Part shown: positions 1-64,000 of the stretch, piece after piece
Position numbering within the stretch: position 1 is the first letter of the stretch
Layout: each line of letters begins with the position of its first letter
Made by a program: the position numbers and the translations under genes
NCBI GenBank assembly: GCA_032139905.1
Contig: JAQJDB010000007.1
Location: forward strand, 744,001-808,000
Length of the DNA stretch: 64,000 nucleotides
Source: Nitrospira sp. MA-1
Lineage (GTDB): Bacteria > Nitrospirota > Nitrospiria > Nitrospirales > UBA8639
Direction: 5' to 3'
The notes under the pieces: generated by a model
The model's input: the letters and a program-made list of their open reading frames with translations, nothing else
The model's database searches: none
Told to the model about the DNA's origin: nothing

Positions 1-2
1 AC

Positions 3-2924
3 GGCGGAGCCGCGTTTGCCATTCAGGAGCGCCGCGCCGCCAAGGTTGGCGAATCGGCACCGCCGGTGGAGGTCCCAGAGCGGCTGGAGGCGGCGCTCGA
101 GAAGCTGAACAGCACTGCAGAGAGCCTGGCACGGAGGCGGCGGGAACTTGCGGCCGAGCGCCAGCAGCTCTACGGCGCCTGGTGCCTCTGGGCGAATGAC
201 TACCTCGACCGGGAGGGTCCCGAGCCGGCAGAGAATACACCGCTTACCGATCGAAAGGTCGCTCTCGAGCAGGCCGTCGAGAAGTCAGTGAGGGACCTGA
301 CGAATCTCGAGAATGACCTCAAACTATCGAAAACCGCGCTCGACAAGCTGCTTGCCGACGGCTGTCCGGACCTCGAAGTGGCCGACGCCACCTTCGTTCC
401 GTTCTACCAGCCGAATGAGCCGACGGTGGTGATCTCGGGCGACGGCCTGGGTCGGGCATCCCGTTTCCAGGCCAACGCGAAAGACGAAGCACTCCCGTGC
501 CGGCTGCCGGAGGCGCTTGTCGACTCGCTGCTCATCGACATACCCAACGGCCGAAAGGGAAACGTCGTGCGCGCGCGCCAACTGTTTGTCCTCAAGCGCG
601 ATGTGCCCATCGGCTCCGCCTTTGGAGAACTGATCGACAGTCTTCTCCGCGAAGCGATGCTGCTCGAGACGGTGAATGTCGAGCGCATCGGGCGCAAGGC
701 GTACGAGATGGCAGGGCTCAAGAGTACACCGAGACTCGAGGAGCTGCTTGAGGACATCAGGGCGTTCGTGGAGCGCGCATTGCGACGGCCCTCGCTTCCG
801 CGCGAGTCGCAGTACACGAGGCTGGCGGAATACGCCGCCGCTCCAGGACCGGCCAGCCAGAGTGTCTGGACTCGCAATCCGTGGTTGCCGTTCCAACTAC
901 AGTGGGAGGTCGAATGGGAGTCGGAATACAAGCCCGTCAATTGGAGTCCGACCAAGAACTGGGAGCTCAGTCAAGAGTCCGGCGACCTGGTTCACCGTAG
1001 GGGTGCCACCAACGGCGGCGGGTCGCAAGCGTCGCGGGAGCTGTCCAGCTTCAGTGGCTGGACGATCTTGAACCCGGACTCTACGCACCTCCTACGCCGA
1101 AGTCTCCAGGAGAGCGGATCGGAAAGCCGCGATTCGGCCGATATGAAGGCGTTCATCGCTCGCCTCGCTAGCCCGTCGGTTCTATCGCAGACTCTGGGCG
1201 GCTTCAATGAGGCGTTGCTACAGCTCGATACCGCGGTGCAGCTCCCGCCGGTGAGCCCGGCATTCCTTGTTTCCGGCGAGGGTGAGCCTGAAGACCCCGT
1301 CGGCCAGCTCGTGGCGACGGCCCAGTTGCTCTCCCCCGACACAGGCAAGTCTCTCTTCCCGGTCCGCTCCGGAACCCTCCGTCTTAAGAATCTCTGGATC
1401 GTCGATGCCTTCGGCCAGACCCTGAAGTTAAAACCGGAAGACCTGAATCGTCCCAAGCGCCCGGTGCGCCTGCTGCCAGCCGATGGCGCCCCGGAGAAAC
1501 TGGCGTTGCCGCCGCGCCTCAGCCAACCGGCTCGATTGCGCTTCGTCTGGGAACCGGCCTTGCCGACCGCCGTGGATGCTGCAGCCGCGAGCCCGATCCA
1601 TGGCTGGCTGGTCCCGAACCGCCTCGACAGGAGTTTCCTTGTCTATAACGCCGCAGGGAAAGTCCTCGGCGCCATCCAGAAGACCCTGCGCGTCAATGCA
1701 GTGGCGACCGGTGGGGCACCCGATCGAGGCAGCAAGGCATTCTTCTGGGTGCCGGTACCCAACGACAGTTCGCCGGACTCATTGAGCTTCTACCAGGATT
1801 TGGCGTCCGACGATTCGTCTGTGTGGGAGTCGAAGCGGCCGGACTCCCTGAGCGAAGAGGACGCGACCCTCGCCGCGTTCGTCGATTATCTCCTCGCGCT
1901 CGAGATCAACCCCGGGAACGAGTTCCATGCTCTGGTGGAGCGCCTGCTCGGAAGCAAGAACACGGCAAATCCGCAGGACGACCCTCTGTTGTCGATCCTC
2001 GTCGGTCGTGCGCTCGCTCTCGTCACCGCATCGCTTTCGATCGAGCTCGCCGAGAAGACGGCTGTGGACTGGGACAAGTCGGCCGCGGTCGCGGACTCCT
2101 ACACGAAGATTCCGTTTCCACTTCGCCTCGGGGACGCAGGCGACCCTCACGACGGCCTCATCGGAGTACTTGGTGGCGACGCTGGAGCAAAGGTGTTCTA
2201 TCCGGCGGCCGGGGCATGGGCATCGACAGGCGGTCACAGCGACAAGGGGGCCATCGAGTACGAGCACGATTGGACGGTCAACGCCAACTCGGCGACCCGA
2301 ACCAGGGTGACGATGCTGGTCGATCCGCATCGCCCGGTGGTCGCCCGGACCGGAATCCTCCCGGCCAAGCGGGCCGCGCTTCCGGCGCGCGTGGTCTCGA
2401 GCGTCGCCGGGGTCAGGGACGTCTTCTTTGTGACTGCGCCGGTGCTTGGCACAAGCGACATGCCGCGCATGCCGGTCCCCTCGGACGACTACGGGCAGTG
2501 GTCCTGGGCTGTGCGTCCCGAAGTCACCAAGTGGCGGCAGAACCCCGAAATCGGGGCTGCCGACGACCGGGCGAGATTCGGGTCGCTGCCGCAGCAGCTG
2601 AACGAGGGATGGCTGTGTTTGCGCATGAACCCGGTTGTCATCCTGAGTTTCTGGGTGCGCGAGGGAGCGACGAAGGTGCCGCCCAATACCAACATCAGAC
2701 TGGCATGGAAGGTCCAGGGGGCGGACCGCGTGACCCTCGGGCGTCAGGACATCGCAGAGCCCGACAAGGTCTGGGAGGAGGCCAGCTTGGCTCAATCGCC
2801 GGAATGGGAGGGCCCGGTCCGGGTCGCGAAGACAGAGACCTATGTCCTCACCGCCTTCGACAATCGTGGCAATACCAGTAAGAAAACCGTGACCATCACA
2901 GTCGAGAGGGAGGGTGCACAATGA
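3..2924 (+). CDS. Large uncharacterised protein, 5' end probably outside the window
   Basis: Not recognised as a named family. The reading frame is open to the left edge, so the GTG at 66 need not be the start and the gene is probably truncated by the window. From that GTG, residues 1-110 are strongly charged and helical (coiled-coil-like). The middle is rich in Trp, Pro and beta-type sequence, with a stretch near residue 280 (RNPWLPFQLQWEVEW). The last 90 residues look like an Ig-type beta sandwich ending in alternating Thr/Val. The stop overlaps the start of the next gene as ATGA (2921-2924), so the two are translationally coupled. DNA here is visibly richer in G+C than most of the window. 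A surface or secreted structural role is an inference from its neighbours. Confidence 0.8.
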   Translation, partial: GGAAFAIQERRAAKVGESAPPVEVPERLEAALEKLNSTAESLARRRRELAAERQQLYGAWCLWANDYLDREGPEPAENTPLTDRKVALEQAVEKSVRDLTNLENDLKLSKTALDKLLADGCPDLEVADATFVPFYQPNEPTVVISGDGLGRASRFQANAKDEALPCRLPEALVDSLLIDIPNGRKGNVVRARQLFVLKRDVPIGSAFGELIDSLLREAMLLETVNVERIGRKAYEMAGLKSTPRLEELLEDIRAFVERALRRPSLPRESQYTRLAEYAAAPGPASQSVWTRNPWLPFQLQWEVEWESEYKPVNWSPTKNWELSQESGDLVHRRGATNGGGSQASRELSSFSGWTILNPDSTHLLRRSLQESGSESRDSADMKAFIARLASPSVLSQTLGGFNEALLQLDTAVQLPPVSPAFLVSGEGEPEDPVGQLVATAQLLSPDTGKSLFPVRSGTLRLKNLWIVDAFGQTLKLKPEDLNRPKRPVRLLPADGAPEKLALPPRLSQPARLRFVWEPALPTAVDAAAASPIHGWLVPNRLDRSFLVYNAAGKVLGAIQKTLRVNAVATGGAPDRGSKAFFWVPVPNDSSPDSLSFYQDLASDDSSVWESKRPDSLSEEDATLAAFVDYLLALEINPGNEFHALVERLLGSKNTANPQDDPLLSILVGRALALVTASLSIELAEKTAVDWDKSAAVADSYTKIPFPLRLGDAGDPHDGLIGVLGGDAGAKVFYPAAGAWASTGGHSDKGAIEYEHDWTVNANSATRTRVTMLVDPHRPVVARTGILPAKRAALPARVVSSVAGVRDVFFVTAPVLGTSDMPRMPVPSDDYGQWSWAVRPEVTKWRQNPEIGAADDRARFGSLPQQLNEGWLCLRMNPVVILSFWVREGATKVPPNTNIRLAWKVQGADRVTLGRQDIAEPDKVWEEASLAQSPEWEGPVRVAKTETYVLTAFDNRGNTSKKTVTITVEREGAQ

Positions 2925-4585
2925 GCCAAGCGTTCAACGTCTCGGTCGACAAGAAGAAGACCCAAGTCTTCGTCGGATCGGGCGAGAATACGAAGGACAA
3001 CAAAGTGATGATCAAAATCGTCTCCAAAACGGACACGACGACGATCAAGATGCTGGCGGTTAAAGTTGATGTCGGGAACGATGAAAACGCGCTGGTGAGT
3101 GTCGCCACAGATTTGGGGCTCGTCGCCGTCGTGTCACCGGCCGTCGCCGAAGATCCCAGTGAACAGCTTGAGATCTCAGGCAGCGAGCCCGACGAATCCT
3201 CCTATAACTGGAGTATCAAGTACGGAAGGCGAGGTTTCGACGTCGACGCCACGGAAGGCCTCGTCTTGACATTCACCGGGATCGTCTCTGAGACCAATGC
3301 CGGTCTAGCCAAGGTCAAACTGGCTTTCGACCTCACGGGTAATGCTAAGGATTCCGAAGAAGTCGCCATTCAAAAGCAGCAAGACGAGAAGCAATTCGAA
3401 ATCGTGAAGTTCACGGCCACGCCGACCTATCTTTCCGGTAGCGGGAAGGTGACGTTCTCGTGGAGTGTCAATCAGGCCACCAGCGTCGAGCTTCTGCGCG
3501 ATGGACACATGGTCCCGATGCAGACGAAAGATAACTTAACCCAGAACGCCTTCCCGGACTATCCGCCGAAAGATGGTGAAAACAGGTACCTCCTTATCGC
3601 CAAGCGCGCCGGCCATAAGGAGGACATCACGCGGGAGATTATCGTACGGAGGGAGAGGCCGGGCTGGATCTCCCTGGACTACTCCGGTTCGTACGGCGAG
3701 CCGTCGACCTTGTTCGGTGGGCTGATATTCGGAGAAGACACTACTCCCAGCATGGCCGGGATCTTCATCAAGGACGGTCAAGCGCGATTGTATCGCTCCC
3801 AGAGCGGTACAGGTGCCTGGCTTCAGGAGTCATCGTCGGTTCCTCGTGGAATGGAGACCAGCCCCGGTGTCGTGTTCGACAAGAAGCTCTGGCTTCTGGG
3901 TGGCTCGGCAGTGAGCCCAGACCAAGGGTCCGATCGGATTTGGCATTACACACGGGATGAGGGCTGGAAGGAGTGGAATTCAAGGGCGGAACGCTTCTCG
4001 CCGCGAATGGGTCACGCATGTGTCGTGTTTGACAACAAGCTTTGGGTGATGGGCGGATTCGACGAGAATGGGAACGCGCAGAACGATGTGTGGCAGCTCG
4101 CCAAGGGAGATGAGAATTGGCAGGGCCCGACCACCGCTAATTGGCCCGGTAGGTGCATGTTCGGTGCGGCGAGTTCGGACGACCATATCGTCGTTTACGC
4201 CGGCGTGAAGGAGCCGTTCGGAGCGGGGTATAAGGACCTGTGGTCGCGCACGAAAACAGATGAAGCCTGGAAAAAGGAGAAGGAGCCAGATGTGGGCGCC
4301 GAGTACGCGCTGGCATCCGCCGTGGGCAGGTTGGTAGGACAATGGTACTTCGTTGCAACCTATCTCATCGGCAACCTCGAGGAGCTAAAATTTAACGCCT
4401 GGGCCAAAAACCAGGGGAGCTTCACCGCTATGCCCAGGAAACCCCAGCTCGAGACCTACCAGGTAACACCCTATAGCCTGGCGGCAATCGAATTCGGCGA
4501 GCGGATGTTCCTGCGGGCCCTCGGCGATCGCCCGGGAATAACCAAATGCCGACTTCACGTATACATTCCGGAGGTAAGATTATGA
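2921..4585 (+). CDS. Kelch-repeat beta-propeller protein
   Basis: 554 residues. The N-terminal 230 residues look like two beta-sandwich domains; residues 155-240 read like an Ig-type domain (SGSGKVTFSWSVNQATSVEL). From about residue 300 come Kelch-type blades: a hydrophobic strand, a GG pair and a later Trp, for example RMGHACVVFDNKLWVMGGF near residue 362 followed by NDVWQ. No signal peptide is visible, unlike the downstream partner. It starts in an ATGA overlap with the upstream gene and ends in an ATGA overlap with the downstream gene, so the three are coupled. Kelch propellers usually mediate protein or carbohydrate contacts; the ligand is unknown. Confidence 0.82.
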   Translation: MSQAFNVSVDKKKTQVFVGSGENTKDNKVMIKIVSKTDTTTIKMLAVKVDVGNDENALVSVATDLGLVAVVSPAVAEDPSEQLEISGSEPDESSYNWSIKYGRRGFDVDATEGLVLTFTGIVSETNAGLAKVKLAFDLTGNAKDSEEVAIQKQQDEKQFEIVKFTATPTYLSGSGKVTFSWSVNQATSVELLRDGHMVPMQTKDNLTQNAFPDYPPKDGENRYLLIAKRAGHKEDITREIIVRRERPGWISLDYSGSYGEPSTLFGGLIFGEDTTPSMAGIFIKDGQARLYRSQSGTGAWLQESSSVPRGMETSPGVVFDKKLWLLGGSAVSPDQGSDRIWHYTRDEGWKEWNSRAERFSPRMGHACVVFDNKLWVMGGFDENGNAQNDVWQLAKGDENWQGPTTANWPGRCMFGAASSDDHIVVYAGVKEPFGAGYKDLWSRTKTDEAWKKEKEPDVGAEYALASAVGRLVGQWYFVATYLIGNLEELKFNAWAKNQGSFTAMPRKPQLETYQVTPYSLAAIEFGERMFLRALGDRPGITKCRLHVYIPEVRL

Positions 4586-6435
4586 ACAAAATCCATGTAG
4601 CGGCGTTGCTGATTTCCTGTGCGGGGCTTGCTTCCACTGCACAGGCGTCGGGGTCAATCACCACGACTCTGCTCCCGTTCAAGACGGATCCTTCCCTGGA
4701 CCTTGTGATCTCGGCCACCGAGAAACACGTTTCCAGCAACACGGCATGCCTTCACTTCGATCTGGGCCCCGTCGCGCGATCGCACCCCACCAAGATCACG
4801 GGGGCGACTCTCCGGGTCATCGGAACGAGCGATGTCCAGAATACGCAGATAGTGCGAGTGTTCGAAACGAACGAACAATGTACGGGACCGAAAACCGACC
4901 AGGGGTCGATCGCAACCTGGACCATCAGAGCCTCTGGTGAAGAGGCGCGCACAAGCGGCGATGGGCTCGTCGACGTCGTCGCCGAAGCCCTGAAGGAGCG
5001 ACCGAATACGTTGAGTCTGTTCCTGCGGTCGGAGAGCCGGAACTCGAATTGGAACTATGGGTCCATCACCCTGGTCAGCGAAGATTCCGACAGGAAGCCG
5101 CGCCTGATCGTCACCTTCGAGGTCGATGGGGATACCTCGATCGCCTCCGGTGACACGACCGATTGGATCTTCTACTCGGCCGGGAAGCCTCCCGTGGTCG
5201 ACAGGACTCAGATCTTCACGGGGCTTCTGGCCGACTCGGAGCCGCTGATTCACGGTGACGACGTTATCGTCATTGCCGGTGGCAACGTCGAACGCCTGTC
5301 GACGAACGGTGCCCGTCGCTGGCCGGGGGTGACGATATCCAACCCGGGCATGAGGTCGGCGATCGACAGGCAGGGTCGACTGTATAACGTTGGCTCTGAC
5401 CGCCAGATACGCCTGTTCGACCTGGAGAGAAACGGCGAAAAGATTGGCGAGATGCCGTTGGATTTCTTACCCAACGACACCAAGCTCGACAAGGAGCTTA
5501 CCGTTGCCACGGGTGGCAACATCTACTTCGCCACCAGCGGTACACACAGTTACATCTACGGCCTCACGCCCTGGACCGCAAAGGCCGCTCCCAAACAGCT
5601 GCTGCCGATCTGGCGTACGAAAACAACGACCGGTGGCGTCGCAACCAACGTCGTGGTCAGTCCACCGGGCGCGGATTTCATGACCTACACCCTGGCCAAG
5701 GAGGGGTTCTTCGCCCTCGATGCGGCTACCGGCACGAAGTCGGACAACACCAGCGAGTGGAAAGCCGACAGGAACTGGCCGCGCTTAAATCCCGTCGTCT
5801 CGGCGGGGCCTGAGCACGAGTATGCCATCCTCGCTGCCGGCAGTTCGAACGGGATCGTGCGCGCATTTTCCCACGGTGCATGGTACTGGACACAGCATCT
5901 GGCAGTGAGCCAACCGACGATCGACGCAAAGACAAACCCTTCCGATCCCTCAATCGTGGCGATCGCGGGCGGCCGGTTCGTCCGGCTGGACCTCCTGAAC
6001 GGGAACGAGCGATGTCATTCTGACGCTGGTCTCGCGGCGACCTCCAACATCATTCTCGATGGTGAGTCGAATGCCTACTTCTGGAACAACGGCACGTTCT
6101 ACATCTACGGACCCGATTGCAAGCTAATTAAGGAGGAGCCGCTTGGTGACCTCGGGGAGAATCTGACGCTGCGGTTCGCTGCCGACGGCAGCGTGATCAC
6201 GAGGCACGGAACGACCCTCTACGCGCTCCAACGACGGGTCGCAGACCAGACCCTGACCATCGACAACGATCAAATCAAGGACGGCTACGCCTACGTCGGA
6301 AACGCCGTTCGAGTCTCCGCCAACACGACGTTGACTGCTGGTACGAAAACCTTGCTCCGGGGCAAGCAGAGTGTGGGATTTGGCAACGGCTTCCAGGTTG
6401 AGTCGGGGGCAGAGCTCTCGGTCCAGGTCCAATGA
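4582..6435 (+). CDS. Secreted DNRLRE/beta-propeller protein
   Basis: 617 residues from ATG 4582, chosen over the upstream ATG 4546 because GGAGGT (4570-4575) sits just before it and a clean signal peptide follows (MNKIHVAALLISC, cleavage after AQA near residue 22). Residues 30-170 resemble the DNRLRE (disaggregatase-related, CBM-like) domain with a conserved LHFDL strand. Residues 190-540 look like a PQQ/WD-type propeller with repeated Ala-Gly-Gly strands. The last 50 residues form a repetitive beta stack rich in Gly and Thr, as seen at the C-termini of surface proteins. The start overlaps the stop of the Kelch gene. Probable role: secreted or cell-surface binding protein. Confidence 0.82.
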   Translation: MNKIHVAALLISCAGLASTAQASGSITTTLLPFKTDPSLDLVISATEKHVSSNTACLHFDLGPVARSHPTKITGATLRVIGTSDVQNTQIVRVFETNEQCTGPKTDQGSIATWTIRASGEEARTSGDGLVDVVAEALKERPNTLSLFLRSESRNSNWNYGSITLVSEDSDRKPRLIVTFEVDGDTSIASGDTTDWIFYSAGKPPVVDRTQIFTGLLADSEPLIHGDDVIVIAGGNVERLSTNGARRWPGVTISNPGMRSAIDRQGRLYNVGSDRQIRLFDLERNGEKIGEMPLDFLPNDTKLDKELTVATGGNIYFATSGTHSYIYGLTPWTAKAAPKQLLPIWRTKTTTGGVATNVVVSPPGADFMTYTLAKEGFFALDAATGTKSDNTSEWKADRNWPRLNPVVSAGPEHEYAILAAGSSNGIVRAFSHGAWYWTQHLAVSQPTIDAKTNPSDPSIVAIAGGRFVRLDLLNGNERCHSDAGLAATSNIILDGESNAYFWNNGTFYIYGPDCKLIKEEPLGDLGENLTLRFAADGSVITRHGTTLYALQRRVADQTLTIDNDQIKDGYAYVGNAVRVSANTTLTAGTKTLLRGKQSVGFGNGFQVESGAELSVQVQ

Positions 6436-6742
6436 TGCGGAGTTGAGTCTTTAGCGGTCAGGTCATATCCACCTCAAGGGGGCAGAAAAGGGGACGCATG
6501 CCTTAATTTGCAGTTGTGCGTCGGACAGGTAGCCGGTGCCTTCTCGTATTTCCGGAATGAATTCCCCGCATCCGCAACCGGGCGGCCAAGGCAACCATAC
6601 CCCGGCCCGGAGTGGGGCGACAGAGGTATCCCGGAAGCGTGGGTTCGCCGGAAGCGAGTTGCATCGATAGGCGGGCATAAGCAGGAAATAGATTCGAAAC
6701 ATCCTGTAAGAACGAAACCACACCATCCATGGAAGGGGACCT
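6436..6742. other. Intergenic, no gene seen
   Basis: No credible gene. Around 6480-6512 the string AAAAGGGGACGCATGCC resembles the ends of short dispersed elements mobilised by REP-associated transposases, but only one arm is visible here. The right part is leader for the gene at 6743, with GGAAGGGG about 5 bases before its ATG. Confidence 0.5.
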
Positions 6743-7804
6743 ATGACACACCACACAGCAGAGGGCGGTGAGACAGAAAAGGCAAACATGGCGACAGAAG
6801 CCTCGACACTCCACGATGAAATTGAGTTGTTAAGGCAGAGACTGGCCTCGCTCGAGGCCAGCGTGCCGGGCTATGCTCCCAACCAGCCGCATGGCAAGAA
6901 AGGGAAATCCAGAACTACCCGAAACGCCGTTGTTCTTCTGGCAGCAGCTGGCATGCTGGCAGTACTCGCCGGTGCGGGTATGGTCTATAGCGAAGAAGCT
7001 CTGCACGCATTATTTGTCAGCACGAATGGTTACGTCGGCATCGGGACGACGCAGCCAAGTCAAAGGTTAACGTTAGGCTCTGGTAACATTCTGTTGCCAA
7101 ATGCCAATGGTGAGAATGATGGGAATCTTTATTTTGGTGGCACTACAAATGCCGGCCAAAATGGACTCAGGCTATTTGGCGGTCTTGTCAATGGGGCTAT
7201 TCCTGCAGGATTTGTAGATGTCCGAACCACTGATCCAAAGGATGGCTTAAGAATCCGTGTTGATACTGCAAATGGTGGCACCGAAAGAATGCGGGTTACG
7301 GCAGAAGGCAACATCGGCATAGGGACGGATGCACCGAAGGCGAAGCTGGATGTCCAGCAGGATAATCGCATCGGTGCCCATCCGGCTTCTGTCCGGGGGT
7401 TGTATGTAACTGGAGATTTCTCGCCCGACAGCGGCGTGGAGTTTCGCCACAGTAATGGAAGCCAAGGGATTGGGTTTGGATACAATACGATCTACGCAAC
7501 AGGAAACAATGCTAGTCAAGATATAAACTTGAAGCCACGGGGAAACGGCAAGGTGAACATCGCCGGTCAACTCGAAGTCAAAAGCGTAAAAATAGGCAAT
7601 GCCGTCGTTGGAGAAAAGGAACTACTGGCTTTGAAAAAATTGGCTTCGGGAACTCTCATAGTCGATCTGTTTAATACCAAACAAAAAGAGTACCTGTATG
7701 CTGCGGATTATGCGCCCTATGACAAAGATCGACGACGTGTTTTTACCTGGAGGAAGGGAAATCGCATCAATCAGGGCCACTGGCAGTTAAGATTCGCTAG
7801 ATAG
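6743..7804 (+). CDS. Membrane-anchored fibre-like protein with GIGT repeats
   Basis: 353 residues, start supported by GGAAGGGG upstream. Residues 20-45 are heptad-like (LLRQRLASLEASV), residues 60-83 form one transmembrane helix after a Lys/Arg-rich stretch, so the bulk lies outside the cytoplasm. Two VGIGT/IGIGT-P motifs (near residues 97 and 190) are the short beta-strand modules typical of trimeric phage tail fibres and bacterial surface fibres. The C-terminus lacks a recognisable S74 chaperone triad. It follows the propeller operon by 307 bases on the same strand. Probable surface fibre or adhesin; this is inference from motif style. Confidence 0.75.
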   Translation: MTHHTAEGGETEKANMATEASTLHDEIELLRQRLASLEASVPGYAPNQPHGKKGKSRTTRNAVVLLAAAGMLAVLAGAGMVYSEEALHALFVSTNGYVGIGTTQPSQRLTLGSGNILLPNANGENDGNLYFGGTTNAGQNGLRLFGGLVNGAIPAGFVDVRTTDPKDGLRIRVDTANGGTERMRVTAEGNIGIGTDAPKAKLDVQQDNRIGAHPASVRGLYVTGDFSPDSGVEFRHSNGSQGIGFGYNTIYATGNNASQDINLKPRGNGKVNIAGQLEVKSVKIGNAVVGEKELLALKKLASGTLIVDLFNTKQKEYLYAADYAPYDKDRRRVFTWRKGNRINQGHWQLRFAR

Positions 7805-8544
7805 CAATGAAGGGCTGTGCACCGTTGGGACCGGGTCTTGCGATCACACATCGGCTCCGCGTCCACCAAGTTGATCGGTGAGGTACGACGATCAACCAAA
7901 ACGACAGCGCAGTTACCCACTTGGAGGGCACAATCACACAACAATGACTCAGCGATCTTCAAGCAGATCTAGTTTTCATACATTAAAAGATAGCCGAACT
8001 AGAGGCCATGCAGGACAATCCCAAGCCCCCCACCAATTCCGCGTACCGCCGGATTTTTTCAAATGGCCTACTGCTTGGATGGATTCATGAATTGTCGGCA
8101 TTGACGAGAAAGACACGGTGGAGGGGCGAAGGTTTGAGGGCGAGGGCTCTGCCCTCACAGTAGAAAGTGCTACTTTTGCGATCGGGAAGCTGTGACCATG
8201 AAACAAGATCGCCGCACGGGAGTGAGACTGAACCAATAAACTATCCACCGGACAATAAGGAGACACCCATGAACGTACCCATGAACACAAATTTCGAAAC
8301 CAGGTGAGGTGCCGTGGAGTCGTCCGCGCCCGGTTCAAAAAATTAGACTCCGGGGGCGGGGCTCTTCCCTCGACCGGATTTGAATAGACGCTTCTTGCGG
8401 GCAAAATGCGAGCAAGGTCGGTCCGGGCAGCGATGAGTCTCCCGGTGGGTGTGACAATATTCTTATAACCATTGGCAAAGAAATACAGACTGACTATTTC
8501 TCTCTCAACTCATAATAAATACCTCATGGAAAGGGTGGAATATC
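7805..8544. other. Intergenic region, no supported gene
   Basis: About 740 bases with short open frames that lack family resemblance. A well-placed AAGGAGAC precedes a frame of only 12 codons (8269-8307), which may be the stub of a lost gene. Near 7824-7852 a string like GGGTCTTGCGATCACACA resembles a similar one at 63559-63582. The 3' end is the leader of the patatin gene. Confidence 0.5.
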
Positions 8545-9687
8545 ATGGCAGACCAGTACTCAATTGGTTTGGCGGTATCAGGTGGTGGCTACCGGGCAAC
8601 TCTCTATTCCCTTGGAGCGTTTTGGCGGCTCAATGAATTTGGTCTGTTGCCTAAGCTTAAAACCATAACCAGTGTTTCCGGGGGAAGCATCACGACCGGC
8701 TATTTGGCTGTCAACTGGGATAAATTAATATTTGAGGCTTCAGGCATTGCTACGAATTTTGAGGAGGTGGTTGCCAAGCCAATTCAGAAGTTTTGTTCAA
8801 AAAGTCTGGATGTGATGGCGGGTCTATCGGGGCTCTTTTCCTTTAGCGATACGATTGGCGATAAAGTCGCAAAAGCCTATGATAAAGAGTTGTTTCACGG
8901 CGTCAATATTCAAGCTTTGAGTGATCGCTCGCCTGGTTTTCTCTTCTATGGAACCAACTATCAAACAGGGTCCAGTGTCAGAATCGAAAAGTCTGCTCTA
9001 TCCGATTACAAAATTGGTTCATACCCTGACCCCGATATTTCTATGGCCAAGGTCGTTGGAATTTCCAGCGCATTTCCACCCGTGATGTCGCCAGTCACTC
9101 TTGAAACCGATCCGGCCAAATGGGTTCGTACTGATGGTGCAATTCATTTCGATGATATTCATCTTAGAACGAAGTTGGTACTGACCGATGGTGGCCTTTA
9201 CGACAATATGGGCTTAGAGGCCATTTGGAAGGGAAGAGGTTCTTACAGCCATGTGTTGGTTTGTGATGCAGGGGCTCCATTTTCAATATCATCGAAGCTA
9301 AAAACCAATTGGGCCAGTCAGCTCATTCGAATGACCAATGTGATGACCGATCAGCAACGCGCACTGAGAAAGCGAACGCTGCTGTATAATTTCAAGAGGC
9401 TCGATGAACAGGGTAACCATGAAGTCTATGGAGGCACCTATTTCGGGATTACCACCCAGATCGCTAACTACAAGCTGGATGATTCTCTCGTGAGCGACAA
9501 TGAATTAACTAAAAGCTTGCAGAATGTACGTACTCGGTTAAATGCCTTCAATGATGCGGAACAAGGGCACTTAATCAATTGGGGCTATGCGTTGGCGGAC
9601 ACCGCTATCAGAAAACACGTTAATGAATTGATTGAGGGTAGGGTCTATAAAAAGCCATCATGGCCGATTACTGGGTACCCTTTGTAA
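8545..9687 (+). CDS. Patatin-like phospholipase
   Basis: 380 residues, predicted lipid acyl hydrolase with a Ser-Asp dyad. The glycine-rich oxyanion motif GGGYRA lies at residues 13-18. The nucleophile elbow is SVSGG (Ser45), so the first Gly of the usual GxSxG is Ser. The catalytic Asp is in DGG at residue 215. There is no signal peptide or membrane segment, so it is probably cytosolic. Start ATG has AAGGGTGGA upstream. It stands alone, 740 bases after the fibre gene and 275 before pcm. Substrate cannot be told from sequence; such proteins range from lipases to nucleotide-activated membrane-attacking effectors, but no cyclase neighbour is present. Confidence 0.9.
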   Translation: MADQYSIGLAVSGGGYRATLYSLGAFWRLNEFGLLPKLKTITSVSGGSITTGYLAVNWDKLIFEASGIATNFEEVVAKPIQKFCSKSLDVMAGLSGLFSFSDTIGDKVAKAYDKELFHGVNIQALSDRSPGFLFYGTNYQTGSSVRIEKSALSDYKIGSYPDPDISMAKVVGISSAFPPVMSPVTLETDPAKWVRTDGAIHFDDIHLRTKLVLTDGGLYDNMGLEAIWKGRGSYSHVLVCDAGAPFSISSKLKTNWASQLIRMTNVMTDQQRALRKRTLLYNFKRLDEQGNHEVYGGTYFGITTQIANYKLDDSLVSDNELTKSLQNVRTRLNAFNDAEQGHLINWGYALADTAIRKHVNELIEGRVYKKPSWPITGYPL

Positions 9688-9962
9688 AAGACCATTTCAA
9701 TTGGCCGTTTCTCTTACGCAGTTGTAACGCTACAGGAAGGTAGGTCGTCGCCGGTGTAGATGGAGTGAGTTGTGACTGGGAAAAGAGGGTGGCGGTCTTC
9801 CCGTATTCTAGAACGAAGTGCGCCACGCTATCCTTATTCAACAGTGAGCATGACTTTTTTAGTGCGGAAAAACGGCTTGAAAACCTTTGGACCTGTCTGA
9901 CCCTAAGTGCTGGTATTTCGCTCTATTTTTTGATGAGAAAACATATTGGATAATCAGGGCAC

Positions 9963-10742
9963 ATGAGAATCTCAATCACAGACAGGAGAAAAATATATCC
10001 ACTTGCCTTCTTTGTGATACTTGGTGGAGTATGGTTTATTCTGTCAGGATGTGGAAATGGGAATCATGCTCTGATGCAGCAAACTAATCACGCACGACAG
10101 GTTGAACGGGATTCGATGGTGGATACCCAAATCGTCGCGGGAGGTGTCACCGACCCAACGGTAGTTGCCGCCATGCGCCGGGTTCCCCGGCACCGGTTTA
10201 TGCCGGAGTCACATGCTGACGATGCCTATGGAGATTTTCCACTCTCCATCGGCTATGGGCAGACGATTTCTCAGCCCTTCATTGTTGCCTATATGACGCA
10301 AGCCCTGAAGTTGAAACCGGATGAGAAGGTCTTGGAAATTGGCACGGGTTCCGGGTACCAAGCCGCCATCCTGGCTGAATTAGTTTCAAAAGTGTTTACC
10401 ATAGAAATTGTCGAACCACTTGCCGTAAGAGCGAAAAAAACTCTGGCAGAACTCGGGTACGACAATGTGATTGTGCGGGCTGGTGATGGCTATCAAGGTT
10501 GGCCTGACGAAAGCCCGTTTGATGCGATCATCCTGACGGCGGCGCCGAACCATATTCCCGAACCACTCTTAGAGCAGCTGGCGATCGGCGGGCGTCTCAT
10601 TGTTCCCGTCGGAGACTACCCTCAACGTCTTTTGTTTATTCGTCGCACTGAGGAGGGATACCAGGAAACCGAGTTGTTACCTGTGGTGTTTGTGCCTATG
10701 ACGGGCGAAGCCTTAACGAATCCTCCCCCAACCAAGCCTTGA
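9963..10742 (+). CDS. pcm: Protein-L-isoaspartate O-methyltransferase, lipoprotein form
   Basis: 259 residues. It methylates L-isoaspartyl residues in damaged proteins using S-adenosylmethionine, starting their repair. The SAM-binding motif I (VLEIGTGSGYQAA) lies at residues 123-135 and the family signature SIGYGQTISQP at 95-105. Unusually the first 30 residues are a basic start, a hydrophobic helix and a lipobox LSGC (Cys30), predicting export and lipid anchoring, whereas the classical enzyme is cytosolic. Start ATG 9963 has only a weak ribosome site. It converges on the GH13 gene with 28 bases between stops. Confidence 0.93.
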   Translation: MRISITDRRKIYPLAFFVILGGVWFILSGCGNGNHALMQQTNHARQVERDSMVDTQIVAGGVTDPTVVAAMRRVPRHRFMPESHADDAYGDFPLSIGYGQTISQPFIVAYMTQALKLKPDEKVLEIGTGSGYQAAILAELVSKVFTIEIVEPLAVRAKKTLAELGYDNVIVRAGDGYQGWPDESPFDAIILTAAPNHIPEPLLEQLAIGGRLIVPVGDYPQRLLFIRRTEEGYQETELLPVVFVPMTGEALTNPPPTKP

Positions 10743-10770
10743 CGAACCTTTCACCCGTTGCCCACCTTCT

Positions 10771-12624
10771 TTACGCATAGATGACGAATCCGCCAGCCGG
10801 AAGGGTGAGCACGACGGCTTTGCCATTTCTCGACTCAACGGTCGTCTCCTGACCGATCTGTCCCGCATTGGTTGAATAGAGACACGTGAGCGTGTGGCCG
10901 GCCTGATGCAGCCCATCATCAACCGTCACCCAGGCGCTCCGGGGGGCAGCGTAGTCGGTATTCATTGCCAGGAGAATTTCCTGGTCATTGAAAATTCTGG
11001 ACCAGGGGACCACTGAACGAATCTGCCCACCAAGCATACGCGGCAGCCCGAAGTCGATGCCATTTCCGGAAATTTCTCTCAGGTATTGTCGACCTCGTCG
11101 TAACGCAAGCTTGTCACGACGAAGGCGTAAGATGATAGCAAGTTGCCGGTACGCGGGACTCTCTTCATTGAAGAAATGCCGTTGATGGCTGTGAAAGGCC
11201 CCGAATTCTCCTCCAAACATGCATTCGCGAATGAATTGATCATTCTGCCCGTGCCCGTCAAAATACTGTTCGCTTCCATAGTACATGCAGGGAATGCCCA
11301 TCGTGAGCGCGTTCAGCGCGAGCACATTGACGAGTCCGTTCGGCCCCTCAGGATCAGCACAAAACCTGGCTTTATTCCCCCCTTTTCGTACTTGATCATG
11401 ATCGTCAAACAGGGTTACCACCCGGTTGCGAAACCAGACGTGGGATTCTTTCTGAATCAGGATGGAATTCCGGAATAACTGAAAATACTCCTCCGGATTG
11501 CGATAGCCCTTCACGAGGTATTCCATTTTGTCCGGGATGTCGTCGACGCCAAGTGCTGCATCCAGACCCGTGGTTTCCAGCGTTTGAAACGCGCGGGTTC
11601 TGCCTCCGGTAATTTCTCCAATGAGATAAAAGTTTTCTTTGCCGATGGATTGGGTGAATTCATGGATCACCGACGCAAAATACCGGCTGGCTCCCAGGTC
11701 CATATGTTTGACGGTATCCACCCGATATCCATCGACGTCCGCAAAGGCAATCCAGAATTTGTACACCTCGGCCAGAGCCTTAAGAGCATCCGAGGGCTGA
11801 TACTGATCGACGTCGCCGGAACCGAGTTGAATATTTTTCAGGTCAAGGAAATCCCCTTCAAGAAATTCAGGTGAAAAATCCCAATTGGTGATATGGCCTT
11901 TTCGGGTAAAGGCCTGAGGGTCTTGGAATTCCTGTGGCCAGATGGCACCATGCGGCCAGGTGGCAGGATCGCTTGTGATATCGAATTGTTGAAAGGGGAG
12001 AGTCGGTTCTCCGAATTGATCATGAAACCCTTGCACGTCATAGAGTTGGCCATCCCAGCGGGGATCATTGAAGGTCCGGCCGTTCTGTTCGGTTCGATAG
12101 CGGTTGGGATTGTATCGAAACACATCACCTGTGTGGTTGAGGATAATATCCAGAATGACGTAGATCCCGTGAGCGTGAGCGGTCCGGACAAGTGTTCTCA
12201 GATCTTCCCGTTGCCCAAAATGCGGATCGACATCCAAAAAGTTTTGAATGCCATATCCATGGTATGTGTCTTTAAATTTCACCTGTTTGAAAATGGGACT
12301 GATCCAAATGGCGGTCACGCCGAGACGTTCAAGGTATCCCAGCTTGCTCGTCAATCCGGATAAATTCCCTCCGCAAAATTTCTGTCCCGCGGCCTTCCAA
12401 TGAGATGCATCCGCATTGCCCGCATCGGTTGACTGAAAGAGGGGAGTTGAGCCACGCCGGACGATGGTCCCGGCATTGCTTCTGTAGCCCTTTTCCTGTC
12501 CGTCCGAAAAACGGTCCAGCATTAAAAAGTATAAGACCTGATCCTCCCATGCGGCCGGAGAAGGAAAAAACTTCCGGTCACTGAGGGAAGGCAGGTTCAC
12601 CTCTTGAAGATTCTTTTCTGTCAT
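10771..12624 (-). CDS. GH13 alpha-amylase family enzyme
   Basis: 617 residues from ATG 12624, preferred to the start 36 bases upstream because AAGGGAG lies about 7 bases before it. All four GH13 regions are visible: I DIILNH (159-164), II GYRVDTVKH with nucleophile Asp303, III GEITGG with acid/base Glu337, IV FDDHD near residue 410. The N-terminal 100 residues carry the usual GNLSGL entry to the barrel. A short C-terminal beta domain ends at VIYA. No signal peptide, so it probably acts on intracellular alpha-glucan or maltodextrin. It is a single gene with a UspA gene upstream in the same direction, 169 bases away. Confidence 0.93.
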   Translation of the reverse strand: MTEKNLQEVNLPSLSDRKFFPSPAAWEDQVLYFLMLDRFSDGQEKGYRSNAGTIVRRGSTPLFQSTDAGNADASHWKAAGQKFCGGNLSGLTSKLGYLERLGVTAIWISPIFKQVKFKDTYHGYGIQNFLDVDPHFGQREDLRTLVRTAHAHGIYVILDIILNHTGDVFRYNPNRYRTEQNGRTFNDPRWDGQLYDVQGFHDQFGEPTLPFQQFDITSDPATWPHGAIWPQEFQDPQAFTRKGHITNWDFSPEFLEGDFLDLKNIQLGSGDVDQYQPSDALKALAEVYKFWIAFADVDGYRVDTVKHMDLGASRYFASVIHEFTQSIGKENFYLIGEITGGRTRAFQTLETTGLDAALGVDDIPDKMEYLVKGYRNPEEYFQLFRNSILIQKESHVWFRNRVVTLFDDHDQVRKGGNKARFCADPEGPNGLVNVLALNALTMGIPCMYYGSEQYFDGHGQNDQFIRECMFGGEFGAFHSHQRHFFNEESPAYRQLAIILRLRRDKLALRRGRQYLREISGNGIDFGLPRMLGGQIRSVVPWSRIFNDQEILLAMNTDYAAPRSAWVTVDDGLHQAGHTLTCLYSTNAGQIGQETTVESRNGKAVVLTLPAGGFVIYA

Positions 12625-12793
12625 GACGGGCTCCCTTGATTGTGACGGTGCGGACCTCAACGTATGTCTGAAATATGGGTGGCATTCGCATGCGGTCAGT
12701 TAGATAGCCGACCTGCCGAATATTGGCCATCTCACCACGCTGGAAAATCTGGACTAAGGGATTGTTTCCCGGCATTGGGTTCATGAGGCACCA

Positions 12794-13300
12794 TCAGGCA
12801 ATGACCCAAACCGCAAAGCCCTGCCCTTTTTTTGCCAGCTCTTCGCCCACATGGTGATGAAATATTTCCTTAAAGCTGGAGTACGATTCCCTTCCCACCA
12901 CGATGGTTCCGCAATTCTGTTTGTGAGCTGTCCCGATCAATTCACCAACAATATCCGGGCGGTGGATGGATTGAGAAAACACGACGCTGACCCTGCCGGG
13001 TAACACACCAATCCGATTCAGAATCGTTTTGGCATTATCTAAGATCGGTTTCGCGGTATTTTTTGCGTCCTCGATCCATTGAGCCTGTTCCCTTTTTAAG
13101 GTCTCATCCAGCTTTTGCTCTGTTGTGGGATCTTCAGCGCCCCCGAATTCCAAAAGTTCGGGAGGAATCGGGGGGAGGATGTGAAAGAGCACGACATGAA
13201 AGTCTTCACGGGCCCCAATTATTTCAGCGACGTAGGAGACGCTTCGAATGGAGGAATCTGAACCGTCGACACCGAGAAGAAATGTTTTATCTCTCACCAT
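12794..13300 (-). CDS. Universal stress protein (UspA family)
   Basis: 168 residues, single Usp domain. It starts with the typical strand and LGVDGSDSS loop (residues 8-16) and ends with IVVGRESYSSFKEIF, the place where ATP-binding members carry G-x2-G-x9-G-S/T. The match to that ATP motif is partial, so nucleotide binding is uncertain. Cytosolic. Start ATG 13300 is preceded by AAGGGACTGAT. Members of this family act in stress survival, but the specific partner is unknown. Confidence 0.9.
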   Translation of the reverse strand: MVRDKTFLLGVDGSDSSIRSVSYVAEIIGAREDFHVVLFHILPPIPPELLEFGGAEDPTTEQKLDETLKREQAQWIEDAKNTAKPILDNAKTILNRIGVLPGRVSVVFSQSIHRPDIVGELIGTAHKQNCGTIVVGRESYSSFKEIFHHHVGEELAKKGQGFAVWVIA

Positions 13301-13798
13301 AAGATCAGTCCCTTCACCTACTGTGGATCATGAAATCGCTGCAATCAGGCTCCCTGGTATATTCATTGATATGCACTGTTTTTAATCGGCTGTACCAATG
13401 CCTTTTGGGTCTGGCTCTGTGAGTGAATCGGCCTCATTTTTGCACAGTTTATTTTTACACAGGTTGGTCTCTGAGGTGAAGGGGCGGAACAATATTGGAC
13501 AAATGGGGAAAATTTCAATTCGGCTTTCCACCTATGTCGCAGAGTTCCACAGATATATCGTCCATACTGAGGAGGAAAAGTGCAAAAGTCTCATCGCGGT
13601 TGATCATGGTGAAACCTAGGGGAATGTTCTGAAAACCATTCAAGGCTAAATATCCGGGATTGACGACAAAGGAAATGAGTCAATTTTTTCGTTGACAAGG
13701 GTAGAGCCTTTCTGACGGTTGCTCCCAAACGAGGCCCTGGTTACGAATTTGTTCGTTTCTGGTGAATCTGAAGGTGGTATGCATGCCTTGAGGGACCT
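13301..13798. other. Divergent intergenic region, no gene seen
   Basis: About 500 bases between the divergent UspA and thioredoxin-membrane genes. It must hold both promoters. A 73-codon frame at 13398-13619 has no recognisable features and no good ribosome site. Confidence 0.5.
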
Positions 13799-15004
13799 GT
13801 GAACGTAAGAATTATTGGATTGCTCCTTGTTCTTCTGCTCATCTTGTTGCTTAGTCCGTCGGGGAATTCCGCCCTCGTCCCGGAGCAGATTGAAAGTGAT
13901 CTCGAAGTATTTGTCCGCCAAGGATGCCCGCATTGTGAAAAGTCAAAAACCTATCTCATCCAGCTGAAGCAACGCTATCCCCAACTCATCGTTGCAATTC
14001 GCGATATCGGCGAAGATCCCCAGGCGTTACTTCGATTACAAACATTGGCGGCGAAATCCGGTATCCCACAACTGGGTGTGCCGGCTTTTTATGCACGAGG
14101 GGAACTGCTCATCGGTTTTGAGTCAGAGGGGACGACTGGAAAGCAACTGGAAGAACTGTTAGGGCGACCACCACCGGAGGCGGGACCTTCCTCTGAGGGC
14201 GCCTGTCCGATTGAAGCCAATGCGCCATGTCCCCCGGCATCCGGACAAGGTGATGTAGGGGCGCAGCGTATTCAGATTCCCTTTTTAGGTGATCAGACTC
14301 TTCCAGAAATCGGCCTGCCGCTTTTTACAGTCTTTCTGGGTCTTCTTGATGGATTTAATCCGTGTGCCATGTGGGTGTTGTTGTTTTTGTTGGCGTTGTT
14401 GGCGAACCTTCGGAACCGGCGTAAGATGTTTCTCCTGGCCGGGACGTTCGTCCTGGTCAGCGGAGTCGTGTATTTTGCATTTATGGCGGCATGGCTGAAT
14501 GTCTTTTTGGTGCTCGGCTATGTTCGCACCATTCAAGTCATGATGGGTGGGTTGGCAGTCGGAATCGGTCTGGTCAACATGAAGGAATTTTGGGCGTTTG
14601 GGCGAGGCCTCTCATTTGCCATTCCCGAGTCAGTGAAACCGGGGCTCTATGTCCGAGTTCGAAAAATTTTAGCAGCCCAGCATCTCAGCCAGGCGATGAC
14701 CGCCATTCTGGTATTGGCCATCGTAGTGAACATGGTTGAGTTTGTATGTACGGCAGGCCTTCCGGCGATGTTCACCCAAGTGCTGAGTCAACAGGGTCTG
14801 ACGACTTGGGGGTACTATGGGTATCTCGGGCTCTACATCCTGGCCTATATTGCGGATGATGCGGTGATGGTCACGATTGCCGTGGTCACCCTGAGCCATC
14901 ATAAATTGCAAGAACGGGAAGGGCGATGGCTTAAGCTGTTTAGCGGGTTGGTGATGCTGGGCTTGGGTAGCCTTCTGCTGTTCTTTCCAAATCTATTATT
15001 CTAA
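13799..15004 (+). CDS. Thioredoxin-like domain fused to CcdA/DsbD-type membrane domain
   Basis: 401 residues, GTG start 13799 with TTGAGGGA about 5 bases upstream. Residues 1-22 are a signal anchor, residues 34-115 a glutaredoxin/thioredoxin fold with the redox pair CPHC (Cys43, Cys46). A linker with two more Cys follows, then from about 165 to 401 six membrane helices. One helix region carries DGFNPCAMW, the Pro-Cys motif of DsbD/CcdA-type electron carriers, and a second Cys (EFVCTAG) lies about 130 residues later, as expected for a membrane thiol relay. Probable role: moving reducing equivalents across the inner membrane to periplasmic thiols. Confidence 0.85.
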   Translation: MNVRIIGLLLVLLLILLLSPSGNSALVPEQIESDLEVFVRQGCPHCEKSKTYLIQLKQRYPQLIVAIRDIGEDPQALLRLQTLAAKSGIPQLGVPAFYARGELLIGFESEGTTGKQLEELLGRPPPEAGPSSEGACPIEANAPCPPASGQGDVGAQRIQIPFLGDQTLPEIGLPLFTVFLGLLDGFNPCAMWVLLFLLALLANLRNRRKMFLLAGTFVLVSGVVYFAFMAAWLNVFLVLGYVRTIQVMMGGLAVGIGLVNMKEFWAFGRGLSFAIPESVKPGLYVRVRKILAAQHLSQAMTAILVLAIVVNMVEFVCTAGLPAMFTQVLSQQGLTTWGYYGYLGLYILAYIADDAVMVTIAVVTLSHHKLQEREGRWLKLFSGLVMLGLGSLLLFFPNLLF

Positions 15005-15177
15005 CGTTCGTTCGACTAAGGTTGAATGGGGCAATACTCTTGTGATTACTCAGTAAGAGTTTTACAGTGAGGTTTTAAGCAATAGGTGAAGATTATTTCC
15101 CCCACGAATGGATGCATGACCTTGGAAATCCAAGAAGGTCTTAGAATGTTCTTTCGAATGTTTGTGGAGGGTATGAG

Positions 15178-16902
15178 TTGGATGAATACGAACGCGATCT
15201 CTTGTATGCGAAGCAGGTAGAGCAACTCTATGCGCTTGCGCCGGTTGGGATCATCGCCTCCCTGGTCAATGGATCTATTCTGACTTTTATTCAATGGAAT
15301 GTGATTGCCCATGGCATATTGCTTACGTGGTTCTCCTGCCTGATCGTGCTCAATGGGGCTTGGAGCCTCCTATGGTATCAATTCAGGCAGGCGTCTCAAA
15401 ATACTCAGGATTCCCATCGCTGGGGGCGTAGATTTCTTGGCGGGACCTTTGCTTCCGGCCTGCTCTGGGGGACTACGGGTGTCATTCTCTTTCCTGAAAA
15501 TTCCATTCCGCATCAGGTATTTTTGGCCTTTGTGTTAGGGGGCATGATCGCCGGGGCCACCGCTGTGTATGCAGCTCTGGAAGGAGCGTTCCTGGCCTAT
15601 ACTCTCCCGACCAGTATCCCGCTCCTCGTTCGATTCTTTGTCCTAAATGAGGAGCAGCAAATGGCCATGGGAGCCATGGGCTTGCTTTTCGTGGCGATGA
15701 TGTTTGTTACCTTGCGGCGCAACCATACGGTGACGATGGCATCGATGACCTTGAGCCTGGAGTTGAGTAAATCGAATCACTCATTGCAAAGCGAAGTTCT
15801 TGAGCGTAAACAGGCAGAGGTGGCTCTCCGGGAAAGCCAGGAACAGCTACATTCGGTGGTGCAATCAACTGATGAGGGTATTATTTCGTTGAATAGTCAG
15901 GGGAAGGTGATGCTGTGGAATGCCGGAGCGGAAAGCTTGTTCGGCTTTTCGATGAAAGAAATGTACGGTCAAACGTTAGAGCGTATCATTCCCGAACGGT
16001 TTCGTTTGGCTCATCACCACGGAATTGCACGGGCTTCACGAGCGGGGGGAAAGACTGTTGAGGGGGAGATGTTTGAGCTGAAGGGGCTTCGAAGGGACGG
16101 CAGCGAATTCCCTCTTGAACTGTCTCTGGGATATTGGCACAAGCATGGAGAGGCCTTTTTTACCGGAATTGTCCGGGATATCACGGCACGCAAAGAGGCA
16201 GAACAAGCCCTTCATCGCCGAGAGCGGGAACTCGAGCATAGCCAGGAAGAGCTTCGGGCTCTTGGCGCCCAACTCATTTCTGCCCAGGAAGATGAGCGAC
16301 GCCGTCTTTCCCGTGAACTTCATGATGATATGAATCAACGGTTGGCCGTGGTCGCCCTCGAGATACAATCCATTCAAAACACCCTGCCAGAATCGAATGC
16401 CATGCAAAAGACTCTTCAACACCTGAATGATCAAGTGTCCTCACTTTCCGATAGCGTCCGGCATTTAGCCTACCAGTTGCATCCTTCTATTTTGGATGAC
16501 CTAGGGTTGGTCGTCGCACTCCAGTCCTCTATTAGAGAATTTTCTCAATGGGAGAATATTTCAGTCACGTTTCGACCCCGGGATGTGCCGCATGCTTTAC
16601 CCCAGGACATCGCGTCGTGTGTGTACCGGTTGACTCAGGAATGTTTACGAAATGTGGCGAAGCATGCGGATGCCACTCGGGTGCTCGTGGAGGTGATGGG
16701 GTTGGAGGCCGGCCTTCAGCTCGTTATTACGGACAATGGCAAAGGATTTATCCCTGAGGCTGTTCGCCCGGGCAGTCAGGGATTAGGTCTGATCGGGATG
16801 AAGGAACGAATTCGTGTTGTGCAGGGCACCTTTAAGGTGAAAGCCTCCAAAGGCAAAGGTACTATGATCACTGCGTGGATTCCACTTTCTTCAGAAACAT
16901 AA
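15178..16902 (+). CDS. Membrane sensor histidine kinase with PAS domain (NarX/DegS type)
   Basis: 574 residues, TTG start 15178 with GGAGGG upstream; no in-frame ATG fits better. Residues 20-180 hold about six membrane helices, residues 222-340 a PAS domain ending in VRDITARKEAE, then a coiled coil. The dimerisation domain is HisKA_3 type, phospho-accepting His382 in SRELHDD. The ATPase domain shows the N box ECLRNVAKHA, DNGKGF and GLGLIGMKER. Such kinases normally phosphorylate LuxR-type regulators, but no LuxR regulator is next to it; the nearest receiver gene is 1.1 kb downstream. Signal unknown. Confidence 0.92.
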   Translation: MDEYERDLLYAKQVEQLYALAPVGIIASLVNGSILTFIQWNVIAHGILLTWFSCLIVLNGAWSLLWYQFRQASQNTQDSHRWGRRFLGGTFASGLLWGTTGVILFPENSIPHQVFLAFVLGGMIAGATAVYAALEGAFLAYTLPTSIPLLVRFFVLNEEQQMAMGAMGLLFVAMMFVTLRRNHTVTMASMTLSLELSKSNHSLQSEVLERKQAEVALRESQEQLHSVVQSTDEGIISLNSQGKVMLWNAGAESLFGFSMKEMYGQTLERIIPERFRLAHHHGIARASRAGGKTVEGEMFELKGLRRDGSEFPLELSLGYWHKHGEAFFTGIVRDITARKEAEQALHRRERELEHSQEELRALGAQLISAQEDERRRLSRELHDDMNQRLAVVALEIQSIQNTLPESNAMQKTLQHLNDQVSSLSDSVRHLAYQLHPSILDDLGLVVALQSSIREFSQWENISVTFRPRDVPHALPQDIASCVYRLTQECLRNVAKHADATRVLVEVMGLEAGLQLVITDNGKGFIPEAVRPGSQGLGLIGMKERIRVVQGTFKVKASKGKGTMITAWIPLSSET

Positions 16903-17596
16903 CCCCAATTCCGAACATTCATTTTTAATTGACTGTGCTTTTACTTCTCATTGGCGCCAATGGATGAAGCTCAGGATCCTTTTGAATATTTCATGAATGT
17001 GTGAAAAGAGTGTAGGTTTGGGCTTCTCCGGATTTCCATACGTTCCAGTTTACCTCCTGCTTTTCCTGCCGCTTTAGGAATACTTTCGCACAAATTAGAC
17101 TGTTTGATTATGTATTCGGTTTGACAGATCCGTATGAACGCGTAGTTGAAGGGGTTGGATGCCTGAGTCTCTCCCTTACATGGATAATCGCTCGATCGTT
17201 TGTCCTGGACCCTGTGGGGTTTTTGACTCGTCATGTCACGCCGTGGCCGCATGGGTATTCAAGCCTGTGTTTCGCCTATATGAGTGAATTCGCGTGAGCG
17301 TTTAGTGCGAAAACGCCCATTTAAGCTCCTATCCTCGCCCTAAACCTCTTCGAAAAATTATAACCCTTGACGACCAATACAAACTCCAGTCACGAGTTTG
17401 GGGACATAGGTTGGGTGGGTATATCTCTAGCGGCCCGATGGTATCGATTATGCTAGGAACGCTTGAGGGAGACGAGGGTTGATCCTTTCCTCATTGAAGC
17501 GAGTGACGACGAATACGTGTTGCGCGTCTGAACAGATCGATACCAAAAGATTCTGACGCTTGGATTGAACCCATCACTAATTCGAGAGGAGGGAAA
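16903..17596. other. Intergenic, no gene seen
   Basis: About 690 bases. Open frames here on both strands show no family resemblance or ribosome sites. The right end is the leader of the small gene at 17597, with GAGAGGAGGG at 17584-17593. Confidence 0.5.
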
Positions 17597-17773
17597 ATGA
17601 TGAATCGACCGGAAACACGAAGACCCCCACTGTCTGCGCCAACGGAGGAAGAGGCTGTGACCGATCATACCCAGATCTTAGGTGACTATTCTCGACCCAA
17701 TTCCGCAAATGCGAGCATGGACAAGGTTGTCAAACGATTTTTGATTAAACGTCAGGAAAAAGTTGGGACTTGA
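17597..17773 (+). CDS. Small hypothetical protein, 58 residues
   Basis: ATG ATG start right after a very strong ribosome site (GAGAGGAGGG, 17584-17593), ending at TGA 17771-17773. The product begins MMNRPETRRPP, has an acidic middle (TEEEAVTDHTQ) and a basic amphipathic tail (MDKVVKRFLIKRQEK). No membrane segment or cysteines. Function unknown. The good initiation region is the main support; no homologue is recognised. Confidence 0.5.
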   Translation: MMNRPETRRPPLSAPTEEEAVTDHTQILGDYSRPNSANASMDKVVKRFLIKRQEKVGT

Positions 17774-18012
17774 TATTTCCGTCACAGGGTAATGCCCTCT
17801 CTCTGCCCATCCCTGACGGTTTCGGCAAAGGACGGTAAAAAAACATGGATAACCAGGGACATCCGATTTGCCCTTGCTATCCTTGAGTCCCAAGGCCAAA
17901 CCGATTGTGTTGATTATGGGGCAGACGGTTTGTGGCAGCGAGTTTTGCGACTACAGTAGGTTCCGCGCCTGAGAGCAACACCCCGAGCTGAGTTTTGAAT
18001 ATGGAAGAAACG

Positions 18013-18510
18013 ATGTTGGCCAGGATCTTGGTTGTTGATGATGAGGCAGACAGCGCCTGCTCCATAGCCGAGGCGATGGAGGGGTGGGGATTCGAGGCGG
18101 TGACGACTTCAAATGGGCGGGAAGGTCTCCAGGTGCTTCACACTATGCCTATTGATGGTATTTTTCTTGATTTGGAAATGCCGGTGATGAATGGATTGAC
18201 CATGCTGGATGAACTGCGATGGGAGGGTAGCGAGGTTCCCGTCATTGTCATGTCGAATGAGGGCGATTATCTGAAACTTCAGAAATTTCTGAGAGAAGGT
18301 GTTCAGGATTATCTGGTGAAACCGATCAATCATCTTCTCTTGATGCAGAAAACATTTCGACATTTCCCTTGGCGAGAAAGCGTGGGGAAAAGACAGGCTT
18401 TCGTCAAAGATACCATTCATGAGGCTAAACATCCTCTGGCGGAAGGAGCGCTCATGATCCAAGGTTGTTGTGCGTTATCTTCGAGGAAACCTGATTGGAA
18501 AGTAGCCTGA
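18013..18510 (+). CDS. CheY-like response regulator
   Basis: 165 residues from ATG 18013, chosen because GGAAGA precedes it and the product then opens MLARILVVDDE as usual; ATG 18001 in frame is an alternative. Receiver domain residues 3-115: acidic pocket DDE (9-11), phospho-acceptor Asp53 in FLDLEMP, Ser/Thr switch in VIVMSNE and the Lys in LVKPI. The last 45 residues match no output domain that I recognise, so it may act by protein contact. The kinase at 15178 is the nearest candidate partner but is of a type that usually uses LuxR regulators. Confidence 0.87.
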   Translation: MLARILVVDDEADSACSIAEAMEGWGFEAVTTSNGREGLQVLHTMPIDGIFLDLEMPVMNGLTMLDELRWEGSEVPVIVMSNEGDYLKLQKFLREGVQDYLVKPINHLLLMQKTFRHFPWRESVGKRQAFVKDTIHEAKHPLAEGALMIQGCCALSSRKPDWKVA

Positions 18511-18778
18511 GCAGTGAGAGGGGTTGGTCTGTGTCGGATTCTCACACCTTTTCCTTTCTCCCATGGTGCCGATGCATTGTCTCCTTTTCATTGTGTGGAG
18601 ATGTCCGGACCAAAAATCCCTGACATTATTCCCGCGTCACCGGGAAAGGAAGGCTCGTGGGTAGTACAACAAAGCGAGTGAATGGGGATCGGTATGCACA
18701 GGATTAAGCAAGCTTGATTGAGAGTGAAAAGGAAATTTATCACAAACTCGTGAGCAGCAGACCAACAGGAGGAAGACT

Positions 18779-19135
18779 ATGGGAACTCATAAATCAAATA
18801 ATGAAGAAAAGGCCGGAAAAGTTTTAACATTTCAACTTCCCCTTACCAAGGATGAGGTCTCCACGAAGAACTCCAAAAAAGGGAATTCAAAAGCCGTGTC
18901 TCGACTGGCTGAGCGTAGGAAGGGTGTAGAGACCAGGCAGGTTCAATCAGGTTTCCCCCATTTCATTTTGGAAGAAGCATTACAGGGGCGAATCGCGAAG
19001 CGGGCCTATGAATTGTTTGAACAACGAGGCCGACAACATGGCTATGATAGAGAGGACTGGTATCAGGCGGAAAACGATATGTTAACCCAAAAAGATGTGG
19101 AGTATAAGGAGGAGCCTGGTTGCAAAAATTCATAA
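18779..19135 (+). CDS. DUF2934 domain protein
   Basis: 118 residues. The C-terminal 45 residues match DUF2934 in pattern: IAKRAYELFEQRG then HGYDREDWYQAE. The N-terminal 70 residues are polar, Lys-rich and probably disordered. The start has AGGAGGAAG about 6 bases upstream. Function of the family is unknown; it is common in soil and chemolithotrophic bacteria. Stands alone between the response regulator and the ars operon. Confidence 0.82.
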   Translation: MGTHKSNNEEKAGKVLTFQLPLTKDEVSTKNSKKGNSKAVSRLAERRKGVETRQVQSGFPHFILEEALQGRIAKRAYELFEQRGRQHGYDREDWYQAENDMLTQKDVEYKEEPGCKNS

Positions 19136-19348
19136 ATTAGTGTCATGACTTCCCAAGCATTCTCATTCCTGCCAATATGGGATGGAGGTGCCGGCCTGAA
19201 TGGATCCATTGGCCTCGATAAGGCACCTGTTTTAATCACGAATCTTCCCACTCCTCTGTCCCGTTTCACGTAGTCTTCGAGTCGTTTTTTCTCTTGCCTT
19301 CCGATTTGACTGAAGAAATTTGAGATTTTACCTGCTTGCTTTTTTTTT

Positions 19349-19372
19349 ATATGTCTATTATTCTAGACATAT
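19349..19372 (+). promoter_or_regulatory. Probable ArsR operator, perfect palindrome overlapping the start codon
   Basis: Arms ATATGTCTA (19349-19357) and TAGACATAT (19364-19372) are exact reverse complements around a 6-base spacer. The right arm includes the first two bases of the arsR ATG. ArsR/SmtB repressors bind such 9-6-9 palindromes near their own promoters, so autoregulation of the whole ars operon is likely. A T-rich stretch lies just upstream. Confidence 0.75.
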
Positions 19373-19721
19373 GGAAATTAATGACGCATTGCTGGCTTTT
19401 GCGGCCCTCTCACAAGATACCCGGCTACGTGTTTTTCGTCTGCTGGTGGAATATGGCCCGGACGGGGCCCCTGCCGGAACATTAGGTGAGGCTCTGTCCA
19501 TTCCGCATAACACCCTATCCTTTCACCTCTCCCACATGAGCAACGCGGGTCTGGTCCTTTCTCAGCGAAAAGGCCGGTCAATCATCTATAGGGCCAACTT
19601 TGAATTTTTTACCGACCTGATTCGCTATATGGTCAAAGACTGCTGCCGCGAGGATATGGCCAGTATCCGGGACAATAAAAAAAAGAAGTGCAGCATTATC
19701 GAACTCTCGAATTGTTGCTAA
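19371..19721 (+). CDS. arsR: ArsR family arsenic-responsive repressor
   Basis: 116 residues from ATG 19371; an upstream in-frame start would encode a meaningless hydrophobic stretch. Winged helix-turn-helix: recognition helix around IPHNTLSFHLSHM (44-56), wing at RKGRSIIY. The classical alpha3 metal motif CVC is absent. Instead Cys91-Cys92, Cys107 and Cys115-Cys116 sit near the C-terminus, as in the Acidithiobacillus ferrooxidans type of ArsR, where C-terminal cysteines bind As(III). Expected to dissociate from DNA on binding trivalent arsenic. First gene of arsR-arsI-arsC-acr3, all closely packed. Confidence 0.93.
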   Translation: MEINDALLAFAALSQDTRLRVFRLLVEYGPDGAPAGTLGEALSIPHNTLSFHLSHMSNAGLVLSQRKGRSIIYRANFEFFTDLIRYMVKDCCREDMASIRDNKKKKCSIIELSNCC

Positions 19722-19744
19722 CCCACTCACAAGGAGACACACCC

Positions 19745-20218
19745 ATGAAACGTCTTCATATTCATATCGGAGTCGAACAGTTGGAAGAAGCCATCGGGTT
19801 TTACAGCAAATTGTTTGGGGCGGAACCGGTCAAACGCAAACCGGACTACGCCAAATGGATGCTCGAAGATCCCCGCGTCAACCTGGCCATCTCCACGCGG
19901 ACTTCCACGAAGGGCGTGGATCACCTGGGTATTCAGGTTGAGGAGGAGCAGGAGTTGGACGAGATCAGGCAACGACTTACAGGCGGGAAGCTCCCGGTGG
20001 CCGAGGAAGGCGAGACTCTTTGCTGCTATGCCAAATCGGATAAATCCTGGGTGCTGGATCCTGCCGGAGTCCCGTGGGAAGCCTACCGCACGATGGAAGA
20101 CGCGGATATTTTTTCAACCCATTCGACACAATCGGATGCCGCCTGTTGCGAACCGTCGTTCCTGACAAGACCCGAGACTAAAATGCCGGAACAGGAATCC
20201 AGCGGCTGTTGTAGCTAA
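19745..20218 (+). CDS. arsI: ArsI-like C-As lyase (glyoxalase/VOC fold)
   Basis: 157 residues from ATG 19745 (AAGGAGAC upstream). VOC-fold dioxygenase that in the ArsI family splits the carbon-arsenic bond of methylated trivalent arsenicals, yielding As(III) for efflux. Candidate Fe ligands: His5 (or His7), His60 in VDHLGIQ and Glu112 in WEAY. The Cys93-Cys94 pair in TLCCYAKSDK matches the substrate-binding pair of ArsI. The last 30 residues add two more Cys pairs (ACCEP and GCCS), possibly extra arsenic ligands. Related CadI proteins look similar. Stop overlaps the next ATG by one base (TAATG). Confidence 0.88.
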   Translation: MKRLHIHIGVEQLEEAIGFYSKLFGAEPVKRKPDYAKWMLEDPRVNLAISTRTSTKGVDHLGIQVEEEQELDEIRQRLTGGKLPVAEEGETLCCYAKSDKSWVLDPAGVPWEAYRTMEDADIFSTHSTQSDAACCEPSFLTRPETKMPEQESSGCCS

Positions 20219-20640
20219 TGTCTGTTGAGCCAATAAATGTCCTGGTTCTCTGCACAGGTAATTCCTGCCGCTCCATCATGGCCGAAGCCCTCATTAACCA
20301 CATGGGCGAAGGACGGTATCGGGCGTGGAGTGCAGGAAGTCATCCCGCCGGATACGTTCATCCGGGTTCCGTCTCGACCTTGAAACGGCATGGGTTCGAT
20401 CCGGGCCAGCCATACAGTAAATCGTGGGATGATATGATTTTACAGCCTTTTGATCTCGTCATCACTGTCTGTGATCAAGCTGCCGAAGAGGCCTGCCCAA
20501 TCTTTTCCGGCCAACCCCGAACGCTGCATTGGAGTATTCCTGATCCGGCCAGGGTGAAAGGCACAGAGGAAGAGAGTAACGCGGCTTTTGACCAAACCTT
20601 TTTCCTGCTCAAGGCAAGAATCGAAGGTTTAATATCATGA
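20218..20640 (+). CDS. arsC: Arsenate reductase, low-molecular-weight phosphatase type
   Basis: 140 residues. Reduces As(V) to As(III). The P-loop CTGNSCRS (Cys12 to Arg18) is that of LMW-PTP-type ArsC; Cys85 and Cys93 in [10 protein letters not shown] occupy the places of the relay cysteines in thioredoxin-coupled enzymes, so thioredoxin is the likely reductant. The Asp of WSIPDP acts as general acid in the family. Coupled to arsI upstream (TAATG) and to acr3 downstream (ATGA overlap at 20637-20640). Confidence 0.95.
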
Positions 20641-21707
20641 CTGCCTGTGTGACACGGCGTTTATCTTTTCTGGACCGTTACCTTACCGCGTGGATCCTTC
20701 TGGCCATGGCGGCCGGCGTCACGATTGGCTCGGTCTTCACCGGGGCACCGGCATTCGTGAACAGCCTTTCTCTGGGAACAACCAATGTCCCCATCGCCAT
20801 TGGCCTTATGCTCATGATGTATCCTCCGCTGGCTCGCGTGAAATATGAAGAGCTGCCCCTCATCTTTCGCGATTGGAAAATTCTCCTCCTGTCACTCGTC
20901 CAAAACTGGATCATCGGTCCTTTGCTGATGTTTGGCCTGGCTGTGACCTTTCTCTCTGATTCGCCTGAATACATGACCGGGCTCATCCTCATTGGCCTGG
21001 CCCGCTGTATTGCCATGGTGTTGGTCTGGAATCAACTTGCCGAAGGTGATAACCAATATGTGGCAGCCTTGGTGGCGTTCAACAGTCTCTTTCAATTGAT
21101 CTTCTTCAGTGGATTGGCCTGGTTTTATTTAGAAATCCTTCCGCCATTGTTAGGGCTGGCTGTGGAAGTCGTCGATGTCAGCTTTCAGACGATTGCGGAA
21201 AGTGTCTTCATCTACCTGGGCATTCCCTTTGTATGCGGGTTCCTCTCCCGCCGGATCGGGATCAAACAAAAAGGTCGCGAGTGGTATGAACAGGAGTTTC
21301 TCCCGAAGATTGCTCCTATTACGCTGATGGCACTTCTGTTCACCATCCTTGCTATGTTTACCCTTAAAGGCGGCATGGTACTCAGTCTGCCCGGAGATGT
21401 CATTCGCATTGCCCTGCCACTCATCCTCTACTTCGTCCTCATGTTCCTCGTCAGTTTTAGCATGGGCAAACTTATCGGGGCCGATTATGGCAAAACCACG
21501 GCCACTTCATTCACGGCAGCCAGCAATAACTTTGAACTGGCCATCGCCGTGGCCATCGCCGCATTCGGCCTGGGATCGTCCGTCGCGTTTGCCACCGTCA
21601 TCGGGCCATTAGTCGAAGTGCCGGTACTCTTAGCACTCGTCCATGTCGCCCTTTGGTTGAAAACGAAATGGTTTGCCAGAGACCCGGCATCCATTCCCCT
21701 TACCTGA
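20637..21707 (+). CDS. acr3: Arsenite efflux permease Acr3
   Basis: 356 residues, about ten membrane helices, bile acid/Acr3 fold. It exports As(III) across the inner membrane using the proton gradient. The conserved helix-4 Cys (Cys124, in GLARCIAMV) needed for transport is present, as is the later conserved Glu/Pro segment near the C-terminus ([14 protein letters not shown]). Starts in an ATGA overlap with arsC and ends the operon. Together ArsR, ArsI, ArsC and Acr3 handle inorganic arsenate and methylated arsenicals. Confidence 0.95.
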
Positions 21708-21830
21708 CCCGTCAAGTCCATCTCGTCTGCCCGGTCGATCGTTGATTGCCTAATATTTCCAGACGTGCCAACATATGCAGAAGGGATTGTGGAAAGCGTC
21801 ATCCATGATGTTTCAATGAGGAGAACTATT

Positions 21831-22856
21831 GTGCATGGTCTACACCGAACAAGCATTATCATCATTGGGCTGATCATCCCACTGGTCCTTTCCGGATGCA
21901 CCAATCATCCCACGAAAGCCGAAGCCGCCTCTCTCAAGCCGGTGGAGATTAAAGAATGGCAGGTGCCGTGGGACCAGACGAGACCGCGTGATCCGTATGT
22001 GGATCAACAGCAACGCGTGTGGTTCGTAGGGCAGGGAGGTGATTATATTGCCGTGCTTGACCCTGAGCTCGGGCAGTTTCACCAATTCAAACTGGATCCC
22101 GGCACCGGTCCGCACAATCTGATTGTGGATAAGGAAGGGCAGGTCTGGTATGCCGGTAATCGCGCCGCCCACATCGGTAAACTCGATCCATCCACCGGCA
22201 AGATCATTAAATATCCCATGCCCGATCCAAAAGCCCACGATCCGCATACGCTGGTGTTTGGCCATGATCGGGACATCTGGTTTACGGTCCAACAAGGGAA
22301 TTTCGTGGGGCATCTCGATATGGCCACCGGAAAGATTCAACTCATGCCGCTCCCAACCGCACAGGCTCGCCCCTATGGCATGGTCCTGGGTCCCACCCAA
22401 TCCCCATGGTTTACTGAATTCGGTAGCAACAAGTTAGGGACGGTAGATCAGGCGACAAAGACCGTTCGAGAAATTCCGCTCTCACGGAATGAAACGCGAC
22501 CAAGACGATTGGGAGTCACCTCGGACGGCGTCATATGGTATGTGGATTATGCTGAAGGGTATCTTGGATACTACAACGCCAAAACAGGCGACATTCAGGA
22601 ATGGTTGTCGCCGGGAGAAGCCGATGCCAAACCTTACGGGATGACCGTCGATGACCAGGACCGGGTGTGGTTCGTGGAAACCGGCGCCAACCCCAATCGC
22701 CTCGTCGGATTTGATACACGAACTCAAACGTTCATGAGTCTGACCGATATCCCCAGCGGCGGCGGAAGCGTTCGACATATGGTCTATCATCAACCAACCA
22801 AAACCATTTGGTTCGGCACGGATGCCAACACCATCGGTCGCGCCAAGATTCCCTAG
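21831..22856 (+). CDS. Vgb-like beta-propeller lipoprotein
   Basis: 341 residues from GTG 21831, chosen because GAGGAG lies about 7 bases upstream and a lipoprotein signal follows (lipobox LSGC, Cys23); longer in-frame starts add a tail before it. The mature part consists of repeated blades with WF/WY, LDP.TG and K.. patterns, as in streptogramin lyase (Vgb) propellers. The known Vgb catalytic His and Glu cannot be assigned with certainty. It lies 123 bases after acr3 on the same strand, perhaps its own unit. A periplasmic binding or sensing role is more likely than antibiotic cleavage. Confidence 0.85.
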   Translation: MHGLHRTSIIIIGLIIPLVLSGCTNHPTKAEAASLKPVEIKEWQVPWDQTRPRDPYVDQQQRVWFVGQGGDYIAVLDPELGQFHQFKLDPGTGPHNLIVDKEGQVWYAGNRAAHIGKLDPSTGKIIKYPMPDPKAHDPHTLVFGHDRDIWFTVQQGNFVGHLDMATGKIQLMPLPTAQARPYGMVLGPTQSPWFTEFGSNKLGTVDQATKTVREIPLSRNETRPRRLGVTSDGVIWYVDYAEGYLGYYNAKTGDIQEWLSPGEADAKPYGMTVDDQDRVWFVETGANPNRLVGFDTRTQTFMSLTDIPSGGGSVRHMVYHQPTKTIWFGTDANTIGRAKIP

Positions 22857-22908
22857 AATCTCCTCATTGGCCCTCCTGTCATTTCGACCAGAGGGAAAAA
22901 TCCTTTCT

Positions 22909-23220
22909 ATGGCACATACCAATTATGTCTATCTCCTGACAAATTGGAACAACAATGTCATGTATGTAGGAATGACCAATAACTTAGAGCGCAGGATGTA
23001 TGAACCTAAGAAGAAACTTGTGAAAGGGTTTACCCAAAAATGCAACATAAACAAACTCGTGTATTTTGAAGAAACTCAAGAAGTGAATGCAGCCATCATG
23101 CGAGAAAAAGAAATTAAAAAATTGAGGAGAGAGAAAAAAGACTCCTTAGTAAACGGCGAAAATCCACAATGGGAGGATTTAAGTCTCGAATTTCAGGATT
23201 CCTCACTTTGTTCGGAATGA
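22909..23220 (+). CDS. GIY-YIG nuclease family protein
   Basis: 103 residues from ATG 22909; an upstream in-frame start adds unrelated sequence. GIY-YIG core: YVYLLTN (6-12), YVGMTNNLERR (19-29) with the conserved Arg, and a Glu in the helix REKEIKKLRR. Single-domain proteins of this type (UPF0213/YhbQ-like) are widespread; their cellular role is unclear. No homing-endonuclease DNA-binding domain is present. The stretch before it (22878-22905) contains a short string typical of dispersed intergenic repeats. Confidence 0.88.
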   Translation: MAHTNYVYLLTNWNNNVMYVGMTNNLERRMYEPKKKLVKGFTQKCNINKLVYFEETQEVNAAIMREKEIKKLRREKKDSLVNGENPQWEDLSLEFQDSSLCSE

Positions 23221-23363
23221 GAATCTTGAGTGTGAATTCAAATCATGAGGAACCATTGCTGTTATTTATTCTTGTCTTATTCTTTTTTGAACAAAAATGA
23301 TAAGGTGAAACAGCATCATTTGTAGAGCAATGACGAGCCGCCGTCATTAACCCAGGAGTTTTC

Positions 23364-25070
23364 ATGTTCATGAAGCGATATTCGTCGGAATGCGCACCGG
23401 GACGATCCTGTTGCCGGTTCTTCCTTAGTGCCATCTTCGTCATGGCACTCCCACAATTAAGCCTTGGCGAGCCGGTTCATTCTTCCCGTTCATCAGAAGA
23501 AAATGCGGCATTGGGCCAATTGGGAAGCATTGAATTTCCCGCATCAGGGTCCACAGAAGCCCATCCCCATTTCCTAAGGGGCGTCGCGGCCTTGCATTCG
23601 TTCTGGTATGAAGAAGCCATCGATGCTTTTCGTCGAGCGACCACGATTGATCCAAATTTTGTGATGGGATATTGGGGTGAGGCGATGGCGAATAATCATC
23701 CTGTCTGGGGTGAAGAAAATGTTGAGGCCGCACGCGCGGCCCTGGGAAAAGTTTCCGATACGGCGTCGGCCACGGTCAGAGAACGTCGGTATCTCGAGGC
23801 GGTGATGACGTTATTCGGTGAGGGAGACAAGTTTGACCGCGATCAGGCGTATGCGGCCAGAATGGAAAGCCTTGCCAGTGAATACTCCGAAGATCTGGAA
23901 GCCACCTGCCTGTATGCCCTGTCCCTGCTCGGACTGGCTACTCACTATGATGAGAAGCCGGACCTTCAGGAAAAATATCGCGTTCAGGCGGGTGCCCTGA
24001 CCTTAGGCGTGTATGGAGTCAATCCCAATCATCCGTGCGCCGCGCATTACACCATTCATGCCTTTGACGATCCGATTCACGCCATCCTGGCCCTGCCGCA
24101 AGCCAGACGCTATGCCAAAATCGCACCGGAGGCCCATCATGCGCAACATATGCCCGCCCATATTTTTGTTCAACTGGGTATGTGGGATGAAGCGGAGGCT
24201 TCCAACAAAGCCGGATGGAAAAGTTCACAGGCCTGGGTCAAGGACAAACAGTTGCCCTTATCCCTCCAGGATTACCATAGCCTGTACTGGTTACAGTATG
24301 CCTATCTCCAACAAGGCCGATACAACGCCGCCGCCGCCCTGATATTGGAGAAGCAACAGGATATGGCGCAATCGTCATCCGGCGAACAGACACAGGTCCT
24401 TGGCTATGACCGCAAAGTCAGCCGGAATTACGATCAGATGGTGGCCGCCTTTATTATAGAAACGGAACGATGGGAGCTAGCGGATCAGGCTTGGAATGTG
24501 AATGACCATCGCTTTGGTGACGAGTCGCCATCGATGTCCGTCTATATCCGCGAATTCGCGCAGAGCATGGCAACGCTCAGAAATCAATCAATCGCTCACC
24601 GGGTGCACCCCGGATTAAACTCGCCAGTCCAAGAGCCTACCACGGAAGCGACCGAACCGATCACTGTACAAATCTGGAAGCTGCAAATCGCGGCATTGAA
24701 ACATCTTATCAACGGAGACCATTCACAGGCCCTACGGATGCTTGATCAGGCTACCGCTCTGGAAGAATCCCTTCCGCCTCCTTCCGGCCCACCAGATCTT
24801 ATCAAGCCCACCAATGAACTCTATGGTGAAATACTGTTAGGCATCGACCGGCCGAAAGGGGCAAAGGAACAATTTGAACGATCGCTTTTATGGCATCCCA
24901 ATCGGGCACGTTCAGTTTTAGGCCTGGCACGCGCGGCAGCTCAATTGGGACACATCCAGGCGACTCGTCAGGCTTATGCCACCTTCCTGAGCATATGGAG
25001 TCAGGCCGATTCGGATCTCCCCGAGTTGCAGGAAGCAAAAGAGTTCATTCAACAAGCTGTCCAGCAATAA
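23364..25070 (+). CDS. Secreted TPR-repeat protein
   Basis: 568 residues. Signal peptide to about residue 32 (SLGEP). From residue 70 a TPR unit is clear (HFLRGVAALHSFWYEEAIDAF, shown in part) followed by IDPNFVMGYWGEAM, with further TPR-like helices at 130-330 and 430-560. The motif HYTIHAFDDP and HMPAHIF near residues 228-275 are hallmarks of a conserved family of exported TPR proteins of unknown function. AGGAG lies upstream of ATG 23364. Single gene. Confidence 0.83.
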   Translation: MFMKRYSSECAPGRSCCRFFLSAIFVMALPQLSLGEPVHSSRSSEENAALGQLGSIEFPASGSTEAHPHFLRGVAALHSFWYEEAIDAFRRATTIDPNFVMGYWGEAMANNHPVWGEENVEAARAALGKVSDTASATVRERRYLEAVMTLFGEGDKFDRDQAYAARMESLASEYSEDLEATCLYALSLLGLATHYDEKPDLQEKYRVQAGALTLGVYGVNPNHPCAAHYTIHAFDDPIHAILALPQARRYAKIAPEAHHAQHMPAHIFVQLGMWDEAEASNKAGWKSSQAWVKDKQLPLSLQDYHSLYWLQYAYLQQGRYNAAAALILEKQQDMAQSSSGEQTQVLGYDRKVSRNYDQMVAAFIIETERWELADQAWNVNDHRFGDESPSMSVYIREFAQSMATLRNQSIAHRVHPGLNSPVQEPTTEATEPITVQIWKLQIAALKHLINGDHSQALRMLDQATALEESLPPPSGPPDLIKPTNELYGEILLGIDRPKGAKEQFERSLLWHPNRARSVLGLARAAAQLGHIQATRQAYATFLSIWSQADSDLPELQEAKEFIQQAVQQ

Positions 25071-25326
25071 AATCCACAGGGGTTTTTCACGACAGTAGTA
25101 ATCGGGAAATTATCTTCTTTTCTTTTCGTTAAGTTTCATCTGTACTTTCTGGTAAGGGTTGGGTAATATTTTTCCAATTCCATGAAATTTTTATCCCTCA
25201 AAAATTTTGTACCAAAAATATTTTGTTTAGCGCATTATCACCGCTTTGAAAATCTTCGTAAAATTTTATTGAACTGAAAAATTAGGCTTAGTTAATTTAG
25301 GACAAAATTTAAGATAGAAGAACCTT

Positions 25327-27540
25327 ATGAACGGAATTGACCCTTCTGCTTGTAAATATGCTCTGTCGAAAATTGATGATGGTTTTGCTTTTGAAAGCTT
25401 TGTCCATAGTTTTCTAGGGGGTATATTAGGACATACTTTTCTTCCAGCAGGTGGAATAAAGGATAAAGGCATAGATGGTCTCGACTACATGTTTCAAAAG
25501 GAAAACTCTGACAAGGTAATTTATCAATATTCAATTGAAAAGAATGCAGAGGGAAAGGCAACTCGGACGCTTGAACTGCTAAGGACTAACAAAATAAATT
25601 ATACCGCCTTTACTTATGTGACAAATCAAGAAGTTTTTAATATTGAACGGTTAGTTCAAGATTTAATTGATAAGTTCAAAAAGCCCATTCAGATATATGA
25701 CCTAAATTGGTTTGCATCCAAAGTGAATAACTCGCCTGCTACGGTGTCGGCTTATGAAGTATTTATTAAAGGGTACTTGCATGAATTTCAAAAGCCGGGG
25801 GCAAGTTTTGTCATTGGAGACCTTATTTCTGATCCACGACTGTATGTTTTTCTTCGCCAGCAGTGGGAGTCGAAGAGAGATGAGATTGAGCTTGATGAAT
25901 TACTCGCAGATACCTTGATACTTTATGCCTTGGAAGGTACTGATCCTGATGAAAGTAAATTAAAATCCCGAGAGGAAATCCTTGAGACTATTAGTAAGCA
26001 CTTAAAATTCGAGCCTAAGCTCTTAAATGCAAAGATTGAGGCTAGATTGCAAGTCTTATCCTCTAAACCGAATCGAAAAATAAAATGTCATGTAAAGGAA
26101 AATGCTTATTGTTTGTCATTTGAAGCTAGGCAGGACTTAGTCAATAAAAATTTCAATGATGCCGCACTCCATCAAGCTTTTCGAGATGGGGTGTATTCGA
26201 TGTTAAAGGTTTATTTAAGAACTGAAAGCGTAAGAGTCCAAGATTGCGTTGAGTTGATTGATGGCACTCTGAATAAATTATTTTATAGGCAGGGCTTGGA
26301 GTTTTCCGATTTGGTAAGCACTGGTTGTAGTAAAGATGCTTTTGAGAAATCCTTGCCTGAAACAATTGCGGAGGTCGTGGATGAAAGTAAAGTCATAGTT
26401 AAAAATCGCCAAGCAGTAAAGCAGGCTCTGCTAATAACCATTAGGAACATAGTATATAACGGGACAGTTCAACAAAAGGAGTATTTGAAGTGCCTCGCTA
26501 ATACCTACATGCTTTTATTTCTATTGCAATGTGATCCTAAAATTTCATTGTTTTTTGCCACCATGGCTGGAAGGTTAGAAGTATATGTCTGTACTTCGAT
26601 TTTAATCCCAGCATTATCCGAAGTTTGCTTGGAGAAACCCAATCGTCGGTACTGGAATCTTTTGTGTGGCGCGAGAGACGCAGGCGTTAAGTTGAAAATA
26701 AATGAGATTATTCTTCGAGAGCTGGCCGCCCATTTTCGAAAGATCAGAAATATTTATATTTCAGAGTATGACGGAAGTGAGGAGCTTTACGATGATGAAA
26801 TGAATATTATTTATATCAGAGAAATAATGATAAGGGCCTATTTTCATTCAAGGCTAAGAAAGCAAATTGGATCCTTTGATGAATTTATTGATAAATTCTG
26901 TAGTCCGGACTTGAAAAATTTGGAGCAGGATTTAATGTTTTGGCTAAAAGATACCTTTGGGGTTGAATTTATTCCCGAAGAGAATTCTGGCATAACCATA
27001 GATAATGGGGAATTTCATCGACTTGAAAAAGCACTAATAGAACAGGGAAGAGAAAAGCCGAAAGCCTTAACCGACGCAAAATTAATTTTGACGATTTTCG
27101 CTCTACGAGAAAAGAATAAAGAAAAAAGTCCAGAAAGTTGGTCAGGTTATCGGACCTGGTGGTTGTCAAGTGATAAACTAACTCAGAGAACAGTTAACCA
27201 GATATTTGAAAAAAAATATTCCATAAGTTGTTATATGCGACCAGACTTTTTGTACAATTACATTGCACTGGCTCCCCCTACGGGTGTTATCTCAAAAGTT
27301 TATCAGCACATTTTCCCTAATCTGTTGGGTGTGAACATATCACACAATCTACCGAATGATATTACTGTCACCGTACGAAAATTTATCAAAGAACATCAAG
27401 GCAAAGAAAAGTCACGAATTAAATCTACTCTTTGCACTTTAAGTGATCGATTGAAAAGTGATCCTGCCTATATGTCACGTGCCAAAGTTGAGCACTATTT
27501 CGACGAACAGAAAAGAATTCTTGCCCAACCCAATAATTAA
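25327..27540 (+). CDS. Putative nuclease: restriction-endonuclease-like N-terminus and PIN-like segment
   Basis: 737 residues in DNA visibly poorer in G+C than all neighbours, with 256 AT-rich bases before it: signs of transfer. Residues 15-150 fit an Mrr-type PD-(D/E)xK fold: Glu23 (FESF), GGIKDKGIDG with Asp46/Asp50, then VIYQYS (Gln67) with Lys72 following, a TYVTNQEV strand and IYDLNWF. Residues 415-480 read like the start of a PIN domain (YVCTSILIPALSEV, then INEIILREL), but the usual first Asp is Cys422. The rest is helical, without a visible ATPase. No modification methylase is near. A stand-alone antiviral nuclease is a reasonable guess, not shown. Confidence 0.7.
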   Translation: MNGIDPSACKYALSKIDDGFAFESFVHSFLGGILGHTFLPAGGIKDKGIDGLDYMFQKENSDKVIYQYSIEKNAEGKATRTLELLRTNKINYTAFTYVTNQEVFNIERLVQDLIDKFKKPIQIYDLNWFASKVNNSPATVSAYEVFIKGYLHEFQKPGASFVIGDLISDPRLYVFLRQQWESKRDEIELDELLADTLILYALEGTDPDESKLKSREEILETISKHLKFEPKLLNAKIEARLQVLSSKPNRKIKCHVKENAYCLSFEARQDLVNKNFNDAALHQAFRDGVYSMLKVYLRTESVRVQDCVELIDGTLNKLFYRQGLEFSDLVSTGCSKDAFEKSLPETIAEVVDESKVIVKNRQAVKQALLITIRNIVYNGTVQQKEYLKCLANTYMLLFLLQCDPKISLFFATMAGRLEVYVCTSILIPALSEVCLEKPNRRYWNLLCGARDAGVKLKINEIILRELAAHFRKIRNIYISEYDGSEELYDDEMNIIYIREIMIRAYFHSRLRKQIGSFDEFIDKFCSPDLKNLEQDLMFWLKDTFGVEFIPEENSGITIDNGEFHRLEKALIEQGREKPKALTDAKLILTIFALREKNKEKSPESWSGYRTWWLSSDKLTQRTVNQIFEKKYSISCYMRPDFLYNYIALAPPTGVISKVYQHIFPNLLGVNISHNLPNDITVTVRKFIKEHQGKEKSRIKSTLCTLSDRLKSDPAYMSRAKVEHYFDEQKRILAQPNN

Positions 27541-27827
27541 CGAGTGGGTGGTTTTGGCCTTTTGGTCGAACATCCAGGCATTGTATTTCCCACCTTCTTT
27601 GTGTGCAGTTTTTGTTTCTATCCAACACTAATTTTTCGTCCATTTTTGGGGTATTCCCTGACTCAAGTTATTCAAGGACAAGCTAGTATTTGGCATGGGC
27701 ATGATTTGTTAGATCCAATATTAGAAGCAGGGGATTCCTATTCCCATTCTGCATTTTTAGGAGAGGATCGCAAAGTGACTCATTTCAATTGGTTCGCTTT
27801 GCCGGTAGGATTGAGGTATGATTCTTT

Positions 27828-28319
27828 ATGATGATGAAACGACTTTCTCTCGTATTTCCTTTCCTGTGTGGAATCTTTTTTCTTATCGGGTGCACTTCTC
27901 TTCCGGCCTTGTCTGTCCAGCCTGAGTCGCCGGAAGTCCTGCTGGTCAATATCACTCCGTTAGACGCCACGATGTTTGAACAACGTTTGCAAGTCGACTT
28001 GCGCGTTCGGAATCCCAATGATTTTGATCTGGAGGTGACCGGCCTTGATTTCACCCTGCATCTCAACGATCAACGGCTCGCCCGTGGTCTGACCAATAAG
28101 GCCTCGACTATTCCGAGGCTGGGGGATGCCGTCATTTCCGTCGAGACCACGACCTCCACACTTGATGTGATACGCCAACTCCTTCAACTCTCCCAACGGC
28201 AGGAGGTCTCTTATCAGGTCGACGGTATCCTGTATGCCCAAGGGGCCAAGTTGCCATTTGAAAACAAGGGGGTCTTACTTGATACAAACGAAATCTCCGG
28301 TTCATCTCCCGGTTCCTGA
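27828..28319 (+). CDS. LEA type 2 (LEA14/WHy) lipoprotein
   Basis: 163 residues. Lipoprotein signal with lipobox IGCTS (Cys22). Residues 35-150 match the LEA14/water-stress WHy domain: RVRNPNDFDLEVTGLDFTLHL (shown here as its core NPNDFDL at about 63-69), then a strand-rich remainder ending PFENKG. Bacterial members are exported or outer-membrane anchored and of unclear function, linked to desiccation or envelope stress. Start at the first of three ATG codons (27828). Confidence 0.88.
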   Translation: MMMKRLSLVFPFLCGIFFLIGCTSLPALSVQPESPEVLLVNITPLDATMFEQRLQVDLRVRNPNDFDLEVTGLDFTLHLNDQRLARGLTNKASTIPRLGDAVISVETTTSTLDVIRQLLQLSQRQEVSYQVDGILYAQGAKLPFENKGVLLDTNEISGSSPGS

Positions 28320-29111
28320 CTGAGCATGTTCTCTCCTCTTACGGGGATTTCCTCTCCTGAATTTCTATAATCCAGCCTATTTTCCCACGTTTCAAAAGTG
28401 CTTTAACTGGTATTGAGGGTAGATTGCACTCCTTCTACCCACTGAAGCTGAAAGAAGGCCACCCTTTTTCTGTGGGTCCTTCTGGATTTTCCGTGGGTAA
28501 AAGGATGAGTTGCGGGTTGGTGATTTTCAAACTCTTTGGGATGGCGGAAAGACTTATAGACGGGACACGTGGTTGCTGGCTCTATTCGCTACTCTACACA
28601 TGGTTCTCTTCAGAGATCCGATGCCTGCTACCCTCCCTCTGGGCGGAGGCTCGTATCAATCGGCGGGCCTTGTTTGAGCCCTTCGGCGTGGGTCAGGACA
28701 GGCTCCGCGAGTTGGCCAGCCTTCCCTGTCATTGCGTCCGTCCATTCTGACGCGGCGGGTAGGGCATCATTGGTTTTGGGTCCTTTTGCCAAAACAAAAG
28801 GGCCTGGGCTGCCGGGGCGAAACTCGGCCACACCACGAATCGCTAGGACGGACACAGTAGGTGGCTAGTGGAAAGGGTTATCTCGAAAAGTCATACACCG
28901 AGTTAGCATGATCCACGGAAAACCCGAACGCGCCTTTCTGTGGAGGGCGAGAGCACCGAGCCGAAGCAAGATGCGAAAAAAGCTTCCTTGTCGGTATCCC
29001 ATCATTTAAGTGTGGTCCCCTTCTTCCTCCTCAGGCATTATTGGTTTCAATAGACTGCAATGTTGTTTCAGGATATACTTGCCTTATTAACTCTTTTGAA
29101 GTGATGTCCTC
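28320..29111. other. Intergenic with a dispersed-repeat copy
   Basis: No gene seen in 792 bases. The centre holds repeat copy A (28661-28830). The flanks are ordinary intergenic sequence; the right end is the leader of the DUF433 gene. Confidence 0.6.
28661..28830 (+). repeat. Dispersed hairpin repeat, copy A
   Basis: Same order of blocks as copy D: GGCGGGCCTTGTTTGAGCC at the left, GCGAGTTGGCC, GCGTCCG, then TGGTTTTGGGTCC and a hairpin GGTCCTTTTG..CAAAAGGgCC near 28779-28803, ending GCTGCCGGGGCGAAACTCGG. One arm base differs, so this copy is partly decayed. Confidence 0.75.
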
Positions 29112-29357
29112 ATGTCTCTTTTCATTGAAGAACAAGAACTCAACCGATTGCCTGTGACTATCGATCAGGACACCATGAGCGGTGCCCCGGTATTTCAAGG
29201 TACACGAGTTCCGGTAGACGCTCTGATTACAAATTTAGAAGCTGGGCTTACCTTAGATGAGTTTCTTGAGAATTTCCCTTCGGTCTCCCGTGACCAAGCG
29301 TTACAGATTCTTGAATTTTCCAAGTCCACCCTTCTGAAGCTTGCTCACAAATCTTGA
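29112..29357 (+). CDS. DUF433 antitoxin-like protein
   Basis: 81 residues. DUF433 pattern: VTIDQDTMSGAPVFQGTRVPV at the front (key residues Gly-x-Pro-x-Phe-x-Gly-Thr-Arg-Val-Pro) and a helix-turn-helix-like LDEFLENFPSVSRDQ. DUF433 proteins are putative VapB-type antitoxins that pair with Mut7-C/DUF5615 PIN-like toxins, exactly the neighbour here. The stop TGA overlaps the TTG start of the toxin gene (TTGA, 29354-29357). Confidence 0.9.
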   Translation: MSLFIEEQELNRLPVTIDQDTMSGAPVFQGTRVPVDALITNLEAGLTLDEFLENFPSVSRDQALQILEFSKSTLLKLAHKS

Positions 29358-29671
29358 CCATTTTGCTGGATGAATCGGTTCCCCGCGTGATTAAAACGCA
29401 TCTTGGGGAATTTTCTATTTCTACTGTTCAGGAGATGGGATGGTCCGGTATGAGAAATGGTCAATTGCTCATTGCAGCAAGTCAACAATTCACCATTTTC
29501 ATTACTGCAGACCAAAAGCTTCGTTATCAACAAAATTTGAAGAATAACCAATTGTCAATCATTGTCCTTCCCACTAACCAGGTCCCCATGGTCATGACTC
29601 TTCTGCCAACTATCCGGGAAACGATTGTGATGATTCAGCCCGGCACATTAATTGAACTTTCGATGCCTTAA
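29354..29671 (+). CDS. DUF5615 PIN-like toxin
   Basis: 105 residues, TTG start overlapping the DUF433 stop. Opens with LLDESVPR (Asp6, Glu7), the acidic pair of DUF5615/Mut7-C PIN-like nucleases; FITADQKL near residue 55 gives the next Asp. Predicted RNase toxin held in check by the DUF433 protein. Complete length for the family. The pair sits between two non-coding stretches and beside a dispersed repeat, typical for a mobile stabilisation module. Confidence 0.87.
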   Translation: MTILLDESVPRVIKTHLGEFSISTVQEMGWSGMRNGQLLIAASQQFTIFITADQKLRYQQNLKNNQLSIIVLPTNQVPMVMTLLPTIRETIVMIQPGTLIELSMP

Positions 29672-30131
29672 GTCTCTCCTCATCTCACGTCATTGAGGGT
29701 GTTTTAATCAGGTTTCGCAACCCGCGATCTTTATTGTCGAGGTACTATAGAACTTATCTTTTACATTGAACCTTTTCCTCACTCTCTCTTTGTCCCCCTT
29801 CTGACCTAAACCTCAAAGAGGCGAGGATGACCCCAAGAGTTTTGTTGTAAGAAAAATATTATACAGGCGATGGCTCTTCTGAATGTATGATCCTCCACTT
29901 TTTCTGGATGCTGTGGTGACTGCCATTCACTAAATTTCAATGACATCTTCGAAATGAATCATATTTACCATCAACCTCTCGCTGTCGAGGGAGATGGGAT
30001 TGAACTAGAGTAAGCTGAGAGAAATCGTTCCCGATTGATTCCCCACAATTGCTTGTGGTCTTCCTCCTCGGGCACAATCTCTTTCGATTGCCATGACATT
30101 TATCCCAAGTCAGGGAAAGGAGATAGACCAT
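29672..30131. other. Intergenic, no gene seen
   Basis: About 460 bases without a credible frame. The right end has AAAGGAGAT, the ribosome site of the Yip1 gene. Confidence 0.5.
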
Positions 30132-30677
30132 ATGAGTTTGTTTGTTGATCGGATGATACGGGCGGCTAAACTCGATGTTCACCTCTATGAGGAGGTGGAA
30201 GCTGATAGGCGTTCGATGAGTCAGGCGATGGGCGTCGTCGTGTTATCCAGCCTGGCCGGTGGAATCGGGTTTATGCAGGAGGCCGGTATGGTGGGACTGG
30301 TCATTGGCACGGTCGGGTCCCTGCTTGGATGGTATGTGTGGGCATTCATGACTTTCCTCATTGGCACGAAGCTTCTTCCGGAACCACAAACTCATGCTGA
30401 CCATGGTGAACTCCTACGGACGATCGGCTTTTCGAGTGCCCCTGGTCTGATTCGGGTTTTCGGCATTATCCCCGGCATCAGCGGGTTTGTGAACCTTCTT
30501 GCCGGTGTGTGGATGCTCGTGGCCATGATCATTGCGGTGCGGCAAGCCTTGGATTACCAGAGCACCTACCGCGCCATTGGTGTGTGTCTTATCGGATGGA
30601 TTATTCAGGCCCTCTTGCTCGCCTTGCTTGTAACCACGATGGGCGGGGTACCTGAACTCATGCTGGACCAACCGTGA
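30132..30677 (+). CDS. Yip1-domain membrane protein
   Basis: 181 residues from ATG 30132, with AAGGAGAT upstream; an in-frame ATG 39 bases earlier lacks one. A short N-terminal helix (RMIRAAKLDVHLYEEVEAD) is followed by about five membrane helices with the Yip1 pattern. Inner membrane; function unknown. The GDPD gene starts 46 bases after its stop, so the two may be co-transcribed. Confidence 0.85.
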   Translation: MSLFVDRMIRAAKLDVHLYEEVEADRRSMSQAMGVVVLSSLAGGIGFMQEAGMVGLVIGTVGSLLGWYVWAFMTFLIGTKLLPEPQTHADHGELLRTIGFSSAPGLIRVFGIIPGISGFVNLLAGVWMLVAMIIAVRQALDYQSTYRAIGVCLIGWIIQALLLALLVTTMGGVPELMLDQP

Positions 30678-30723
30678 CCTCTCTCAACAGACCTCTTGGA
30701 AATGATCAACCGCCCCGAGGTGC

Positions 30724-31716
30724 GTGATGACCTGCATCCGGCCCCGCGCGAAGTTGCCGCAAGCCACGTGGCGATTCTACGGAGTTGCACTTGCCGGCAT
30801 GACGCTCTGGCTGGGATGTGCTTCGTCGCCGCCAGGAGTTGCACCGGTATCCTGTGAGATCTCCCATCTGCAGACGAGTGAGCTTCCTGAGCGTGGCATC
30901 TCCGCTCACCGCGGGGGGCAGTTGGGATGTCCGGTGAATACGGTCGGTGCGTTTCAGCGAGCCATTTGTCTTGGCGTTCACCAGATCGAACTGGATGTGC
31001 GATCGACCGCCGATGCGGTCCTTGTTGTTTCACATGATGATCTTGTGAGAGACAGGGAGGGGCGGGCGTTGCGCATTTCCGAGTCGACTGTCGCTGACGT
31101 CCAAAACCTGAAGCTCGATTCATGTACAGGTGAGAGAGCAGGTCAGCATATTCCCACATTTGAAGAGGCTCTTGCCGTCATGCCATACAATATCTGGATC
31201 AATGTGGATATCAAAGAGAATAATCCCCTGGTTGGGAGGCTTGTTGCCGAAACGGTCGCCAAAGCCCAACGCTTCAATCAGGTGATTTTTGGCGCGCGCG
31301 ACGAAACCGATCTGGCTGTGCGGCGCGTGGCAGGGGAGGCCGACGAAGAGGGTTGGATCGCCAACATGAGCCGGGAGGTTTTCCGTTTCCAGTATGTGGA
31401 CACCACCATTCATTCCTGTGACGAGTTCATTCAGCTGTCCTTTTTGCGTGGCCGGCCAGGCCGCGAGACCATTGACCAACTGAAGCAGGCAGGAGTCTAT
31501 GTGAACTATTCCTGGCTTCGTGGGGAAGACGAGAACGAGCTTAGACAAGACATTGCGGATCTCACTGACCGCGGGGTGGACTTTGTGTTAGTCGATCATG
31601 CCGGGCAGGCCATGGAGGCGGCATGCGCCATAGGGATTCCCCCGGTGGTTCCGCACTGGAATGGCACTGCTCCCTTTACTTGCAGCGAGCCTCCTCGCTG
31701 CCCACCTGCGCTGTAA
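30724..31716 (+). CDS. Glycerophosphodiester phosphodiesterase family lipoprotein
   Basis: 330 residues, GTG 30724 or ATG 30727. A lipoprotein signal with lipobox LGCASS (Cys32). GDPD barrel: catalytic His62-Arg63 in SAHRGG, metal Glu89 and Asp91 in IELDVR, second His104 in VSHDD. In place of the usual PENT it reads PVNT, losing one Glu metal ligand. Expected to cleave glycerophosphodiesters to glycerol-3-phosphate and an alcohol in the periplasm; the altered motif makes activity less certain. Confidence 0.88.
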   Translation: MMTCIRPRAKLPQATWRFYGVALAGMTLWLGCASSPPGVAPVSCEISHLQTSELPERGISAHRGGQLGCPVNTVGAFQRAICLGVHQIELDVRSTADAVLVVSHDDLVRDREGRALRISESTVADVQNLKLDSCTGERAGQHIPTFEEALAVMPYNIWINVDIKENNPLVGRLVAETVAKAQRFNQVIFGARDETDLAVRRVAGEADEEGWIANMSREVFRFQYVDTTIHSCDEFIQLSFLRGRPGRETIDQLKQAGVYVNYSWLRGEDENELRQDIADLTDRGVDFVLVDHAGQAMEAACAIGIPPVVPHWNGTAPFTCSEPPRCPPAL

Positions 31717-31913
31717 CTGGTCTCATGCCTTTTTACTATTAGAGCCCCCGGCTTAAAGGGTCTTTACGAAACGGCAACAGCCAGGTTGTTTTCTCCTGCC
31801 CCGACAATGTGTTACATGGTATGGGATAAAACACAATGGCACGTCTGTGAATCATCCCGTTCGCGTTCTACAATTACACTTCAGTTCTTTATTCACCTGA
31901 CCACACATGGAAT

Positions 31914-32672
31914 ATGATGAATCAATCAACCCGAATTGAAATTCCCGGATCGGATTCTAAACTCATTGTCGGGGATCGCATTCCCGGGCAGGAACGAGAA
32001 TTGCTTTTTGTGACCGGTTTTCTTTCCAAGCGGTGGGGCAATAAAAGCAAGGCGTTGGCCGATTTGTGTCGAGAGCGAGGCTGGGGATTTTGCTGTTTTG
32101 ATTTTCGTGGAAATGGCGAATCGGAAGGCGCGTTCGCCGACTATACCCTGCTCGACTGGCTGGAGGATGCGCGAAGCGTGACGAAGATGCTGGCCGATGG
32201 TCCGCCTGTGACCATTATCGGATCATCGTTAGGTGGGTGGCTGGCATGGCTCCTTGGACAGGAGTTTTCGCACGTGCAACAATTGGTGCTCCTGGCTCCG
32301 GCGTTTAATATGATGGGGAAACGCGCGAAGGATATTTCTCCTGAGCGACGCCAACAGTGGCAGGAGACCGGATGGATGCCCTGGGATGATGACGCCTTGC
32401 ATAAGGACTTTCCACTCTCGTGGAAATGGGTGGAGGAAAGCGAGGCGTTATGGGCCAGGAGATTGGATTCGCCCAGGAGGGTATCCACCCGCATTGTGCA
32501 TGGGCTTCAGGACGTCGTAATTCTTCCCAAAGGGAGTTGGGAATTTGTTGAACACCTTCTCACGCAAGATCCGCAGTATCCAATCGAGCTGCTGTTGAAG
32601 ACCGGGGATCATCGGTTTAGCAGCCCCGCTAATCTTCAGACATTCCTGGAAGTCGCTCATCGGCTTCAGTAG
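31914..32672 (+). CDS. Alpha/beta hydrolase
   Basis: 252 residues, no signal peptide. Nucleophile elbow GSSLGG (Ser105), oxyanion/early strand FVTGFLSKRWGNKS, FDFRGNGESEG typical of ABHD10-like and other small serine hydrolases, probable acid Asp in HGLQDVVI and His in GDHRFSS near the C-terminus. Cytosolic esterase or thioesterase of unknown substrate. Single gene. Confidence 0.88.
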   Translation: MMNQSTRIEIPGSDSKLIVGDRIPGQERELLFVTGFLSKRWGNKSKALADLCRERGWGFCCFDFRGNGESEGAFADYTLLDWLEDARSVTKMLADGPPVTIIGSSLGGWLAWLLGQEFSHVQQLVLLAPAFNMMGKRAKDISPERRQQWQETGWMPWDDDALHKDFPLSWKWVEESEALWARRLDSPRRVSTRIVHGLQDVVILPKGSWEFVEHLLTQDPQYPIELLLKTGDHRFSSPANLQTFLEVAHRLQ

Positions 32673-32774
32673 GAAATCAGACCCTGTTGTTAACAGGCTA
32701 CAGATTCTCTGCCATCTCCTTTCAGCGCTATTTCTTCCTCGGGAATGTATGAACTTCAGAAGGGACAGATTATT

Positions 32775-33143
32775 ATGCCTGCACCGGGCCATCCTCATGC
32801 CATAACCATTACGCCCAATCCGAATCAGGTCAAGGTGACGTTAACGGCACCGTCATTGCGGACACCAGTCGGGCGCTGATATTGCGATGGGCCAGTGCCA
32901 TAGGCTCAATACCTCCCGCGTGAAGATGTGACTATGTCTTATCTAAGCCCCACGACTCACTCTACACATTGCCCCTTTAAAGGTGACGAGTCCTATTTCA
33001 CCGTGAGCGTGAATGGCAAAACGGCGGAGAATGCGGCCTGGACGTTTGAGTCTCCCTTGGTCTCCGTGGCTGACATCAAGGATTACATCACTTTTTATTC
33101 AGAGAAGATGGATGCGATTGAGGAATTTCCTCAAACCTCATGA
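32775..33143 (+). pseudogene. DUF427 gene broken by two frameshifts
   Basis: The three frames together give one DUF427 protein. Frame of ATG 32775: MPAPGHPHAITITPNPNQVKVT. After about 32841 the match continues one frame over as NGTVIADTSRALILR. From about 32904 it returns to the first frame as AQYLPREDVTMSYL, then the conserved HCPFKGDESYF and ENAAWTFESP to TGA at 33143. So one single-base change near 32841 and another near 32900 split the gene. Either a recent pseudogene or two sequencing errors. Confidence 0.8.
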
Positions 33144-33341
33144 TGCTTAAGTGTTGAATCTTTTAGGGGCCAATATGGATTTTCCCCCACGGTGGGATCA
33201 TGTGTCCTACGCTCTCGCATGGCCATTGCCAGGTATGAGAAAGAGGCTATTTTTTATTGGCTGTTTCAATTAGGATAGTGGTATCTCGTCTCTAGGCCTA
33301 ACATCTTCATCATTATTCACTTTTTCCGGGGGAGGTATGTC

Positions 33342-33659
33342 ATGCCGATCTATGTGAGTTTAGTGAATTTTACCCATGACGGGCTGATGACCATGAAGGA
33401 CAAGGGTGTGAAGCGGTCGGACATGGTGAAGAAAAATGTCGAATCCTTGGGCGGGAAAATGCTTCATGCCTTTTATTGCCTGGGAGAATATGATGTGGTG
33501 GCCATTTTAGAATTTCCCAATAATCGCGCGGCCATGAAGGCCGGTGTGCTCAATGCCTCAATGGGGCACATTCGCATTAAAACAATGCCGGCGGTATCCC
33601 GCGATGAGTGGAAATCGGTCCTGAGTGAAACCTGGGGCAAATCCAAAAAGAAGAAGTGA
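33342..33659 (+). CDS. GYD domain protein
   Basis: 105 residues, ATG 33342 after GGGGGAGGT. GYD domain (ferredoxin-like, dimeric alpha/beta barrel type): starts YVSLVNFTHDG and carries FYCLGEYDVVAILEFP in the centre, the signature from which the family is named in its GxYD form. Poly-Lys tail. Cytosolic, function unknown. Confidence 0.9.
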   Translation: MPIYVSLVNFTHDGLMTMKDKGVKRSDMVKKNVESLGGKMLHAFYCLGEYDVVAILEFPNNRAAMKAGVLNASMGHIRIKTMPAVSRDEWKSVLSETWGKSKKKK

Positions 33660-33893
33660 TAGTGGCCTTCTCTCCACATCCTTTGTAATCGGGCCGGCCA
33701 ATGCGTGACTTTTCTGTTCTGTAAGAGAGGAAGGCCTCGTTCGCCGTCAGGCGCCTGTTTGTTTTTCCATGGCATGTTCGTGGTTGTGAACCTTGGCCCT
33801 TGGACTTCATAATCTTTTATCAGATCGTTAGGTCATACTTGGCGGTGTCTCACTGTTGAAGAACAGATTCATCCTGTCGCAAGGAGGTATCTT

Positions 33894-34253
33894 ATGGGGC
33901 CAACGAAAGCTGTCGTAAAAGACTTCGCGATCTATGATGCCAAAACCGGGAAACTGATTAAGGACGGGTTCCCTTCTCCTGAGGCGATTCAGGACTATGC
34001 GGCCCATCATTACCTGGTTCTTCCTGTGGTGAATAAAGACTGTCAACCATGGATGCTCGATGGTCAACCCATTTTTTGTTTACGCGGCACTCGCTATGAA
34101 AACATCAAGGATGAAGTATTGCATCTGGCACGATGTCCGGATTGTGGTGGTATGGGTATCCGGGCTGACGAACCGGTGGTTGAATCCGATTGTATCCGGT
34201 GCGTGTCCTGCGGCCATGAGTTTGATACCCGCTTGGAGATGATGGAAAGTTGA
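33894..34253 (+). CDS. Zinc-ribbon hypothetical protein
   Basis: 119 residues, ATG 33894 after AAGGAGGT. Residues 1-75 are alpha/beta without known signature. Residues 80-110 carry CPDCGG and CVSCGH, two knuckles of a rubredoxin-like zinc ribbon. Possibly nucleic-acid or protein binding. Not recognised as a named family. Single gene. Confidence 0.72.
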   Translation: MGPTKAVVKDFAIYDAKTGKLIKDGFPSPEAIQDYAAHHYLVLPVVNKDCQPWMLDGQPIFCLRGTRYENIKDEVLHLARCPDCGGMGIRADEPVVESDCIRCVSCGHEFDTRLEMMES

Positions 34254-34571
34254 GGTAATGTAGTCTGTAACCTGGAATGTTCTTCCCGATTGTTTCGCTT
34301 TGAACAACTATGTTGATTGGCGACTGCCTTCAAGTTCACAGGAGACCGTCTAGCCTCATACCGTCTTTCTCCATCTTCATGGGGTCCTTATCTTTACACT
34401 CCTTTCATGATGCTCTTTCCTTCCGACCATCCCTATTTCCATGTTCTCCATATTCTCTTCCGATAGTGACTTGTCTCGAGCGTTGGCCTGATCCTGGGCG
34501 TAGCAGTGGATTAGCGGTCGCCTCGAATCTCTGGAGATACCCTCATCCTCATCCTTTCCAGGAGAAAAGCC
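34254..34571. other. Intergenic, no gene seen
   Basis: About 318 bases. Its end holds CAGGAGAA, the ribosome site of the small zinc protein at 34572. Confidence 0.5.
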
Positions 34572-34739
34572 ATGCCCAATGCGAAACGGGAAAAGCCCTG
34601 CTATTTGTGTAAGGAATCAGGGTCTGAAAGTCTAAGCTATTTGGTTTGCATACAATGTTCCCGGCACTTTTGTCGCTTTCATGGCGACCCGCAAATGGAT
34701 GAATGTATCAAATGTCTCGAAGGGAACGAAAAAACCTAG
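34572..34739 (+). CDS. Small zinc-binding protein, 55 residues (paralogue 1)
   Basis: ATG 34572 with CAGGAGAA about 6 bases upstream, TAG at 34737-34739. Sequence layout: MPNAKREKPCYLC, then VCIQCSRHFC, HGDPQMDEC and KCLEG. Seven Cys and two His are spaced like a small treble-clef or AN1/B-box style double zinc site. A paralogue of identical length and layout lies at 38847. The shared C-x2-C, CxxC-x3-FC-x2-HGDP-x-MDEC frame under sequence change argues for real coding. Function unknown. Confidence 0.75.
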   Translation: MPNAKREKPCYLCKESGSESLSYLVCIQCSRHFCRFHGDPQMDECIKCLEGNEKT

Positions 34740-34965
34740 AGGTTCTGAAAAAGGCAGTCTTCCACCATTGAGCTCATGAGGGGCCAATTTCTCAGTAAAA
34801 CAATCTTGTATTCATTGGTCTTCCTGAGCCCCCTTCGACGGATTTTATCCTGAGGAAAAGGCGAAGGACTCAGGGCAGGCATGGCGAAGGATCTGTGTTC
34901 AGATCGATCCTCCTTACGACTGAGGCATATTCCGTCTGCAGAAAATCCGTTTGGGAAGTCTGACA

Positions 34966-35823
34966 TTAGAGGAGAGCGTCTCGGGTTTCCGGTGTCTCCA
35001 GGCTGATGCGACCCAGCGTGCCGTTGCGGAATTCCGTCAAGAGAATTTTTGCCGCTTTTTCCCGATCCAATTCTCCGCCCTTGCCTTTCCGCAGACATCC
35101 ACGTTTGGTGGCGATGGCTTCGAGCACCCCCATGCTATCCAGACCCTCTGTGAGGAAGCCGTAACGTTTCGTCAGCAAAGTAGGGTAGCGCGCGAGAAGG
35201 ATGGTGACCAGAAACTCGGCGATTTCTTCCTCGACCATCACCTTGGCGGTGACCGCGTGGATGGTGGCGAGCAAGAGTCCGACGGCAGGATTTTCGATTT
35301 TTGGCCACAAGAGGCCGGGTGAGTCGATAAGCGTCATGTGGTCGTTCAGGGTGTGGCGTTGCTGAACTTTGGTCACGGCAGGTTCATTGCCGACTTTGGC
35401 GAGGCGGCGTTTAAGGAGGCTATTCATGAGCGTGGATTTGCCGACATTGGGGATGCCCATGATCAGCATGCGAAGCGGCTTGCTGGTGCTGTGACGGTGC
35501 GGGGCAAGAAGTTGACACAGACCTGGTATTTTGGCGGCCTGGCCGGCATGGTTACAGGAGAGTGCGACGGCGTTGACGTCAGGTTCCCGGTTGAATTCGT
35601 TCAGCCAGGTTTGAGTGACGGCGGGGTCGGCGAGGTCGGCTTTGTTGAGCACTTTCAAACAGGGACGCTGGCGGTGCAGCCGCAATTCCGTGATTAACGG
35701 GTTGCTGCTGGCGTCCGGCATACGCGCATCCAGTATTTCGACCAGGACATCGATGGCTTCCATCGCTTTGGCCGCTTCCTTGCGCGCGACATTCATGTGG
35801 CCGGGAAACCATTGTATGGACAT
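34966..35823 (-). CDS. ylqF: Ribosome biogenesis GTPase YlqF/RbgA
   Basis: 285 residues. Circularly permuted GTPase: G4 NKAD (60-63) precedes G1 GIPNVGKS (123-130), with T in the G2 region and G3 DSPG (167-170). N-terminal WFPGHMNVARKEA is the family signature. It assists late 50S subunit assembly in bacteria. The C-terminal 60 residues form the helical RNA-binding part. Start ATG 35823; the helicase gene upstream ends 30 bases away on the same strand, so zinc ribbon-helicase-ylqF may be one transcript. Confidence 0.95.
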   Translation of the reverse strand: MSIQWFPGHMNVARKEAAKAMEAIDVLVEILDARMPDASSNPLITELRLHRQRPCLKVLNKADLADPAVTQTWLNEFNREPDVNAVALSCNHAGQAAKIPGLCQLLAPHRHSTSKPLRMLIMGIPNVGKSTLMNSLLKRRLAKVGNEPAVTKVQQRHTLNDHMTLIDSPGLLWPKIENPAVGLLLATIHAVTAKVMVEEEIAEFLVTILLARYPTLLTKRYGFLTEGLDSMGVLEAIATKRGCLRKGKGGELDREKAAKILLTEFRNGTLGRISLETPETRDALL

Positions 35824-35852
35824 GTGTAAGAGACTTCCTGGGAAAAATGACC

Positions 35853-37460
35853 TCAGAGGGGATAAATCTTATGGACCCATTGCATGACTTTATGGAGTTC
35901 GGTTTCGGTCATGGCTGTGCGCGATTTTCGAAACTGCGAATAGACCGCCCGGTTCACCGTGCCATGGGACAATTTTTTTGATTGCTCGTGGGCACGGACA
36001 TGCTGTTCAATTTTTTTCCGCAAACGATCTAATCGTTCTTTCGGGGTCTCCTGGTTGGTTTCCATTTGACCCGGTGCGGCCAGGTTCGCCCACAATCCCT
36101 GATTGCGCATTTCGAGGACGCCGGACCGCAAGGGTTGAATGCTTGATTCGGCCCGATCGGTCGGAAGGAGGCCCGGTGCATCGGGGGATGTCCCTTCTCC
36201 GAGAGGCTGTGTCGATGAGGGGCTGTCGGCAAGCGCCGTGGTCCGTTGGGCCAGGATATATCCCAAGCATTCACGGAATGGCCGGTCGTCCGGAGCATAA
36301 ATATAAGCCCGTTGCTCTGCATAAGGTCCCGCCAGCGGATCCATGCGTGTGGCTCGATGCACGACCTGTTCGATCCATGGCTTGGTCCGGATATGGGTTA
36401 AACAGATAAGATGGGTAATGGCCGGCACATCCAGGCCTTCATAGGCCATGGCCACGGTAATCAGGCAATCCACGGCTCCGCTACCCTGTCGTTTAAAGGC
36501 TTTGATCGCCTGATAGGCTGCCGTGGAATCCTCGCTCGTGGCAATTCTGGCCGGCACGCCTCGTTCCTGAAGCCAGGCCGTATACTTTTGCGCCTGCTCA
36601 ATATTGGCTGCCACCACGAGGAGCTTCGATCGGGAATGGGTCGTGCGATGGACCTGCCAATCCTTCACGCCCGTGCTCAAGAGTTCCAGGGCTGCTTCGG
36701 TTTTCAGCGCCGTCAGAAGTGCTGCTGCGGTCTGTTTTCCTGCATGTGCCAGGCTTTCAACATGGTGCTCGGCTCCCTGAGCGTCTAACCAGGTCGCCTG
36801 ACAGTTTGCGTAATGGACGGTCAAATCAATGCAGGCATGTTCACGCAGGGCATCGGCTAAGGTGTAATGAATGACGGCCCGGGATTCTGTATTGTCCCAA
36901 TCAAGCCGGTTTCCCCGGTCGGTGGTGGAATACGGCAGGAAGGCGATGGGTGTGCCTTCACCACGTTCGAACGTTCCGCTCATCAATACTCGCAGTGCTG
37001 CCCGGTCGTAGAGCGGCTGAATGGCCTCATGCCACAGGCCACCCTCTTCGAGATGGTGTGGTTCATCCAGAACGAGGATGTATCGCTTGCGGCGGAATTC
37101 TTTGGCGTTGATCTTGCGCGTGTCGGCTGCCAGGGCCTGATAGGTGGTGACATAGGCCGCACACCCTCTTGTGGGATTTTCCTGGTTGGTAGTCATCATG
37201 GCCTCCAGCCGATGCCCTAAGAGTGCCCGGTGGCTGGGATCCTGAAAACCGCGCGCACCCTGGTCCTGTAAGACACTGCGAGGGACAATCCAGCACAGGG
37301 CGTCGGCAATGGCTGGAATCAGACGGGAAGCCAGGATCTGAGGCAACAGGCTTTTGCCTCCACCGGGGGTGACCGCACAGACAATGTCTGTCAGGCCTCG
37401 TCCGCCTAATATTTTCTCGCAGATGTCCGCTAATTCCTTCTGGTGGCGCCGTAGCTCCAT
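35853..37460 (-). CDS. DEAH-type superfamily 2 helicase
   Basis: 535 residues. SF2 core: Q-like start RRHQKEL, Walker A TPGGGKS (31-37), Walker B DEPH (132-135), motif III SGTF, and in the second half VDCLITVAMAYEGLDVP with IEQVVHRATR as motifs V and VI. This is the layout of restriction-type and repair SF2 ATPases without extra nuclease domains. The last 130 residues are polar with a short basic helical end. Immediately preceded by a zinc-ribbon gene (2-base gap). A DNA translocase in repair or defence is likely; no methylase or nuclease partner is visible. Confidence 0.88.
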   Translation of the reverse strand: MELRRHQKELADICEKILGGRGLTDIVCAVTPGGGKSLLPQILASRLIPAIADALCWIVPRSVLQDQGARGFQDPSHRALLGHRLEAMMTTNQENPTRGCAAYVTTYQALAADTRKINAKEFRRKRYILVLDEPHHLEEGGLWHEAIQPLYDRAALRVLMSGTFERGEGTPIAFLPYSTTDRGNRLDWDNTESRAVIHYTLADALREHACIDLTVHYANCQATWLDAQGAEHHVESLAHAGKQTAAALLTALKTEAALELLSTGVKDWQVHRTTHSRSKLLVVAANIEQAQKYTAWLQERGVPARIATSEDSTAAYQAIKAFKRQGSGAVDCLITVAMAYEGLDVPAITHLICLTHIRTKPWIEQVVHRATRMDPLAGPYAEQRAYIYAPDDRPFRECLGYILAQRTTALADSPSSTQPLGEGTSPDAPGLLPTDRAESSIQPLRSGVLEMRNQGLWANLAAPGQMETNQETPKERLDRLRKKIEQHVRAHEQSKKLSHGTVNRAVYSQFRKSRTAMTETELHKVMQWVHKIYPL

Positions 37461-37462
37461 GC

Positions 37463-37687
37463 TTATCCCTCGGCCATCTCCAGTGGAGTGGTTGGATGCT
37501 CAGGAATGCGACGGGCCTTGCCCTTCTGTGATGGAGGGACGTGCGATTTCGAACGATTGCGGGCGCTAACGGGATCCTCAATGTTGCCACATTGAAGGCA
37601 ACGGTCCATGAGGACTAACTGACTGCTGCCCTCTCTATCATAAACGGACTCTTTCACAATCAGTCCACCACATCGCTTACAGGCCAT
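37463..37687 (-). CDS. Small zinc-ribbon protein
   Basis: 74 residues from ATG 37687, which follows AAGGAAA; an in-frame TTG two codons upstream is less likely. CKRCGG at the start and CLQCGN near residue 33 form a two-knuckle zinc ribbon; the rest is basic and Pro-rich. Its stop lies 2 bases before the helicase start, so it is probably co-translated and may be a helicase accessory. Family not recognised. Confidence 0.72.
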   Translation of the reverse strand: MACKRCGGLIVKESVYDREGSSQLVLMDRCLQCGNIEDPVSARNRSKSHVPPSQKGKARRIPEHPTTPLEMAEG

Positions 37688-38846
37688 AAACAATTTCCTT
37701 TCTTGAAAAAGACATTCGTTGTCACTGGGAGGGCCTCATTCCGTTCGAGTCCTTCCCTGAGATCTTCCCTGATCTGATGCTGGGCTTTACCGACGACTGA
37801 AGCCCGGAATCACCCTTATTGGGGCTGTTGAAAAAAGCCGCCAGCGGCGTTCTCGCCATTTTTCCGTGCTCACGTACTGGAAGTACGCTCTGCGCGCAAA
37901 AATGACTGCGGCCTTGCTGGACGAACCCTTCGAAAGCCTCAGGACATGCCTTTTTGAACCGCCCCGAGGCCTCTAATATGCAACGTGCCTGTGGGTCAAT
38001 ATGCTCTTGGAAATTATTATTCAACACTCCCTTATTTGGGAACATGCGACCGATACAAAAGTGGCACAGGTGTACCGGAAGGTTTCTGGTTCCCCATCCC
38101 TCTGTGAACCATTGAGAAAATTTCAATCGATGATTGTGAAATGAACCTGGAAAGCGAAGCGGTCTTCCCTCTCCCAGGGATCCAACTGTTGATGGAATGG
38201 ACCCGGAAACTATGGGTCAGCGTTACATTCTCTGCCGGCATGTGGCCATACTCTTCAAGGCCACCGTAGGGGAATTACCCGATCTGTATCACTTTCTGCT
38301 TTTGCCTTTCGCTCATGTCTGTGAACAAGATAGAAACTTTTCAATCAAGCACTTGTTTAGGGTGGATAGACATACCCAAAATGTCAACAATTTGCAATCG
38401 AAAAATGACGCGCTGCCTTAAAAATTGAGCGATTTACACGGTCGGATTCCCTATCGATATCCCAAGAATGGCTGAGGTGTCTTTTGAGCTGAGAATAATG
38501 GATTGTAAACCCATCCACTGAGCGAGGCTAGACCCCCCGGAAATTATTCCGAGCCCTCCATCCCGTTCCCGGGGTAGAGGTGACAAAGATTGGCTTCCCA
38601 TTGCCAGGAGGTTCGGTCATGCGGTAGGCTCCCTTTCCCTTGTTACGGATCAGCGTCCGCTCCCCGCGTCGGTGCGAGATGCACGCCCTCCCTGACGTTC
38701 ACGCCAATCGCATGATGATGGTCTCACGCCTCTCCCGGCTATGACAGACTGAAATCGTTGGCGTCATATCTGTGCCCTCGGGGCTTTGCCTGTGCGTCCT
38801 ATGTCTTGAAATGACTTGAGAAGATGGCTACCTAAGGAGAAGAACG
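37688..38846. other. Intergenic region with one repeat, no gene seen
   Basis: About 1.16 kb. It carries the repeat at 37820-37975. Frames such as 38197-38421 lack support. The end holds AAGGAGA, the ribosome site of the 55-residue zinc protein at 38847. Confidence 0.5.
37820..37975. repeat. Candidate intergenic repeat (single copy here)
   Basis: Blocks GCTGTTGAAAAA, GCCGCCAGCGGCGTTCTCG, GTACTGGAAGTAC (self-complementary hairpin) and GCGGCCTTGCTGGACGAACC, ending CTTTTTGAACCGCCCC. This order of blocks is known to me from short intergenic repeats in several environmental genomes. Only one copy lies in the window, so repetition cannot be shown. Confidence 0.45.
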
Positions 38847-39014
38847 ATGCCAAAAGCGAAACGAGAAAAGAATTGTTATGTGTGTGAGAATGCCGAGTTA
38901 ATTCGAATGAGTTTTATGACTTGCCGGCAATGCGCTCGTCATTTTTGTAGTCGTCATGGTGACCCCAAAATGGATGAATGTACCAATTGTCTTGATGGCG
39001 ATGAGGAAACTTAG
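38847..39014 (+). CDS. Small zinc-binding protein, 55 residues (paralogue 2)
   Basis: ATG 38847 with AAGGAGA about 6 bases upstream, TAG at 39012-39014. Same length and Cys/His frame as the protein at 34572: KNCYVC, TCRQCARHFC, RHGDPKMDEC and NCLDG. About 60 percent of residues agree by eye, while the DNA differs clearly, including many third positions: a sign of selection on the protein. No membrane segment. Function unknown. Confidence 0.75.
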   Translation: MPKAKREKNCYVCENAELIRMSFMTCRQCARHFCSRHGDPKMDECTNCLDGDEET

Positions 39015-39429
39015 ACCGGCTCACCAACAGTTGGGTCGGGCCTTCTCCAGCAGGGAGCATTGACTCGGGCCATCCAGAAACCGGGATTGCACCTTATGGT
39101 GCAATCCGAACGATGAGCAGCGAATGAAAGGGGCAGGAGTGCGCGGCTTGAGAATGGCAATCATCCGGACTGATTCGTGTTCGGATGTCTGGTCTCAATC
39201 CCATTGAGATCGCGAACATTCACCCCACATCTGAGGTCAATCGTCTTTCCACACATCCTCTCAATTTTATACACTAAGCGGGCATTGAGACGCTATTCTC
39301 TGACCCGGTCTCCTCTAACTCCTTAGAAGGAGAGAATAGGGTAGGACTTCTATCAAGTCCGCCACACGTGTTGGGTATAGCCATGGGTCTTAATCTCCAG
39401 GCTTAGGGCTAAGACGGTCAGAACATTCT
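39015..39429. other. Intergenic, no gene seen
   Basis: About 415 bases with no credible frame. A repeated GACACT/GGTCTC-rich stretch near 39295-39320 has no clear meaning. Confidence 0.4.
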
Positions 39430-40761
39430 ATGTGTATCTCTGATTCGTTACGCACCCGGAGTGGTATTCCGATTGCCCTTCGGAAATCACAATCCCCCCT
39501 GAAAGTTCTGTGTGTGCTACTGCTGTTGATCATATCGCTGTCCGGTTGCAGTCGACAGCATGTGGGCGGGACGGATGATGTTCCCAAAACCGAATCGGCG
39601 ATTATTGTGGTGCCGGGGTATTACGGCACGCGTTTAGTCCGCGAAGCGGACCGCAGTGTGGTTTTCATTTCCCTCACCCAGGCGTTGTTCGGTCGTCAAT
39701 CGTTAACACTTCCCGTTCCTGAATTGGGATTTAAGGGGACAATCGATTTGCAACCCGATGGCATTCTTGATGAGGTTCGAGTCGTCCCGCTTTTGTACTC
39801 CATTGACGTCTATGGCTCCTTGCTGGACCGACTCCGGGTCTCCAACCAGAGGAGTGGGGAAGTGATCCCCTTTACCTATGATTGGCGGGGAGATCTGATG
39901 GAGGCTGTCCGAAGCCTGGACGTTCTTATACGCCGACTCCGGGGCGAGGGAAAGAAAGATATCTCTATTGTCGCGCACAGTATGGGAGGCCTGATTGTCA
40001 GCTACTACCTTCGGTATGGTGTCCAGGATATCGATAGGGCCGTGGAGACCTGGAAGGGAGCGGGGGAGTTCAACCGCGTGGTGTTGGTCGGTGTGCCGTT
40101 CCTCGGAGCCATGAATTCGCTTCGAAACATGAATTATGGGGCGACCATCGGTTGGAACTCCTCACTGCTGAGCTACGAGGCCTACGCGTCCTTCCCGGCC
40201 AGTTACTATCTCTTACCGGTTGCCGATTCCGATGAACTGATCACTTCGGAATGGGAGCTCTTGCGAGGGGTGATCAGAAATGCCGGGCAATGGCAACGGT
40301 CCGGATGGGGACTGCTCAGGAATACGGAAGGTTTGCCCAACGACATCGTTGAGCGGCGTGCGAGCTATACGTCCTTTTGGCTCGATCGATCGCAACGCTT
40401 TTTGGAACTTCTTCAGCAGCCTCAATCCACACCAAGTCAGAAGCATCCTTCCCTGATCTATCTGTACGCGAAAGGCACACCGACCTTGGCCAAAGGTGTG
40501 TGGACGGGGAATCAGGGTGGTCAAGGTATTGATTCCTTGTTCTTTGATAATTCCGATTTGGCTGGGACAGAGTCTCCTGGAAAGTTTCCTACCGTCTATG
40601 CTGATGGAGATGGAACGGTTACGGTATCATCCGCATGGCTTCCGGCAGCCTATCGTCGAGCCTTTCAAACTACTATACGGGATTATGAGGTGGGACATAC
40701 CGAATTGGTCAAGACCCCGGACATCCAAGACGATATCATAAGATTTCTGGATCCCCGGTAG
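39430..40761 (+). CDS. LCAT-like esterase lipoprotein
   Basis: 443 residues. Lipobox LSGC (Cys40) after a hydrophobic stretch; the first 20 residues are unusually polar, so translation may begin later. The LCAT/acyl-ceramide synthase pattern is present: VVPGYYGTRL near the oxyanion site, PFTYDWRGD (147-155), nucleophile AHSMGG (Ser184), Asp in YADGDGTV near 394 and His in VGHTELV near 426. Predicted extracytoplasmic acyl hydrolase or transferase acting on lipids. Single gene. Confidence 0.88.
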   Translation: MCISDSLRTRSGIPIALRKSQSPLKVLCVLLLLIISLSGCSRQHVGGTDDVPKTESAIIVVPGYYGTRLVREADRSVVFISLTQALFGRQSLTLPVPELGFKGTIDLQPDGILDEVRVVPLLYSIDVYGSLLDRLRVSNQRSGEVIPFTYDWRGDLMEAVRSLDVLIRRLRGEGKKDISIVAHSMGGLIVSYYLRYGVQDIDRAVETWKGAGEFNRVVLVGVPFLGAMNSLRNMNYGATIGWNSSLLSYEAYASFPASYYLLPVADSDELITSEWELLRGVIRNAGQWQRSGWGLLRNTEGLPNDIVERRASYTSFWLDRSQRFLELLQQPQSTPSQKHPSLIYLYAKGTPTLAKGVWTGNQGGQGIDSLFFDNSDLAGTESPGKFPTVYADGDGTVTVSSAWLPAAYRRAFQTTIRDYEVGHTELVKTPDIQDDIIRFLDPR

Positions 40762-41191
40762 TACCCCGGAGGGTCGTGGATATAAGATTCGTGGCCCACC
40801 CTTCAGGTGTTTGGTGCGCGCGCATCTTGAGTGACGAGGCAGAGAGGGGAGTTATACGTGGCATTTCCCTACGCTTTCAAACGACGTTTCGTTTGCACGA
40901 TTTTGAGGTCAGTGGTTCCCTTCCACACCTTCTGGCTTTGGCTGCTGGAAGTACAATTGGTGGTAATCTGATGATTACTGCTGCGGCCAGTAATGTGACT
41001 ATCATCCAGCGGGTGGAGCAGGAAGGTCACACCATGAGTTTCAGGACTTTTGATTAAAGCGGGGTATGGTTGGCGAATCTCCACAGGCTTGTCTACGCGG
41101 TGTATCTGGAATTGAGTTCGGGATAGGTGAGTGCTTCGGCAAGCGGCATCGCCCGCCTCAACTCCTACGACGATGCTGTGCGGCAAGGAGT
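40762..41191. other. Intergenic between convergent genes, weak frames only
   Basis: A 93-codon frame (40776-41057, GTG) follows the lipase gene but has no recognisable family or good ribosome site. I see no convincing gene. Confidence 0.4.
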
Positions 41192-41542
41192 TTATGGAGA
41201 GAGCGCACGGATATAACGCACCAGGTCCAGGACCTGTTCATCGGTGAAGGTGTCCGCCCAGCCATGCATTTCGGCCCTTCCTTTCTTGATAATGGAAAAG
41301 AGTTCCTGGTCGGTTTTGGTCTGAGTCATTTGCGAGGTCAAATTGGCTGGGTCCTGTTCCAGGAAAGGACGTAAGGCGCCTCTGCCGTCCCGCTGTGGGC
41401 CATGACAGTCCTGGCAATATTGGAGAAAGAGCGCTTTGCCGGGTTGGGCCTGTTCCTGTTCAGCGAAAGCCGGGGGAAGGAGGATTATACCCATGGCTGT
41501 GATCAGGAGAACAAAGCACATCAATGGGCCCAAGCGTCTCAT
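41192..41542 (-). CDS. Monohaem c-type cytochrome
   Basis: 116 residues from ATG 41542, chosen because a clean signal peptide follows (cleavage after AFA, about residue 27); a longer frame to GTG 41599 is possible. CQDCH (Cys43, Cys46, His47) binds haem c; the Met of MHGW is the probable axial ligand, shared with the cytochrome at 42242. Periplasmic electron carrier. It ends a three-gene minus-strand group: cytochrome, IPT protein, cytochrome. Confidence 0.9.
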   Translation of the reverse strand: MRRLGPLMCFVLLITAMGIILLPPAFAEQEQAQPGKALFLQYCQDCHGPQRDGRGALRPFLEQDPANLTSQMTQTKTDQELFSIIKKGRAEMHGWADTFTDEQVLDLVRYIRALSP

Positions 41543-41664
41543 GGAAAAAAGATTCAGGAATCCACCAAATATCCTTAGGGGCAGAAAAGGAATGTGCACC
41601 GTCCCGGTCGAGTTCGCTATCTTATCGCCCTGAATGGTGCACGGGCGAATGTTTGTTCCCTTGA

Positions 41665-42114
41665 CTATTTCTTGACCAGTACGGCGGTTTTTGCCGCACC
41701 TCCCCCCGTCACCACGCTCACAAATAACATTCCAGTGGCGACGCTGTCGGGCACGGTTACTTCTATTTTATCATCACCTTGAAGGGTGAATTCCGTTGCC
41801 TTTACGGGTCCAAACGTGACCTCATGCAGGCAATCTTTTTTCTTTCCGAAATGTTCTCCCATAATGACTATTTTAGCGCCTGCCTGAAACTCATCCGGTT
41901 CGATTTTGGTGATGGTGGGTCGATAGGTCGGATCGCATACTGGATCATCTTTGAGGGTTTGCTCGCTGGACACGGTAGGCGATTCGGATGTGCCCATAAT
42001 CGCGGTGTCGTTTTGAGGGGAAGGGCTTGATTGGGCTTTTGCCTCGCTCATCCACATGGAGGTTAATCCTAAAACAGCTGGCAGTATGATAACGAATAAT
42101 GTCGCGACCCTCAT
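41665..42114 (-). CDS. Exported IPT/TIG domain protein
   Basis: 149 residues. Signal peptide to about residue 27 (AKA). Residues 65-145 form an IPT/TIG immunoglobulin-like domain: PTITKIEPDEFQAG, VIMGEHFG and a final VSVVTGG strand. Two Cys (DPVCDP and KDCLHE) may form a disulphide. Periplasmic or surface. It lies between two monohaem cytochromes, 122 bases before one and 127 after the other, on the same strand. Confidence 0.87.
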   Translation of the reverse strand: MRVATLFVIILPAVLGLTSMWMSEAKAQSSPSPQNDTAIMGTSESPTVSSEQTLKDDPVCDPTYRPTITKIEPDEFQAGAKIVIMGEHFGKKKDCLHEVTFGPVKATEFTLQGDDKIEVTVPDSVATGMLFVSVVTGGGAAKTAVLVKK

Positions 42115-42241
42115 ATAGTAATCCTTTCAGAAAAAAATGAGAATAAAGCCGCACCGTTTGAGTTAGGCGTATTAAAGCCTGTTTGAATCCACGAAAGCTA
42201 GCCCCCGGAAAAATCAGCGTGATCCTCTTTTGGGGGTAATT

Positions 42242-42607
42242 TTAGGGCGATGAAGGTTCATAAGGCGCTATTCGTCTGATGTAGGCGGTGACGGCGCGAA
42301 TATCTTCGATGCTGAGTGTGTCCCACCATCCGTGCATTGGACTGAATGCCAGCCCCCAGATGATCGCTGACCGAAGGTCCGTCTCCGATTTGGCTCGGGA
42401 TTCCATGCGTTGAAAGTTGGCGGGTGGCACGATGAGCGAGGCCGCGTCCGGTCCATCGCCTTTTCCCTGGACCCCGTGACATCTCACGCAGTGGGCTTGA
42501 TACACGGCCTCTCCTTGGAAGAGATCGGCTTGCGGCTCCTGGGCTCCACTGGGTATGGCCCACCCGATCAGCAGAATTAAACTCCAAAGCATGATGCGAG
42601 ATTTCAT
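42242..42607 (-). CDS. Monohaem c-type cytochrome
   Basis: 121 residues from ATG 42607 with AGGAGAGA about 7 bases upstream. Signal peptide to about residue 22 (SGA). CVRCH (Cys40, Cys43, His44), then IVPPANF and MHGWWDTL with the probable axial Met, as in small cytochromes that serve terminal oxidases or reductases. Same MHGW context as the cytochrome at 41192, so the two are related. Periplasmic. Confidence 0.9.
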   Translation of the reverse strand: MKSRIMLWSLILLIGWAIPSGAQEPQADLFQGEAVYQAHCVRCHGVQGKGDGPDAASLIVPPANFQRMESRAKSETDLRSAIIWGLAFSPMHGWWDTLSIEDIRAVTAYIRRIAPYEPSSP

Positions 42608-43376
42608 ATGGTGTCTCTCCTTGTGAGTGTCCATGCGGTATGATCGAGTGAGGCATGGGATCGGACGGGGTTCATCATTATTTTTAGTTTGAGATATCTT
42701 GGGTTTCCGGCGCGGGCGTGCCGGGGGGTTGGTTCCCTGCCATTCGACTCTAGCCATTTAGTCTTGATGCGACCATTGGTAGGTGATCTTCTCTTTGAAA
42801 TCCCGATAAAGATATTTGCCCAGGCGTTGGGCAAAGTGTTCGGTGGTCGTGTCGGTATCCGCCCCGTCAGTTCTTTATTCTTGTACAAAATGGAACGCCT
42901 TTGCCTTTTGGGTATCGTTATCATCTTTGCCTCGTTTTTATGATGATTACATTACTCTGTAAACTGCATTCCTATAAATGGATAAATCCAATTTTCATGC
43001 CGTAAAGGGGAACCGAATCGTTCTGGATAGAATTAATGGAAAAAGGCCCACACAGGGTTTTTGAAAGTTGACTTGCTGGTTGGATAGGAAGGCGGATTAA
43101 AACTGTACCATCATGCCCCATGCCGGAAGAGTTCATCCGTCCCACTTTTCCCCAAAATCAAGTTCCAGGTGGTGAAGGATTTCTGGAGAAATTGAATTAG
43201 GAAATGGTTCCCAACGTCCTGTCGCCTAATTTCCATGAGAGGATATACCCACCATCGCCTTGGATTGCAGGCTTCAGTTTTTCCACGGTATCAAGATGTG
43301 TCGTGAGGGCTATAGCTTGGTCGTTGTGGAGGGCTGTGGTCTTTGAGCTGTCTTGATTTGTGCGAAGGGCGCAATC
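42608..43376. other. Intergenic, no gene seen
   Basis: About 770 bases without a supported gene. Frames are short and lack ribosome sites. Confidence 0.45.
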
Positions 43377-43505
43377 TTATTGGATTAATATCTCATTCAC
43401 TGTTAAAAAGAGCCGATTAATCAGTTCCCCAGATAAGGAACCAACGCCTGTTGCCACTAAAGCTGACAACAGAATGCTGATGAAAATGATGAATAGAAAT
43501 CTCAT
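43377..43505 (-). CDS. Tiny membrane protein, 42 residues
   Basis: ATG at 43505 preceded by AAAGAGAA, TAA at 43377-43379. The first 24 residues form one membrane helix (MRFLFIIFISILLSALVATG) followed by a short amphipathic tail (ELINRLFLTVNEILIQ). No homologue recognised. Weakly supported; the helix pattern and start are the only evidence. Confidence 0.35.
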   Translation of the reverse strand: MRFLFIIFISILLSALVATGVGSLSGELINRLFLTVNEILIQ

Positions 43506-44003
43506 GACGTTCTCTTTTTCTGGGGTTATCCTGATTTATCCAATTATTATTTGATGACTTCAGTGTGCCTTTCAATCATTCTCTTGAAACCCAATAGATG
43601 ATGTGTTCTCCACATGATCTCAGATGTCATGGAGTGCCGCAGTGGTTGCAATTTATAGCTGGAGTAAGACCGTCATGAATATGACTCAAAGGAAGGGGAA
43701 TCACGGTCCATGGCCACCAGCATAGAGTCAGGTGGGGTTTCGCAATCGGCGGGAATCCAATCTGGGTGCTATTTGCTATGTTTAGATGCAGTCTGACAGG
43801 GAAAATCGTGAATATTACTGGGCTGACTTGTGCCTTTGGCCTTACCTGAAAGGCCTCCAGAATGGGTATGGCAATCAGTCTAACTTCATGTTCGATACGT
43901 GAAATGGAGATAGGGGGAATGGCACAGTGATTTTGTTCAAACTTCCAGTTTCAGCAGGAAGTTTGGGGGGAGTCGATTTTGTGAACAGAGGAACCGCTTG
44001 AGC
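43506..44003. other. Intergenic, no gene seen
   Basis: About 500 bases; no frame with family resemblance. Confidence 0.45.
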
Positions 44004-44330
44004 TTACTGGTTGGAAAGATTGTGGATCTGTTGTTCCAGTTCTTCGATGCGGTCCAACAATTCCAAAGCTACGCTGACTCCCGGCCAGTTAATCCCTAAG
44101 TCTCGATGTAATCTGAGCCCCCGACTTAACCGGTCAATGGCGTCCTCGGGAAACAACACCATCCCCTCCGGGTCCGGGTCCGGTGGTTGAATAATTTCCC
44201 ATTGCAAACAGACCTCCAGCATGTCTTCGCCGATCCCTAAGCGGGTACAGACTTCTTCACGGCGAATTCTCCCGAAGGTGATGATTTCCGCGGTAACCTG
44301 TTCTAAGGATGGTTCTGAGTCGTCAGTCAT
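44004..44330 (-). CDS. cbpM: Chaperone modulator CbpM-like protein
   Basis: 108 residues, MerR-like helix-turn-helix fold: EEVCTRLGIGEDMLEVCLQ then DAIDRLSRGLRLHRDLGINW and a C-terminal helix ending LEQQIHNL. CbpM binds the J domain of CbpA and restrains it. Its start overlaps the end of the DnaJ-type gene by 8 bases (44323-44330), so the two are coupled. Confidence 0.9.
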   Translation of the reverse strand: MTDDSEPSLEQVTAEIITFGRIRREEVCTRLGIGEDMLEVCLQWEIIQPPDPDPEGMVLFPEDAIDRLSRGLRLHRDLGINWPGVSVALELLDRIEELEQQIHNLSNQ

Positions 44331-45282
44331 TGGCGGCCTCCCGAAGAAGGGTTGAACGGGGATCAGGGTGATCGAACTTAGCTAATTGCTCATAGAGTTG
44401 TTGTTCCTCGGGAGAAGGAGTCTCAGGAGTGACGATGTCCAGAACCACAAATTGATCTCCATGCCCTCCTGTTCGTTTGGGCAGTCCCTTGCCCTTCAAC
44501 CGCATTCGTTGTTGGGATTGGCTCCCGGCGGGAACTTTTAGACGGACCGTTCCTGATAAGGTGGGCACCGGAATGTCGGTGCCCAATACGGCCTCCCACG
44601 GCCAAAGCGGGAGAGTGACCACAATATCTGAATCTTTGCGTTGAAACACGGGATGAGGGGCAATTTGTACATGAAAGAATAAATCCCCTGGTGGTCCTCC
44701 TCCTCGACCAGGCGCGCCTTTTCCTTTCACCCGAAGTCGTTCGCCATCCCGCACTCCGGCCGGAATGCGAACTTCGATTGAGCGAGGCGTTCCCCCGGCA
44801 TCAGGAAGATTCAAGGCCCGTCGTGTACCCGTGAAGGCTTCCCGGAGTGAGATCGGCAGATTGGCTTCCAGGTCCGCCCCTGCCATGGCGAATCCCCGAA
44901 AGCCGGCCCCTTCCCGTTGAGCCCCCTGACGGAACATGCTTTCAAAGATATCACTGAAATCAGCGCCTCCCTGGTTATATCCGCCGGGTCCTCCCCCTGG
45001 ATACGCTCCGCCGCCCTGTTGGCGGGCCCGTTCATAGGCCTCGGCTTCCTTCCAGTTCATGCCGTATTGATCGTATTTTTTTCTGTTTTCCTCATCCCCT
45101 AAGACTTCATAGGCTTCATTCAGCTCTTTGAATTTCTTTTCCATTTCCGTCTTTTTTTCGCCGGGATGCAAGTCCGGATGATATTGGCGTGCCAGCCGAC
45201 GATAGGCTTTTTTGAGTTCTTTGGCATCGACGGTTTTTTTCACCCCCAGTATGTCGTAAAAATCTTTTTGTGCGGATGCCAT
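44323..45282 (-). CDS. cbpA: DnaJ-class chaperone CbpA
   Basis: 319 residues. J domain 6-75 with HPD (35-37), Gly-rich linker 85-110, then two DnaJ C-terminal beta domains (from about 130 to 295, with RIPAGVRDGERLRVKGKG in the first). There is no Cys-rich zinc domain, so it is CbpA-type (type II). It delivers substrates to DnaK and stimulates its ATPase. cbpM follows with an overlap. First genes of a stress region that runs to 53 kb. Confidence 0.95.
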   Translation of the reverse strand: MASAQKDFYDILGVKKTVDAKELKKAYRRLARQYHPDLHPGEKKTEMEKKFKELNEAYEVLGDEENRKKYDQYGMNWKEAEAYERARQQGGGAYPGGGPGGYNQGGADFSDIFESMFRQGAQREGAGFRGFAMAGADLEANLPISLREAFTGTRRALNLPDAGGTPRSIEVRIPAGVRDGERLRVKGKGAPGRGGGPPGDLFFHVQIAPHPVFQRKDSDIVVTLPLWPWEAVLGTDIPVPTLSGTVRLKVPAGSQSQQRMRLKGKGLPKRTGGHGDQFVVLDIVTPETPSPEEQQLYEQLAKFDHPDPRSTLLREAAND

Positions 45283-45768
45283 AAATGAAAATCCTTGACT
45301 AGTTTAAAAATGATCCGGGCTCACAGAAAACACCATGATGCCTCATAACTGTAAAGCTAGCCTTTTTCCCCAAAAAAAGACAAGAGCCAACTTTTTCTGA
45401 TAAGCATCCCATGGCCTACCTTTGAGCAGGCGGAATGTTAATCGCCGGTAGACAGAATGATGAGACAGGGGATTCGTTCGAGCGAAAGGAATACGGCGAT
45501 GACATTTTCTCACTGTGGAATTTGAGGGCTGGGGATTTCGTGCCCAGGAGATCCTTTTCATTTGATCGCAGATTTCTGCGGTGGCAGAGTTTTCAGTTGT
45601 CTACCGTTATATGGTCACGTTGGATAATTCAGAAAATTGATTATTACCCGCCCAGATGCCAATTTTAATAATGGCTTCAAACGTGTGTTGGTTCAGCTTC
45701 TACCCTTGTACCCCAACGTATTATCCTTTTGCTACCTCCCGACTCTATGACATGTTCACAAATATGTA
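45283..45768. other. Intergenic, no gene seen
   Basis: About 486 bases between cbpA and degP. The 77-codon plus frame 45435-45668 has no support. Confidence 0.45.
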
Positions 45769-47307
<1,539 letters not shown>

Positions 47308-47434
47308 TGGACCTCACGAAGAAAATTCGACTATGTGAAAAGAGCTTCATACACGCAGTCTTGTTTCACATCAAGAATGATCAAGCCTAAAGGTTCTAAA
47401 ATAAATAAAAATTTATGTCTGTTTCCTGACTAGT

Positions 47435-47524
47435 TCATTCAATAAATCCAAGGAACCATTTCAGAATCAGCGCATCGATAAATATGATCGCGACAATACA
47501 ACCCATGGTAATTAATTCAAACAT
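47435..47524 (-). CDS. Tiny membrane peptide, 29 residues
   Basis: ATG at 47524 with a near-ideal GGGAGGT 5 bases upstream and TGA at 47435-47437. Product MFELITMGCIVAIIFIDALI then LKWFLGFIE: a single membrane helix with a Trp/Lys edge. It lies upstream of degP on the same strand. The strong start is unusual for chance. Family not recognised. Confidence 0.5.
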   Translation of the reverse strand: MFELITMGCIVAIIFIDALILKWFLGFIE

Positions 47525-48093
47525 CGGACACCTCCCTTTATTAGATACATAGGGGTCGGAGCCGGTTGTATCCCGAATGCGTGGAATGCTCCTCCATGTC
47601 TTTCAAATAAGACTAAAAATTCCTATGGTCAAGAGGTGGGAGTCCTGAAAATTCCGTTCCACGGGAACGTTCGAAATCCTATATCCGGCCTATATCTATA
47701 TTGATGTAGGCGCCCATGGTTTATGAATTTAGACAGTTCTAAGGCCTGAACAGTTGCCTTTTCTAGCACACACTGGTTACGAAACGCCCTAATTACCTAA
47801 TTCTGCTGAACATTTTTCCTTAAAATCACCATGGAACATTGCCGGTCCGAAGCAGTTTCTTGACTTGATATAAAAAATGATTATCGAAATTTTAATTGAA
47901 GACGATACTGTGGATTCTTGGAAGCCGTTTTCCTCCACCTCTAATCAGAGAGGGATAAGCCATATTGAGCAAAGGAGAGTGGTGAATGGTTTCCTGAATA
48001 CAAAGACCCTTCGAGGATCAAGCACAGAATCGTAGAACCATACGGATTTCATTTGAAATTATGTCAGAGAGGAAGGTTAAGAAAGGAGGCGAC
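47525..48093. other. Intergenic, possible promoter region
   Basis: About 570 bases between divergent units. CTTGACTTGATATAAAAAATGATTAT near 47860-47885 is AT-rich with a TTGACT box and could be the promoter of the YfdX unit. The end carries GAAAGGAGG, the ribosome site of the YfdX pseudogene. Confidence 0.35.
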
Positions 48094-49098
48094 ATGAGTT
48101 TCATCAAGCTATCAAAAGTCTCATAATAGGAGCTCTCGTGGTGCTGGGTGTAAGTCTGGGGCAACACCTATGGGCGAATGAACCGACTAAAAATCAGATT
48201 ACCAACGGATCGACGAAACATGAAGGGATAGTTTCTTCTGTTCAATCAGAGGTGGAATCAACATGAAAAGAAGAAGTCGTAAAAAAGCGGAAAGCTTTGG
48301 TAAAAGAAGCCCTCAATGCTCTTTCAGAGACCAAGAAAGCGTTGAAGTCTTTGGAAGATGGCAACACCAAAGATGCTCTGGCCGCATTGGCCGAAGTGAC
48401 CGGACAATTGGAAATTGTTATTTCGCGGGATCCCGACCTGGCGTTTGTTCCCGTCGATGTCGAAGTGACTACGAGTGACATCTATGCCGATCTTGACAGT
48501 ATTAAAAAAGCAAATGAACAAGCGGAAGACTTTCTCCAGAACGGGGAAGTGCAGCAAGCCAGAGTCCTCCTCTCAGGTCTTGCAAGTGAGCTGGTCCTGA
48601 CTAGGGTCAGCCTTCCGCTTGCTACCTACCCTGATGCTATCAGGGCTGTAGCGCCATTGATTGATCAAGGGAAAATTGAGGAAGCGAAGGCGGCTCTTTA
48701 AGCGGTATTAGAAAATTTAGTCGTGACCAATGAGCGCGTCGTCCCACTGCCCATTCTTCGGGCTGAAGCGTTCATCAAAACGGCTGACGATCTAGCCAAA
48801 CAAATAGAGGCTTCAGCGTTGAACAAGGCGAAAAGTGGTGATGAGAGGGATGAGGCAAAAAATTCGGAAAATGAAAAATCCCAAAAAGAACAAGTTCTGG
48901 AACAGCTTAAGAACGCTCGACGTCAGTTAAAAATGGCTAAGACTTAGGATACGGGTTAGAAGAGAATCGTTACAAGGAATTTCACGAGTCCATTGAGGCG
49001 ATTGAGAAAAAGGTGCAGGTGAGGAAAGCCCACAAGGGATATTTGCCTCTTTGAAGGGGTCAGTATCTCAGTTTAAGCAATTTCTTTTCGAAGAATAA
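48094..49098 (+). pseudogene. YfdX family gene with multiple disruptions
   Basis: ATG 48094 follows AAAGGAGG and begins MSFIKLSK; the signal peptide continues one frame over (SLIIGALVVLGVSLGQ) after a shift in the A-run at 48113-48118. That frame is interrupted by TGA 48264-48266, then reads the YfdX body (VKEALNALSETKKALKSLE and on), TAA 48699-48701, then NLVVTNERVVPLP to TAG 48945-48947. The end of the family (LGYGLEENRYKEF) is in another frame from 48944, and IFASLKGSVSQF in a third from 49039 to TAA 49098. Three frameshifts and two internal stops mean it is dead as read. Confidence 0.85.
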
Positions 49099-49155
49099 TT
49101 TTTTCCTCGCGTCACAGATTTATGACAATAGCTGATTGGAAAGAGGAAATGAGAA

Positions 49156-49917
49156 ATGCGAACCGTAAGTGAAAGAGAAAGATACGCGTGGATGTGTTTA
49201 ATTATCCTGGGGTTCCTTGCTCTGACGGGCTTCGGGACATATTACGATAAAGTTCCTGATGGGCAACTATCCTCGGCCATAAAGGAGCGTTTCAGATTGG
49301 ATGGCCGGATAAACGCCGATCAAATAATCATTGAAGTGAAAAGGGGCCACGTCATGCTAAGTGGGGTAGTGGATACCGTGACAGAAAAAATCCTCGCTGA
49401 AGGCCTGGTTGCTGGGAGTATCATCGGGGTGAAATCGGTCGTGAATAATATCTCTGTTCGACCGGCCGTGAGCCAGGATGATGCAATCAAACAGGAAATA
49501 GACGAGTATTTGAAAAACACGCCAGCCCTTCAGGGAAAAACGATTACCGTGAGTGTGAACGATGGCATCGTTAAGCTTGAAGGATTAGTGGAAACCGTGT
49601 TTCAGCGGCTAGCCGCGGAAAAGGCAGTTGAATTGGCCAAGGGCGTAAAGGGCATAGTCAGCCTTGTGAAGATTAACCCTTCACGTCCAGATCGGGAAAT
49701 TGAAAAAGAAGTCGCCATGTATTTATTGTGGTCGCCTATCGTGAATATCGATGGTGTGGATTTATCCGTACATGACGGTGTTGTGAAGTTGGAAGGAGCT
49801 GTCGAGCATAGTGCGCATATTTTGTCGTTGGAACAGGACATTGGAAATATTATGGGGGTTGTGAAAGTCGATGTGTCGAAAATGACAGTGAAAAGCAGGA
49901 AATCTCGTGCGGCTTGA
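49156..49917 (+). CDS. Triple BON-domain protein
   Basis: 253 residues, ATG 49156 with AAAGAGGAAATG upstream. One N-terminal membrane or signal segment (11-28). Three BON domains in tandem, about 35-105, 110-175 and 178-245, each with the V.L.G.V pattern (VMLSGVVD, VKLEGLVE, VKLEGAVE). BON proteins (OsmY type) act in the periplasm and are induced by osmotic or envelope stress. It follows the YfdX pseudogene by 57 bases, probably one former operon. Confidence 0.92.
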   Translation: MRTVSERERYAWMCLIILGFLALTGFGTYYDKVPDGQLSSAIKERFRLDGRINADQIIIEVKRGHVMLSGVVDTVTEKILAEGLVAGSIIGVKSVVNNISVRPAVSQDDAIKQEIDEYLKNTPALQGKTITVSVNDGIVKLEGLVETVFQRLAAEKAVELAKGVKGIVSLVKINPSRPDREIEKEVAMYLLWSPIVNIDGVDLSVHDGVVKLEGAVEHSAHILSLEQDIGNIMGVVKVDVSKMTVKSRKSRAA

Positions 49918-50026
49918 GGAGGATGGGTAACTTGGATTCAGGCGGTGGAGATTGCAAGTTGTAGAAATTTGAATAGGTTCTTTTGGGCAGTGTCAGGCCA
50001 ACCGAAGTTGCCAGGGGGTATATGAA

Positions 50027-50473
50027 ATGAACAAGGTTGTGATACAGATCCAATGCCAAAAGAAACGTAGAGATTGGGAATGGCCAAAATCCCTACCTCA
50101 TGCGACAATTATTCTGGCCACACCATTGATCTATGCGATGTTCATCCCTCTATTGGTTTTTGATTTCTGTGTGGAATTGTATCAGCGGGTGGTTTTCCCT
50201 TTACTCGGACTCCCGCTCCTATCGCGTCGAGAGTATATCCGACTTGACCGGCATCGGCTTCCCTATCTGAATCCGATTCAGAAAGCCGGTTGTCTGTATT
50301 GTGGATATGCCAATGGATTACTCCAATATGCTTCTCGAATTGCAGCCGAAACAGAAAAGGTGTTCTGTCCCATTCGACACCAGAGGGGCGGCAAATTTCA
50401 TCCACCGGCTCATCACATCGATTTTGCTCCCTATGGAAATGCCAAAGAATTCCAAAGAAAAATGGGTATCTAA
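50027..50473 (+). CDS. Conserved hypothetical membrane protein
   Basis: 148 residues. Two membrane helices (25-60) with a W/F-rich turn, then YIRLDRHRLPYLNPIQK and CLYCGYANGL, ending at HIDFAP. The CxxC with GYANGL and the later FCPIRH is a recurrent signature of an uncharacterised family found in several bacterial phyla, sometimes near cytochromes or stress genes. Likely metal or haem-linked, by the Cys pattern; function unknown. Standard length for the family. Confidence 0.72.
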   Translation: MNKVVIQIQCQKKRRDWEWPKSLPHATIILATPLIYAMFIPLLVFDFCVELYQRVVFPLLGLPLLSRREYIRLDRHRLPYLNPIQKAGCLYCGYANGLLQYASRIAAETEKVFCPIRHQRGGKFHPPAHHIDFAPYGNAKEFQRKMGI

Positions 50474-50599
50474 CCTACATACACAACGCATGAATTCCAA
50501 CTCGATGTGATTGATTGAGTCAAATTTGGGCAAACACCTTCGTCAGCCTACCTTTTTGCTTTTATCCCGACTTCTTTGTACTGTTTATACTTGCTTATT

Positions 50600-51215
50600 T
50601 AGGTTATGAGGAAATATTGGACCAAAGTGAATTGGTTGGGAAGATTGGAGGGATCTATTCCGTTAGGCCGATGTGGCTACGAAAAAGCATATGTATTAAT
50701 TCTGGATAAGAGCCGTGACATTGCCTGAACAATTCTTAATTGAGTGATCCCTAACCGTTGATGTGGTTCTGGCCGATACCCCGATTCCTCCGATTCTTCG
50801 AGTTCAAGCCTATAATCCTCTTCTTGGTGAATCCGGCGTATGTTTTTTTGCGACTTCAGAGTTGGCCAAGGTTTATCGAAAGGGGTATCCGAAGTCCCTA
50901 AATTCAGCACCGTTCCTATTACCCAAAGCCAATACAGTCCTTCGCCAAGATTTAGATAATTGATTTGCTCTTCATGATATTCATCCGCAACTGGTGGGAG
51001 AGTTTGAAAATAGTGCCATGCAAAAGGCCTTTGGGCAGGCAGGAAAGGGAGTTTTCCCTGGTTCCACAATCATAAAGGCTGAAATATGTCGCCAATATCA
51101 AGTTGAGGTGGTGGGAGATGCGGGTCACGTTAAGCAACGATTCTATGCGCAGACAGTCGACCGCCGGATTAAGCACCCGTCAGTGCTAGCGATTACAGAA
51201 TTGGCCAAACAATGA
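50600..51215 (+). pseudogene. Remnant of an NhaR-type LysR regulator gene
   Basis: The 3' two thirds read as an NhaR-type effector domain: DVVLADTPIPP, YNPLLGESGVCFFATSELA, APFLLPKANTVLRQDLDN, then TGA at 50961 where the family has Trp before Phe, and then FALHDIHPQLVGEFENSAM, KAFGQAGKGVFP, and RRIKHPSVLAI to TGA 51215. A second in-frame TGA lies at 50745. Upstream, YEEILDQSELVGKIGG (from 50605) fits the family in a different frame. The DNA-binding domain is missing. Gene is non-functional as read. Confidence 0.78.
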
Positions 51216-51365
51216 ACATTTGGATTGGTTGGAAAATAAGGGAATCATGGGAAAGAGCCGGACCGGTCATGTGATAATTTCCTTTTGTGGAGTTGACGTT
51301 ATCCAACTTGTCCCAAGAGAAATGCTCCGTTCACAACATGAGGCCCGGCTCCCTCCCTCATCCGA

Positions 51366-51497
51366 CTATGCCACTTTTTTCCTTGTATGGAGGGACCCGG
51401 ATTTCTGTTCGGTATCCTCCTTGAAGGAAGCCCAAATGGCGGCACTCCACATCAGAAACATGAGCGTCAGCATGGCGATGATTGCTTCTCCTAACAT
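51366..51497 (-). CDS. Tiny membrane protein, 43 residues
   Basis: ATG 51497 with AAAGGAGG about 6 bases upstream; TAG at 51366-51368. A hydrophobic N-terminal helix (MLGEAIIAMLTLMFLMWSAA) is followed by a polar, basic tail (SFKEDTEQKSG, ending TRKKVA). Single-pass, cytoplasmic tail probable. No homologue recognised. The strong ribosome site and the composition support coding. Confidence 0.5.
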   Translation of the reverse strand: MLGEAIIAMLTLMFLMWSAAIWASFKEDTEQKSGSLHTRKKVA

Positions 51498-51648
51498 GCT
51501 CATCCTCCTTTTGATTTTGTGGTGATTTCCACTCCTCCTGTTTTTAAATAGGTATTCCCCAGTCTTTTCAATCGATTTCCAATGCTCATTGTCACGAAGG
51601 CTTTTTTACTCACAACCCATTCAAACAATCCACTTCTTCACGGTTTAT

Positions 51649-52107
51649 TCATGATGGACTCTCACTATGCGAGCGTGAGCGAGAAGTATCACCCAAAGTA
51701 GTAGTCCTGTCTTCTGAATCATTGGCATTGTCTTGAGGCACTTGGTCAAGAGTCGCCAACCGTGAGGCTTCATCACGATGCCGGGCGACTTGGCCCCGAA
51801 GGGCACTTACCTTTTGTAAAGTTGTCCCAATAATCCTTTTTAGACCATCCCGGTGAAATCCCTTGGTATCCAGGTAGGGCTTCTTCTCGTACTTGTCGAT
51901 TTTTTGATTCAACTCCGTCACCTTGGCCGCCAAGTCTGTGGCCTCTTGTTCGAGTTTTTGGGCCTGGGTTAGGTGAAACTCAGTCGTATTGATTGGCCAT
52001 TCTATGGGGTAAAACTGAAAAGAGGGCTTCGTCGTGGCACCAGACGCATAGTCCACCGCTCCAAACATGAAGACCAATGCTGCGAATAACATCATCATGT
52101 TCTTCAT
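51649..52107 (-). CDS. Exported coiled-coil hypothetical protein
   Basis: 152 residues from ATG 52107, chosen for AAGGAGGT upstream and a signal peptide cut after about residue 24 (ASG); a frame 14 codons longer lacks both. Residues 50-120 are heptad-like (LTQAQKLEQEATDLAAKV then LNQKIDKYEKKPY) and the last 30 are polar, Ser/Asp-rich. Periplasmic, function unknown. Lies in the stress region. Confidence 0.72.
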   Translation of the reverse strand: MKNMMMLFAALVFMFGAVDYASGATTKPSFQFYPIEWPINTTEFHLTQAQKLEQEATDLAAKVTELNQKIDKYEKKPYLDTKGFHRDGLKRIIGTTLQKVSALRGQVARHRDEASRLATLDQVPQDNANDSEDRTTTLGDTSRSRSHSESPS

Positions 52108-52549
52108 CGTATGACCTCCTTCCTTTGAGTTAAGGACCTGAATGCTCAATATCTTTTCTCAGTTCCGTGGTGTCTTTATTATTGATTCGACTGGAATTCT
52201 ATCATTCCTTCTGTGAAACTAGATAAGTCCTAAATACATAGAGGCAAATTGAAAAAACTTTTAATCAGAATCGAAAAATTCAATCCATGTTTCCCAATCA
52301 TGGCCGTTTACGTCCTACGGGACTTTCTTTAAGGATAACCCCCTTTTAAATTAGGGAGAAAATGAGTGAATAAATTTTAGGTGAGACTGAAAGATATCGA
52401 GTAGGGACTTACATTTGACGAGAAGATCAGTCAAAAATGTCAGGCCATTCCGGAAGAGGATTGCCCGGGAGAAAGCATGTTGCGGTTTCCGGCTGTTGGC
52501 GTTGTTCTGCCAACCGCCGGGTCACAACGTGGACGAAGGCACAAGTGTC
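52108..52549. other. Intergenic, no gene seen
   Basis: About 440 bases with no supported gene. Confidence 0.45.
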
Positions 52550-53086
52550 TTACGTTATGGCAATTTTTCGCACAGCCGGTTTTGCGCCTGGATCTTTCGC
52601 GATAGTGATGGTCAAGACGCCATTCTTAAATTTTGCTTCGACGTTATTTTCATCCGCATCCGTTGGTAATGACAGCATACGTTGAAACGACCCGTACGAA
52701 CGTTCGACTCGATGATAGTGTTTAGTCTTGTCTTCTTGCTCGGATCGTTTTTCGCCCTGAATCATTAAGGTACCGTCCGCGAGTGTCATTTGAATATCTT
52801 TCTCAGCAACGCCCGGCACCTCCATGGTAATGGTGTATTGCTTCTTGTCTTCACCGATATCAACGTGGGGCAGAATGAAGCCTCCCCACGAATTTCCGTT
52901 TTCTCTTCGTCCCGGCGATAGGGGGAATCCTTGGAAGACGTTGTCAAACAGTTGGTCGAGGTCACGATGGAACCGGGCCAGAGGATGGTCGGGCGACCTG
53001 GATACGTTTTGACTTCGTGCCGATTGAGATTGTTCTTCCTCTTTTTTGAACCAATTCCAGGGAGTAAGAAGATTTTTGAGTTCCAT
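52550..53086 (-). CDS. Small heat shock protein Hsp20
   Basis: 178 residues, ATG 53086 after AAAGGAGG. N-terminal 65 residues variable (ELKNLLTPWNWFK), then the alpha-crystallin domain (about 75-178): HVDIGEDKKQYTITMEVPG at 75-95, GTLMIQGEK, and the closing FKNGVLTITIAK. A standard Hsp20/IbpA-type length. ATP-independent holdase that keeps unfolded proteins soluble. Divergent from the small gene at 53402 across 315 bases. Confidence 0.95.
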   Translation of the reverse strand: MELKNLLTPWNWFKKEEEQSQSARSQNVSRSPDHPLARFHRDLDQLFDNVFQGFPLSPGRRENGNSWGGFILPHVDIGEDKKQYTITMEVPGVAEKDIQMTLADGTLMIQGEKRSEQEDKTKHYHRVERSYGSFQRMLSLPTDADENNVEAKFKNGVLTITIAKDPGAKPAVRKIAIT

Positions 53087-53324
53087 GGTGGATGCCCTCC
53101 TTTCATCTTAAAAAACTGTTTGGGAAGAAGTGGTTTCCATGATTTTCGCACTGGTTATGATATCCCGGTGAAATGTGGCCGGCCATGCTTAACTCCTTCA
53201 GTAGCAACAACTTCTACAATAGAGCTAATACATTTTCGAAAAAAGTCAAGCCGTCAACACGGGAGGGAAATACCATGTGCACTCAGCCAATAAAGGGAAA
53301 GACATGGTCCAGGGTTTTCCCCTC

Positions 53325-53352
53325 TTGACTTTTTTTGGTCAGAAATTATTAA
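53325..53352 (+). promoter_or_regulatory. Candidate sigma-70-like promoter for the 53402 gene
   Basis: TTGACT (53325-53330), 16-base spacer, TATTAA (53347-53352), 49 bases before the ATG. A matching TTGACTTTTTT box lies on the minus strand at 53244-53249 facing hsp20. Confidence 0.4.
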
Positions 53353-53401
53353 AAATACAGCAACGAAAGTTTGAAGTTTACGATGAAAGGAGGTGAATGT
53401 T

Positions 53402-53569
53402 ATGGGTGGTATTATTGAAGGCGTGCTTGCCCTTATGGGACTAACGGCGGGTGTGATAGTAGCCCTCACGGCTTTGTTAGTTGGAGATGACCCAAACTCA
53501 TCAGAGCCGAAAGGGTCTTACCGAAAATCCCGTACCATTCTCCCCGGTGATGAGCGGGTTGCTGCCTAA
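53402..53569 (+). CDS. Small membrane protein, 55 residues
   Basis: ATG 53402 after AAAGGAGGTGAATGTT, TAA at 53567-53569, then a terminator at 53583. A single membrane helix (VLALMGLTAGVIVALTALLVG, positions 8-28, cited in part) with a polar tail (DPNSSEPKGS, ending PGDERVAA). The strong start, its own promoter candidate and terminator support a real gene. Family not recognised. Confidence 0.65.
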   Translation: MGGIIEGVLALMGLTAGVIVALTALLVGDDPNSSEPKGSYRKSRTILPGDERVAA

Positions 53570-53582
53570 CGCAGAGATTTTC

Positions 53583-53609
53583 AGGCCCGCTTATGAGCGG
53601 GCCTTTATT
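53583..53609 (+). terminator. Rho-independent terminator
   Basis: Perfect 9-bp stem AGGCCCGCT/AGCGGGCCT with loop TATG (53592-53595), followed by TTATT. Ends transcription of the 53402 gene. Confidence 0.85.
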
Positions 53610-53671
53610 GATTTTCTTTTTTCCTCGCTCCTGTTCCTGTTTCGGCCAAGAGAGAAAGGAGGATGTCAATT

Positions 53672-53980
53672 ATGAAAAAATTTATCGTCGTTGCAACAGT
53701 GATAAATCTGGTGTTGATTGGGTCACTGGCATTCGGAAATCCCGGTCTACTCCCGAAGCATCCGGGCTATCCCATGGGTAATTTCAAAGACCCCGTCCTA
53801 GGCATCCCCACGGCGAATGACCCAGGAGAAACCCCACCATCACCGCAGGAGGGATTGAAACAGGCTGCAGCGTTTCATGATGCCCAGGCAATCAACCCCA
53901 TGAATGAGATTCGCCCGAATGTGGTTCATGAGGAACAAAAGACTGCGCCTCAAGGATCTGCTAAAAATAGCGAAAAGTAA
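53672..53980 (+). CDS. Small secreted hypothetical protein
   Basis: 102 residues from ATG 53672, spaced about 9 bases from AGGAGG (53657-53662); the ATG at 53663 sits directly on that site and is unlikely. Signal peptide to about residue 23 (AFG). The mature part is Pro-rich and polar (PGLLPKHPGYPMGN, ETPPSPQEG, ending GSAKNSEK). Possibly periplasmic. No homologue recognised. A terminator follows 60 bases later. Confidence 0.6.
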   Translation: MKKFIVVATVINLVLIGSLAFGNPGLLPKHPGYPMGNFKDPVLGIPTANDPGETPPSPQEGLKQAAAFHDAQAINPMNEIRPNVVHEEQKTAPQGSAKNSEK

Positions 53981-54040
53981 TTTGACGCTAATGTTCAACC
54001 ACGAAACCATAAACTCGGAGTCAGGACCAGGGGTATGGAA

Positions 54041-54068
54041 AGAGGGGATCGAATGATCCCCTCTTTTT
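54041..54068 (+). terminator. Rho-independent terminator
   Basis: Perfect 10-bp stem AGAGGGGATC/GATCCCCTCT, loop GAAT, then TTTT. Lies between the 53672 gene and the convergent nucleotidyltransferase gene. Confidence 0.87.
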
Positions 54069-54140
54069 GTGATGTATCATCGAAAGGCCCGAGAAGATGA
54101 AACGCTATCTTGGCAAAGGGCAGGCATTTTTAACGTCTTG

Positions 54141-54827
54141 TTAAGGTGGGAGAAATGCCCGGCGAATGGTTGCCAGAAAATGATTGATGCGTGGCAGATC
54201 GCTTTCATCGCGGCATACAGCAATTAATCGACCTGCCTGCGCTGTAAGTTCCTCGCCCCAATCCATTACTTCCCCCAACCGGTATTGTCCATTTTTAATG
54301 CGAAATAGCCGTTCCCCTGCCGGCGTGTCCGCAATGCGGATGTGAAAACTTCCTGATTCAAGCAATTCACAGAGGTTGTAGAGAACCCGGATATAGGCGG
54401 CCGCATACTTTGCCGGACGTCCATCTTTCTTATTCAGAAATTTGGTGCGTTGATTGTCGGCATAGTTGGTGAAGGCTTCAAAGGCTTTGTGAGGCGACCA
54501 TAGGGCCGGAAACAGCATGCGCAATTGCTCTCCCCATGCATCGGCTGAAATGACGGGAGCCAGCAACGACTCGAGAATAAGCGGATGCCCCTGTGTTCCC
54601 AGCAGAAGAAAATTTCCGACCTCCCAGGCCGTTTCATCCCCATCGCCTTTAGTCCACTTCGTGGCAGGGTATTTATATCCTAACTGAAACATTTCCTCCG
54701 TCGGGATGACATAGACCCGGCGATAATCCCGGTCGCTCTCCTCGGACGCTAAGCCATGGGCATGGGAACCCACGAGAACTTTGAGAAGAGTCTGTGTACG
54801 ATCGTCTGCCTGAGGCTGCATGATCAT
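54141..54827 (-). CDS. Predicted nucleotidyltransferase (DNA polymerase beta superfamily)
   Basis: 228 residues from ATG 54827; a frame 13 codons longer would overlap the MgtC gene. Nucleotidyltransferase fold: GSHAHGLASEESDRDYR holds the GS and the two Asp of the metal site. The rest resembles the COG3541 family (single-domain, about 230-260 residues) with helices after residue 120. Cytosolic; substrate unknown. The upstream MgtC-type gene ends 20 bases before, on the same strand, so co-transcription is likely. Confidence 0.85.
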   Translation of the reverse strand: MIMQPQADDRTQTLLKVLVGSHAHGLASEESDRDYRRVYVIPTEEMFQLGYKYPATKWTKGDGDETAWEVGNFLLLGTQGHPLILESLLAPVISADAWGEQLRMLFPALWSPHKAFEAFTNYADNQRTKFLNKKDGRPAKYAAAYIRVLYNLCELLESGSFHIRIADTPAGERLFRIKNGQYRLGEVMDWGEELTAQAGRLIAVCRDESDLPRINHFLATIRRAFLPP

Positions 54828-54846
54828 TTGTCGTAAATTTCCATTG

Positions 54847-56142
54847 TTAAGGGTGTGTGAAGCCAAAGACGATCAGGATGACACTCCCGGTTGCCAAAAT
54901 GGCGATCATTCCCGGCGCCACATATTTTATGAGCGGTTTTCCTCCAAACCATCCTGCTAGCAGAAGCTTTACAATCGTATTGGTCATGGCTGCGAGGGTG
55001 ATGGCCGTGGCGGCTGTCCAGGCCAAAAGACCGTCCTGCTGTAATCGGACAATTGACAACATGATGGCATCCACGTCGGTAGTGCCGGCCAGAAGACTGG
55101 ACGCATACAATCCTTGATCGCCCAGGTAGGTTTGGGCGGCTTTCGAAATGAACAAGACTCCGGCATACAATACGCCAAATCCCAGGGCCGGACGTAATTC
55201 GAACGGGTTGCGATGGGAGATGTCCGGACCATCCGGCGGTACGCGTTGCGCTTTGTTAAATAAGATGAAACTCATGACATACCCGCAGAGGGACATGCCC
55301 CCCAAAGGCGCGAGAAGCATGAGAAACAGATCCGGTTGCAGGAGGCTCACGATGACCAGCATTCTGGCAAACATGGTGCTGGACGCGCCAAGGATTGCCG
55401 TCGCTCCAGGGAGGACCAGACGTGGGTTTTCCCCGGCTTGGGTAGCCATGCTGATGGTGACGGCGGTGGAAGAGACCAGGCCTCCCACAATGCCTGTTGT
55501 GGCAAGGCCTTTATGGGAACCGATGATGCGAGTGCAGAGATATCCTAAAAAACTCACCCCCGCAATGAGGACCACCATGACGCCGGTATGGAAGGGATTG
55601 AGGACATCCAGAGGACCGAAAGTGCGGTTGGGGAGAAGAGGCAAGACGACGAGAGCTAAAATGACAAATTTTGCCGTTGCATAGATATCACCATCGGATA
55701 CCTGTTGCACCACATGATGGAGTTGTTCTTTTAACGACAGCAGGGCCATCACGACCCCTGCGCTGCCGACAATGAGGAGATACCGATGTGGTGGATCAAT
55801 CGGAAGAGCTGGGAGTAGGGCGACAACTCCCAGAAGAAACGTGATCAGGGCGGCGAGTGGGGTGATGATCCCAGGTGGATCCTTTCGACCCCATTCCTTG
55901 TCGTACGCGACAACCAGGAGCGCGCCGAGAATCAGGAATGTGGCAATTATGGGCCACACGCCAAGGATCTGGGAGATAAACGCCGACATGGCTCCGGCAA
56001 GGGCGATCAGGGGAAACGTCCGCACCCCGCCGATACCGGTTTTGCGTTCGACGCTCAAATCCTGCTGACGTTCCAAGCCAATCAAGGTTCCTGCGGCGAG
56101 GGCTACCAGAAAGCCAAGAATGGATTCTTCAATAGTCATCAT
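54847..56142 (-). CDS. MgtC/SapB family membrane protein with DUF4010 domain
   Basis: 431 residues, about 12 membrane helices. N-terminal MgtC/SapB-like part (LGFLVALAAGTLIGLERQQ, shown in part) with the conserved R-K-T-G-I-GG-R-T-F-P, then DUF4010. MgtC is linked to Mg starvation and to macrophage survival in pathogens, but this long fusion is a separate, uncharacterised membrane family. Inner membrane. Its 3' end borders the nucleotidyltransferase gene. Confidence 0.9.
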   Translation of the reverse strand: MMTIEESILGFLVALAAGTLIGLERQQDLSVERKTGIGGVRTFPLIALAGAMSAFISQILGVWPIIATFLILGALLVVAYDKEWGRKDPPGIITPLAALITFLLGVVALLPALPIDPPHRYLLIVGSAGVVMALLSLKEQLHHVVQQVSDGDIYATAKFVILALVVLPLLPNRTFGPLDVLNPFHTGVMVVLIAGVSFLGYLCTRIIGSHKGLATTGIVGGLVSSTAVTISMATQAGENPRLVLPGATAILGASSTMFARMLVIVSLLQPDLFLMLLAPLGGMSLCGYVMSFILFNKAQRVPPDGPDISHRNPFELRPALGFGVLYAGVLFISKAAQTYLGDQGLYASSLLAGTTDVDAIMLSIVRLQQDGLLAWTAATAITLAAMTNTIVKLLLAGWFGGKPLIKYVAPGMIAILATGSVILIVFGFTHP

Positions 56143-56589
56143 GGGCAGGTCTTATTGAAGCAGGAAATCCAGAGGAAAAGATTGAGAACTATCATTTATC
56201 TGATGGTCCCCAATACTCACTCAATATGAAATGAGAAGCAAGAAGCGGGCTCAATCGGGTAGAGAACAGATTTAAGCGTTCATGAAAAGCGCCCTTATGA
56301 AATTGTCCGATATGGACCGGCTCCCTTTTTTAGTGGACCACAACATGTCGAGTTTTTTTCAGGCGGTGGGAGGACGTTCCGGTCCGTGGATCGTTTGATC
56401 CGGTATGATCTGGCGTGGTTGCTTCAATAAATTTCGAGTAAGGGGCGGAGGGGTTCTGTGGGGTGTCCGAACCTGGCAACCCCGAGTCTCTGTCCGCCTA
56501 TTATTCAGCTGATAGGGTCAATGGGATAGGGGTCGGGTAGTATCAGCGTTAGGAATCCCGGTCTGTTTTTCAAGCGGGAGTTGAGGCCT
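56143..56589. other. Intergenic, no gene seen
   Basis: About 450 bases between the MgtC and alcohol dehydrogenase genes; no supported frame. Confidence 0.45.
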
Positions 56590-57591
56590 TTATCTGACAT
56601 GTAAGACTCCCGCGCCCTGGATGGTTCCGGCCTTTAATTGTTGGAGTGCCAGATTGGCTTCCTCTAATTGAAAAGGAACTGTGTGGGTGCGAATGGGAAT
56701 GGCGGCGGCCTCCTTCAACAGGTCCAATCCATCCTGGCGTGTGTTTGCGGTCACGCTTTGGATGGTCCGTTCCTGAAACAAATCAAGTGTATAGTCCAAG
56801 GGTGGAATGGGGGTCATGTAGATGCCGGCTAAGGCGAGTGTGCCACCTTTTTCCAATGCCCGAAGGGCCGGAGGCACCAGTTCACCAGCCGGGGCAAACA
56901 TAATCGCCGAGTGAAGGGTGTCCGGTGGCATCTCCGAAGCCGTTCCGACCCACACCGCGCCCAGTTGACGAGCCAGTGCGCGATGTTCTTCCCGTAAGGA
57001 ACAGACGTAGACTTCGCATCCCCAATGCCGTGCGATTTGAATCGTGATATGGGCCGATGCCCCGAACCCGTAAAGTCCCAACCGTTGGCCTGGTTTAACC
57101 TGACTGCGGCGCAAGGCGCGATAGCCGATGATGCCGGCACACAACAACGGGGCGGCCTCCTCGTCAGTAAACACGGATGGAATAGGGTAGGCGAATTGTT
57201 CAGAGACCAGTGCGTATTCGGCGTAACCACCGTTGACGTGATATCCGGTGAAGGTGGCCAGTGCGCACAGATTTTCCCGCCCCGCCTTGCAGAACTCACA
57301 GGTCCCGCAGGTTGCCTGGAGCCAGGCGATTCCTACTCGATCACCTTCTTTGATTTGTTTGACTCCTTGTCCCACTCGATCCACGATGCCGACGGTTTCA
57401 TGTCCAGGGACAATGGGACGCGTAGACGGGGGCAATTCGCCTTCGACAACGTGCAGATCAGTGCGGCACACTCCGCAGACATGAACCTTGACGCGAACCT
57501 GGCCGGGACCCGGTTCCGGTTTGGAGATATCACGCGCGCGTAAAGGACCCGTCGCGACATCGGCGTCCTGTTCGAGGATCATGGCATTCAT
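56590..57591 (-). CDS. Zinc-dependent alcohol dehydrogenase
   Basis: 333 residues, medium-chain family. Catalytic zinc: Cys39 and His64 (GHE motif), with a Cys in the later LCAG. Structural zinc: Cys95, Cys98, Cys101, Cys109. Rossmann motif GFGASAH near residue 176. It matches the AdhA-type NAD(P)-dependent alcohol dehydrogenases of about 330-340 residues, oxidising primary alcohols or reducing aldehydes. Start ATG 57591; AAAGATG-like site upstream is ordinary. Single gene. Confidence 0.92.
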   Translation of the reverse strand: MNAMILEQDADVATGPLRARDISKPEPGPGQVRVKVHVCGVCRTDLHVVEGELPPSTRPIVPGHETVGIVDRVGQGVKQIKEGDRVGIAWLQATCGTCEFCKAGRENLCALATFTGYHVNGGYAEYALVSEQFAYPIPSVFTDEEAAPLLCAGIIGYRALRRSQVKPGQRLGLYGFGASAHITIQIARHWGCEVYVCSLREEHRALARQLGAVWVGTASEMPPDTLHSAIMFAPAGELVPPALRALEKGGTLALAGIYMTPIPPLDYTLDLFQERTIQSVTANTRQDGLDLLKEAAAIPIRTHTVPFQLEEANLALQQLKAGTIQGAGVLHVR

Positions 57592-58016
57592 CTTTCACTC
57601 CTATATGGGGTAAAAATATTGATATGGCCATTCAGGCATTGGGCCAACGGGTGATGCCGATCCATCCAGCATTGCCATCTATCATAGTCGTTCCCGGCAT
57701 TCGTGATCTGGAATTCATCTTGACCCTAGTTTGGATAGATCACGATCAACGACCCGGTAATGACGTCAAGTTGTCATGCTGAGCCAGTGGCGAAGAATCT
57801 GTGCCCAGGTGAAGTCGCGGTAGTATGAAACGCAATCCGGTCTGAGTTTGACCCCACTTGTGTTTGTTAAATGGGATAACAATAATTCAAACAATCATTG
57901 GACAACGGTCCGGCTAAATGATACTTACTTCGGGCGCCATGGAGTCTGTTCTGTCCGTCAGGGCCTCATCATATCGTATCCGTCGGAGCAGGTGAAGGTC
58001 AGTCAAAACCACCAGC
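57592..58016. other. Intergenic, no gene seen
   Basis: About 425 bases between divergent genes. Near 57771-57815 a string TGTCATGCTGAGCC..GCGAAGAATCTG resembles common intergenic repeats; one copy only. Confidence 0.4.
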
Positions 58017-58799
58017 ATGAAGCGAGCAAGGCCGAAAGCCACAAAAACCCTTCCCAAGAAACCCCTCTGGAATATCGGTTCCTACCGAAAGCCCCGTGTT
58101 CGGCGATTCCGGTGGATTCGGATTATTCCATTCAAGACGATATTTGTTCTCCTCGGTCTCTATGTCCTCTTTGAAATTTTGACATTTCCGTTTCTTTCCA
58201 TCGCCCAATTGTCCACGGAAAATCCTACAGAAACCGCACTCATGCGGCAGCGTATCGATGAAGCCCATGATCAAGGAACTACGATGACCATCGACTACCG
58301 ATGGACCCCGCTTTCACATGTCCCACGCCACGTGCGGATGGCCATTCTGGTATCCGAAGATGGAACATTTTATTCTCATGCCGGCGTGGATTGGCATGAG
58401 GTCCTGGAATCGATTGAAACCAATTTAGAGAAAGGACGGATTGTTCGGGGGGGCTCGACCATTACCCAGCAATTAGCTAAAAACTTATACCTCTCGACCT
58501 CCAGGGATCCGATTCGCAAAGGCAAAGAACTCCTCATTACCTGGATGTTGGAATCGACCTTAAGTAAAAAGCGTATACTCGAGCTCTATCTCAATATCAT
58601 TGAATGGGGACCGGGCGTGTTCGGCATTGAGGCCGCCGCCCAACGCTATTTCCACAAGCCGGCCTCCCGGCTTTCTATGGATGAGGGGGCACGTTTGGCG
58701 GCGGTCATTCCCAGTCCGCTTCGGCATCAACCCACCGAGACCACCTCGTATGTGGAAAAGAAAAAGGAGTTGATCCTCCGTCGTATGTCCACCCGCTAA
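58017..58799 (+). CDS. mtgA: Monofunctional peptidoglycan glycosyltransferase MtgA
   Basis: 260 residues. N-terminal basic stretch, one membrane helix (38-62), then the GT51 fold: catalytic Glu114 in SEDGTFYSHAGVDW and the second motif GGSTITQQLAKNLYL, with KRILELYLNIIEWG and FGIEAAAQRYF. Polymerises lipid II into glycan strands without crosslinking. Weak ribosome site before ATG 58017. YjbQ follows 53 bases later. Confidence 0.94.
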   Translation: MKRARPKATKTLPKKPLWNIGSYRKPRVRRFRWIRIIPFKTIFVLLGLYVLFEILTFPFLSIAQLSTENPTETALMRQRIDEAHDQGTTMTIDYRWTPLSHVPRHVRMAILVSEDGTFYSHAGVDWHEVLESIETNLEKGRIVRGGSTITQQLAKNLYLSTSRDPIRKGKELLITWMLESTLSKKRILELYLNIIEWGPGVFGIEAAAQRYFHKPASRLSMDEGARLAAVIPSPLRHQPTETTSYVEKKKELILRRMSTR

Positions 58800-58852
58800 C
58801 CTGAGAGGTATTGAGGAAATACTAAAGGGAGATAAAAACCAAAGGGGGAAAT

Positions 58853-59251
58853 ATGGAAACATTTCAAGTCAAAACAAAAAAACTCAAAGATGTTGTGGAT
58901 CTCACCTCGAAACTGCATAGCATCATTCAAAAGAGAGAATTTCAGAATGGGTTGTGCCACGTCTTCCTGCCCCATACCACAGCTGCGCTCACGACCGGGG
59001 AATTAGGAGAGGGCACGGAGGAAGACTTTCTCGAAGTCGCCGAAAAGATTATTCCCCAGATCAGATTTCGTCATGCCCATGATCCCTCCCATGCATGGTC
59101 GCATATGGCAGGCTCCTTGATCGGGGCATCGTTGACCCTGCCCGTGATAGACGGGGAATTGCGTGTGGGTACCTGGCAATCCGTCTTGTTAGTCGAATTA
59201 GATGGTCCTCGGGAAAGGCAGCTCGTGGTGGGTTTAACTTCGGTGGCATGA
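58853..59251 (+). CDS. yjbQ: YjbQ/UPF0047 family protein
   Basis: 132 residues, ATG 58853 after AAAGGGGG. Family signature FLPHTTAALTTGE, DFLEV, SHMAGSLIGASLTLPV and the terminal WQSVLLVELDGPRERQLVV. YjbQ is a small beta-barrel protein with a conserved His/Asp set; some members show thiamine-phosphate synthase activity, general role unsettled. Cytosolic. Standard length. Confidence 0.93.
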   Translation: METFQVKTKKLKDVVDLTSKLHSIIQKREFQNGLCHVFLPHTTAALTTGELGEGTEEDFLEVAEKIIPQIRFRHAHDPSHAWSHMAGSLIGASLTLPVIDGELRVGTWQSVLLVELDGPRERQLVVGLTSVA

Positions 59252-59289
59252 AATGATGGTTGATTCCCTGGCCACCTGCTGCTAAAGGC

Positions 59290-59395
59290 GAGGTTCGTCC
59301 CGGCAGTCGAGGTCTCTTCGTCTTGGCTCAGGGGAGGCCTTTTGTTTGGGTAAAAGGACCCAAAGCTAATGACGCCCCGCCCGACCTCACTAGGA
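59290..59395 (-). repeat. Dispersed hairpin repeat, copy B (degenerate)
   Basis: Reverse orientation. CGGCAGtCGAGGTC then CCTTTTGTTTGGGTAAAAGGACCCAAAGCTA near 59338-59367, the decayed counterpart of the hairpin in copy C. The 3' block (GACGCC..CCGACC) matches less well. Non-coding sequence from 59252 to 59689 holds nothing else. Confidence 0.55.
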
Positions 59396-59689
59396 TGGGT
59401 CTGATGTAAACTATTGGAGGGCGGCCCAATTCGCGGATCCTGTCCTGCGTCTTGCGAAGGGCTCACACAAGGTCCACCTCTTGATTTGAGCGTCAGCCCC
59501 GTTGGTCAATCTCGAGGGGGTAGGATAACAAGCTAGCGAATCCACGCGTGGTTAGAAAGCCGGATTTGGTTTGCGTGATTGCAATGCCTTGCCCCCAATA
59601 TGTACCACGCCGGACAGATCGCGAAAGAATTATTCAGACTTTCGCCCGCCCTACTTTTGTCCTCCCTTCGATCGTTAGCGAGAGGGTTC

Positions 59690-61420
59690 CTACGGTGTAG
59701 TAAACTGCGTAATCTTACAGCTTGGCGAATTGGGTAGGGGCGATCCTGCATGGAACTGCTCGGCGCATTGCTTGATTTCAAGCGCAGCATCAGCCGTCGC
59801 TTGGTTAAAGGTGTCCTGCCCGGGCGTCATCCAGATCGGCGATGTGGCTGAGTGTGGGTGCTTACTCTCCTGGGAAGGGGCTGTGGCCTTGATACCTAAA
59901 TCGAGCGCCGTGCCATTGCTGGGGACGTTGCCGGTGTTACTCACATTGTTCACTCCCATGCGATGACAGCTGTTGCATAGATTGTCGTTGACCTCGACCT
60001 TGTAGGCTTTCCACGAGGCGAAATCAGCGCCGACAAAGGAATAGGGCTCGGGGTCGCTGTTGAAGGTGATATCACCCGCACCGGGTAACTGGTTTGGGCC
60101 TGATATTTGGGCGAGATACGGGGATCGGATGATTGGCCCATTGTCATGGCAACTCACACAGGGGAATTTGCTGTTGACAATTTGTGACGGTGTCATCCAG
60201 AAAGCTGGATTGCCCACTCCCTTGGAAGGCGCCTTGACCTTTCCATCGTGGCTTAAGTGAAAGCCTTCTTCTAGCGCCCCCTGATAGAAACAGGTTTTGC
60301 CATTGACTTTATTGTGTTGGATGACTGCCACGTCGCCATACTGCCCTTGGGGTAGGCCCATCTTTCGGGCATGCGCCACCACATATGCGTCTGGCGTATT
60401 GACCAGCACCCGGAAGCGGCTCCCACGATCACATTTTCCGTTGAGCACGTTCGGACGATCACAGGTGCCGTCTGGATAGGTCGCAGTAGCCGGAGTGAGA
60501 TGATCGGTTGGAACCGTTGTCCCCAAAGGGCTATCGACGTCGAAATCGGGAACAGACACACCGATGGCCTGATCGCATTCCTGGGCAAAGGCTGCAAGGG
60601 CATCCGTTCCTCCCGGTGCGGTTAGGAGTCCTGCCCAATTTCCCTCAACAGGCGCAGGATAGCCGAGTCCTCCATCACTTTGATCGTCGGCTCGATCCGC
60701 ATCCACGTCATACCGCATATACTGATTGCCTTTAAAAAAATAGACAACCGTCTTTCCCTCGAACGGCGTCGGCCAGGCCACCGCACCATCGACTCCATCT
60801 GGAAACTTGAAATTGGGCCAATTGCCTGCAATGGGCTTCGGGTAGCCCGGGTCAGCCCGATGCCTCTTCACATCAAAGCGGATGTACTGATTATCCCGGA
60901 AAAAGTATGCGACGGTCCTGCCGCTTCTCGGCACAGGCCAAACCACCACGGCATCCACCCGATCTGTCCAGATCCCAGGCCACTTCAACGAGATCGGCTG
61001 GGGGTAGGCCCGGCCCGCGCCGTCTGCTGCATCAGCCCGATCCGCATCCACGTCATACCTCATGAACTGATTTCCTTTGAAGAAGTAGGCGACCGTCTTG
61101 ATTTCTGCTCCTCCCGGAGGCGGCGCAGGCCAAAAGACTGCCGCGTCCATGTTTTCCTCAAAAAGTCCAGGCCAGTTGTTCCGGATAGGGCGGGGGTAGG
61201 CATTGCCACTGCCATCGTCACTGTCCGCCATATCCCGGGTGATGTCGTATCGGGCATACTCCCTTCCCTGGAAGAAATAAACCTTGCCGTTATTCCATAC
61301 CACCGGCACCAGTTTCTCTGAACCGGTCAACTGGGCCCAAACGTCCACGGTCCCATAGAAACCCACCGCGATGAACATTCCGCAGATTGTTGACATGAAA
61401 ATTTTACGAGACATTCTCAT
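59690..61420 (-). CDS. Secreted hemopexin-repeat protein with dihaem CxxCH C-terminus
   Basis: 576 residues. Signal peptide to about 30 (WAQ). Residues 35-280 form four hemopexin repeats of about 55 residues, each with the YFFxGNQYxRYD strand and WPG/GNW turn, predicting a four-bladed propeller. The C-terminal 290 residues hold two haem c motifs, CVSCH (421-425) and CNSCH (482-486), among Asn/Gly/Pro-rich loops with GTxxG and FHLSHDGK. Propeller and c-haem domains in one chain are unusual. AAAGGGA lies before ATG 61420. Extracytoplasmic; redox role likely, partner unknown. Confidence 0.88.
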   Translation of the reverse strand: MRMSRKIFMSTICGMFIAVGFYGTVDVWAQLTGSEKLVPVVWNNGKVYFFQGREYARYDITRDMADSDDGSGNAYPRPIRNNWPGLFEENMDAAVFWPAPPPGGAEIKTVAYFFKGNQFMRYDVDADRADAADGAGRAYPQPISLKWPGIWTDRVDAVVVWPVPRSGRTVAYFFRDNQYIRFDVKRHRADPGYPKPIAGNWPNFKFPDGVDGAVAWPTPFEGKTVVYFFKGNQYMRYDVDADRADDQSDGGLGYPAPVEGNWAGLLTAPGGTDALAAFAQECDQAIGVSVPDFDVDSPLGTTVPTDHLTPATATYPDGTCDRPNVLNGKCDRGSRFRVLVNTPDAYVVAHARKMGLPQGQYGDVAVIQHNKVNGKTCFYQGALEEGFHLSHDGKVKAPSKGVGNPAFWMTPSQIVNSKFPCVSCHDNGPIIRSPYLAQISGPNQLPGAGDITFNSDPEPYSFVGADFASWKAYKVEVNDNLCNSCHRMGVNNVSNTGNVPSNGTALDLGIKATAPSQESKHPHSATSPIWMTPGQDTFNQATADAALEIKQCAEQFHAGSPLPNSPSCKITQFTTP

Positions 61421-62465
61421 AGCGTAATCCCTTTCTTACCTTACCTATCCATTGCGTATATTCCGCTCATTTTCTCATTCCCCAAACATCCTCTGTGTTG
61501 CTCGAATAAGCAAAACCCATTCCCCTCAAATCGGGTGTGCAAGAAAGCCCTTCCGGCTTCTGATTGATAGCTCCTACTGGCTCTAGACTTCATATCCCTG
61601 CTGATACTGCTGCCCTCAACTCCACATGCGTTGCGGGTATCAATGACGATACACGTCGTATCGAATTAGATACCTATTCTCTTATGGGCGACTGTCACAG
61701 AACTTCAAAATCACTACCCCCAAGTTCTGGGGGGAAAGTCTGTTGTTGAAAGTTTCGTACCGAGGAGTTAAGGGGAGGAAAATTTAACCAGATTTATTTT
61801 AGTCGATTTCTGGTTCGTGAATGGCTTAATACGGTAACGGTGGCGGGAGTTGTTCTGGTCTGTAGAGGTTGGAGATTTTGGGTCAAATCATTTGTTGATA
61901 GTGTTCCCTCTCGGTGGAACTTTGGCTAAATGAGGTGTCGGCTGCTGGTTCAGAGTCTCTATGTCCTTCAGAAAAGTGGTTGTATGTTTAAATGAATTTT
62001 CTTGCCGGGGGTCGGCCCGGCAGCCGAGGTCCTTTTGTTTCGGCAAAAGGACCCAAAACCATGGTGGCCGTGGCCTGGCCCTTCGGGTTCCCTCCGCGGT
62101 TCGCCGACCCCGGCGGCGCACAAACTCGCTGCGCTTGAACAATGTGCGCCTTGTCTCCGGTGCCGGCTGCACTGCTCGGCCACACCACAAGGCCAAAGGA
62201 AGATGCCAAAAAATTGAGTCCCTTTCTGATGGCTGGCCAATCCGCTATCTTCACCCCAGGCCCGCCGATCAGTAAGAGCATCAGATGCTGGGACTGGGCG
62301 GCAGGCGTCGGAGCGGAGAAACAGGGAGGATTTCAAGATTTGAGTTTCTTCTGAAAATTTTTTAACTCGCGGAGGTGATACACGGCTTGACTAATTTCGC
62401 TCGTTGAACAAGAATCCGCCTAAACGTTGCTAGCATTTACATATAAATAATCACTTGAGGAAACA
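61421..62465. other. Intergenic with repeat copy C, no gene seen
   Basis: About 1.05 kb. Only the repeat at 62001-62150 stands out. Leader of the TIR gene at the end (GAGGAAAC before ATG). Confidence 0.5.
62001..62150 (-). repeat. Dispersed hairpin repeat, copy C
   Basis: Reverse orientation relative to A and D. CCCGGCAGCCGA, then the perfect 10-bp inverted repeat GGTCCTTTTG (62028-62037), loop TTTCGG, CAAAAGGACC (62044-62053), then CCCAAAACCATGG, GGGTTCCCTCCGCGG and ACTCGCTGCGCTTGAACAA. Confidence 0.8.
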
Positions 62466-63284
62466 ATGAAAATATTTGTGAGTTGGTCTGGGAAGAGAAG
62501 TAAGGCAGTGGCAGAATTAATCAGTGATTGGCTGAAGTGTGTCATTCAAGCTTCTCAACCATGGATTTCTACTAGGGATATTGATCGTGGAGCGATTTGG
62601 TTTTCCGAAATAAGCGATAAGCTCAAAGATGTATCTGTTGGCGTCGTATGCCTAACTCAGGAAAATAAAGAAAAGCCTTGGATCTTGTTTGAGGCCGGTG
62701 CCTTGGCAAAAGGATTGACTACTAATCGAGTATGTACATTCTTAATAGATTTGAGCCCTGAAGATTTACAAGATCCGCTTGCGCAATTTAATCACACGTT
62801 GCCAGTCAAAGACAGTGTGTGGGAATTGACGAGAACGATAAATGCCTGTCTCGGTGAAAAAGCTCTTGATGAACGAATCTTGAAGCAAGTATTCGATACA
62901 TACTGGGCTCAATTTGACAGGAATTTCAAAGAGGCGCTAAAGGAGAACCCTCCAGGAGAAGTCGTGCCTCCTCGCTCGGAACAAGATATCCTCTCTGAAA
63001 TTCTTGCCAATACAAGAAGTTTGACGAACAGAATCAGAAACCTTGAATCCGAGGTCCATATAAAATCCAAAAACAGATTTTTTAATTCAATTAACTCAAT
63101 TGAATTTGAAAAAAACATCAGGAAGAAAATAATCAACCTAATTCAATCAGGAAAATTTAGTGAGGATGAAATAATTTCTTCTTTGATAGACTATGACATC
63201 CCAGAATCTTATGCTCGCGATTTCATCAAAAACACGATGCTGAGTCTTGGTCTTAACGAGATAGGGAAGATTGCCAACAAGTAA
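62466..63284 (+). CDS. TIR-domain protein
   Basis: 272 residues. Residues 1-135 match bacterial TIR-like domains: FVSWSGKRSK at the start, WISTRDIDRG, VCLTQEN, and the catalytic-Glu region WILFEAGAL (Glu76), which in active TIRs cleaves NAD. Residues 135-272 are helical, charged and Lys-rich with no recognised domain. AT-richer than its surroundings. No Thoeris ThsA, STAND or other partner is next to it; repeat copies C and D flank it. Defence or stress effector is likely, by family, not shown. Confidence 0.87.
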   Translation: MKIFVSWSGKRSKAVAELISDWLKCVIQASQPWISTRDIDRGAIWFSEISDKLKDVSVGVVCLTQENKEKPWILFEAGALAKGLTTNRVCTFLIDLSPEDLQDPLAQFNHTLPVKDSVWELTRTINACLGEKALDERILKQVFDTYWAQFDRNFKEALKENPPGEVVPPRSEQDILSEILANTRSLTNRIRNLESEVHIKSKNRFFNSINSIEFEKNIRKKIINLIQSGKFSEDEIISSLIDYDIPESYARDFIKNTMLSLGLNEIGKIANK

Positions 63285-63739
63285 ATGCAGCCGACGCAAA
63301 AAGCGCGTGGCTGATTTAAGTGTTAGCTACATAGACTCAAGCAGGAGTGAGTTGGAAACACCGGATAATCCAGCAGAAGAAAGCGTCGAAAGACCTGTCT
63401 CGATTGATCTGGGAAGAGTCCTTAGTTCGGTCGCCAGCAGGGTCAAGTCGCGAATGAAGAATGATAGGGATATACGTTGAATTATGACCAGACCGGTCCG
63501 CTTAGAATTTCCACATGCGCTTTATCACCGGACCTCACTTGTAGATTGACGGGAATTGCTTGGGGTCATGTCTTGCAATATCACAGCGGCTGGTCACGCT
63601 TAGGGATAGTTGAGTGAAGCCGAAAGCGAATTGTTTGATTTAAGACAAAACCTCAGATAGACCCCCACAGATTTTCTTCCACACTTTTTTTGAATCGACG
63701 CCTGCTGTTCGGCCTTATTGGCGGACGCTCTTCAAGCAT
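63285..63739. other. Intergenic, no supported gene
   Basis: About 455 bases. A frame from 63271 overlapping the TIR gene has weak support. TCATGTCTTGCAATATCACA at 63559-63582 echoes the string near 7824. Confidence 0.4.
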
Positions 63740-63888
63740 TGGCGGGCCTTGTTTGAGCCTGGCGAGTTGGCCCGCCCTTCTGTTTCCTGCGTCCGCTTAA
63801 TCTAAAGAGGCCGAACTGGGCGTCAATGGTTTTGGGTCCTTTTGCCGAAACAAAAGGACCTCGGCTGCCGGGCCGAAACCCGGCAAGG
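63740..63888 (+). repeat. Dispersed hairpin repeat, copy D
   Basis: GGCGGGCCTTGTTTGAGCC, GGCGAGTTGGCC, GCGTCCGC, then TGGTTTTGGGTCC and the perfect hairpin GGTCCTTTTG (63835-63844), loop CCGAAA, CAAAAGGACC (63851-63860), then TCGGCTGCCGGGCCGAAACCCGGCAAGG. Best-preserved copy together with C. Confidence 0.82.
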
Positions 63889-64000
63889 TTTACGCAATTG
63901 AATGCCGAAAAAGTTATTTGTCTGTTGTGAAAATCGGCTTCGCAGGCGAACGGCAGAGGTCATCTTTTCCGATTAAGAAAAGGTTGAGGCCAGATCATGG
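63889..64000. other. Right edge, no gene seen
   Basis: The last 112 bases show no supported feature. Confidence 0.4.

Follow-up and report, generated by a model that had tools for sequence, protein, structure and literature searches.

A hemopexin propeller joined to a putative dihaem electron-transfer module in a predicted secreted protein of Nitrospira

The 64,000-nucleotide stretch of Nitrospira sp. MA-1 DNA analysed here (the window) encodes, at 59690..61420 (-), a 576-amino-acid protein in which a predicted signal peptide and a four-bladed hemopexin propeller precede a C-terminal half carrying two CxxCH motifs. The reading that we favour, at somewhat better than even chances, is that the protein is a secreted dihaem cytochrome, inducible and tethered through its propeller. 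In such a device the C-terminal half would act as a small dihaem cytochrome, braced by probably three disulfides, that takes up electrons and hands them on outside the cytoplasmic membrane, and the hemopexin propeller would dock it to a partner protein, a polysaccharide or the cell surface, much as a carbohydrate-binding domain places an enzyme. Sigma-54 RNA polymerase would turn on transcription, helped by an enhancer-binding activator that occupies a tandem pair of GTATC-N6-GATAC palindromes. Computed here are the anatomy of the protein, the conservation of its motifs, the homology of its C-terminal half to a gene that stands third in molybdenum-hydroxylase operons, an exchange of the attached domain in one relative, and conserved elements upstream of the gene.

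A preliminary description made from the sequence alone had proposed hemopexin repeats followed by two CxxCH motifs in one secreted protein outside known families, and each part of this outline is borne out. Residues 1–30 (61331..61420 (-)) read by eye as a signal peptide ending in VWA before Q, with the putative cleavage falling between MRMSRKIFMSTICGMFIAVGFYGTVDVWA and Q, a pattern that relatives share. Four stretches of the protein match Pfam Hemopexin (PF00045; E 2.3e-24, 85.5 bits), and residues about 35–268 (60617..61318 (-)) form a four-bladed propeller, the fold of a hemopexin-like domain, modelled mostly at pLDDT 80–96 in a full-length AlphaFold prediction from nine sequences. Fold searches with residues 28–270 of the model aligned 196 residues with the MMP14 propeller (3c7x; Z 24.1, rmsd 2.2; VIA-align), followed by vitronectin (Z 22.1), plant seed proteins (Z about 22) and serum hemopexin (Z about 18). 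The remaining residues, about 272–576 (59693..60607 (-)), make up the dihaem module, delineated by its motifs and relatives; its N-terminal boundary is taken from a relative (locus L016) in which the module comes directly after the signal peptide. The module contains CVSCH at residues 421–425 (60146..60160 (-)) and CNSCH at residues 482–486 (59963..59977 (-)), read from the sequence and the alignment, and its identity as a dihaem c-type domain is inferred from this pair of motifs.

Both motifs are strongly conserved. Loss of CxxCH in homologues had been named beforehand as the finding that would speak against the proposal; we looked for it and found both motifs preserved in every one of 18 distinct sequences, among them four stand-alone relatives from proteobacteria that are about 30% identical, which indicates that the motifs do not occur by chance. 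Invariant across the 18 aligned sequences are CHD and CHR, six further cysteines and H369 (60314..60316 (-)), a candidate distal haem ligand (the alignment prints residue numbers five higher, and H369 appears there as H374). The module therefore holds ten cysteines, four in the two motifs and six others, all invariant, and the six may pair as three disulfides. H369 is the sole invariant histidine outside the motifs and no methionine is invariant there, which leaves the two haems without an obvious conserved pair of axial ligands. Within Nitrospirota H350, H523 and M531 are also conserved, in an alignment that is uncertain near the C-terminus. No family in Pfam or NCBIfam matches the C-terminal half over the cut-off; the hits to cytochrome c profiles are all sub-threshold, paired_CXXCH at E 0.36 for the window protein and others at E 0.002–0.4 for relatives. 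AlphaFold models the module with low confidence, both alone (mean pLDDT 39.7 from ten close sequences) and in the full-length prediction (below 50). The sole match in a profile search of the PDB was MtrC (E 1.5), which we take as chance similarity around CxxCH.

Operon context of distant relatives points to what the module may do. Outside the phylum, a tblastn search of plasmids picked up free-standing homologues of the C-terminal half in Burkholderia, Salipiger and Rhizobium that are 27–31% identical to it, with E values from 1e-16 (Burkholderia) to 6e-12 (Rhizobium); BLASTP gave 30% identity. Burkholderia pyrrocinia and Salipiger abyssi each encode the relative, annotated 'hypothetical protein', as the last member of an overlapping gene trio. 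Ahead of it come a molybdopterin-binding large subunit (MoCoBD_1, MoCoBD_2) and a [2Fe-2S] protein, and the open reading frames in the Rhizobium and Burkholderia arboris records stand in identical order. Third genes with two CxxCH motifs lie at L017:7929-8903, L018:7941-8954 and L019:5902-6888, and in L020 in an open reading frame ending at 6918. Molybdoprotein-cytochrome aldehyde dehydrogenases follow a comparable three-part plan, with a large subunit, a [2Fe-2S] subunit and a tri-haem c subunit (PMC9171043). On the strength of this plan and of the third-gene position, we infer that the two-CxxCH third gene of exported molybdenum-hydroxylase operons probably encodes an uncatalogued electron-transfer subunit, and that the homologous module of the Nitrospira protein most likely serves in electron transfer. 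The electron role raised in the preliminary description is thus the part of its functional proposal that the operon context of relatives would support. In the window's genome we found no MoCoBD_1 protein, and such an enzyme is missing from seven of the eight other genomes with the gene (one of the nine module-bearing genomes has one). The enzyme that partners the proteobacterial relatives is accordingly absent, and the Nitrospira module would work without it.

One relative shows that the module can be attached to a different domain. In G199 (L016:832-2421) the signal peptide is followed directly by the module and then by about five repeats of about 44 amino acids, each with a C-x4-C pair, and there is no hemopexin propeller in the protein. 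The repeats are tectonin-like, their Tectonin match in Pfam (E 1.2e-4) lying below the cut-off, and the G199 module is about 56–59% identical to the others. As judged from these sequences, what stays constant is the dihaem module, and its companion domain changes in both kind and position. Given this swap, the propeller acts as a binding module that can be exchanged, which favours a docking role, and we regard the hemopexin propeller as probably a docking or binding module. A broader and more tentative idea, which we hold to be possible rather than likely, is that secreted dihaem modules with swappable docking domains constitute a modular kit for extracellular electron transfer, its variants having a hemopexin propeller ahead of the module, tectonin-like repeats after it, or no added domain beside a molybdenum hydroxylase, and in Nitrospira standing free of any molybdenum enzyme under a dedicated sigma-54 regulon.

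Three other readings of the protein deserve weighing against a tethered electron carrier. The propeller might bind free haem while the CxxCH module passes electrons or takes up haem, as the preliminary description had envisaged in proposing haem handling as one option. Serum hemopexin structures do appear among the fold matches, and there is a precedent in plants for a hemopexin-fold protein that binds a haem analogue (PMC6934871). The comparison nevertheless turns against this reading on closer inspection of the propeller. In serum hemopexin, haem sits between two propellers and is gripped by two histidines. The present protein has a single propeller, and its hemopexin part contains one histidine, four methionines and no cysteine; its best structural matches are the propellers of MMP14 and vitronectin, and in one relative tectonin-like repeats take its place, as expected of a binding module. 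Haem capture by the propeller is consequently unlikely, and we give the haem-handling device as a whole very little credence.

The other two readings concern the C-terminal half. One haem with an open site could make the module an enzyme or sensor, acting as a peroxidase or binding gas or peroxide, with the propeller targeting it. That H369 alone is invariant outside the motifs, with no methionine kept family-wide, would leave room for a haem that lacks a conserved distal ligand, and a larger cytochrome-like protein encoded downstream of the Rhizobium operon shows a weak resemblance to di-haem peroxidases (E 2e-7, well short of the cut-off). Against this, the uncertainty of the C-terminal alignment and the retention of H350, H523 and M531 in Nitrospirota mean that the ligand may differ between clades, and a third-gene position beside a [2Fe-2S] subunit suits a carrier better; we consider an enzyme or sensor unlikely, though deserving of some weight. 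Alternatively, the CxxCH motifs may not be haem sites at all, serving instead as disulfides or metal ligands in a structural or adhesive secreted protein, a suggestion that draws on the cysteine richness that six further invariant cysteines would give the C-terminal half anyway and on the lack of a cytochrome profile over the cut-off. It fits poorly with the invariance of the histidine of each motif along with both its cysteines, followed by an invariant D or R, with the even number of the other cysteines, which can pair without those of the motifs, and with the location of relatives in redox operons, and we judge it improbable. Haem attachment at both motifs, and with it a redox function, is the interpretation that we prefer for the tethered protein.

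The region upstream of the gene contains two blocks that stand out in an alignment of upstream sequences. Nearer the gene is a predicted sigma-54-type −24/−12 promoter, GGGAATGGGTTTTGCT (61509..61524 (-)), with the GG-N10-GC spacing, about 104 bp before the ATG. Farther up are tandem GTATC-N6-GATAC palindromes, GTATCTAATTCGATAC (61658..61673 (-)) and GTATCGTCATTGATAC (61637..61652 (-)), the second 21 bp from the first. Hemopexin-bearing relatives keep nine consensus letters of the promoter element, at −101 to −107, and retain the paired palindromes with at most one mismatch each, the pair being farther upstream in G036; G199 has two near-palindromes 22 bp apart and a weaker promoter match. The arrangement of a conserved GG-N10-GC element with candidate activator sites about 100–200 bp further up is, at the level of sequence, that of a sigma-54-dependent gene, and the genome encodes RpoN (rpoN). 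Tandem palindromes occur at three places in the window's genome (G000; C3:54078, C5:470062 and C7:805637) and single palindromes at 17, compared with none for a control pattern. Some GTATC-N6-GATAC sites lie close to sigma-54-like promoters that precede genes encoding exported proteins, and the sites possibly mark an undescribed regulon. A GAF-type sigma-54 activator is encoded beside the tandem site at C5:470062 (L045); we set it aside as the regulator, since the second palindrome-retaining genus has no close copy of it.

Searching for like proteins yielded full or partial copies at ten loci in Nitrospira and Nitrospirales genomes, with 78–98% identity. The module is present in 9 of the 395 genomes of the phylum sample, in two genera of one order; the range outside Nitrospirota reflects one contig scan sensitive to close relatives only, together with a plasmid collection. 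A search of viral contigs with the dihaem-module alignment found no relative. A search of papers on hemopexin with Nitrospira or with cytochrome c, in which subscription journals were thinly covered, did not turn up the architecture either. Neighbouring genes vary between lineages. In one Nitrospira lineage, two adjacent paralogues of about 520 amino acids are encoded divergently beside the gene (L007:4258-7579, L066:2911-6696), and a separate small hemopexin-repeat protein with no obvious signal peptide or CxxCH adjoins the pair in G036 (L066:2269-2880). The window's genome has its copy of the pair elsewhere, at C7:100575-103811 (L053:4576-7812), where a similar sigma-54 element (L053:4478) precedes it by about 98 bp. 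These paralogues have no Pfam match, and, given also their separate location in the window's genome, we did not retain them as a clue to function. Upstream of the gene, at 62466-63284 (+) of the window, lies a gene for a TIR-domain protein (PF13676, just over the cut-off), possibly a defence gene.

Nitrite-oxidising Nitrospira are key nitrogen-cycle bacteria of flocs and biofilms. In such organisms a conserved, regulated and exported dihaem protein with a gripping domain would be a candidate for electron exchange or for the handling of reactive species outside the cell. The analysis also points out an uncatalogued cytochrome-like family, one whose proteobacterial members, annotated 'hypothetical protein' in molybdenum-hydroxylase operons, are probably the electron-transfer subunit.

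Among known systems, the cytochrome c subunit of molybdenum hydroxylases, as in the aldehyde dehydrogenase of acetic acid bacteria, comes close to the module: the proteobacterial relatives are likewise exported and encoded with MoCoBD and [2Fe-2S] proteins. They have two CxxCH motifs instead of three haems and match no Pfam family over the cut-off, and the Nitrospira gene further differs in having no neighbouring molybdenum enzyme and a propeller fused on. Homology links the Nitrospira protein to these putative subunits (E 6e-12 to 1e-16), whereas encoding beside molybdenum subunits is confined to the proteobacterial relatives. At the level of motifs, two CxxCH and a predicted signal peptide are what a c-type cytochrome would have. 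Matrix metalloproteinases (MMPs), vitronectin and plant seed hemopexin-fold proteins likewise possess one complete four-bladed propeller; unlike them, the present protein is bacterial, has no protease or vitronectin parts and carries a dihaem module. Serum hemopexin shares the hemopexin repeats, but with its second propeller and second histidine missing here, its known haem site has no basis in this protein. Bacterial hemopexin-repeat proteins named in papers include the photopexins of Photorhabdus, and hemopexin-repeat proteins of Nostoc and Streptomyces are about 39–43% identical in their best plasmid matches, the Nostoc protein being unlike the present one in having neither CxxCH nor a dihaem module. 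The architecture had no precedent in the collections searched, and it is built on a known propeller fold and the principle of c-type cytochromes.
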